From: Gammaproteobacteria bacterium
Lineage (GTDB): Bacteria; Pseudomonadota; Gammaproteobacteria; Enterobacterales; Psychrobiaceae
Assembly: GCA_013214965.1 (NCBI GenBank)
Contig: JABSRU010000041.1
Span: 1-36,586, forward strand
Direction of reading: 5' to 3'
DNA length: 36,586 bases
A program made the translations under genes and the position numbers. Positions 1 to 36,586 of the stretch are shown piece by piece (the stretch's first letter is position 1; each line of letters begins with the position of its first letter). The notes below the pieces were generated by a model, which searched no databases, was not told the origin of the DNA, and was given only the letters and a program-made list of their open reading frames with translations.

Positions 1-624
1 TTTGAATTGCCAGTTAGTCGGTTTTAATTGACTGAGATTTTTTCTAAGCTTTTCAACTCCCATGCCTTTTTCATTCGCTACTGATAAAAATAACGGAGCA
101 GGTTGTTTGCTACCTTTGATAAATTTAGTGATGGTATCGATGGCCGAATAATCATCAGTCCAATAACTTGGACTCATCGCTAAAAACGCATTAAAAGGAG
201 TGTTGGGTTGAATCATCGAATAGGTGGTAAACAATCCACCGAGGGAATAACCAGACATAATTCGGTTGAGCACCTCCAAAATCCGGTTCGCCTTTGACCG
301 ACCAGGTAGTCTGGTAAACATAATCTGCATTCCCTTGGTTGGCAATACTAATGACTATTATTGGCGGAATTTTCCCTATTCGCGCTAGATTATTGGCGAC
401 CATTGAGACATGTTGAAACTGAAAGTCGCCATCGATCATATACAGGGTGGGATATCGCTGCTCAGTTTCTTGATAATTCTCAGGTAGAGACACCATGTAG
501 CGTCTTGATTGCTTTAGTGTGGTCGAATCATGGTTATAGCTCATGCCACTAATAATGGGCTGAGCGTGTAATGCCGATAGACTTGAGATAAATAAACATA
601 AAAAATCACCGCTTTAATAATCAT
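1..624 (-). pseudogene. Decayed alpha/beta-hydrolase esterase, 3' end outside the window
   Basis: This is a secreted esterase of the IroE/Fes-like (putative esterase) type that no longer has an open frame. Reading leftwards from the ATG at 624, MIIKAVIF runs into a six-T tract (600-605). Adding one T would join it to the hydrophobic FLCLFISSLSALHAQ in the next frame, restoring a signal peptide. The body then reads well (LPENYQ, PTLYMIDGD) as far as GEPDFGGAQ near 280. The nucleophile elbow MSGYSLGG follows at once in another frame, so roughly 25-30 residues normally lying between GGA and the elbow are missing. After that the frame stays open to position 1 (AMSPSYW). I infer at least two lesions. 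A single-base T loss could be a sequencing error; the internal deletion could not easily be one. Confidence 0.8.
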
Positions 625-755
625 CACTAAATCCAAATGCCAATAAATAAAGGCTAATAACAACACAGTTTATAATGACAAATCAATATTTTTGATCCGG
701 TACCTGTGGTACATTATTGCTAATTCCATTCACTTTTATGACAATGTAACCACCT

Positions 756-2213
756 ATGCAAACACGTAGCCTACTCCGAATTCTAGGTTTATTGATCACT
801 ATCTTTAGCTCGACTCTTTTATTCCCCGGCATAGTCGCGGCTATTTATAATGATGGTGGTGGGGTTGCCTTCACTAAATCATTCATTATTTGTTTTTTTA
901 TTGGTTTGTGTTTTTGGTATCCCAATCGCCATAAACGGCGCGAACTGAGTGTTCGTGACGGCTTTATTGTGGTGGTGATGTTTTGGATTGCACTAGGGTG
1001 CGTGGGGGCGGTACCGTTTTTGTTATCTGATCGTCCCGACATGAGTTTAGCCGATAGTGTGTTTGAGTCATTCTCTGCGTTAACTACAACGGGAGCAACG
1101 GTGATCACCGGACTCGATGATTTACCGAAAGCGATTTTGTTTTATCGCCACTTTTTGCAATGGCTTGGTGGCATGGGGATCATTGTACTCGCGGTCGCGG
1201 TACTGCCAATGTTAGGTGTTGGTGGCATGCAGCTTTATCGTGCTGAAACTCCTGGGCCGGTTAAAGATTCCAAAATGACGCCACGGATTGCCGAAACAGC
1301 TAAAGCATTGTGGTATATATATTTTGTACTAACCATTGCCTGTGGTCTTGCTTACTGGGGCGCAGGAATGACAATATTTGATGCGATTTGTCATAGTTTC
1401 TCGACCATTGCGATTGGCGGTTTCTCAACTCATGATGCCAGTATGGGTTACTTTGATTCTCAGTTAATTAATACTATTTGTGTGGTGTTTCTTTTAATCT
1501 CTGGCATTAACTTTAGCTTGCACTATGCGGCGATTATTCGCCCGAAAAAAATGCTCCGCTCTTATTTTAGTGATCCTGAAATGCGGTTGTTTTTAGGGTT
1601 GCAATTTGGTTTGGTATTAACTGTTTTTGCGGTTTTATATAATGAAAATATTTATCTAGAAGCGGAAGAAGCATTTAATCACGCGTTATTTCAGGCGGTC
1701 TCTGTGTCCACTACCGCAGGATTTGGTACCGACAGCTTTAGTGGCTGGCCGGGTTTTTTACCGTTATTACTTATTTTTGCATCATTTATTGGTGGTTGCG
1801 CTGGCTCGACTGGTGGCGGGATGAAAGTTATTCGTGTCGTGTTGCTGTTTTTGCAGGGGGCTCGTGAGTTAAAGCGTTTAGTTCATCCACGCGCTATTTA
1901 CGCGATTCGTTTGGGAAACAAAGCGTTACCTGATCGGGTTGTCGATGCCGTGTGGGGCTTCTTTGCCGCTTACGCAATGGTGTTTGTCGTGTGCATGCTA
2001 GCGTTGCTTTATACCGGATTAGACGACATGACCGCTTTTAGTGCCACCGCGGCTTGTTTAAATAATTTGGGTCCCGGCTTAGGTGAAGTTGCGGCCCATT
2101 ATGGCAATATTAATGACAGCGCTAAATGGATTTTGGTTGTGGCGATGTTATTTGGTCGTTTAGAAATATTCACTTTACTGGTTTTATTTACTCCTACATT
2201 TTGGAAAGGTTAA
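756..2213 (+). CDS. trkH: Trk potassium uptake channel subunit TrkH
   Basis: This is the inner-membrane K+-translocating subunit, which works with the cytosolic NAD(H)/ATP-binding TrkA encoded at 6631-8040 on the other strand. The 485-residue length is normal. The four selectivity-filter loops are visible: TTTGAT (residues 110-115), AIGGFS, TTAGFG and NNLGPGLG, separated by paired hydrophobic helices. The conserved LQWLGGMGI stretch and the glycine-rich CAGSTGGGMK before the last repeat are also present. The ATG at 756 begins a normal TrkH N-terminus, although no strong Shine-Dalgarno sequence precedes it. The hemG start lies 3 nt beyond the TAA, so the two are probably co-transcribed. Confidence 0.96.
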   Translation: MQTRSLLRILGLLITIFSSTLLFPGIVAAIYNDGGGVAFTKSFIICFFIGLCFWYPNRHKRRELSVRDGFIVVVMFWIALGCVGAVPFLLSDRPDMSLADSVFESFSALTTTGATVITGLDDLPKAILFYRHFLQWLGGMGIIVLAVAVLPMLGVGGMQLYRAETPGPVKDSKMTPRIAETAKALWYIYFVLTIACGLAYWGAGMTIFDAICHSFSTIAIGGFSTHDASMGYFDSQLINTICVVFLLISGINFSLHYAAIIRPKKMLRSYFSDPEMRLFLGLQFGLVLTVFAVLYNENIYLEAEEAFNHALFQAVSVSTTAGFGTDSFSGWPGFLPLLLIFASFIGGCAGSTGGGMKVIRVVLLFLQGARELKRLVHPRAIYAIRLGNKALPDRVVDAVWGFFAAYAMVFVVCMLALLYTGLDDMTAFSATAACLNNLGPGLGEVAAHYGNINDSAKWILVVAMLFGRLEIFTLLVLFTPTFWKG

Positions 2214-2216
2214 TTG

Positions 2217-2744
2217 ATGTCCGATACCTTCATTATTTATTCATCGACCGACGGTCAAACTAAAAAAATCAGTAATGCTCTCGCGCAACAATTGCGCGCA
2301 GCGGGTGAGTCGGTGTCACTCTTGTCGTTGGCGCAAGCGCAGGATCTAGACTGGGACAAGGTTGCTAAAATATATATTGGTGCCTCTATTCGCTATGGCC
2401 ATTTTAATAAGGCGTTAATGGCGTTTATTAATCGTTATCAGGCTGAATTGACGTCGCGTCCTAACGGTTTTTTCTGCGTTAATCTTACGGCTCGTAAGGC
2501 GAATAAGAACACCCCTGCCACTAATGCTTATATGATGAAATTTATCAAAAACTCGCCATGGCAGCCGCAGCTACAAGCCGTTTTTGCGGGTGCCTTACTC
2601 TATAGCCAATACCGTTGGAACGACCGTATTATCATTCAGCTTATTATGCGGATCACTGGCGGTGTTACAGACACATCGCAAGATATTGAATATACCGATT
2701 GGGATAGTGTTACTCAATTTGGTCAACAAATTATTGCTCACTAA
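2217..2744 (+). CDS. hemG: Menaquinone-dependent protoporphyrinogen IX dehydrogenase HemG
   Basis: This is a flavodoxin-fold FMN enzyme that oxidises protoporphyrinogen IX to protoporphyrin IX in heme biosynthesis, passing electrons to respiratory quinones. The FMN-binding N-terminus (YSSTDGQTKKI) and the family hallmarks GASIRYGH, VNLTARK, YRWNDR and the C-terminal YTDW are visible. The ATG at 2217 gives 175 residues, which is the normal length. An in-frame TTG sits just upstream at 2214 but is not needed. HemG type points to heme synthesis that can run without oxygen, which suits a denitrifier. The stop overlaps the start of the next gene as TAATG. Confidence 0.95.
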   Translation: MSDTFIIYSSTDGQTKKISNALAQQLRAAGESVSLLSLAQAQDLDWDKVAKIYIGASIRYGHFNKALMAFINRYQAELTSRPNGFFCVNLTARKANKNTPATNAYMMKFIKNSPWQPQLQAVFAGALLYSQYRWNDRIIIQLIMRITGGVTDTSQDIEYTDWDSVTQFGQQIIAH

Positions 2745-3412
2745 TGAGTGAGTCTCTTCCGCTATTTATTCAATCAGCGGCACGACGCAATAAGCTGTTT
2801 TTGGTGTTACTGGGTTTGTTTTTTTGCGCCATCAGTTTTTCGGTGGCTAGTTGGTGGCCGAGTTATCAATTACATGTGGTGTTGGGCTATTTAGTTGGAA
2901 TTTTACTGATATTGATTGGCTTGCTGAAGTATTTCGAACCTGTCGATAGTTTATGCTTGACCGATCAGCAATTAACTTATCTTCATCGTTATGGTCAATG
3001 GAGTATTGATTGGTCCGACATTGTGCTGGTGATGCAACCGAGCTTTCATTATGGACTTGAGCGCCGTGATATTCCTTATCTTGGGATTAAGCTGCGTGAT
3101 ATTAGCGGGGTTATTGATAGTGTCTCGCCTCGCTTAGCCAGTCGACAAATTCATGAACAGCGCGATATTTTGGTCTTGGCCTGTCAGCAAAAATTGATCA
3201 CCGTTGAACAAGCAACGTTGAATTTTGCTAAATTTAAATATGATGACCGGATAATTGATGGTCCAAAGGCGGCTTGGCTTCACCAAATGGTGGTGTTACG
3301 CCAAGCCTATGGTTGTGACCTTTATATTCCGATTAATAGCTTTGTTCAGCAACCAGCACAGTTAATAGCACTGTTTAAACAGTACCAACAGCGAGTTAAC
3401 CGAGATCTTTAA
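2744..3412 (+). CDS. DUF2982 membrane protein, function unknown
   Basis: This is a 222-residue protein that I recognise as a DUF2982-type protein from marine gammaproteobacteria. No biochemical role is known to me. Two hydrophobic segments near residues 17-35 and 43-62 look like a membrane hairpin, followed by a soluble domain of about 155 residues with conserved-looking Trp and Arg positions (YGQWSIDWSDI, YLGIKLRD). Its start overlaps the hemG stop, so it should be translated from the trkH-hemG transcript. Its 3' end overlaps the convergent ATP-grasp gene by 17 nt. The family assignment comes from memory of the sequence style and neighbours. Confidence 0.75.
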   Translation: MSESLPLFIQSAARRNKLFLVLLGLFFCAISFSVASWWPSYQLHVVLGYLVGILLILIGLLKYFEPVDSLCLTDQQLTYLHRYGQWSIDWSDIVLVMQPSFHYGLERRDIPYLGIKLRDISGVIDSVSPRLASRQIHEQRDILVLACQQKLITVEQATLNFAKFKYDDRIIDGPKAAWLHQMVVLRQAYGCDLYIPINSFVQQPAQLIALFKQYQQRVNRDL

Positions 3413-4334
3413 GCTGTTGTGCTAAATAGGAAGCAATGGCTTCCATGCCTTTAACCGGAGCATTACCATCGATTTCTGCTTGGCGATTATAATTGGTGTT
3501 GGTATTAACATCATAGGCATAGATTTCACCCTTACTATCTTTGATAATTTCAACGCCAGCAATCTCAATCCCACTGTCCTTAAGGAACTGTTCTAATTGG
3601 CTAATAACAGGATGATCGTTAAACTCAGTGCTAATGCTAAATTTGCTGACCGGTGCCACTGTTGGGCAAAACCCATCACCAATTTGACAGCTATCCGCTG
3701 GGCATAACTCAAAACCATCTTCGGTACTAACCTGAACACTATAGATAAATTTTCCACCGACAAATTCACAGCGCGTAATGTGCGCTTGCGGTGCTTTGAT
3801 ATATTGCTGAATTAACCAAATTCCGTCGAGAGGCTCTTCATATTGATCGCTCTGGAGGTAGGTTTTCATGGCATCAATACTATGGAACAGTTGAACACCA
3901 AGGCCTTTGCCACCACGGTTAGGTTTCAAAATAAATGGCAGTTCAGCGAAGTTTTTCGCACTGGTGATTAGCTGGTCTTTACCAACTACCGCCGTCGTTC
4001 TTGGCGTATTGATCCCTGCTTTGTTTAGCGCCGCATATTGCGACATCTTGCAGAGTTCAAGATACAGTGCATCGGTGCCATTAATCACTTTACGACCATG
4101 CTTTTCGAGCCAAGTTAAGGTCATACGCGTTAGTTCTGGTCCGAAGCGATGGCCACGGGTATGAGATGAAGCACTCATTCGGTTATAAAATACGCCCTGT
4201 GGCGGTTCAATGTCGAGAGCAACTTCACCTTGATCTAAAAACCACTCTTTGGCTTCAATATTAAGTTGTTCAAAAGCTTGATGAAGAGGAGTAACCCATT
4301 CACTATTTTCGTGCAATATGTAGATATTTGACAT
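3396..4334 (-). CDS. RimK-like ATP-grasp ligase
   Basis: This is a 312-residue ATP-grasp enzyme of the RimK/alpha-L-glutamate ligase superfamily, which joins an amino acid to an acceptor carboxylate using ATP through an acyl-phosphate. The ATP-grasp core is visible: LPFILKPNRGGKGLGVQLF supplies the phosphate-binding lysine and glycine loop, GIWLIQQYI the nucleotide clamp, and AYDVNTNTNYNRQAE the Mg-binding Asp/Asn region near the C-terminus. The substrate cannot be told from sequence. The ATG at 4334 is preceded by a stable hairpin whose 3' arm contains the only Shine-Dalgarno-like GGGA. The gene lies downstream of the oligopeptidase gene on the same strand. Confidence 0.8.
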   Translation of the reverse strand: MSNIYILHENSEWVTPLHQAFEQLNIEAKEWFLDQGEVALDIEPPQGVFYNRMSASSHTRGHRFGPELTRMTLTWLEKHGRKVINGTDALYLELCKMSQYAALNKAGINTPRTTAVVGKDQLITSAKNFAELPFILKPNRGGKGLGVQLFHSIDAMKTYLQSDQYEEPLDGIWLIQQYIKAPQAHITRCEFVGGKFIYSVQVSTEDGFELCPADSCQIGDGFCPTVAPVSKFSISTEFNDHPVISQLEQFLKDSGIEIAGVEIIKDSKGEIYAYDVNTNTNYNRQAEIDGNAPVKGMEAIASYLAQQLKDLG

Positions 4335-4338
4335 GATA

Positions 4339-4366
4339 GATCCCGCTAAATGATATAAGCGGGATC
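4339..4366 (-). promoter_or_regulatory. Hairpin covering the ribosome-binding site of the ATP-grasp gene
   Basis: GATCCCGCT (4339-4347) and AGCGGGATC (4358-4366) form a perfect 9-bp stem with a 10-nt loop. Read on the minus strand, it lies between the oligopeptidase stop and the ATP-grasp start. Its 3' arm ends 4 nt before the ATG and contains the GGGA that would pair with 16S rRNA. No T-tract follows, so a terminator is less likely than translational control. Confidence 0.5.
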
Positions 4367-4407
4367 ATAAGTAATATTCGTCCCAAAATGAAGCGAGAAT
4401 AGGGAAT

Positions 4408-6537
4408 TTACTTAATTAAATCGATAAAGAAGGCATATTGCAGTGCCGTTTTATGGATCCGTTTAAAGCGACCCGATGCGCCGCCATGACCTGACTCCAT
4501 ATCTACCTTAAATAATAAAACGTTATCATCAGTCTTAAACTCACGCAGTTTAGCGACCCATTTCATTGGTTCAAAATATTGAACTTGAGAATCGTGTAAG
4601 CCCGTGGTGACTAACAAATTTGGATAGTCCTGCGCTTTCACTTGATCGTAAGGTGAGTATGACAACATGTAATCATAATAAGTTTTATCGTTTGGGTTAC
4701 CCCATTCATCATATTCGTTGGTCGTTAATGGAATACTTTCATCAAGCATGGTGGTCACGACGTCAACAAATGCGACAGAAGCGGCTACACCATTATAGAG
4801 CTCCGGTGCCATATTAATTACCGCACCCATGAGCAAGCCACCTGCACTACCACCAGCGGCAAAAACGTTATCATTATCACCGTAACCTTGCTTGGTTAAT
4901 TGCTTGGTCACATCAATAAAATCATTAAAGGTATTCATCTTGTTTAGCTTTTTACCATCAAGATACCAAGGGCGACCCAACATTTGTGAGCCACGGATAT
5001 GCGCAATGGCATAGACAAAACCACGATCGAGTAAGCTTAAGCGGCTGATTGAAAAACTTGGATCTACGGTAGTGCCATATGAACCATAGGCGTATTGATA
5101 AAGAGGGTTCGTGCCATCTTTTTTGAATTTATCTTTACGATAAACCAACGAAACCGGTACTTGCTTACCATCACGCGCCTTAACAAAAATTCGCTCAGAG
5201 CCATAATTTTCAGGGCTAAAGTCGCCAAGAACCTGCTGTTGCTTTAATGTCACGGTTTGACCCGAGGTTAAATCAAAATCGTAATGAGTCGCTGGCGTCG
5301 TCATGCTGGTGTAATAAACCCGTAATGCTGGATTATCGAGTTGATTATTACCGTATAAATACAGGGCAAAAGCATCATCATTAAACTTAAGTCGTTGCTC
5401 CTGACCGGTGGTCAGGTTACGCACAGTAACCCGCGTTTGTCCCATTTCTCGTTGTTTGTACACTAAATGGTTATTGAACAATTCAAAGTCGTCTAATTTA
5501 ACATCATCATTGGCAGCTATCACCGGTTGCCAATTTTTGCGGTCACCTAACTGCGCTTGATTGACTTTCATTAGGCGGAAATTAGTGGCGTCCCAATTGG
5601 TGTGAATATAATACCACTGACCTAACTTGGCGATGGAATATTCCAATTGTGGCTGACGTTTGATAAAACGTTGTGGCAGTGCCTTCGGGTTGTTGGCATC
5701 AATAATCGAGACACCAGAAGACTCGGTGCTGTCATGATGAATGAACACAACTGAACCGTCTTTTGATTTCGACAAGTAGGTGTAATAGGTGTTGTTGTCT
5801 TCTTGATATAACAGCTGGTCATCTTGCTGTGGTGTACCAAGGATATGCCGATAAACTTGATAACCAAGTAAGGTTTGCGGGTCTTTTTTGATGTAATAAA
5901 CGGTTTTATTGTCATTACCCCACATTGTACGACCACTGGTTCCGCTTAATTGATCGCTTAGTAACTTGCCACTAGCTAAGTCTTTAAACCGCAGGGTGTA
6001 AATTCGGCGACTCACGGTGTCTTCGCCATAGGCGAGAATCTTTTCGTTAGGACTGGCACTTAACCCCGATGCTGCATAGTAATCTTTACCAGCGGCCAGA
6101 AGATTAATATCCAGTAATACGGTTTTATTGGTGCCTTTAAAGTCGTCAGCACGAACATGGATTGGGTATTCATTATCACCAATCATTTCGGTCGAGTAGA
6201 AATAAGTACCACGTTTTATGGGGACCGAATTGTCATCTTTTTCGATTTTATTTTTAATTTCTTCAAAGATTTTTGTTTGTAATGGCAGGGTATGCTGGAT
6301 TTTTGCCGTGGTGTAACTATTCTCAGCGGCTAAATGGGCTAACATTTCAGGATCTTGGCGTTTATCATCGCGCATCCAGTAATAGTTATCGGTACGTTGA
6401 TGACCATGAATCTCCATGGTGTGAGCGATTTTCTTTGCTACCGGGGCCGCAATGTTAGGCTGGGTCGCGGTACTATTACAGCCGGCGATAAATAAAGCAG
6501 GTGCCACGAGTAAGCTCGCGGTTATTATTTTTTTCAT
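4408..6537 (-). CDS. ptrB: Oligopeptidase B-type S9A serine peptidase, predicted lipoprotein
   Basis: This is a prolyl-oligopeptidase-fold peptidase that cleaves short peptides after basic residues if it behaves like oligopeptidase B. It has 709 residues. An N-terminal beta-propeller half is followed by an alpha/beta-hydrolase domain with the nucleophile motif GGSAGG (Ser near 564), an Asp in GLHDSQV (near 649) and a His in SGHGGASGR (near 684). The first 20 residues form a type II signal peptide ending in the lipobox IAGC, so the protein should be lipid-anchored in the cell envelope. Classic OpB is cytosolic. AAGGATTTATC precedes the ATG. The OpB call over a generic S9A call rests on overall motif spacing. 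Confidence 0.88.
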   Translation of the reverse strand: MKKIITASLLVAPALFIAGCNSTATQPNIAAPVAKKIAHTMEIHGHQRTDNYYWMRDDKRQDPEMLAHLAAENSYTTAKIQHTLPLQTKIFEEIKNKIEKDDNSVPIKRGTYFYSTEMIGDNEYPIHVRADDFKGTNKTVLLDINLLAAGKDYYAASGLSASPNEKILAYGEDTVSRRIYTLRFKDLASGKLLSDQLSGTSGRTMWGNDNKTVYYIKKDPQTLLGYQVYRHILGTPQQDDQLLYQEDNNTYYTYLSKSKDGSVVFIHHDSTESSGVSIIDANNPKALPQRFIKRQPQLEYSIAKLGQWYYIHTNWDATNFRLMKVNQAQLGDRKNWQPVIAANDDVKLDDFELFNNHLVYKQREMGQTRVTVRNLTTGQEQRLKFNDDAFALYLYGNNQLDNPALRVYYTSMTTPATHYDFDLTSGQTVTLKQQQVLGDFSPENYGSERIFVKARDGKQVPVSLVYRKDKFKKDGTNPLYQYAYGSYGTTVDPSFSISRLSLLDRGFVYAIAHIRGSQMLGRPWYLDGKKLNKMNTFNDFIDVTKQLTKQGYGDNDNVFAAGGSAGGLLMGAVINMAPELYNGVAASVAFVDVVTTMLDESIPLTTNEYDEWGNPNDKTYYDYMLSYSPYDQVKAQDYPNLLVTTGLHDSQVQYFEPMKWVAKLREFKTDDNVLLFKVDMESGHGGASGRFKRIHKTALQYAFFIDLIK

Positions 6538-6630
6538 GATAAATCCTTGAAGTAAAACCCATTGATATACTTTAGATTTTACCGCAAGTTTGCCATGGGG
6601 GAAGTGCTAAATGTGATTTGAAATGTAATA

Positions 6631-8040
6631 TTACAAAAAGAATGCACTTGGTGAAAATAGTCGTTCAACATCACCAATGTGTTTCTTATCGACTAAGAAT
6701 AAAATCACATGGTCGTCGGAGTGTATTTCGGTTTTGTCATGGGCGATCAACACTTCATTACCACGAACAATCGCGCCAATGGTAGTGCCTGGTGGTAGTT
6801 TAATGTCCATGACACGACGGCCAACAACTTTTGAGGTCATCGCATCACCATGGGCTATGGCTTCTATGGCTTCTGCTGCGCCACGACGTAATGAGTAAAC
6901 ATTACTGATGTCACCACGACGAACGTGGGATAACAAGGCTGAAATAGTAATCTGTTGGGGTGAGATGGTGATATCAATATTGGTATCTTCCATTAAATCA
7001 GCGTAAACACTGCGCTGTATGAGCACCATCACCTTTTTAGCACCCATGCGTTTGGCGAGCATCGATGACATGATGTTGGCTTCGTCATCGTTGGTAACCG
7101 CAATAAACAAGTCCGTTTGATCGATTTGTTCTTCGCTGAGTAATTCATGATCGGCGCCGTCGCCACAAAATACCGTGGCTTTGACTAATTCTTGCGATAA
7201 AAACTGTGCCCGCTTAGGGTTACGTTCAATGAGCTTAACTTGATGGTTTTTTTCGAGTTGCTGGGCTAATCCAGCACCAATATTACCACCACCAACAATC
7301 ATGATCCGTTTGTAGTTGTTTTCTAATTTTTGCAGTTCACCCATCACTGCACGAATATGGCCGGTCGCCGCAATAAAGAATACTTCATCGTCAGCTTCAA
7401 TAATGGTGGTACCTTGAGGTCTAACCGGGCGGCCTTGACGAAATATCGCCGCGACACGGGCATCAATGGTTGGCATATGCTCGCTTAATGCTGATAGAGC
7501 ATGACCCACTAAAGGGCCGCCATAATAAGCACGTACCGCCACTAAACTAACCTTACGTTCGGCAAACTGTAATACCTGCAAAGCGCCAGGGTAATCGACT
7601 AAGCGGCGAATATAACCAGTCACTAAAGTTTCCGGTGATATTAGCTCATCAATAATAAAACCATTGTGGCTAGGTTGGTTTTTTTTGATTTGTTTTTGCG
7701 AATAAAATAACGACTTGGCGTATTCGAGATACTGTTCATTACGGATCCGCGCAATTTTAGTTGGTACCTTAAATAGAGTGTATGCAACATGACAGGCAGT
7801 CATGTTAATTTCGTCGGAGTTGGTGACCGCAATCAATAAGTCGGCATCGTCGGCCCCGGCATCTTGTAATACCTGAGGATGTGATGCGTGACCATGGACC
7901 ACCCGTAAATCTAATTTATCTTTGAGCTCGGCTAACGCTTCGCGGTCGTTATCAACAATAGTGATATCACTATCTTCACCGACTAAGTTTTCCGCTAAGC
8001 TGCCACCGACCTGACCGGCGCCTAAGATAATTATCTTCAC
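6631..8040 (-). CDS. trkA: Trk system NAD-binding regulatory subunit TrkA
   Basis: This is the cytosolic gating ring of the TrkAH potassium uptake system. The 469-residue length fits two tandem RCK modules. The first Rossmann motif is [15 protein letters not shown] at the N-terminus and the second is [15 protein letters not shown] near residue 250; each is followed by a TrkA-C domain. The start is GTG at 8038-8040, well supported by AAGGAG eight bases upstream. The gene closes the def-fmt-rsmB-trkA operon, 15 nt after rsmB. Its partner trkH is at 756-2213. Confidence 0.96.
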
Positions 8041-8055
8041 TGAAACTCCTTCGCG

Positions 8056-9351
8056 CTAAGCTTTAATTAACTTAGCATAATAAAAACCATCACTACTGTT
8101 TTCTCCGGGCAATAATTGCCAACCGGGTTGTTCAACGGTGTCGTTGTCATGTAATGGTACTAATGTTGCGTCTGTTTGCTCAGATAAAAACTTGGCAATC
8201 TGGATGGTGTTCTCATGAGGCAATACTGAACAGGTTGCATAGACTAACGTACCACCTGGCTTTAATAGTTTCCAGCAGGCATGCAGTATTTGTTGCTGTA
8301 AATCAACGAGCTGATCAATATCGCTTTCACGACGTAACCACTTTATGTCCGGATGACGACGGATAACTCCGGTTGCTGAACATGGTGCATCAAGTAAAAT
8401 ACGGTCGAATTTTCGCTCTGATGTCCACCAGCTATCTGGATCGCCGCCATCGCCACAAATCAACTGTGCGCTTAAGCCGATTCGATCAAGGTTTTCTTGC
8501 ACCCGCTCTAAGCGATTTTGATCGCAATCGAGTGCAATTACTTCAATATCTTGCGCTAATTCTAGAATATGACAGGTCTTGCCACCGGGTGCAGCACAAG
8601 CATCTAAAATTAACTCTCCTGCTTGAGCGCCCAAAAGCTCTGCTGCTTTCTGAGCGGCTGCATCCTGAACCGAACACGCACCACTGTCGAAATCGGGTAA
8701 CTTATTAACACCAATAGGTGCCGCTAACAAAATGCTATTGTCGTCACTGTTACCTGCCGTTGCTTCGATTTCTAGATCCGCTAAATGTTCTAGATACTGT
8801 TCACGGGTTTGTTGACTCGCATTATTACGTAACCACATTGGTGAACGTTGATTGTTGGCCTCTAAAATTTGCATCCAGCTTTTAGGGTAAGCTTGGCTAA
8901 TACGCTTAATGAACCAACTTGGGTGACAATAGGTAATGGGTGCCTTAGTCGACATTTTCTCAACTAACTGTGGGTGCTGACGTTGTAAATTACGTAACAC
9001 ACCATTAAGTAGTCCTTTAAATTTAGGGCGATTTAAATCAATACAAGCTTCAACGGTTTCAGCAAGTGCTGCGTGAGCTGGAATACGGGTATAGAGTAAT
9101 TGATAAGCCCCAACAACCAATAAATAATGGACTATTTTTTGTTTACCCTTTAACGGTTTATCCATTAATTTATTGACAAAATATTCAAGCTGAGTCAAAT
9201 GGCGCATGATGCCATAGCTAAGTTCTTGCAGTAGTGCTTTGTCTTTGGGATTCTCTAACGTTAGTTGGGCTGCTGGTAAAGCGGTTGCTAACGATTCGCC
9301 ACGTTCTAATACTGAGCTAATAATTTGTGCGGTTAACGCTCTTAAATTCAT
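8056..9351 (-). CDS. rsmB: 16S rRNA m5C967 methyltransferase RsmB
   Basis: This enzyme methylates cytosine 967 of 16S rRNA using S-adenosylmethionine. It has 431 residues, with an N-terminal NusB-like RNA-binding domain (about 1-140) and a C-terminal Rossmann methyltransferase. Visible motifs are the SAM loop [11 protein letters not shown], the motif IV cysteine in [11 protein letters not shown] and the catalytic cysteine in [11 protein letters not shown]. Its ATG overlaps the fmt stop as ATGA, the usual coupling for this gene pair. Confidence 0.96.
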
Positions 9352-10289
9352 AATACATTTCCTACGGCGAATAACGCTTTACGGCTATTTAAAATATCGG
9401 CAGCAGCTAGGGCTTTTTTACCCGGGAACTGCAGTTGTTGCAGGGTAATTGCACCGTTACCTGTGGCAATGACAATACCGTGTTTATCAGCTTGTAAAAC
9501 CGTGCCTGGTGCTTGGTCTGACTGCAATTCACTAAGCTGAGTTTGTCGGACTTTAATCGTCATATCATCAAGTTGAAAGGTTGATACTGGCCACGGATTA
9601 AATGCGCGTACACAACGTTCGATGGTAATCGCATCGTCTTGCCAGTTAATTTTTGCTTCGTCTTTTGACAGTTTTTTAGCGTAGTTAGTTAGGCTTTCAT
9701 CTTGAACTTCAGCGGTTAATTCACCTTGAGATAATAAACCGATCGCATCAACTAACGCGGGAGGCCCCAGATCTGCTAAACGTTGATATAACGTGGCACT
9801 GGTTTCATCAATGGCAATATCAAGCGTCGCTTTATAAAGCATCGCGCCGGTGTCTAGCCCTTTATCCATTTGCATAATGGTGACACCACTTTGCTGATCG
9901 CCGGCCCAAATTGCCCGTTGAATGGGTGCGGCACCACGCCAGCGCGGTAACAGTGAACCGTGAACATTAATACAACCTAAGCGCGGAGTATCAAGTACCA
10001 CTTGCGGTAAAATTAAACCGTAAGCCACTACCACCATTAAGTCGGCATTAAATTGCGCTAACTGTTGTTGCGCGTCTTCATTTTTTAATGACTTAGGTTG
10101 AATAACCGATAGGTCGTGTTCAAGCGCCAGTAACTTTACTGCACTAGCCTGAAGTTTTTTACCGCGACCTGATGGGGTATCTTCTTTGGTGTAAACGGCG
10201 ACAATTTCGTGATCAGAATCTAATAAAGCGCTAAGGTGTTGTGCGGCAAAGTCTGGAGTGCCAGCAAATATGATACGTAATGGTTGCAA
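9348..10289 (-). CDS. fmt: Methionyl-tRNA formyltransferase
   Basis: This enzyme formylates initiator Met-tRNA using 10-formyl-tetrahydrofolate. The N-terminal formyltransferase domain shows [25 protein letters not shown] and DTGAML; the C-terminal OB-like domain follows from about residue 205. I place the start at the TTG at 10287-10289, giving 313 residues. There the family N-terminus ([10 protein letters not shown]) begins, 1 nt after the def stop. A longer reading from 10331 would overlap def by 41 nt and add a lysine-rich leader with no family counterpart. Confidence 0.95.
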
Positions 10290-10290
10290 T

Positions 10291-10809
10291 TTATGAGTTC
10301 TCTTGTGCTTGTAATTTAGCTTCTTTCTCAAGCTTTTTTTGGATTCTGTTGCGTTTTAATGGTGAAAGGTAGTCAACAAACAGTTTACCGATTAAATGGT
10401 CTAGTTCGTGTTGAACACAAATGGCTAGCAAACCATCGGCATCAAATTCAAAAACATCGCCATTACGATCCAGTGCTTTAACGGATACTTTCTCGGCCCG
10501 TTCAACACTGGCATAGGTACCAGGAACAGACAGACAACCTTCTTCGTTTTGCATCGAGCCTTCACGCGCGGTAATTTCTGGGTTAATCATCACGATAGGT
10601 TGACTATTTTCTTCTTCATTGCAATCCATCACGACGATTCGTAAATGAATATCTGCTTGAGTCGCTGCTAATCCAACACCATTTTCGTCATACATTGTTT
10701 CAAGCATGTCATCAACAATGGCTTGAATTTGAGGGGTCACTTGCTCGACAGGCTTAGCTACAGTACGTAAGCGTTTGTCAGGGAAGCGTAATACATTAAG
10801 AATAGACAT
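10291..10809 (-). CDS. def: Peptide deformylase
   Basis: This metalloenzyme removes the N-formyl group from nascent proteins, reversing the action of Fmt encoded next to it. All three family motifs are present in 172 residues: [16 protein letters not shown] (metal-binding Cys) and QHELDHLIG (two metal His and the catalytic Glu). It is the first gene of the def-fmt-rsmB-trkA operon. It diverges from the LysM gene across a 210-bp gap that should hold both promoters. Confidence 0.97.
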
Positions 10810-11019
10810 TAAATTTCTCGAAAAATCAGCGCTAACAACAGTAGGCTTGGGATAAAATTATGATATGCTCTTATTTTATACATATAGTTGGCTATTTTAC
10901 AGGTTTATCTGACAGAATTGGCGGCAATATTCAAGGTTTAGTACTAGATCACTTTTAATCATCGTGATTCTTTACTACTATTATTTAACTATTTATAAAT
11001 TTTACACAAGGATGTTGCG

Positions 11020-12111
11020 ATGCAGCGACTAATACTTCTTCTTGTTCTTAGCTTTTTAGCGTTGACCGCTACAGCTGATGTACTAAAGATAAAAAAAAAT
11101 TCCCCAACGAATTATGTGGTTGTTAAAGGGGATACATTATGGGATATATCGGCTAAGTTCTTGAAGTCACCTTGGCGCTGGCCTGAGATTTGGGGCTATA
11201 ATTCGCAAATTGCAGATCCTCATTGGATTTACCCTGGTGATATTATTTCGTTGATCTATGTTGATGGTAAACCACGTTTGACCATTAGCAATCGAAATAA
11301 AAAACTTAAAAAACAGTTGAAAATGTCACCACATGGCCGGATTGAGAATAAACGTCAACCAATCCCGACGCTGCCATTAAGTGACATTAGTAACTACCTA
11401 ACCCATCAACAAATCGTTACTAACGAACAGTTGGAAGGTCTTTCGTTAGTGATTGGTAGTGAAAGAGAGACTTTATTCTATAAGCTCAATGACATTATTT
11501 ACGTTAACCAAAAGCTGCCTGTTGGTGGTCAGTATGGTATATATCGTCATGACCGCAGTTTCCGTTCCCCAGCAACCAATGACTTTCTAGGTCATGAATT
11601 GGAGTTAACTGGGGTCGCTCGTGTAGTGAAATCTGCAAAAATTAGCCGTTTAAAAATATTATCGATTAACTCTGAAGTAAAGAGTGGTCAAATGGTGATG
11701 ATGCTAGCAGATAATGATACCTTGCCGGCTTTCTTCATGCCTCAAGCAGCCCCTTCTGAGATTTTATCGACCATCGTTGCCAGTGGTAACCATTATCAAG
11801 ATGTCGGTAAGAACAATGTGGTTATTATTGATGGCGGCTCAGAGCAAGGCATTACAGCGGGTCATGTTTTTTCTGTCTTCCGCCCGGGTTCGGTTCAAGT
11901 GATTGATGAAAATAATCAGGTTAGAGCACCACAAACCATGAGAAAATACGATAAATTAAAATCATATTTTGTCAGTCGTGACGAACTTGAGTTACCTGAT
12001 GTCTATCGCGGCAAGTTGATGGTTTTTAGAGTATTTAACAAAGTTAGCTATGCATTGGTTACTGAGTTAGATCGTCCTGTTCACATTGGCGATGAGCTAA
12101 TTAACCCATAA
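11020..12111 (+). CDS. Exported LysM-domain protein
   Basis: This is a 363-residue exported protein. A signal peptide (residues 1-20, ending near TATA) precedes one LysM domain at about residues 31-80 (VVKGDTLWDIS, WPEIWGYN, IYPGDIISL), which should bind peptidoglycan. The remaining 280 residues have no motif I recognise. Genes of this kind commonly sit between def and dprA in marine gammaproteobacteria, which supports orthology though not a specific function. AGGA lies 7 nt before the ATG. Confidence 0.88.
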   Translation: MQRLILLLVLSFLALTATADVLKIKKNSPTNYVVVKGDTLWDISAKFLKSPWRWPEIWGYNSQIADPHWIYPGDIISLIYVDGKPRLTISNRNKKLKKQLKMSPHGRIENKRQPIPTLPLSDISNYLTHQQIVTNEQLEGLSLVIGSERETLFYKLNDIIYVNQKLPVGGQYGIYRHDRSFRSPATNDFLGHELELTGVARVVKSAKISRLKILSINSEVKSGQMVMMLADNDTLPAFFMPQAAPSEILSTIVASGNHYQDVGKNNVVIIDGGSEQGITAGHVFSVFRPGSVQVIDENNQVRAPQTMRKYDKLKSYFVSRDELELPDVYRGKLMVFRVFNKVSYALVTELDRPVHIGDELINP

Positions 12112-12130
12112 TCGGCTAGCCTTTTTTGAC

Positions 12131-12171
12131 GCTGTGCTATAATTAGATTGATTCATTTGATTTAGCACAGC
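12131..12171. repeat. Inverted repeat between the LysM gene and dprA
   Basis: GCTGTGCTA (12131-12139) and TAGCACAGC (12163-12171) form a perfect 9-bp stem around a 23-nt AT-rich loop. The loop side contains a consensus-like TATAAT (12138-12143) without a good -35 at the right distance. A T-tract lies before the repeat rather than after it on the plus strand. It may be an operator or mRNA leader structure. Confidence 0.4.
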
Positions 12172-12249
12172 CGTATCAATTCCCTTTTTCTCTACCTGCT
12201 AAGTCATCTATTTTATTGGTCATCAGTGATCATGGCCTTAGGAATTCGC

Positions 12250-13350
12250 ATGGACAGAGCTACTCAATTGTTAGCGCTTGATTTGATTCCTGGTGTTGGT
12301 TGTTATCGCTTGAGAAAAAAACTGGCTGGGCGTTCTCCATTCGAACTGTTTGATAGCTCAAGCCAACAACTTGCAATGATGGGTTTTAGTGCAGTGCAAT
12401 CTCAAGCCATTAAATCCCCTGATTTTGCAAAAATTGAACAAGTAAAATACTGGTTAGAACAAGCAGAAAATCGTTATTTGATAAGTTACTTTGATGATCA
12501 GTATCCTGACTTATTAAAAGAAATTTCTTCACCACCTTTGCTGCTATTTTGTCAGGGTAATGTTGAATTACTTAAGCGACCTCAAATAGCGGTGGTGGGT
12601 AGTCGAACACCGACAATTTCAGCTAAAGAGATTGCGAAGCGACTAGCCAAGCAGTTGGTCGAACATAACTTGGTGGTTACTAGTGGGTTAGCTACAGGCA
12701 TTGACAGTTGTGCTCATGTTGGTGCTATTGTTGGTCATGGTCAAACGATTGCGGTGTTGGGGAGTGGCTTGAATGTTATTTACCCAAAGTCGAATATTGA
12801 CTTAGCCAGAAAAATTATCAACACCGGTTTATTGGTGTCAGAGTTCTGGCCTGATATACCACCCAATGCAGCTCATTTTCCCCGTCGAAACCGAATTGTT
12901 AGCGGTTTGTCATTAGGGGTCGTGGTGGTGGAGGCTGCCGAGCGGAGCGGTTCATTGATTACCGCTCGCTTAGCGGCCGAACAAAATAGAGAAGTTTTCG
13001 CGGTACCAGGTTCAATTAATAACCCGAAAGTTCAGGGTTGCCATAAATTAATTAACCAAGGTGCTAAACTTATTACAGATGTCGCCGATATAATTGATGA
13101 GTTACCGGAAAATATTTTTTCAGCGGTAACTTTGCATCATAAGATATCGAGCAGGCTATCACCGCAGTCGCGATTACCGTTTGATATAACACTAGAAAGT
13201 GTTGGTTTTGAACTAACATCGATAGACCAAGTCGTAGAACTCAGTCATTTACCAATAGAAACTGTATTGGAGCAATTGTTGTCACTAGAGTTGGCTGGTC
13301 TAATCATTTTGGGATCTGGTGGTTATGTCAGAATCAAAGGAGATACTTGA
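12250..13350 (+). CDS. dprA: DNA processing protein DprA
   Basis: DprA binds incoming single-stranded DNA during natural transformation and loads RecA on it. The Rossmann-like core shows VVGSRTPT, SGLATGIDSCAH and VEAAERSGSLITA; a helix-hairpin-helix-like region precedes it and a winged-helix-like tail follows. I chose the ATG at 12250 because AGGA lies 6 nt upstream and MDRATQLLALDL is a natural DprA beginning, giving 366 residues. ATG 12232 and GTG 12226 are in frame but have no ribosome-binding site. The stop overlaps the smg start as TGATG. Confidence 0.95.
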   Translation: MDRATQLLALDLIPGVGCYRLRKKLAGRSPFELFDSSSQQLAMMGFSAVQSQAIKSPDFAKIEQVKYWLEQAENRYLISYFDDQYPDLLKEISSPPLLLFCQGNVELLKRPQIAVVGSRTPTISAKEIAKRLAKQLVEHNLVVTSGLATGIDSCAHVGAIVGHGQTIAVLGSGLNVIYPKSNIDLARKIINTGLLVSEFWPDIPPNAAHFPRRNRIVSGLSLGVVVVEAAERSGSLITARLAAEQNREVFAVPGSINNPKVQGCHKLINQGAKLITDVADIIDELPENIFSAVTLHHKISSRLSPQSRLPFDITLESVGFELTSIDQVVELSHLPIETVLEQLLSLELAGLIILGSGGYVRIKGDT

Positions 13351-13823
13351 TGTTTGAATGTCTTATGTATTTATTTGAAAACTATATTCATAGCGAGATG
13401 AATGTAATGGCTGATCATAAAGTGCTCACAGACGAGCTAACTGGTGCTGGATTCCAAAAGGATGAGGTTTTTAAAGCACTAGCATGGATAGAACGATTAG
13501 CAGGGATGCAAGATAATCGCGACAGTACCTTGTTAATAAACAAATCAATGTCATCAATTCGGGTATACACTAACTTAGAATCGTTGCAATTAGACATTGA
13601 ATGTCGTGGTTTCCTACACTTTCTTGAACAAGTGGGTGTTTTAGCACCTGAAACCCGCGAAATGGTGATTGAACGTGCCCTCGAAATTGAAAACCGTGAG
13701 TTTTCGGTGGATGATTTAAAGTGGGTCATCTTAATGGTGTTATTTAATCTACAAGACCAAGAACAAGCATTTACCCAGTTAGAAGGGCTGTTGTTCGATC
13801 AAGGCGGCGGAGTCATGCATTAA
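13350..13823 (+). CDS. smg: Smg family protein (DUF494)
   Basis: This is a 157-residue acidic protein of the Smg/DUF494 family, which usually follows dprA; its molecular role is not settled. MFECLMYLFENYIH at the start and the VLMVLFNLQDQEQAF-type C-terminus match the family. The ATG overlaps the dprA stop. In related genomes smg is usually followed by a topoisomerase zinc-finger gene and the tsaC/aroE genes. Here a terminator and the nir operon follow instead, so the junction is a good candidate boundary for an insertion or rearrangement. Confidence 0.92.
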   Translation: MFECLMYLFENYIHSEMNVMADHKVLTDELTGAGFQKDEVFKALAWIERLAGMQDNRDSTLLINKSMSSIRVYTNLESLQLDIECRGFLHFLEQVGVLAPETREMVIERALEIENREFSVDDLKWVILMVLFNLQDQEQAFTQLEGLLFDQGGGVMH

Positions 13824-13850
13824 CCGTTGCCAATACTAACATCCTATTAA

Positions 13851-13877
13851 ACCACTCAAGCCTGAGTGGTTTTTTTA
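13851..13877 (+). terminator. Rho-independent terminator after smg
   Basis: ACCACTCA and TGAGTGGT pair around the loop AGCC, and the stem is followed directly by a run of Ts. It insulates the LysM-dprA-smg unit from the nir promoter that begins only 8 nt later. Confidence 0.92.
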
Positions 13878-13884
13878 TGCCTAT

Positions 13885-13926
13885 TTGATCAAAATCAAGT
13901 CTCAATTTTTTCAAATCAAAAATCAT
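13885..13926 (+). promoter_or_regulatory. FNR/Dnr-type box and class II promoter of the nirC operon
   Basis: TTGATCAAAATCAA (13885-13898) is a perfect TTGAT-N4-ATCAA site for FNR or its NO-responsive relatives Dnr/Nnr. AATCAT at 13921-13926 is a 4/6 match to a -10 element. That spacing puts the box near -41.5 from a start around 13933, the normal position for activation. It lies directly between the smg terminator and nirC. Confidence 0.85.
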
Positions 13927-13998
13927 GATCAAGGACAATCTCCCTACTCTTGGTAATTGTTAAATTGTGGCCATGTTAATCAAATGCATGGGGGCTCG

Positions 13999-14331
13999 AT
14001 GTTAAATACAAAACGATCAATCAGTTTAATCATTATTGCGCTCTTCTCATTGGCGGCATCGGCCAATAATTTAAGTTTGGAACGTCAGCAACAAATCACC
14101 CATTTAGTGAAGCAAGACTGTGGTTCATGCCATGGCATGACCCTTAAAGGGGGGTTGGGTACTCCGTTGTTACCGCAAGATCTCGCTCAAAAATCAGTGG
14201 AGTTTATAACATTCACTATTCTCAATGGCCGGCTGTCAACGGCGATGCCTCCTTGGCAAGATATATTAACGCGACAAGAAGCCATTTGGATTGCCGAGCA
14301 ATTAAAACGAGGAACGTTTAATGAAAAATAA
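13999..14331 (+). CDS. nirC: Periplasmic c-type cytochrome NirC
   Basis: This is a small monoheme cytochrome c of the nir operon. In Pseudomonas the homologue can pass electrons to NirS or assist its maturation. The ATG at 13999 gives 110 residues with a clean signal peptide (1-22, ending SAN). The heme motif CGSCH is at residues 41-45, and the likely distal ligand is Met83 in STAMPPW. Starting further upstream would bury the signal peptide. It is the first gene of the nirCFDLGHJEN operon, directly after an FNR/Dnr box, and overlaps nirF by 11 nt. Confidence 0.88.
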   Translation: MLNTKRSISLIIIALFSLAASANNLSLERQQQITHLVKQDCGSCHGMTLKGGLGTPLLPQDLAQKSVEFITFTILNGRLSTAMPPWQDILTRQEAIWIAEQLKRGTFNEK

Positions 14332-15541
14332 GACCAACAAAATGATTGCGATAGCTAGTTGTTGTATCGCGTTAAGCGGTTGCAGTTTATTGAGTGGTAA
14401 TGCGCAAACATTACGAGCCACCGGAGACATGGGGGTGGTGATTGAACGTGCAACGGGTCAGGTGCAAATTGTTAATCATAGCAATAACGAAATATTAGCT
14501 GAAATTGATGGCTTGGGTGATTTGTCACATGCATCAATCGTTTATTCACGAGACCAGCGTTATGCCTATGTCTTTGGTCGTGATGGTGGTTTAACCAAAA
14601 TTGATATTCTAAAAGATCAGATTGCCAAGCGAATTATGCAGTCAGGTAATAGCATTGGCGGGGCGATTAGCCAAGATGGCAAACTGGTGGCAGTGTCTAA
14701 TTACACGCCCGGTGGCGTTAAGGTGTTTAATGCAGAAACCCTTGAGTTAGTGGCAGATATCAAGGCAACAACCCTAATCGGTCATCAAAAAAACAAAGAC
14801 GGCACCATTAAGCGTTCTAAAGTTGTCGGTTTAGTAGATGCACCGAATCAACGTTTTGTGTTTAGTCTGTTCGATAGTGACGAGATTTGGATTGCGGATT
14901 TTTCGACTCCGCAATATCGAGTGACTAAATTTACCGACATTGGCCGTGCCCCTTACGATGGCTTAATTAGTCCCGATGGCCGTTATTACATTGCTGGGCT
15001 CTTTGGCGAAGACGGTATGGCACTGCTTGATCTGTGGAATATTGATCAGGGGGTTAAACGAATTTTAAAAGATTATGGCAAGGGCAATAAAAAATTACCG
15101 GTTTACAAAATGCCCCACCTCGAAGGGTGGGCGATGGCAGGAGACTATGCTTATATCCCGGCGGTTGGCTTACATCAGGTGTTAGTGATTGATACCAAGA
15201 CTTGGCTGCAAGTTGATGCGATTAAGGTGCATGGTCAGCCAGTGTTTGTGATGGCACAGCCTGATAACCGCCAAGTATGGATTAACTTTGCATTTCCAAA
15301 CAATGACACCATTCAGGTTATCGATACTCAAAGTCAGCAGCTAACAGATACCTTAACCCCAGGCCAGGGCGTGTTGCACATGGAGTTCACACCTCGCGGT
15401 GAAAATGTCTGGCTGTCGGTGCGTGATGAAGGAAAAATTCAAATTTATCACACGCAATCGAAGAAATTATTAAAAGAATTACCATCATCGAGCCCTAGTG
15501 GGATCTTCTTTACTAATCGTGCGCATCAGATTGGACTGTAA
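14321..15541 (+). CDS. nirF: Heme d1 biosynthesis lipoprotein NirF
   Basis: NirF is a beta-propeller protein related to the d1 domain of NirS and is needed for a late step in heme d1 synthesis after NirJ; its exact chemistry is still debated. It has 406 residues. The type II signal peptide ends in the lipobox LSGC (Cys21), so it should be anchored in the membrane facing the periplasm. Propeller-type repeats are visible (ISQDGKLVAVSNY, ISPDGRYYIAGLF, FTPRGENVWLSV). Unlike NirN it has no CXXCH. It is flanked by nirC and nirD. Confidence 0.93.
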   Translation: MKNKTNKMIAIASCCIALSGCSLLSGNAQTLRATGDMGVVIERATGQVQIVNHSNNEILAEIDGLGDLSHASIVYSRDQRYAYVFGRDGGLTKIDILKDQIAKRIMQSGNSIGGAISQDGKLVAVSNYTPGGVKVFNAETLELVADIKATTLIGHQKNKDGTIKRSKVVGLVDAPNQRFVFSLFDSDEIWIADFSTPQYRVTKFTDIGRAPYDGLISPDGRYYIAGLFGEDGMALLDLWNIDQGVKRILKDYGKGNKKLPVYKMPHLEGWAMAGDYAYIPAVGLHQVLVIDTKTWLQVDAIKVHGQPVFVMAQPDNRQVWINFAFPNNDTIQVIDTQSQQLTDTLTPGQGVLHMEFTPRGENVWLSVRDEGKIQIYHTQSKKLLKELPSSSPSGIFFTNRAHQIGL

Positions 15542-15543
15542 TC

Positions 15544-16020
15544 ATGGAATTTGATTTATTGTCACAGCAACTAATTAACAGCTATCAGCGAGATTTTCCG
15601 TTGTGCGATCGGCCTTTTTTAAAGTTGGCACAGCAGTTTGGAGTCAGCGAACAGCAAGTGTTAACCACACTCAAAACACTTAAAAAAAATGGAGTGTTAT
15701 CACGATTAGGGCCGGTGTTTAATCATCAGCAGGCCGGATCAAGCACCTTGGCTGCTGTTGCCGTACCAGCTAATGATATCGATCGGGTTGCCGAAATTAT
15801 TAATAATTTTGAACAGATTAATCATAATTATGCCCGTGAGCATCATTACAACCTGTGGTTTGTAGTGACCGCACCAACGCCCGAAGATCTTACGCAAGCA
15901 CTGACCGACATTGGTGATGCTACCGCGTGTGAAGTGCTGATTTTACCGATGGAAAAATCTCATCATATCGATTTATCTTTTACCGTGTGTTTTAAGCCAG
16001 TGATGGAGCAAGTGAGCTAA
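15544..16020 (+). CDS. nirD: Siroheme decarboxylase subunit NirD
   Basis: This 158-residue Lrp/AsnC-like protein is one of four related subunits (NirD, L, G, H) that decarboxylate siroheme to 12,18-didecarboxysiroheme in the cytoplasm. The N-terminal winged helix (FPLCDRPFLKLAQQF, LSRLGPVFNHQQAG) and C-terminal ferredoxin-like domain (NHNYAREHHYNLWFVV) are clear. The GPVF/AREH signature groups it with NirG rather than NirL/H. Named NirD by its order after nirF. Its stop overlaps nirL. Confidence 0.92.
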   Translation: MEFDLLSQQLINSYQRDFPLCDRPFLKLAQQFGVSEQQVLTTLKTLKKNGVLSRLGPVFNHQQAGSSTLAAVAVPANDIDRVAEIINNFEQINHNYAREHHYNLWFVVTAPTPEDLTQALTDIGDATACEVLILPMEKSHHIDLSFTVCFKPVMEQVS

Positions 16021-16520
16021 TGATGACCTTATCAGCGGATCAACAAGCCGGTTTGTTTGCGGCAATTGAACAAGGGTTACCGTTAGTTGAACGTCCCTAT
16101 TTAGCGCTGGCTGAGCAACTCGCCATTAGTGAAATGGCCGTTATCTCGACTATTGAATCTTGGCAAACACAGGGGCTCATTCGTCGCTTTGGCTTAGTGG
16201 TACGTCATCGAAAGTTGGGCTATCAGGCTAATGCGATGGTGGTGTGGGACATTGCCGCTGAGGATACCGAACGAGTGGCTGATTTGTTAGCGAAAGAAGA
16301 GGTGGTGACATTATGTTATGAGCGCCCCCGAGTCTTACCGCATTGGCGCTATAACTTATTTTGCATGATTCATGGCAAGAGTCGTGAACAAGTACTTAAG
16401 CAATTAGCCGACATTTGCCAGCGCCACCAACTCAATAAAATCACTAAAAATGTGCTGTTTTCAACCAAGGCATATAAACAGCGCGGTGGTCGATATGCAG
16501 CCACTGCCAATGGAGCATAA
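16020..16520 (+). CDS. nirL: Siroheme decarboxylase subunit NirL
   Basis: This 166-residue Lrp-like partner of NirD belongs to the second subtype, marked by IRRFGLVVRHRKLGYQ and the basic, Trp-containing RPRVLPHWRYNLFCMIHG. NirD and NirL would pair as the NirDL half of the siroheme decarboxylase. The start overlaps the nirD stop as TAATG; a second ATG three bases on is equally possible. Functional dependence on NirD is inferred from the family. Confidence 0.92.
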   Translation: MMTLSADQQAGLFAAIEQGLPLVERPYLALAEQLAISEMAVISTIESWQTQGLIRRFGLVVRHRKLGYQANAMVVWDIAAEDTERVADLLAKEEVVTLCYERPRVLPHWRYNLFCMIHGKSREQVLKQLADICQRHQLNKITKNVLFSTKAYKQRGGRYAATANGA

Positions 16521-16522
16521 TT

Positions 16523-16966
16523 TTGGATCAACTCGATAAGCAATTGATGAATCTACTACAAAAGGGCTTCCCAATAAGTGAGCGTCCTTTTAAAGATGTT
16601 GCAGCAACTTTAAATAGCACCGAGCAAGAAGTGATCTCGCGGGTGCAAGCAATGCTCGACAGCGGTTTGTTGACTCGTTTTGGTCCAATGTTTGATGCCG
16701 CCTGTTGGGGCGGTGATTTTACCTTGGTCGCGATGGAAGTACCCGATGACCGGTTTGAAGCAGTGAATGAAATCGTTAACGGCTTTGAACAAATAGCCCA
16801 TAACTATCAGCGAACACATCGGTTAAACATGTGGTTTGTTATTGGCACCGAAACCAGTAATGAAATATTTGAAGTGATTAAAAATATTGAACAAGCAACC
16901 GGATTACCGGTATTTAACATGCCCAAAGAGCATGAGTTTTTTGTTGGCCTTTATTTACCAGCATAA
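16523..16966 (+). CDS. nirG: Siroheme decarboxylase subunit NirG
   Basis: This 147-residue member of the NirD/G subtype has FPISERPFKDVA and LTRFGPMFDAA in the helix-turn-helix part and AHNYQRTHRLNMWFVIG in the ligand-binding part. The start is TTG at 16523, supported by GGAG 7 nt upstream inside the end of nirL. The first ATG is 8 codons later and would cut into the conserved N-terminal helix. It should pair with NirH. Confidence 0.91.
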   Translation: MDQLDKQLMNLLQKGFPISERPFKDVAATLNSTEQEVISRVQAMLDSGLLTRFGPMFDAACWGGDFTLVAMEVPDDRFEAVNEIVNGFEQIAHNYQRTHRLNMWFVIGTETSNEIFEVIKNIEQATGLPVFNMPKEHEFFVGLYLPA

Positions 16967-16985
16967 CGATAAGCTAGGAGCAACC

Positions 16986-17495
16986 GTGACAACCAACACT
17001 ATTTCTGCGTTAGAACGTCAATATATCGTATTAACCCAAGGTGGCTTGCCTGTGTGTGCCAAGCCTTATCACTGGGTGGCAGAGCAATTGGACATGAGCG
17101 TCGATGACGTGCTGACAATGACGATAGATTTAAAAGCCCGTGGCGTGATCCGGCGCATCGCTGCGGTGCCAAATCACTATAAGCTCGGCTATCAATTTAA
17201 TGGCATGACCACATGGGATGTTTGTGATGATCGGGCGTTAGAGTTTGGTAAAAAAGTGGGTGACTTACCCTTTGTTAGTCATTGTTATTTAAGGCCTCGT
17301 CATCTTCCACAATGGAATTACAACTTGTTTGCGATGGTACATGGTCGAAATGAACAAGAAATTAAACAATACCAACATCAGATTAACGAATTATTGAGTG
17401 AGGTATTACAAACTCACCAAGGGCCGGCTAATGACATATTAACCAGCACTCGAATTTTAAAGAAGACCGGGCTGCGACTGACCAGTACTAAATAA
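16986..17495 (+). CDS. nirH: Siroheme decarboxylase subunit NirH
   Basis: This member of the NirL/H subtype has IRRIAAVPNHYKLGYQ, LRPRHLPQWNYNLFAMVHG and a C-terminal TSTRILKKTGLR. I chose the GTG at 16986 because AGGAG ends 5 nt upstream, giving 169 residues. An earlier in-frame ATG at 16887 lies inside nirG and has no ribosome-binding site. It completes the NirDLGH set, so both half-reactions of siroheme decarboxylation are covered. Confidence 0.91.
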   Translation: MTTNTISALERQYIVLTQGGLPVCAKPYHWVAEQLDMSVDDVLTMTIDLKARGVIRRIAAVPNHYKLGYQFNGMTTWDVCDDRALEFGKKVGDLPFVSHCYLRPRHLPQWNYNLFAMVHGRNEQEIKQYQHQINELLSEVLQTHQGPANDILTSTRILKKTGLRLTSTK

Positions 17496-17523
17496 CTTGG
17501 GCGGCCTTTAAGGAATAATAATA

Positions 17524-18726
17524 ATGTTTAGAATCTCGCACTTATTAAAAACAATGATCATTGACACACCACCAAAGGCATCCCGTAAAATGCCTGGACC
17601 CGTGGTGATTTGGAATTTAATTCGCCGTTGTAACCTCAGCTGTAAACACTGCTATGCCACCTCGCTTGATATCGACTTTACCGGTGAACTGTCAACCCAG
17701 CAAATTAAAGACACCATGGACGATCTTAAAGTTGCTAAGGTTCCCGTATTAATCTTGTCGGGTGGTGAGCCCTTAATGCGCCCTGATATTTTTGAGTTGA
17801 CCGCCTATGCGAAATCTTTGGGTTTTTATCTTGCGCTATCAACCAATGGCACGTTAATTAACGAAGACAACATCGAACAAATTAAAGCGGCGCAGTATCA
17901 ATATGTTGGTATCTCCATTGACGGTCTAGAAGAGTATCACGATGCCTTTAGGCGCCAGAAGGGGAGCTTTAAAGCGTCGTTACATGCGATTAAGCTCTGC
18001 AAGAATGCCGGGATTAAAGTGGGGCTACGCTTGTGTCTAACCCGCGACAACAAAGATCAATTGGCAGACATGCTCGAATTAATGGATGAGTACAAAGTCG
18101 ATAAGTTTTATATGTCGCATCTTAACTATTCCGGTCGAGGAAAGCGCAGTGCCGATCGTGACGCGATGTTTTCAATGACCAAAGCAGGGATGGAGCAATT
18201 ATTTGAGCGAGCATGGCAACATATTTGTGAGGGCCGTGAATCTGACTTTGTGACCGGTAATAATGATGCCGATGGCCCTTTTCTATTACAGTGGGCGCAC
18301 AAGAAGTTTGGTGATGACCCTTTGTACAAGCAACGGCTTATTAATTTAAAGCAGCACTTAATTAATTGGGGCGGTAACGCTTCTGGCGTGAATGTTGCAA
18401 ATATCGATAATACCGGAACAATTCATCCTGACACTTATTGGTGGAGTCATGACCTTGGTAACGTAAAAAAGGACAAGTTTTCAGAGGTTTGGGCGAATAC
18501 GCAAGATGAATTAATGCTTGGTTTTAGGCAAGTACCACGCCCTGTTAAGGGGCGTTGTGCGCAATGTAAGCACTTAGCGATATGCGGTGGTAACACTCGA
18601 ACTCGTGCTTTTGCCCAAACAGGAGATGCCTGGGCTGAAGATCCTGGGTGTTATTTAACGGACCTTGAGATTGGGGTGATCTCTGCGAACAAATCAGCAG
18701 CTAATATAGAATTTGTCGAAATCTAA
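17524..18726 (+). CDS. nirJ: Radical SAM heme d1 synthase NirJ
   Basis: NirJ is the radical SAM enzyme that acts on didecarboxysiroheme, removing propionate side chains on the way to the two keto groups of heme d1. The radical SAM cluster cysteines are in RRCNLSCKHCYA (Cys36, 40, 43), with SGGEPLMRPD as the SAM-contact loop. A SPASM-like C-terminal cysteine cluster (RCAQCKHLAICGGN and PGC) should bind a second Fe-S centre. The 400-residue length is normal. It starts 28 nt after nirH. Confidence 0.94.
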   Translation: MFRISHLLKTMIIDTPPKASRKMPGPVVIWNLIRRCNLSCKHCYATSLDIDFTGELSTQQIKDTMDDLKVAKVPVLILSGGEPLMRPDIFELTAYAKSLGFYLALSTNGTLINEDNIEQIKAAQYQYVGISIDGLEEYHDAFRRQKGSFKASLHAIKLCKNAGIKVGLRLCLTRDNKDQLADMLELMDEYKVDKFYMSHLNYSGRGKRSADRDAMFSMTKAGMEQLFERAWQHICEGRESDFVTGNNDADGPFLLQWAHKKFGDDPLYKQRLINLKQHLINWGGNASGVNVANIDNTGTIHPDTYWWSHDLGNVKKDKFSEVWANTQDELMLGFRQVPRPVKGRCAQCKHLAICGGNTRTRAFAQTGDAWAEDPGCYLTDLEIGVISANKSAANIEFVEI

Positions 18727-18739
18727 TAACTAATATAAT
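18713..18739 (+). promoter_or_regulatory. Possible internal promoter before nirE
   Basis: A consensus TATAAT at 18734-18739 lies just after the nirJ stop, with TTGTCG at 18713-18718 as a weak -35 (15-bp spacing, or 16 if shifted by one base). The 111-bp gap to the preferred nirE start is the largest inside an otherwise tightly packed operon. In an AT-rich region this could be chance. Confidence 0.35.
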
Positions 18740-18837
18740 AAAGGTCTTTGGCAGAGTTAGGACGACATAATATGATAGTACCTCGACGTACTGCGAACTT
18801 GCCAAAGAGAATACCGCTAGAATTAATGAGAATAGTC

Positions 18838-19668
18838 ATGAATGAAACAATTAAGAAAATAGCAGCGAAGGGCATATTACAGCCTGGCGAAGTCGCACTA
18901 GTAGGTTCGGGTCCTGGTGATCCAGAATTGCTAACCATTAAAGCATTACGTTTTATCGAACAAGCCGATATTGCCATTTACGATCGCTTAGTCAGTGATG
19001 AAATCATGGCACTGTTACCTGAGAATTGCGAAAGAGTTTATGTCGGTAAAAAGCAGGCGAAACATTGCGTACCGCAAGAAGGCATTAATGAAATGCTAGC
19101 CGAACAGGCACTAATGGGTAAGCGCGTATTACGCCTTAAAGGCGGTGACCCTTTTGTGTTTGGTCGTGGCGGTGAAGAAGCGGAACATTTATTAAGCCGC
19201 GGTGTTAGTTGTCATGTTGCCCCTGGCATTACGGCGGCTTCGGCTTGTACTACTTATGCCGGCATACCGTTAACCCATCGTGGTGTGGCGCAGGGGTGTA
19301 CGTTTATCACCGGTCACCTACAAAACGATGGCAAACTTAATTTACCATGGCAGAGTTTAACCAGTGATGCGCAAACCGTGGTTTTTTACATGGGAATTAA
19401 CGCGTTGCCGACTATTTCTAAAGAACTGATTGCCCACGGTCGTGCAGCAAGCACACCGGCTGCTTTAATTCGAAACGGTACCCGTGAAAATCAGGAAGTG
19501 TATCGAGGCACATTAGGCACCTTAACTGATTTGGTGGCTAAGCATCAGATTAAGCCACCTGCATTAATCGTGATTGGTAATGTGGTTGATCAATTTGATA
19601 GCCGTCAGGTGGGTCAAATGGGCTACTTAAAATCATTGGTACCGGTGTTGCAACAAAAGGCGGTCTAA
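18838..19668 (+). CDS. nirE: Uroporphyrinogen III C-methyltransferase NirE (SUMT)
   Basis: This enzyme uses two S-adenosylmethionines to turn uroporphyrinogen III into precorrin-2, the entry to siroheme and heme d1. The SUMT motifs are all present: VALVGSGPGDPELLT, YDRLVSDEI, VGKKQAKHCVPQ, RLKGGDPFVFGRGGEE and PGITAASA. The start at 18838 (276 residues) matches the family N-terminus. The ATG at 18772 has AGGA upstream, but the extra 22 codons use ATA for every Ile and AGA for two of four Arg, unlike neighbouring genes, so I think they are untranslated. The stop overlaps nirN as TAATG. Confidence 0.93.
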   Translation: MNETIKKIAAKGILQPGEVALVGSGPGDPELLTIKALRFIEQADIAIYDRLVSDEIMALLPENCERVYVGKKQAKHCVPQEGINEMLAEQALMGKRVLRLKGGDPFVFGRGGEEAEHLLSRGVSCHVAPGITAASACTTYAGIPLTHRGVAQGCTFITGHLQNDGKLNLPWQSLTSDAQTVVFYMGINALPTISKELIAHGRAASTPAALIRNGTRENQEVYRGTLGTLTDLVAKHQIKPPALIVIGNVVDQFDSRQVGQMGYLKSLVPVLQQKAV

Positions 19669-21170
19669 TGAAAACTTTGATCGTGATCGCCGCGTTAGCG
19701 TTGGCTAACTTTTCCGTTGCAGGTAAGGCCGTTGCCAGCGATGGCGAAGCGTTATACCAGCAACATTGCCAATCGTGTCATGGTGTTGAGCGCCTTGGTG
19801 CGATGGGCCCCGCATTATTCCCAGAGAATCTTTCACGTTTAAAGCAACCGAAAGCGGCTCAGGTTATTGCCAAGGGTCGGATCGCAACTCAAATGCCAGC
19901 TTTTGATAAAATACTATCAAAACAACAAATTGATACGCTGGTGGACTATGTTTATAGCCCAGCGAAAGTGACACCCACTTGGTCGATTAACGACATTAAC
20001 AATTCACGCATTGAACACTTTGATCAGGCCAAGTTACCCAACAAGCCTCAGTTTGATGCCGACTTAATGAATTTGTTTATTGTGGTTGAATTGGGTGATC
20101 ACAGCGCAACATTACTTAACGGCGACACCTTTGAGCCAATCACCCGCTTTAAAACGCGATTCGCTTTGCACGGTGGTCCTAAATATTCACCCGATGGTCG
20201 CTATGTTTACTTTGCCTCGCGCGATGGTTGGATTAGTAAGTACGACATTTACAATATGAAAACTGTGGTTGAAGTGAGAGCGGGAATTAACACCCGTAAT
20301 CTCGCGATTTCATCGGATGGTAAATATGCCATCGTTGGTAATTATTTACCTCACAGCGCAGTCATTTTAGATACCAAGGATCTTAAGCCGATAAAGGTCA
20401 TTGCTGTTGCAGATAAAAATGGCGTGAACTCACGGGTTAGTGCCGTGTATAACGCACCGCCGCGTAATAGCTTTATCGTCGCCTTAAAAGACACCAAAGA
20501 AGTGTGGGAAATTGCCTATGGTGATAAGCACGGTAACCATCAACCGTTTCCGATCCGTCGTATTAGTACCGATGATTACTTGGATGATTTCTTTTTTGAT
20601 CCGCAATACAGCAAAATGATTGGTGCATCGCGCAGCAGTCATAATGGTCAAGTGATTAATCTCGATGATGGCAAAAAAATCGCCACCATCGATATGCAGG
20701 GAATGCCCCATTTAGGATCGGGGATTACTTGGGATTATCAAGGTAAGCAAGTGTTCGCTTCTCCAAACATTAAAGATGGCTTAGTCTCTGTTATTGATAT
20801 GGAAAACTGGCAGGTGATTAAAGAAATCAAAACCCTAGGGCCAGGTTTCTTTATGCGCAGCCATGCTAACTCTTCTTATGCTTGGGTCGATGTGTTTTTT
20901 GGCCCGAACAAAGACAAAGTACATATTATTGATAAATCGACCTTAAAAATTGTTAAAACTATTGCGCCAGCGCCGGGTAAAGTGGCCGCGCATGTGGAAT
21001 TTACTAAAGATGGCAAATATGTTTTGCTCAGTATTTGGGATAATGACGGTGCATTAATCGTCTATGACGCTAACACTTTAAAGGAGATCAAGCGTCTGCC
21101 AATGAAAAAACCATCGGGTAAATATAATGTTTACAATAAAACTCATTATGAAAGAGGCACTAGCCACTAA
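19668..21170 (+). CDS. nirN: Heme d1 maturation cytochrome NirN
   Basis: NirN is a periplasmic cytochrome c plus d1-type propeller protein. It carries out the final oxidation (the acrylate double bond) of heme d1 and hands the cofactor to NirS. After a signal peptide (1-24) the heme motif CQSCH lies at residues 34-38, with a Met ligand probably in TQMPAFD. The eight-bladed propeller follows (YSPDGRYVYFASRDGW, ISSDGKYAIVGNY, GMPHLGSGITW). The 500-residue length and the lack of an NirS-like FLHDG active-site loop (it has YLDDF) separate it from NirS. Confidence 0.92.
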   Translation: MKTLIVIAALALANFSVAGKAVASDGEALYQQHCQSCHGVERLGAMGPALFPENLSRLKQPKAAQVIAKGRIATQMPAFDKILSKQQIDTLVDYVYSPAKVTPTWSINDINNSRIEHFDQAKLPNKPQFDADLMNLFIVVELGDHSATLLNGDTFEPITRFKTRFALHGGPKYSPDGRYVYFASRDGWISKYDIYNMKTVVEVRAGINTRNLAISSDGKYAIVGNYLPHSAVILDTKDLKPIKVIAVADKNGVNSRVSAVYNAPPRNSFIVALKDTKEVWEIAYGDKHGNHQPFPIRRISTDDYLDDFFFDPQYSKMIGASRSSHNGQVINLDDGKKIATIDMQGMPHLGSGITWDYQGKQVFASPNIKDGLVSVIDMENWQVIKEIKTLGPGFFMRSHANSSYAWVDVFFGPNKDKVHIIDKSTLKIVKTIAPAPGKVAAHVEFTKDGKYVLLSIWDNDGALIVYDANTLKEIKRLPMKKPSGKYNVYNKTHYERGTSH

Positions 21171-21206
21171 TTTTTTAGTGACTGGTTAATCGTTAAAGGT
21201 ACAAAT

Positions 21207-22166
21207 TTGCAATATTTTCCAATTTTTGTTGATGGTCAAAAACTCAATGTCTTAGTGGTTGGCGGTGGTGAAGTCGCCACGCGCAAGGTTGAGCTGATGC
21301 TAAAAACACCAGCGCAAGTCACGGTGGTATCCCCAAAGCTATCATCGACCCTAATCCGCTTGCATCAGCAGGGTAAGATTAACTATGTCGAGACTTGTTA
21401 TGACAAAGTACTCTTAACAGATAAGCAGTTGGTTTTTGTGGCGACCGCCAACCGCCAACTTAACCGTCAAATTAGTCTCGATGCTCGCGCTGCAGGCGTG
21501 TTAGCCAATGTGGTTGATGATCCAGAATTATGCCATTTTATTACGCCCTCGATTATCGATCGTGCGCCGATGATTTTTGCCATTAGCAGCGGCGGAAAAT
21601 CCCCAGTGCAGGTGCGTTATTGGCGTGCTCGACTTGAAACCTTAATCCCACAAGCCTTAGGTCAAATAGCGACCTTTGCTGGTGGCAAGCGTCATCAAAT
21701 TAAGCAACACCTCGACAACGTGACTAAGCGCCGTAATTTTTGGGAATTGTTTTTCTCATCGTCTCGATCTGATGATCCCGAGCAGCTAGAACCACTATTT
21801 CAAGAACTGGTTACTGCGGTTGATACCAGCGCCCCGATTAAGGGCGAACTCTATGTGGTCGAAACGCCCAGTAATCCTGAGTTTTTATCATTGGTTGCAT
21901 TGCGCCATATGCAGCAAGCAGACATTGCGATTTACGATAAGGGCGTCAGCGGTGCGGTTATCGAGCTAGTGAGAAGAGATGCTGACCGAGAGTCAGTTGA
22001 TGGTGATGCACAGCAACAGCTCGAACAGCTATTGGCACAAGGGTTACGTGTGTGCTACTTATCGAGCCACTCTCATCAAAACCAAGCAGCGCTATGGCAG
22101 CAATTTCAACAATCAGAATATACCTTTAAAACCTTTGCTTGTGCCAAAGAGGTCATTGCCGTTTAA
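21207..22166 (+). CDS. cysG: Siroheme synthase CysG with intact N-terminal half and degenerate, truncated methyltransferase half
   Basis: Residues 1 to about 205 are the precorrin-2 dehydrogenase/sirohydrochlorin ferrochelatase part of CysG: the NAD loop VVGGGEVATRK, Asp104-Asp105 in NVVDDPE, and Ser127-Ser128 in ISSGGKSPVQVRYWRARLE. From residue 212 the start of the methyltransferase domain is recognisable (QQADIAIYDKGVS, VRRDADR), but the SAM loop GxGPGD has become VETPSNP. The protein ends at 319 residues instead of about 460. The TTG start at 21207 is backed by AAAGGT and aligns with the CysG N-terminus. NirE nearby would supply the lost methylation, so this gene probably acts only from precorrin-2 to siroheme. 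Confidence 0.85.
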   Translation: MQYFPIFVDGQKLNVLVVGGGEVATRKVELMLKTPAQVTVVSPKLSSTLIRLHQQGKINYVETCYDKVLLTDKQLVFVATANRQLNRQISLDARAAGVLANVVDDPELCHFITPSIIDRAPMIFAISSGGKSPVQVRYWRARLETLIPQALGQIATFAGGKRHQIKQHLDNVTKRRNFWELFFSSSRSDDPEQLEPLFQELVTAVDTSAPIKGELYVVETPSNPEFLSLVALRHMQQADIAIYDKGVSGAVIELVRRDADRESVDGDAQQQLEQLLAQGLRVCYLSSHSHQNQAALWQQFQQSEYTFKTFACAKEVIAV

Positions 22167-22188
22167 TCATTACTAGCTAATGCAATTT

Positions 22189-22230
22189 CATGGTATAAAA
22201 GGGATCTCTTATTCGATGTTTTATACCATG
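22189..22230. repeat. Perfect 12-bp inverted repeat ahead of a GNAT gene
   Basis: CATGGTATAAAA (22189-22200) and TTTTATACCATG (22219-22230) are exact inverted copies around an 18-nt spacer. They lie between the cysG stop and the acetyltransferase ATG at 22239. No T-run follows on either strand. The right arm ends 8 nt before the start codon, so an operator or a leader hairpin affecting translation is more likely than a terminator. Confidence 0.6.
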
Positions 22231-22238
22231 AGTTATTG

Positions 22239-22790
22239 ATGTTTTTAACTGCAAAACAAGTATACCTTCGACCGTTGGTTGTTGCCGACGGCGAGGCTTT
22301 TTATCAATGGTCACTCGATCGTAGCGTGACCCAATACAGCCTGTCTTCATTCTCACGCCCACAATCATTAACCGATCATCAAAAATGGCTAACTAATCTG
22401 AGTGATAACAAAAATACCGTTGCTTTAGGTATCTGTTGCCATCAAACGGATCAATTGATTGGTTATGCTGGCATCGCCGGGATCAGTCAATTAAACCGCT
22501 GCGGTGAATACTTTATCCTGATCGGCGACAAGCAATATTGGCAACGAGGCATAGCGACCGAAGTAACTCGCTTAGTCACCGAGTATGGATTTTTAACCCT
22601 TGGTTTGCATCGCATCGAATTAACCGCTTTTAGTGTCAACATCGCCGCGGTAAAAGCTTATACTAAGGCAGGATTCCAAACAGAAGGGATCATGCGCCAA
22701 GCGGGATATCGCAACGGTCAGTTTTTAGATAAAGTCATGATGGCAGCGCTTGCAACCCAATATGATGCCCAGCCAACAGACAGAGATTAA
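22239..22790 (+). CDS. RimJ/RimL-type GNAT N-acetyltransferase
   Basis: This GNAT-fold acetyltransferase of the Acetyltransf_3 type transfers acetyl from acetyl-CoA to a protein N-terminus or small amine; the substrate is unknown. The 183-residue protein shows [15 protein letters not shown] at the N-terminus, the pyrophosphate loop [14 protein letters not shown], and the C-terminal [27 protein letters not shown] typical of RimJ/L relatives. I use the ATG at 22239. It overlaps nothing in the nir operon and is followed 4 nt later by yaiI, so those two may be one unit. Confidence 0.85.
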
Positions 22791-22794
22791 TACC

Positions 22795-23247
22795 ATGATA
22801 ATATGGGTCGACGCAGACGCTTGTCCTACCGTGATTAAAGATATTTTATATCGCGCCGCACACCGCACCAAAATAGAGATGATTTTAGTCGCTAACCAAT
22901 TATTGCGCGTGCCACCATCGCCTTATATCAAAACCTTAAAAGTAGACCAAGGTTTCGATATTGCCGACGATGAAATAGTTTTGCGCCTAACCGCCGGCGA
23001 TTTAGTGATCACCAGCGATATCCCACTAGCCGACGAAGTTATCACCAAAGGCGGTCAAGTATTAAGCCCCCGTGGCGAATTACACACCAAAGAAAACATC
23101 AAAGCTCGATTGAACATCCGCGATTTCATGGACACCATGCGCGCCAGCGGTGCCCACACAGGAGGCCCACCGCCCCTCAACCAAATCGATCGCCAAAACT
23201 TCGCTAATCATTTAGATAAGATTATTGCCGTTTATTTACGTGGGTGA
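22795..23247 (+). CDS. yaiI: YaiI/YqxD family protein (UPF0178, DUF188)
   Basis: This 150-residue protein matches E. coli YaiI closely from its first residues ([20 protein letters not shown]). It has the conserved [37 protein letters not shown] and [11 protein letters not shown] blocks. The family has a PIN-like acidic core, but I know of no demonstrated activity. The ATG at 22795 fits the family start; an in-frame extension back to 22750 would lie inside the GNAT gene. Confidence 0.92.
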
Positions 23248-23283
23248 TTGAATTTGTAATGCTAAGGTGCTTTGGGGTGCAAT

Positions 23284-23336
23284 GCGCCATAGGATTTATC
23301 GTGCCAATGTTGGTTTTTGGATTAGGTTTTGTATGG
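23284..23336. repeat. Dispersed repeat, copy A
   Basis: This 53-bp segment recurs at 25752-25805 in the same orientation with only a handful of differences, sharing the exact core TTTATCGTGCCAATGTTGGT and GGATTAGGTTTTGTA. Copy A abuts the broken 2OG-Fe(II) oxygenase exactly where that gene's homology stops. It encodes no evident product. Confidence 0.75.
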
Positions 23337-23577
23337 ATCAAGATGTAGATAGATCTCCTCTCTAAATGTCTGCACGATATTGGGTAAAGGGTATAGAAAG
23401 TATTTATATTCCCCAAAACGATTATTTAATAAATATCGCCAAGGCCATACATTTCAGTCAGGTTTTTGGGGGCATTTTTGAGAATAAATCAGCACAATGA
23501 CATAGCCATTTATATGCAGTTGTTCAGTGATATGCTTCCAATCTATCGCGCTTGGTTTTTTCAGTAATATTGTTCAT
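23331..23577 (-). pseudogene. Remnant of a 2OG-Fe(II) oxygenase
   Basis: Two short out-of-frame pieces on the minus strand look like one destroyed gene. The first, from the ATG at 23577, gives MNNITEK and then, after a shift, AIDWKHITEQLHINGYVIV; this is the helix-plus-strand opening of the 2OG oxygenase family I know as PF09859. The second, downstream near 23390-23335, gives RFGEYKYFLYPLPNIVQTFR and EEIYLHLDPY, like the conserved GEYRYF-YPLP block of that family. The stretch between them is too short and frame-shifted, and the catalytic HxD region is absent. Homology ends at repeat copy A. The call depends on recalled family motifs. Confidence 0.55.
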
Positions 23578-23964
23578 CGTTTAATCCGTCATTTTTGAAA
23601 CTTGTGAGCCAATCATGGCTGACTTTCAAGTCTCGTCACTATAAGGTGCAGCTAGAGTAGCTAGTCCCGAAACTTGCTACATATAATCAAATAATTAATT
23701 TTATTCAAAGAATCACCGTTGTAATCCCCTTAAACCAATTATTATTGATGATTAGGTCACGATGAGGTTCGGGGTGCTGTTCTTTTATTAAACGATAATG
23801 ATACACTTTGTATAATAAATAAAAACATAGAAATTTTTCATTAATGTGTCCAATACCTGTTTACTGATGTGTCTTTAGTATGTCAGCAGTGTTTATTTTG
23901 CTGATTTGTACCCAGGCATCCTTAAATCGCTGGGGTATAACCATTAAAAATAGAGGAATTAACA
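23578..23964. other. AT-rich intergenic stretch with no gene seen
   Basis: I see no plausible coding frame, RNA gene or terminator here. It should contain the promoter of the DGPF-domain gene, whose AGGA lies 7 nt before its ATG. TGTGTC occurs twice (within 23843-23876), but I cannot assign a sigma factor to it. Confidence 0.5.
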
Positions 23965-24306
23965 ATGAACAACAACACATATATGTGCATTTTACGAAGT
24001 AAGCCAGGCGCTTGCAGTCAGCCTTCGCCGTCGGACATGGAGTTGATGTTTGCTAAATATCGAACATGGCAGGATAAATTTTCCGATAATATTGTTGATA
24101 TGGGAAATAAGCTAGGCGACGTTGGTGCAGTTGTTAGGCAGGATGGTGTCAACGATGGTCCATTTATCGAGTTAAAAGAAATTATCGGTGGTTATATGAC
24201 AATAACTGCTACGTCTCTTGATGAAGCAGTCGCGGTTATCAAGGAAAGCCCAATGGTTGCCAACTCGGGTGTCAGTATAGAAATCCGGGAAATCATGACT
24301 CCTTGA
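23965..24306 (+). CDS. DGPF/YCII-domain protein
   Basis: This 113-residue protein is of the YCII-related, DGPF family, with the naming motif in NDGPFIELKEIIGGYMTI and the usual LDEAVAVIKESPMV helix. Such proteins are dimeric ferredoxin-like folds of unknown activity, encoded beside ECF42 sigma factors as here. The family is thought to be a target or effector of the partner sigma factor. AGGA precedes the ATG by 7 nt. The stop overlaps the sigma gene start by 4 nt. Confidence 0.88.
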   Translation: MNNNTYMCILRSKPGACSQPSPSDMELMFAKYRTWQDKFSDNIVDMGNKLGDVGAVVRQDGVNDGPFIELKEIIGGYMTITATSLDEAVAVIKESPMVANSGVSIEIREIMTP

Positions 24307-25559
24307 ACCAATATGCAACAATAGAGCATACTTTTCGTCACGAGTATGGCCAGCTCGTGGCATCAATATTACGACGCGTTGGCGCGCACCATATCGATGC
24401 GGTTGAAGATGCTGTGCAATATTCATTGATGCAGGCGGTGGATTTGTGGTGCAGGCAGGGTACTCCGGATAATCCGTCGGCGTGGTTATATCTGGTTGCC
24501 TATCGTAAATTTCTTACCGAGCTACGTGATATACGGCTGAGAGAAAACCTGTTAGCACAGCAATCACCATTGGCAGATGAGTACGTTACTGATTACGCCG
24601 AAATACCGCTTTTAGATGAGATGAATGATTCGTTTCTACGTATGTTGTTTGTCGCGTGTAACGACGCTATTCCGGTAGAATCACAAATGGTATTCACGCT
24701 CAAAAGTTTATGTGGATTTAGTATTAGAGAAATTGCATTACGGTTATTTACCAGCGAGGCCAATGTGTATAAGCGCTTTAGTCGGGCGAGACAATATCTT
24801 GTAAAAAATACCGTTCCTCTAAACGTGTTATCGGATGCCGATATAAAAACTCGATTACCCATGGTACATCGGGTTTTGTATTTAGTCTTTACTGAAGGAT
24901 ATCTGTCGTCCCATTGTGATAAAGCAATTCGAATAGATCTTTGTGAAGAGGCTATCCACCTGACCCAATTATTATCCGAAAGTACCATGGGGAAAGTCGC
25001 CGAAACTTTTGCGCTATTGGCATTGATGTATTTACACCTTGCTCGTATGAATACCCGACAAGACGATTCCGGCGCACTATTGTTACTCGAACAGCAGGAT
25101 CGTAGCCAATGGGATCAGCCACTAATAGCTGCTGGGTTGGGCTTTTTAAAACAATCTACGCGAGGTGACAATTTATCCCGTTACCATATTGAGGCAGGAA
25201 TTTTGGCTGAGCATTGCTTAGCACCAACATTCAAACAAACTAGATGGGATCAAATTGTTGCTTCATATGAGCTATTGGAGCGCATCGCGCCATCACCGCT
25301 GCACTGCTTAAATCGCGCGGTTGCTATGGCAGAATGGAAAGGCCCAAAAGAGGGGCTCGCCGTATTGCAATTTGTTGATATACCAGACTGGTTAGCACGT
25401 TCATATTATTGGCATGCGGTGCAGGCCGATTTGTTTTATCGATGCGGCGAGAAAACCTTGGCATGTAATAGCGCAGGAAAAGCTATACAAGCCGCTCCAA
25501 CTGCTGACATTAAATGTCTACTGCATAAGCGGTTAGCAAAATGTGGTTTATCACCCTAA
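24303..25559 (+). CDS. ECF42-type RNA polymerase sigma factor with long C-terminal extension
   Basis: This 418-residue extracytoplasmic-function sigma factor has a sigma2 region (HEYGQLVASILRRVG, NPSAWLYLVAYRKF), sigma4 (LKSLCGFSIREIALRLFTSEANVYKRFSRAR), and then a C-terminal extension of about 230 residues beginning with LYLVFTEGY. The extension and the adjacent DGPF gene are the marks of the ECF42 group. That group has no anti-sigma factor, and its extension is thought to control activity. The start is TTG at 24303 inside the preceding stop; no in-frame ATG occurs for about 40 codons, so coupling to the DGPF gene is likely. Confidence 0.88.
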   Translation: MNQYATIEHTFRHEYGQLVASILRRVGAHHIDAVEDAVQYSLMQAVDLWCRQGTPDNPSAWLYLVAYRKFLTELRDIRLRENLLAQQSPLADEYVTDYAEIPLLDEMNDSFLRMLFVACNDAIPVESQMVFTLKSLCGFSIREIALRLFTSEANVYKRFSRARQYLVKNTVPLNVLSDADIKTRLPMVHRVLYLVFTEGYLSSHCDKAIRIDLCEEAIHLTQLLSESTMGKVAETFALLALMYLHLARMNTRQDDSGALLLLEQQDRSQWDQPLIAAGLGFLKQSTRGDNLSRYHIEAGILAEHCLAPTFKQTRWDQIVASYELLERIAPSPLHCLNRAVAMAEWKGPKEGLAVLQFVDIPDWLARSYYWHAVQADLFYRCGEKTLACNSAGKAIQAAPTADIKCLLHKRLAKCGLSP

Positions 25560-25650
25560 AACAGAAAGGTTAGATTGTTTGCTTAGGGATACTCTTAGTC
25601 AGAACGTATATTTAGTGATTTAATCTGTTGGTTTTTACTTCATAAGAAAT

Positions 25651-25720
25651 GTATCTCAAAAATTAAAAATTCAGTACACCTAACAGAGATTACTTAAGTC
25701 GCTTTTGCGATAGCGAGTTA
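25651..25720. repeat. Diverged 70-bp repeat, copy 1
   Basis: This segment resembles 26500-26570 in the same orientation: both open with GTATCT and an A-run, share TTCAG and CTAACA, and end with a 20-nt block matching at 17 positions (GCTTTTGCGATAGCGAGTTA against GCTCTTGCGATAGTGAGTCA). The two copies bracket the GNAT gene at 25846-26277, about 850 bp apart. Confidence 0.55.
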
Positions 25721-25739
25721 GAAAAATCACTAACTCGCT
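25712..25739. repeat. Hairpin at the end of repeat copy 1
   Basis: AGCGAGTTAG (25712-25721) and CTAACTCGCT (25730-25739) form a perfect 10-bp stem with an 8-nt A-rich loop. No T-tract follows on either strand, so a standard terminator is unlikely. The second repeat copy keeps only a degraded left arm. Confidence 0.6.
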
Positions 25740-25751
25740 CAGGGACACATA

Positions 25752-25805
25752 GCGCCTTAGAATTTATCGTGCCAATGTTGGTTTGGGGATTAGGTTTTGT
25801 AGGGG
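25752..25805. repeat. Dispersed repeat, copy B
   Basis: This is the second copy of the 53-bp sequence at 23284-23336, in the same orientation and about 2.47 kb away. The interval contains the oxygenase remnant, the DGPF gene and the ECF42 sigma gene. Copy B lies between repeat copy 1 and the 3' end of the minus-strand GNAT gene. Confidence 0.75.
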
Positions 25806-25834
25806 AAATGGGGGGAATTCACCATAGTCACTTA

Positions 25835-26286
25835 TTAGGGCTAATTTACACAAATTTGCACATACCATTCCCCAAAGAGCTACTTGGTCTCAGAATATAG
25901 TTATAACGAGCATAAAATCCTTCTTTTCCTTTTGCTGCTAGCAATCCGATAGTAGAACCTTTGTTAGCGGCAACCGATAGATAACTTTCTATTTCCTGCA
26001 TTAAAGCAGAACCAACACCAGAATTCTGATAACTTGGATCGACGATTACATCCTGTATATAAAAATACATTGCGCCGTCGCCAACTACACGAGCCATCCC
26101 AATAAGTTGAGACTGATTACGGATGATGACGTGGAACAAAGAATTATTTAGGCTAGTTTTAGCTAAATTAAAATCCAACTCCCCCCAGCCAATTTTATTT
26201 CTTAAGTTCAAAAACTCGTTAATTGAAGGACTTTCTAGCTTAATAGAATATTTATCAGAATTCACCACTATCCCCATTAGCCCTAA
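25835..26286. repeat. 11-bp inverted repeat tightly flanking a GNAT gene
   Basis: TTAGGGCTAAT (25835-25845) and ATTAGCCCTAA (26276-26286) are exact inverted copies that bracket the GNAT coding sequence almost to the base; the right copy overlaps its start codon. GAATTCACCA also occurs just outside the left copy (near 25815) and just inside the right one (near 26258) in direct orientation. This resembles a gene-cassette or small mobile-unit footprint, but no integrase or transposase is present. Confidence 0.6.
25846..26277 (-). CDS. GNAT-family N-acetyltransferase
   Basis: This 143-residue GNAT acetyltransferase has the acetyl-CoA loop QNSGVGSALMQEIESYL preceded by the beta-strand FYIQDVIVDPSY, and a GFYARYNYILRPSSSLGNGM tail typical of small stand-alone GNATs. 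The substrate is unknown. Such genes are frequent cargo in integron cassettes and plasticity zones, and the flanking inverted repeats here fit that picture. The ATG at 26277 sits inside one repeat arm, so a recombination event there may have set the start. Confidence 0.8.
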   Translation of the reverse strand: MGIVVNSDKYSIKLESPSINEFLNLRNKIGWGELDFNLAKTSLNNSLFHVIIRNQSQLIGMARVVGDGAMYFYIQDVIVDPSYQNSGVGSALMQEIESYLSVAANKGSTIGLLAAKGKEGFYARYNYILRPSSSLGNGMCKFV

Positions 26287-26648
26287 CAGCTTATTACATT
26301 ACAAAACTGCACGATAATCTTCTGCTGTTTTGAGTTATTTTATTTAATGAAAAAATTAACAATTTAGATTCAATATTACAGTACGTTATATTTTTGTTAT
26401 TCACTCGCTAATTGAAACGAGGTAACTTTCACGATAATAAGGGAAATAATGAAAAATTCATAATTTAACGTTTTCTCATTATTTTTCACATGAGTAAATG
26501 TATCTAAAAAATTCAGAATCGAATGCAACTAACATTGAGTGTTCTAAGGCGCTCTTGCGATAGTGAGTCAATTTGGGTTAACTTTAGCTACAGAGCTTAG
26601 TATTATCGGTGAACCTAAGTGATACAACCAAAGCCATTAGCGACTATG
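26278..26648. other. AT-rich non-coding stretch between GNAT and the toxin-antitoxin remnant
   Basis: No credible gene is visible. It contains repeat copy 2 (26500-26570) and a 9-bp inverted repeat AAATAATGA/TCATTATTT (26444-26452 and 26476-26484). The rest is AT-rich sequence without coding signals. Confidence 0.55.
26500..26570. repeat. Diverged 70-bp repeat, copy 2
   Basis: This is the partner of 25651-25720. It keeps the GTATCT-A-run opening and the closing GCTCTTGCGATAGTGAG block, but its stem partner is lost. It lies upstream of the toxin-antitoxin remnant. Confidence 0.55.
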
Positions 26649-26691
26649 TTGACTTGTTATATATTGGTCGATAATTGATATACAATGTATA
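26649..26691 (+). promoter_or_regulatory. Probable promoter and autoregulatory operator of the antitoxin gene
   Basis: TTGACT at 26649-26654 is a good -35, and TAATTG 17 nt later is a weak -10. The palindrome TATAC-AAT-GTATA (26679-26691) sits just downstream, where a RelB/DinJ-type antitoxin would bind its own operator. AGGAG (26707-26711) then precedes the ATG by 6 nt. Confidence 0.5.
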
Positions 26692-26717
26692 GCATTTGAT
26701 ACACAAAGGAGTTGGTA

Positions 26718-26996
26718 ATGAAAACTGAAATGTTGACAACACGAATTGATCTCAATACAAAAATCGCTTTTACTCATATTTGTGATGAAATAGATTTAAG
26801 TCCTTCACAAGCAATCAAATTATTTGCAAAAGCGGTTATTAATTACGGCGGTATTCCTTTTGAGTTAAAAGGTAAGCGTCTAAACGCAATGACAATCGCG
26901 GCGATGTAAGAACTTGAAAGTGATCAAGGTCAGAAAGCCTCTGACATAAACCAGCTATTCGGAGCGCTAACCGACGGCAAGATTACTGATGTATAG
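26718..26996 (+). pseudogene. RelB/DinJ-family antitoxin interrupted by an in-frame stop
   Basis: The ribbon-helix-helix start (LTTRIDLNTKIAFTHICDEIDLSPSQAIKLF) and the following LKGKRLNAMTIAAM match DinJ-type antitoxins. A TAA at 26907-26909 stops translation after 63 residues. The same frame then continues for 28 more codons (ELESDQ, ASDINQLFGAL, ITDV) to a natural stop at 26996 that overlaps the toxin start. Relatives have a Lys at that position, so a single A-to-T change would explain the stop. The truncated product could still bind DNA but would lose its toxin-binding tail. Confidence 0.8.
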
Positions 26997-27099
26997 CCTT
27001 GAATATTCAACTCAGTTTAAAAAAGATTTCAAGAAGATAACCAAAATGTCTATTCCTGATATTATTGAAGTAGGCCATGTCATTTCAACGTTACAAAAA
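26989..27099 (+). pseudogene. YafQ/RelE-type toxin, 3' end lost
   Basis: The ATG at 26989 overlaps the antitoxin stop, as in dinJ-yafQ pairs. The product begins like YafQ (YSLEYSTQFKKDFKKI, VGHVISTLQ), but after about 36 residues the sequence runs straight into the terminator of the convergent phnA gene. The catalytic C-terminal half (His and Arg residues of the RNase fold) is missing, so the toxin should be inactive. The open frame continues to 27480 only as an antisense shadow of phnA. Confidence 0.8.
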
Positions 27100-27122
27100 A
27101 GGCCAGCGAATTCGCTGGCCTT
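27095..27122 (-). terminator. Rho-independent terminator of phnA
   Basis: AAGGCCAGCGAATTCGCTGGCCTT (in two arms, 27099-27122) is a long GC-rich self-complementary stem. On the minus strand it is followed by TTTTTTG. It lies 21 nt after the phnA stop and marks the point where the toxin gene was cut off. Confidence 0.88.
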
Positions 27123-27143
27123 AGTGATCACCGTTGATAAAAA

Positions 27144-27716
27144 TTACATCTTTTTAACGTACTTGGTGATGATCACGATACGGGTACCGTTAACTCGACC
27201 TTCGATATGTTCTGGGTTCGAAGTTAATGAGATACCGCGTACTGGCGTGCCGCGTTTGGCGGTAAAGTTAGCGCCTTTAACCACGAGATCTTTAATTAAC
27301 ACCACGTTGTCGCCAGCGACTAAGACAGCGCCGTTGCTGTCTAGGTGTGGCTCATCTAAGTCAACTTCAGCACTGCCTTTGTTAGCCCATGCTAGTGTGT
27401 CATCGTCTAGATACAACATGTCGAGTAGATCTTGTGCCCATGTTTCACCGGCGGCAATCAGGCGCTTTAACATCCGATAAGCCATCACCTGAACCACAGG
27501 CACTTGGCTCCACATGCTGTCATTTAGACAACGCCAATGGTTAACGTTTAATGCATCTGATTGTTCTATTTCGCTTTTACAGGTATCACATAAGAGTACG
27601 CATTTGTCTGAATGTGCTTCAGTTGGTGGTACTTCAAACACTGATAGGTTATCGCCGCAGGCGCATAATTCACATTTAGATTCGCTGCGCTGCTTTAATG
27701 CTGTTTCGATTGACAT
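27144..27716 (-). CDS. phnA: PhnA-domain protein
   Basis: This 190-residue protein has an N-terminal zinc ribbon (Cys15/18 and Cys39/43/46 region, in SKCELCACG and CVLLCDTC) and the C-terminal PhnA domain (VKGANFTAKRGTPVRGISLT, KYVKK). PhnA/YjdM proteins were named for their location near phosphonate genes, but no phosphonate genes are here and the function remains unsettled. It has its own terminator and runs in the same direction as the cupredoxin, nirT and nirS upstream, 105 bp after the cupredoxin stop. Confidence 0.88.
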   Translation of the reverse strand: MSIETALKQRSESKCELCACGDNLSVFEVPPTEAHSDKCVLLCDTCKSEIEQSDALNVNHWRCLNDSMWSQVPVVQVMAYRMLKRLIAAGETWAQDLLDMLYLDDDTLAWANKGSAEVDLDEPHLDSNGAVLVAGDNVVLIKDLVVKGANFTAKRGTPVRGISLTSNPEHIEGRVNGTRIVIITKYVKKM

Positions 27717-27821
27717 GATTTATTTACCTTTAGGTTAAATCAAATGCTGATGTCCTCATCAACATAATAAATATTTTGCGATATTATATCAGATTGGTAT
27801 TAAGACTGAATAGCGCAGAAC

Positions 27822-28130
27822 TTACTTTACTATCACCACACCGGTCATTTTGGGATGAGGACCGCAGCGATAATTAAATTGGCCTGCTTGATTAAAGGTA
27901 CGCTGATAGCTTTCGTCGGGGAAAAAATAGTCGGGCTCTGGATCGCCTAAGGCTTCGAACCACACATTGTGGTATTGGCGTCTTTCGATGTTGAGCCACT
28001 TGATGGTGTCACCAACGGCGATGGTGATTTGTTGTGGAATAAATTTGAATTTTTTGATATTCACTTCAATGGTGGCGGCGCAAACTGTTTGGATTATCAG
28101 CAACGCGGCGATTAATAATAACTTTATCAT
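27822..28130 (-). CDS. Periplasmic cupredoxin (type 1 copper protein)
   Basis: This small blue-copper electron carrier has a signal peptide (1-18, ending VCAA) followed by a plastocyanin-like domain. The copper ligands are visible: His54 in QYHNVWF and the Cys89-His92-Met95 cluster in YRCGPHPKMTG. The ATG at 28130 has AAGGA 7 nt upstream and gives 102 residues. Its position after nirS and nirT, with no nirM cytochrome c551 in the window, makes it a candidate electron donor to NirS; that role is inferred. A hairpin separates it from nirT. Confidence 0.87.
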   Translation of the reverse strand: MIKLLLIAALLIIQTVCAATIEVNIKKFKFIPQQITIAVGDTIKWLNIERRQYHNVWFEALGDPEPDYFFPDESYQRTFNQAGQFNYRCGPHPKMTGVVIVK

Positions 28131-28149
28131 CACAAAATCCTTAATAGAT

Positions 28150-28182
28150 AAAGCCGCCTGACATTGCTGTCAAGGCGGCTTT
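28150..28182 (-). terminator. Hairpin between the nirT-like gene and the cupredoxin gene
   Basis: AAAGCCGCC-TGACA and TGTCA-A-GGCGGCTTT form a 14-bp stem with one bulge and a TTGC loop. On the minus strand it follows the nirT-like stop by about 20 nt, but the T-tract is short (TTTAT). It is probably an attenuating terminator that leaves some read-through to the cupredoxin. Confidence 0.65.
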
Positions 28183-28201
28183 GATTGGGTTAGTGGATCA
28201 G

Positions 28202-29980
28202 TTACTGACGTTTCGCATTCACTTCTGCGTCGTCATTGTCAAAACCAAGTTTGTAACCTAAAGATACATGGTGATAGCGCGCACTGGCGTAATCGTCATG
28301 GATCGCAAAGCCAAAGTTGTAAAGCTGACCTTTGCTAAGGTTAATGTCGCCTGGTTTGTCTGATGTAAGCTTGCGTTTGAATATGACAGTCCAAGTATCA
28401 CCTTTAAGAACGGCTTCTACTTCAGCGCCTTGTCCGCCATGCATATCGCGTTTGTCTAAGATATGACCGTCTTCAACAGTTTTGGTGCCAGCGCTGTAGC
28501 GGATAATATCCATGAACTTGCCATCGTTAAGCTGAGCGTCAATCTCGCTTTGGTCTTTGAGTTTGTCCCAACCACCGAGTTTTTTACCACGGCGACCTTT
28601 CATCTCAATTTTAGTCCGGCTTTCTTTAATGTACTTAGTGAGACCGTTGTTTAATCCGAGGCGTTCGCTAAGATCGCTACCCGCTAACGTATCGGCATCA
28701 GGTAGATGTGGCATGCCATTAACATCGGCATGACAAGTCCCCCAACAACCCGCACGGTCGGCATATTCAACATCGTTAGTTGCTAGCATGACCGCTAATT
28801 TGATTGGGTTTTCAGGATCCATCTTGCCACCTTCTACAAACGGCACAGGTGCATGTTTGTCGTTAGCCCAACTAAATTTAAGGTAAAGGAACTCGTCATC
28901 ATAAGTGGCGTTGACACTCACCGGGATGCTACCGCGTTTGCCGGGGATTACATTCGGTTCGAGATCTTTTTCACTTTCGCCAGAGACAATGTTTTGTCCC
29001 ATATCGGCGACTTCGGCTTCATGACATTCGATACAGCGATCACCTTTAACAAAGGCGCGTTTACCACCATGCTTACGACCGTGAATCCATTCAATAGAAG
29101 CGGTGCCAGGGTAAAACAGTGTGATATCACGGCTACCAGACTTGGCCCAGTCAACATTGATGGTACTGGCGGTTGTATTATCGCTGGCTGTTTCAGTAGT
29201 TGGTGTACTTGCTGTGGCTAGTGCAGCGGCGACAGCAGCATCGATTTTCTGTTGCTGATCGGCTTTCGCTGCTTTGTTAGCGGCTGAGGCTTCACTGGCT
29301 GCTAGTTTTTCTGCGGCAGCGACTTTGATGAGACCATCACGGTACATTTGCGGTACTTCGCGAATAAACTCTGGATTAGGTTTTTCTAATTCCTCGAGTT
29401 CTTCATCGCTTAACTTATCGCGAACGCTGTGGTGAGCAATACCTTTGTGACAATCGATACAGGTTTGGCCTGTTTCGAAGGCATTAAGGTGTTGTTTACG
29501 GGCGCGAGGTTTTTGAAATTCGGGGTTCATTGATTCGAAGTTATGACAGTTACGACATTCACGAGAATCGGTTTCTTTCATCGCTTTCCAAACATTTTTG
29601 GCTAAACGTAAGCGATTTTCATTGAATTTTTCAGGGGTATCAATGGTGCCAAGTATTTTATGAAGAATTTCGTTACTGGCTTGAATCTTACGCACAATTT
29701 TGTGGATCCATGGGCGCGGAACATGACAGTCCGGACAACCAGCACGAACACCGGTACGATTTGAAAAGTGAATAGTCGGTTTATATTCTTGATAGACGTT
29801 TTCTTCCATCTCATGACAACCAATACAGAACTCTGTGGTGTTGGTTGCTTCCATGGCTGTGTTAAAACCACCCCAAAAGAGGATGCCGACAATAAAAAAG
29901 ACGACAGCACCTGCGACGGTGGTTCCTAGAATTAGTCGGCGAGACATAAAACTAGGTTTTTTCATTGGTTGATTGGCCAT
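28202..29980 (-). CDS. nirT: NapC/NirT-type multiheme cytochrome fused to a C-terminal heme-binding-like domain
   Basis: Residues 1-215 are a NapC/NirT quinol dehydrogenase: one N-terminal membrane anchor (about 16-37) and four CXXCH motifs at 52, 82, 142 and 174. An Ala/Lys-rich linker follows (about 218-275). The C-terminal 310 residues carry a fifth CXXCH (316-320) and a CX3CH (CWGTCH, 412-417) in a region resembling the ethylbenzene-dehydrogenase-related/cytochrome c-552 heme-binding fold (VNATYDDEFLYLKFSW). At 592 residues it is about three times the size of Pseudomonas NirT. It likely draws electrons from quinol for NirS or its carriers. It starts 74 nt after nirS. Confidence 0.85.
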   Translation of the reverse strand: MANQPMKKPSFMSRRLILGTTVAGAVVFFIVGILFWGGFNTAMEATNTTEFCIGCHEMEENVYQEYKPTIHFSNRTGVRAGCPDCHVPRPWIHKIVRKIQASNEILHKILGTIDTPEKFNENRLRLAKNVWKAMKETDSRECRNCHNFESMNPEFQKPRARKQHLNAFETGQTCIDCHKGIAHHSVRDKLSDEELEELEKPNPEFIREVPQMYRDGLIKVAAAEKLAASEASAANKAAKADQQQKIDAAVAAALATASTPTTETASDNTTASTINVDWAKSGSRDITLFYPGTASIEWIHGRKHGGKRAFVKGDRCIECHEAEVADMGQNIVSGESEKDLEPNVIPGKRGSIPVSVNATYDDEFLYLKFSWANDKHAPVPFVEGGKMDPENPIKLAVMLATNDVEYADRAGCWGTCHADVNGMPHLPDADTLAGSDLSERLGLNNGLTKYIKESRTKIEMKGRRGKKLGGWDKLKDQSEIDAQLNDGKFMDIIRYSAGTKTVEDGHILDKRDMHGGQGAEVEAVLKGDTWTVIFKRKLTSDKPGDINLSKGQLYNFGFAIHDDYASARYHHVSLGYKLGFDNDDAEVNAKRQ

Positions 29981-30004
29981 ACTTTGCTCGATACTATTTT
30001 TAAT

Positions 30005-30036
30005 AGAAAAGATGGCAGCTACGAAGTAACTGCCAT
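30005..30036 (-). terminator. Hairpin after nirS
   Basis: ATGGCAGCTAC (30012-30022) and GTAACTGCCAT (30026-30036) form an 11-bp stem with one G-U pair and a 3-nt loop. On the minus strand a T-rich CTTTTCTATT follows. It lies between nirS and the nirT-like gene, so it should give more nirS than nirT transcript rather than fully separate them. Confidence 0.7.
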
Positions 30037-30054
30037 TATAGACTGGTAGTTATT

Positions 30055-31683
30055 TTAAGTTTTGTGGTTCACGCGATTAAACACGTTGAACTTACCAGTT
30101 GGCGTTGTTAAGCCTTTAATACGCTTGATTTCTTTAAGAGTCTTGGCATCATAAACAACAATTTCACCGGTTGGCTTTTTGGCATCTTTACGATTCCAAA
30201 CAGAGACCCAAACTTCACTACCGTCATCGTTAAATTCCATGTGCAGTGCAGCTTTACCTTCGTCAGTCGTTACACGGATTGTTTTAACAATTTCGTGAGT
30301 GTCTTTGTCAAATACTTGAACAGACTGCTGAATTTCAGGCTCTGGGTGCTTAAGTTGATCAGCCCATACATATTGAGATGTTTCATGGGTACGGATGAAT
30401 GCACCAGCACCATCAGTTTCAACTTCGTAACAAAGTTTCCAAGCGTGGTCTGGATGACCGATTGGATCATTACCCCAGACAGAAACAAGACCAGTACCTA
30501 GGTGAGTTGTGCCGCCAACTGGTCCACATTTTTTGTCAATCCAATTAGCGCCAGGACCTGGGTGAGGTAGGCTGTCTACTTCGATCATCGCTTCTAACTT
30601 GCGAGTTTTGGTATCAACAATCACCATTTTGTTTGACGCATTGGCAGCGATTTGGAAATAACGACCTGTTGTATCGAAGAAGCCATCATGCAAGAACTCT
30701 GCAGAAGTGATTTGAGTAATATTGAGGTTGTCTATATCGCTGTAATCCACTTGCCACATTTGGCCTAGCTCTTTAACCGCAACCATAAATGATGATTCAT
30801 TGGGTGTGGTGTAAATTGCCGCAACACGAGCTTCATTAACGAATTCACCTTTGGTGTTATAACCACGAGTTGAAACAACTTTAAGTGGGTTAAGAGTCAC
30901 TGCGTCCATGATCACAAAGTGAGAAGGCCAGTAACCGCCAGCGATTACGTATTTGCCATCACCAGATACGGCAATATCACGAGCATCGTAGGCCATCTTA
31001 GTTTCAGCCACTAACATTTTTTCTGGAGTTTGCCATAAATCGATTTTGTTAACTTTACCGTCACGACCAATGGTGTACCAGAAACGACCAAGGTCTTCAG
31101 CATGATCTATTGCGTGGTGTTCTGTACCTTTGATAACGTGTACTGCATAACCAGTATCGATATGGGTAATGATTTCTTTGGTGTCACCATCGATGATTGC
31201 CACTGTCCCTGCATCACGTTCGATAATAATAAAGAAGTTTTCCCAGTTGCGACTATGCATTGGTTTAGTTGGGTAGTCTTTTGGTGCGATGTATTCTTTG
31301 GTGTGAGAACGCATTTGTTCTAAGGACATTTCCGGTGGCACTGGCGGCGTCATCTGGATAAAGGTAGCTAGATTAGCGATTTCTTTTTTGTTAAAGATAT
31401 CGTCAAAATTATTCATACCGCCTTCTGTACCATATGAAATGATTTTTTCTAAACGTTTTTGGCCTTTCTTAAGCGTATTTGTTGGCTCAAGGTTTTTACC
31501 TGTGGCGCCTTTACGGAGTACGCCATGACAACCTGCACAGCGTTGGAAGTAGTGTAACTGAGCTTCCTCAAAGTCTGCTTTAGATAGCGTTGGCTCTGCG
31601 GCACTAACAGATACGCTCATTCCAGCAGCGACCATGCTAACTGCCATGGCTAATGCAGAAAGAGATAGTTTCACTTTTTTCAT
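30055..31683 (-). CDS. nirS: Cytochrome cd1 nitrite reductase NirS
   Basis: This periplasmic homodimeric enzyme reduces nitrite to nitric oxide. A signal peptide (ending VSAAE) is followed by a cytochrome c domain with CAGCH (about residues 49-53) and then the eight-bladed d1 propeller. The d1 proximal ligand is the His in GYAVH, and the two active-site His are in FLHDG and LPHPGPGAN. The C-terminal PTGKFNVFNR is typical. The ATG at 31683 has AAGGA 7 nt upstream; the ATG one codon earlier is too close. An FNR/Dnr box lies upstream. A His-rich insert of about 9 residues (KGTEHHAIDHAED region) follows the proximal His compared with the Pseudomonas enzyme. Confidence 0.97.
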   Translation of the reverse strand: MKKVKLSLSALAMAVSMVAAGMSVSVSAAEPTLSKADFEEAQLHYFQRCAGCHGVLRKGATGKNLEPTNTLKKGQKRLEKIISYGTEGGMNNFDDIFNKKEIANLATFIQMTPPVPPEMSLEQMRSHTKEYIAPKDYPTKPMHSRNWENFFIIIERDAGTVAIIDGDTKEIITHIDTGYAVHVIKGTEHHAIDHAEDLGRFWYTIGRDGKVNKIDLWQTPEKMLVAETKMAYDARDIAVSGDGKYVIAGGYWPSHFVIMDAVTLNPLKVVSTRGYNTKGEFVNEARVAAIYTTPNESSFMVAVKELGQMWQVDYSDIDNLNITQITSAEFLHDGFFDTTGRYFQIAANASNKMVIVDTKTRKLEAMIEVDSLPHPGPGANWIDKKCGPVGGTTHLGTGLVSVWGNDPIGHPDHAWKLCYEVETDGAGAFIRTHETSQYVWADQLKHPEPEIQQSVQVFDKDTHEIVKTIRVTTDEGKAALHMEFNDDGSEVWVSVWNRKDAKKPTGEIVVYDAKTLKEIKRIKGLTTPTGKFNVFNRVNHKT

Positions 31684-31716
31684 CATATTATCCTTAAATT
31701 TTTGCTTTACGGAACG

Positions 31717-31759
31717 ATAATTTGTCTGCGCGTCAACTGGTTGTCTTGATACTTATCAA
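31717..31759 (-). promoter_or_regulatory. FNR/Dnr-type box and promoter of nirS
   Basis: TTGATACTTATCAA (31746-31759) is a perfect FNR-family dyad. On the minus strand AATTAT (31717-31722) is a 4/6 -10 element whose distance puts the box near -41.5. The layout matches that upstream of nirC. Confidence 0.87.
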
Positions 31760-31871
31760 GGACTCAATCGTTATAGTTATATATCGTATTTCGCAGTTAA
31801 ATCGCTGTTACAACGTGCTGTAATCAAACTTATCTTCGAGGTCACTATGGCGCTAAATCAGGAGGTTGGAA

Positions 31872-31885
31872 CTGATATTGGTCAA
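31872..31885. promoter_or_regulatory. Degenerate FNR-type half-dyad between nirS and the hemerythrin gene
   Basis: CTGAT-ATTG-GTCAA matches the FNR/Dnr consensus at 8 of 10 positions. It lies between two perfect sites and is not at class II distance from an obvious -10. It may be a weak auxiliary site or chance. Confidence 0.35.
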
Positions 31886-31920
31886 GCGGTGGCTGTATTT
31901 AGGTTGAATCTTTATCTCGG

Positions 31921-31960
31921 TTGATCTGTATCAACAAAAGACAATTGGTTTGTTTTTTAT
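31921..31960 (+). promoter_or_regulatory. FNR/Dnr-type box and promoter of the hemerythrin gene
   Basis: TTGATCTGTATCAA (31921-31934) is a perfect FNR-family dyad. TTTTAT at 31955-31960 is a plausible -10, giving a start near 31967 and a box centred close to -40. It points towards the hemerythrin gene on the plus strand, divergent from nirS. Confidence 0.8.
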
Positions 31961-32011
31961 GGGGTTAAAGATGGCAACATATAAAAATAAAATATGAGAA
32001 AGGTAATTGAA

Positions 32012-32578
32012 ATGAGCAAACGATTTAGTGCATTAATATTGGCGGCGACGATTGGCTTAATCATTGTGGCGATCGGTCTAGGTTTTTTATCTAGCTTTAC
32101 TAATCCGGTGTCGTGGATTTTGATTTGTGTGTTGGCGATGTTACCAATCATTTATAAATTCAAGCGCCGAAATAGCCAATTGGTGTGGAAAGAAGAATAT
32201 AGCGTTGGCGTAAAGGTGCTAGACGATGATCATAAAAAATTAATTGAGTTGTTAAACCAATTTAAAACCGCTTACGATTATCACACCAGCGAAGAATATG
32301 AAAAACAGTCGCTGGAGGCGTTGGTTAATTACACTAAGTTTCATTTTAATCGCGAAGAAGATTTGATGGAAAAAAATGAATACCCAGATTTAGCGGCACA
32401 TAAAAAGCAGCATCAGCAGATGATTGCTGAGGTTGAACGTTTTGTCGCTAAATATCATGAACAGGGCCATGATGCCTTAAGTGAAGTCAGTGATTTTTTA
32501 AGTGCTTGGTTAATTAATCATATTAATGGCACTGACAAACAATATAGCCAACATTTACACGATCGAGGTATTAGTTAA
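32012..32578 (+). CDS. Membrane-anchored bacteriohemerythrin
   Basis: Two predicted membrane helices (about residues 6-28 and 34-50) are followed by a cytoplasmic or periplasmic hemerythrin domain from about residue 58. The di-iron ligand set is complete: His74, His111, Glu115, His130, His134, His170 and Asp175. Hemerythrins bind O2 and, in some bacteria, NO. The ATG at 32012 with AAAGG 8 nt upstream gives 188 residues; the ATG at 31994 is in frame but lacks a site. The divergent position from nirS and the perfect FNR/Dnr box suggest co-regulation with nitrite reduction. The ligand it binds is not determined by sequence. Confidence 0.9.
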   Translation: MSKRFSALILAATIGLIIVAIGLGFLSSFTNPVSWILICVLAMLPIIYKFKRRNSQLVWKEEYSVGVKVLDDDHKKLIELLNQFKTAYDYHTSEEYEKQSLEALVNYTKFHFNREEDLMEKNEYPDLAAHKKQHQQMIAEVERFVAKYHEQGHDALSEVSDFLSAWLINHINGTDKQYSQHLHDRGIS

Positions 32579-32587
32579 CCAGCCAAT

Positions 32588-32618
32588 TTAAGGCACCCAT
32601 TATCGATGAGTGCCTTAA
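32588..32618. terminator. Hairpin between convergent hemerythrin and DUF2959 genes
   Basis: TTAAGGCAC (32588-32596) and GTGCCTTAA (32610-32618) form a 9-bp perfect stem, with a further CAT/ATG pairing inside the loop. It fits the 49-bp gap between convergent stops. No clear T-run follows on either strand, so its strength as a terminator is uncertain. Confidence 0.55.
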
Positions 32619-32627
32619 CGCGTTACT

Positions 32628-33269
32628 TTATTTTATATCCATCTTTGCAATGAACTTATTTGATTCTTCAATCGATTTGTTAACTTCATTCATTAACAAT
32701 TGAATCTCTTTCTTTAGACCTTTAAACTCAATACTAATGGCACTAATCGCTCGAGCATTTAAGTTATGTTTTAAGTAAAGAACATTGTCTTTAAGCGACG
32801 ATAACACCGGTTGCATCTTTGATTCTGAACGTCGCATCGACCTTAGCAAACTATTATAGGCGGTTTGAGTTTGACGTAATTGACTTTGACTGGTGCGCTT
32901 AAACTTAGCACTCTGATATTGTTCAATTTCTTCTTGCCACTCTTCGAATAACGCCTCGGCAACACTTTCAATTTTACCAATTCGGTTGGAGACATTATCG
33001 GCAGCGTCTTGACTGGCATCGTACTGTTCAGATAGTGCATCATAGGCCTGTTGAACATCACCACCGTCGAAATTAATTAAGGTGCTAAGCTCATCTAATG
33101 CAGATTTGAATTGTTCTTGGGCTTCGGTTTGGGCATCGCGGGCATCTTCGACCCGATCGACTAAAATATCGCGTTTGGCGATTCCCATTTTTTCCATTGC
33201 ACTAAAATATGCAGTTTGGCAGCCAGTTAGGCTGATAGCCATTAACATTACGATTAGCAGTCTAATCAT
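32628..33269 (-). CDS. DUF2959 lipoprotein
   Basis: This 213-residue protein has a type II signal peptide ending in the lipobox LTGC (Cys17). The rest is almost entirely helical and coiled-coil-like, rich in Glu, Gln and Ser (residues about 35-210). I recognise it as the DUF2959 family of marine gammaproteobacteria, with the typical opening AYFSAMEKMGI and RDILVDRVEDARDAQ. The function is unknown. It diverges from yihY across a 90-bp gap. Confidence 0.82.
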   Translation of the reverse strand: MIRLLIVMLMAISLTGCQTAYFSAMEKMGIAKRDILVDRVEDARDAQTEAQEQFKSALDELSTLINFDGGDVQQAYDALSEQYDASQDAADNVSNRIGKIESVAEALFEEWQEEIEQYQSAKFKRTSQSQLRQTQTAYNSLLRSMRRSESKMQPVLSSLKDNVLYLKHNLNARAISAISIEFKGLKKEIQLLMNEVNKSIEESNKFIAKMDIK

Positions 33270-33359
33270 TAAAAATATCCTTGTTTGTGGTTAGGCGTTA
33301 GCTCTATTATAGACACAATCAATAAATTTTTTCATTATCAGCATAAGACAGAGGTTATT

Positions 33360-34265
33360 TTGCAAACGAGTCAACGACTAGAAAGCGCTAAAGGATTTAT
33401 CATTCAGCTGCCACAATTTATTGTGTATATTTTTCATCGTGCCAGACAAAATCGTCTGCGTGTGGCCGCCGGCTATTTGGCCTATGTGACTTTGTTATCA
33501 ATTGTGCCATTGGTGTCAGTGATATTCTCAATGCTGTCAGCTTTTCCGGTATTTGATAAAATTAAATTGCAAATAGAAGAATATGTTTACGGTAATTTTA
33601 TGCCTGCGTCCGGTGATGTCATACAGCAAAATTTAACTGAATTTGTGGATAATGCCTCAAAGGCTGGTGCGGTTGGTATTGTTGCATTGATACTCTTTGC
33701 GTTAATGCTGATTTCTAATATTGATAAAGTGCTTAACGAAATTTGGCGGAGTCCTAAAAAGCGCCCACTGGTTATTTCATTTTCAATTTATTGGATGGTG
33801 TTGACTTTGGGACCACTTTTACTGGGTGCTAGTGTTGCTATATCATCTTATGTTTTGTCGTTAGGTGGTCTGCAAAGCGGAGTTTTTAATGAGCTGGTTG
33901 AATTTTTTCTTCGTTGGTTACCGTTATTATTTTCAGTGTTAGCTTTTTTAATGGTTTACCTATTAGTGCCTAATGTCCGAGTTCGTTTCTTTGATGCACT
34001 ATGTGGTGCGGTTAGCGCGGCGATTCTGTTTGAACTAAGTAAAAAATGTTTTGCACTATATATTAGTTATGTTCCTTCCTATCAGGCTATTTATGGCGCA
34101 TTAGCCGCGATCCCAATTTTATTTATTTGGGTCTATTTATCGTGGATTGTGGTATTAATAGGAGCAGAGTTAACGGCAGGTTTGCCTGAATTTTATTCAA
34201 AGAAGATTATTGATAATCAATCAGAAAAAGAAGGTGAGCATGCGGATTCTATACCCAGTAATTAA
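33360..34265 (+). CDS. yihY: YihY/BrkB family inner-membrane protein
   Basis: This polytopic membrane protein of the YihY (UPF0761, formerly called RNase BN) family has about six hydrophobic segments. Its family signature blocks are AAGYLAYVTLLSIVPLVSV, LLVPNVRVRFFDALCGA, and the YQAIYGALAAIPILFIWVYLSW segment. The TTG at 33360 with GAGG 5 nt upstream gives 301 residues starting just before the usual N-terminal helix. A longer reading from 33285 would begin in the divergent promoter region without a ribosome-binding site. Its function is unknown. As in E. coli, dtd and yiiD follow, with one extra gene between. Confidence 0.9.
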   Translation: MQTSQRLESAKGFIIQLPQFIVYIFHRARQNRLRVAAGYLAYVTLLSIVPLVSVIFSMLSAFPVFDKIKLQIEEYVYGNFMPASGDVIQQNLTEFVDNASKAGAVGIVALILFALMLISNIDKVLNEIWRSPKKRPLVISFSIYWMVLTLGPLLLGASVAISSYVLSLGGLQSGVFNELVEFFLRWLPLLFSVLAFLMVYLLVPNVRVRFFDALCGAVSAAILFELSKKCFALYISYVPSYQAIYGALAAIPILFIWVYLSWIVVLIGAELTAGLPEFYSKKIIDNQSEKEGEHADSIPSN

Positions 34266-35202
34266 GCCTTATAGTGAAACTTATATTAAAGTGTCACCGC
34301 TGCATCAATTGTCGGTGTCGCAATCGGGGAACTCAGAAGGGATCCCTGTTATTGTTTTGCATGGCGGTCCTGGCGGAGGACGTTCACAACGTTTGAGTCG
34401 ATTTTTTGACCCCGAAAAATTTAGAATTATCTTATTTGACCAGCGTGGTTGTGGTCGTTCAATGCCCTATGGTGAAATAGAAGACAACGACGCCAATGCG
34501 TTGGTTGATGATATTGAAGTGATTCGAAAATACTTTGAAATCAAAAAATGGGTGGTGTTCGGTGGGTCATGGGGCGCACAACTTGCTTTGCGTTATGGTT
34601 TTAAGTACTCCCAACATATCTTTAGCTTTATTTTGCGCAGTCCTTTTTTAGGGCGTCAGCAAGATCTTGATTGGCGCTATGGGTTATCAGGGGGAGCCGC
34701 ACAAATTTATCCTGATCATTATCAGCGATTCATTGAAAAACTGCCATCGGAGTTGCGCGATGACCCCATTGCTGGTTATAAAGCATTATTTGATAGTGCT
34801 AATGAATTTGAGCAGCTCGCTGCAGCCCGAGAATGGTCTATTTGGAAAGGTGGTGTTTCGCATTTACTGCCATTGTCAGATGCCGAACATCGTTTTGGTC
34901 ATACTCATCAGGCGTTGGCTTTAGCCAAAATTGAAAGCTACTACTACAGTAACCATTGTTTTATGGCTGAGAATCATATTCTAGATTCTGTTTCATTACT
35001 TAAAGAAGTACCGGCAACGATTATTCATGGTCGTTATGACATGATGTGTAAATTAGAAGGCTCACAGCATCTTGCGGAACATTGGGATAGCTGCCAATTA
35101 CAAATTATTCCTGGCGCTGGTCATTCAAGTGGTGAGGCAGGAGTGATTGATGCCTTAATTCAAGCCAGTGAAACAGTCGCAGACTGGTTGTTGGAACAAT
35201 AA
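34240..35202 (+). CDS. pip: Proline iminopeptidase (S33 family)
   Basis: This alpha/beta-hydrolase removes N-terminal proline from peptides. The oxyanion motif HGGPGGG, the FDQRGCGRS block, the nucleophile [13 protein letters not shown] (Ser110), Asp267 in HGRYDMMC and His295 in GAGHSS are all present, with a helical cap between. The ATG at 34240 has AAGGTGAG upstream and overlaps the yihY end by 26 nt, giving 320 residues. It sits inside the yihY-dtd pair that is contiguous in enterics, so it was probably recruited into this operon. Confidence 0.92.
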
Positions 35203-35203
35203 A

Positions 35204-35641
35204 ATGATTGCCTTAATTCAAAGGGTCACCCAAGCCACTGTCACTGTTGACGATAAAATTGTTGGGGCGATTAATCAAGGGTTATTAGTACTGTTAGGAG
35301 TTGAACGAAACGATACTACAACTGACGTTAATAAACTTATTAAGAAGGTTGTCAATTATCGAGTGTTTAATGATAGTGACGATAAAATGAATTTGAGCCT
35401 AAAAGATATTGAAGGACAAATTTTGATTGTGTCTCAATTTACATTGGCGGCCGATACAAAAAAAGGATTGCGGCCAGGGTTTTCGACCGCTGCGGTTCCT
35501 GATGTTGCGGAAAATCTTTATCAAGACTTCGTTAAAGCGAGCGCAGAGCTGGGAATTGAAACGGCCACTGGTGTGTTTGGTGCTGATATGCAGGTTTCGT
35601 TGATCAATAATGGCCCAGTCACTTTTACCTTGAGAACCTAA
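35204..35641 (+). CDS. dtd: D-aminoacyl-tRNA deacylase
   Basis: Dtd removes wrongly attached D-amino acids from tRNA. The 145-residue protein has the family N-terminus [13 protein letters not shown], the substrate-selecting [18 protein letters not shown] and the cis Gly-Pro motif NNGPVTFTL. The ATG lies 1 nt after the pip stop. An in-frame extension to 35168 would run inside pip and is not needed. Confidence 0.96.
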
Positions 35642-35643
35642 TA

Positions 35644-36444
35644 ATGAATATTGATGAATTAACATGGGAGCATCAATCAAGTGAAAGCTTAAAGCTATGT
35701 CAATTCATGGTGAACCATGAAGTGAAGATTGGCGATTACCTTGTAGCGACCAATATTAACAATCAAATCGTAGCCGCTGGCTTACTCTATAATCATTTGG
35801 GTAATAGCTGTAACATTGAGTTAGCTATTGAGGTTGCCTATCGCCTAGTAGGTGTTGGTCGTGAAATGGTCAAACGGTTAATTCATGATGCAGACGAATG
35901 TGGGATCGAAAGGTTAATCGCTAAAGGTGATAATGATTTTTGGTTGAAACTTGGTTTTCAGGCTATCTCAGATCATGAACATGTTTGCTTATTAGATGCA
36001 TCAAAACTGGCTCTAGAACAAACTTGGCATCAAGGAATTCCGATGACTGAGTATATGGGGCTTTTTATCTCTAGAGCTGAGTATAATCTTGTCGAAACTC
36101 AAACGGACATAACACCTAATATTAATGTCCATCAAACGATGTTTGCTGGAGCAATATATTCTCAAGCAGTGTTAACGGGTTGGGGCTTGGTTCACTTCGC
36201 ATTACAAAGGTCAGGATTAATCGGGAGCGTTGTATTAGCGGATGGCAATATTAAATATCGTCAGCCGCTATCCATGAAACCACGGGCTGTTGTTCATCAT
36301 GATATTGACCAAGAAGTATTATTACCGTTACTTGAGCATAAAAAGGTCAGTTTAAACCTCGAAGTAAAGATGTTTTGTGGATCGCAGTCGAAGTCGGTCG
36401 CTACTTTTATCGGTCGTTACGTTATTATCCCCCCTAAAAAGTGA
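35644..36444 (+). CDS. yiiD: YiiD-type GNAT/thioesterase-fold protein
   Basis: This 266-residue two-domain protein has an N-terminal GNAT-like half (VGVGREMVKRLIHDADECG, KLGFQAI) and a C-terminal hot-dog thioesterase-like half (NVHQTMFAGAIYSQAVLTGWGL, ADGNIKYRQPL). E. coli YiiD has this architecture; it has been linked to supplying acetyl-ACP for fatty acid initiation, possibly as a malonyl-ACP decarboxylase, which I recall but cannot verify. It follows dtd by 2 nt, as in enterics, and is the last gene before the rrn promoter. Confidence 0.88.
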   Translation: MNIDELTWEHQSSESLKLCQFMVNHEVKIGDYLVATNINNQIVAAGLLYNHLGNSCNIELAIEVAYRLVGVGREMVKRLIHDADECGIERLIAKGDNDFWLKLGFQAISDHEHVCLLDASKLALEQTWHQGIPMTEYMGLFISRAEYNLVETQTDITPNINVHQTMFAGAIYSQAVLTGWGLVHFALQRSGLIGSVVLADGNIKYRQPLSMKPRAVVHHDIDQEVLLPLLEHKKVSLNLEVKMFCGSQSKSVATFIGRYVIIPPKK

Positions 36445-36459
36445 TGGTAATCACCTTTT
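36437..36459 (+). terminator. Short hairpin at the yiiD stop
   Basis: GTGAT and ATCAC (36441-36454) pair around GGTA, with flanking AAAA and, after one unpaired C, TTTT. It is a weak, small terminator overlapping the stop codon and lies just before the rrn promoter region. Confidence 0.45.
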
Positions 36460-36512
36460 AATACTATATCGTTTCTTTTGTGAACGAACGAATAAGAGAA
36501 CGAAAAAATCCC

Positions 36513-36586
36513 TTGCCAAGGGACTGAACTTCTCTATAATGCGCCTCACTGAAACGGGAAAGCAACCCACTAAGCGTCTAACGCAA
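36513..36586 (+). promoter_or_regulatory. Ribosomal RNA operon P1-type promoter and leader start
   Basis: TTGCCA (36513-36518), a 16-bp spacer and a perfect TATAAT (36535-36540) are followed by the GC-rich discriminator GCGCCTC and ACTGAAACGG. This closely resembles E. coli rrn P1 promoters, which carry TATAATGCGCC and ACTGACACGG. An A-run just upstream could act as an UP element. The 16S gene itself would lie beyond the window. Confidence 0.85.

Follow-up and report, generated by a model that had tools for sequence, protein, structure and literature searches.

What does a NirT-type cytochrome do with an additional C-terminal part that carries two more heme-type motifs? The question is raised by a gene on a contig of a gammaproteobacterium of the family Psychrobiaceae (GCA_013214965.1, JABSRU010000041.1), whose entire 36,586 nucleotides form the window analyzed here (Table 1). 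The first-pass annotation, made from the letters alone, had read the product as a NirT-like anchor with an extra module and as a possible built-in relay from quinol to the nitrite reductase NirS. We conclude that the gene is probably a fusion of nirT and nirB, the product of which would relay electrons from quinol through NirT and NirB to NirS, directly or via a carrier. This reading draws on the Pfam domains, the loci with nirS, nirT and nirB as separate genes, the position of nirS upstream, the phylogenetic tree, the co-occurrence with NirS and the literature.

Architecture of the protein and identity of its tail

Both parts of the predicted protein (P0001) passed the curated cut-offs of their Pfam families, the N-terminal part scoring 247.3 bits for PF03264 (cut-off 24.1) and the tail 106.9 bits for PF09459 (EB_dh, cut-off 33.3), and the proposed joining of a NirT-like cytochrome to a further module in one frame of 592 residues was thereby borne out. 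The NirT part contains CIGCH, CPDCH, CRNCH and CIDCH, starting at residues 52, 82, 142 and 174, and the translation, judged by eye, has a hydrophobic stretch before residue 45. The fifth and sixth heme-type motifs claimed for the tail, CIECH and CWGTCH, were found conserved in aligned tails, and its suspected likeness to ethylbenzene dehydrogenase-type (EB_dh) domains was upheld by the Pfam match, by a profile search with the tails and by Foldseek. For the AlphaFold2 model of the tail (mean pLDDT 76.7, pTM 0.81), the best Foldseek matches in the PDB were EbdC (2ivf_C, E 6.1e-07) and NXR-C (7b04_C, E 2.1e-06), at modest query-normalised TM-scores of 0.34–0.42. The tail profile search against the PDB returned the same two chains (7b04_C, E 0.00052; 2ivf_C, E 0.014; single stretches 0.32 and 1.5), and phmmer with the whole protein gave chance matches only. 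The region of the first tail heme (28960–29050) showed, in a profile search, a weak likeness to cytochrome c'' (1e8e, E 0.065).

Table 1. Features of the nirTB locus and candidate partner genes in the window
Feature	Position	Strand	Basis
Fused nirT-nirB gene (P0001), 592 aa	28202..29980	minus	ORF and translation
NapC/NirT tetraheme domain, residues 24-186	29423..29911	minus	PF03264, E 9.8e-74; four CX2CH
Ala/Lys-rich linker, about residues 196-275	29156..29395	minus	Reading of the translation
CIECH, fifth heme motif, residues 316-320	29021..29035	minus	Translation, tail alignment
NirB domain of EB_dh type, Pfam match to residues 321-573	28262..29020	minus	PF09459; Foldseek
CWGTCH (CX3CH), sixth heme motif, residues 412-417	28730..28747	minus	Translation, tail alignment
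His570 codon	28271..28273	minus	Identical in 55/55 tails; at EB_dh Lys-ligand column
nirS, cytochrome cd1 nitrite reductase, directly upstream of nirTB	30055..31686	minus	PF02239, E 5.3e-118
Terminator-like site between nirS and nirTB	30012..30036	minus	Consensus scan
Strong hairpin between nirTB and the cupredoxin gene	28150..28182	minus	-22.7 kcal/mol, z -6.3
Small plastocyanin/azurin-family copper protein, candidate soluble partner	27822..28133	minus	PF00127, E 2.4e-11
NirC-like small cytochrome c, candidate soluble partner	13957..14331	plus	PF13442, E 1.5e-10

A TorC-like cytochrome was considered and rejected, as the TorC model covers only residues 26–201 and scores 242.0 bits against a cut-off of 478.2; TorC and the long CymA homologues with an extra C-terminal CX2CH are reported to combine, likewise, a tetraheme anchor with a further heme part (PMC6295460). 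The gamma subunit of a type II DMSO reductase was rejected too, with 18.5 bits for TIGR03477 against a curated 169.85 and with His570 standing at the Lys-ligand column. The NapC/NirT subfamily model TIGR02161 gave 267.1 bits for the whole protein, under its curated 310.6, which we counted against the nirT–nirB reading.

Loci in which the parts are separate genes are informative about the tail. In five of them (L067–L071, four from Thiobacillus), nirS is followed by adjoining nirT and nirB genes, the NirB having the same CX2CH and CX3CH, and a further locus (L110) has the order nirS-nirT-nirB-cytochrome c-nirC-nirF. In the accessible parts of the literature, NirT is described as tetraheme and NirB as diheme, with the Stutzerimonas genes (nirSTBM region) immediately downstream of nirS (PMC13086519); NirB is named cytochrome c-552, with an implied path from NirT through NirB to NirS (PMC8954225); and a table for P. 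stutzeri RCH2 lists NirS (Psest_0815), an 'Ethylbenzene dehydrogenase' (Psest_0817) and NirF (Psest_0821) (PMC5554334). The RCH2 entry beside NirS, together with the literature on NirB, is the reason for reading an EB_dh-type tail as NirB. The tail has the EB_dh-type domain and fold, one CX2CH and one CX3CH, as befits NirB. Because fold, motifs, neighbors and separate-gene relatives agree, we identify it from sequence as NirB, the diheme cytochrome c-552, with P. stutzeri NirB compared by description only. The identity of the unusual tail is settled on this sequence evidence: it is a known cytochrome and no unknown module.

Likened by description, Stutzerimonas has the same pair of tetraheme NapC/NirT and diheme NirB, encoded directly after nirS, as two separate proteins where the window has a single chain. 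The same fusion, again likened by description alone, is mentioned as NirTB of Halomonas sp. 2A in a 2026 paper (PMC13086519). That paper, in its accessible part, was the only source stating a NirT–NirB fusion in our literature search, the others being represented mostly by their listings. The fused protein is real, conserved and sensible, and its kind has already been mentioned in published work.

Distribution, association with NirS and history

A scan whose patterns included both heme motifs gave 52 loci: 45 carry the fusion, in one case with two NirB modules, and 7 are unfused. In 48 of the 52, nirS lies directly upstream; three of the remaining four are cut by contig ends, and the fourth (L061) has a cd1 gene 45% identical and on the other strand. 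A profile search of the class added 29 best loci besides the window (L076–L104), of which 23 are fused, five of these with two modules. We also considered 17 stretches (L105–L121) chosen by place and coming partly from the same genomes as other loci, and five plasmid records found with tblastn. Two of these records were examined, the plasmids of Ruegeria sp. B32 and of Azospirillum brasilense Sp 7; each has the fusion directly between a cytochrome d1 gene, which precedes it, and a cupredoxin gene. Occurrence in the window's own genus is patchy, with a full-length match in one of eight other genomes (G003, 84% identity), and this patchiness was counted against the nirT–nirB reading; another full-length match came from a genome of the order (G036, 64% identity).

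To relate the fusion to NirS, the tables of tail and NirS matches were compared by hand, so the NirS counts hold among the matches listed. Of the 369 genomes of the class, 44 matched the tail profile and 77 matched NirS among the matches listed. Among these listed matches, NirS of at least 67% identity was found in 27 genomes (three as partial pieces), and 26 of the 27 had a tail match better than 1e-90. The fusion was seen in 23 of the 26 (the window and 22 loci), and the other three (G264, G210 and G289) are cut by contig ends. In the single genome without such a tail match (G374), a contig end truncates NirS, and in another genome (G203) the tail match is close and fused, with no NirS of at least 67% identity among the matches listed. 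In 43 other genomes, the best listed cd1 match was 44–51% identical, and six of them had any tail match; five of the six showed no fusion, and the sixth (G270, E 9.1e-6) lay outside that check. The last seven genomes had only weaker matches to NirS among those listed.

At the level of sequence matches, these counts tie the fused form to a single NirS group within this class, in agreement with the report, in the accessible part of PMC13086519, that nirTB accompanies one NirS clade. Three observations speak against a strict link to the close NirS and were also counted against the nirT–nirB reading: the NirS that precedes the fusion on the Azospirillum plasmid has only 46% identity to that of the window, the cd1 gene of L061 is similarly distant, at the 45% given above, and the NirT–NirB pairs of L105–L108 have no nirS within the stretch examined. 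In one of the latter (L108:1387–6374), the pair, with its CX2CH and CX3CH, comes after a multiheme cytochrome with paired CXXCH motifs and an MtrB/PioB porin, and the 11 kb examined contain no nirS; NirB may also serve outer-membrane electron conduits.

We inferred a tree from 85 loci, to which L076–L104 contributed 17 of their 29 loci and L105–L123 contributed 13 of their 19. Of their 91 NirB modules, 32 near-copies (at least 85% identity) were dropped, leaving 59. The 50 fused or tandem rows fall on one side of a supported branch (98/92) and the nine unfused rows on the other; as the root was placed at the midpoint, this is consistent with a single origin of the fusion but does not prove it. 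One unfused NirB among the dropped near-copies, from Aliamphritea (L043), shares 95.7% identity with a fused NirB (L038) and argues against a clean split between the two forms. In this Aliamphritea spongicola locus (L043:7042–8879), NirT and NirB are encoded by two frames that overlap, probably through a later splitting of a fused gene.

Proteins of the form NirT-NirB-NirB were observed in L063 (7047–9794) and L111–L115, in frames of 915–998 residues. The paired modules in these loci are 74–100% identical to each other, and the modules of L115 and those of L111/L112 form separate groups in the tree, which points to duplication, or copying between modules, more than once.

Probable path of the electrons

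The plus-strand genes at 13957–22166 look like a heme d1 set, with gene names assigned here: the NirC-like cytochrome c is followed by a NirF-type cytochrome d1 protein, and the set further contains four NirDL-type proteins, a radical SAM protein (NirJ-like), a tetrapyrrole methylase (NirE-like), a cytochrome d1 protein with a c domain (NirN-like) and a siroheme-synthase-like protein. A bacteriohemerythrin-type protein is encoded divergently from nirS (31994–32578). The cupredoxin gene is the next one downstream of nirTB, and a cupredoxin gene also follows the fusion in 18 of the 52 loci of the motif-using scan, in both plasmids examined and in 19 of the 29 class loci, the remaining loci having none within 600 bases. 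A terminator-like site or hairpin stands on either side of nirTB, so the adjacency of the genes is no proof of an operon or of co-transcription of nirS and nirTB, and these sites were counted against the nirT–nirB reading. The consensus scan found 7 terminator-like sites in the region against 4.3 expected, and the hairpin is absent from its minus-strand sites.

In the relay that we favor, the NirT half would be anchored in the inner membrane through its N-terminal helix, and its four c-hemes would take electrons from quinol; the linker would carry the NirB half into the periplasm, where the two c-hemes of its EB_dh-type fold, bound at CX2CH and at CX3CH, would pass electrons on to NirS, either directly or via the neighboring cupredoxin or NirC. 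That the two genes are joined adds to the case for NirT and NirB working as a single complex. A relay from quinol towards NirS, as first proposed, is possible, but its operation without a soluble carrier is unsupported, given the adjoining cupredoxin gene, the NirC-like gene and, elsewhere in the genome, matches to cytochrome c1 and two further copper proteins. The source genome has three copper-protein matches in all, one being that of the window, and a CcmH gene.

The same genes lend some weight to a different role, rather unlikely in our judgment, in which NirTB would be an activating or side-path donor, giving resting NirS a single reduction or supplying the cupredoxin and NirC pool, with the main electron flow coming to NirS from the bc1 complex by way of soluble carriers. 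The position of the cupredoxin gene beside nirTB, the NirC-like gene and the cytochrome c1 and copper-protein matches would all suit such a role, which sits poorly with the report that nitrite reduction in S. perfectomarina ZoBell needs NirT (accessible part of PMC13086519). The presence of NirB in Rhodocyclus without nitrite reductase genes, as reported in the accessible part of PMC8954225, was counted against the nirT–nirB reading itself.

Predicted heme sites of the NirB module

The Cys and His residues of both tail motifs are invariant across all 55 aligned tails. Although 52 of these tails come from the motif-using scan, the plasmid tblastn and the class profile search, neither of which demanded the exact motif, gave the same picture, and the conservation of these predicted heme sites is more than chance. 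CX3CH, held to be rare in the first-pass annotation, is uncommon generally but the rule in the NirB family, being present in 52 of 52 loci of the scan and in all 29 best loci of the class search, 27 of which also have the preceding CX2CH. It is also reported in ImcH and two CymA homologues (PMC6295460). The accessible parts of PMC8954225, PMC10999283, PMC10734462 and PMC13086519 treat CX3CH in other proteins or as motif counts, not in NirB, and the main text of PMC9084895 gave no match to it.

If CX3CH bound no heme, the protein would have five hemes and the second Cys pair would merely stabilize the fold. The general scarcity of the motif would agree with this, as would a distant EB_dh relative without it (L120), the other 16 of the 17 stretches L105–L121 having both motifs. 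We regard it as improbable, since the two Cys and the His are invariant in the 55 tails, since distant relatives keep the motif with differing inner residues (CWASCH, CWSTCH, CYITCH and CWLTCH) and since NirB is described as diheme in the accessible parts of PMC13086519 and PMC8954225, the separate NirB proteins with CX3CH having a single CX2CH each.

The gamma subunits EbdC and NXR-C share the fold of the tail and bind one heme b by Met and Lys, the ligands in NXR-C being reported as Met155 and Lys305 (PMC8387239); the tail has instead two c-type motifs and a His at the Lys position. In a profile–profile alignment (E 3.8e-09) of the tails with eleven EB_dh-type proteins, only one of which passes the curated family cut-off, the invariant His570 falls on a column with Lys in nine of the eleven and with Lys one residue off in the other two. 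The spacing leads us to take this column for the one that holds the Lys heme ligand in EB_dh proteins. The CX3CH region appears as an insertion just before the Met-ligand stretch, in a poorly aligned and unreliable part of the alignment. In the structure model, CX3CH (tail residues 142–147) lies in a block of mean pLDDT 52 beside a stretch below 50, and His570 (tail residue 300) in a block of mean pLDDT 59, so that the model cannot place either site facing a heme pocket. Retention of a non-covalent heme b in the EB_dh pocket besides the two c-hemes, making seven in the fusion, would fit the fold and the several invariant Met, Lys and His residues of the aligned tails but is highly improbable, given the His at the Lys-ligand position and the insertion of the CX3CH loop, in that unreliable part, before the Met-ligand stretch.

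A tentative history, to which we give somewhat less than even chances, is that the heme b pocket of an EB_dh protein became a c-type site and that the fusion and the NirB duplications then built heme wires, mostly for one NirS group. The CX3CH loop would supply two thioether bonds and one His, and His570 would stand in for the Lys ligand; the heme potential, high in EbdC and NXR-C, would thereby fall to a level suited to receiving electrons from NirT. Fusion and repeated duplication (NirT-NirB-NirB, eight motifs) would give membrane-anchored heme wires of differing length. The invariant His570 at the EB_dh Lys-ligand position and the relatives with two NirB modules are new here, and the His-for-Lys position and the tandem forms lend themselves to simple tests of the tuning of EB_dh-type heme sites. 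In one of the distant relatives (L119:4987–6909), the EB_dh-related protein with CWLTCH is encoded beside a NapC/NirT protein that itself bears a CX3CH (CAGSCH).
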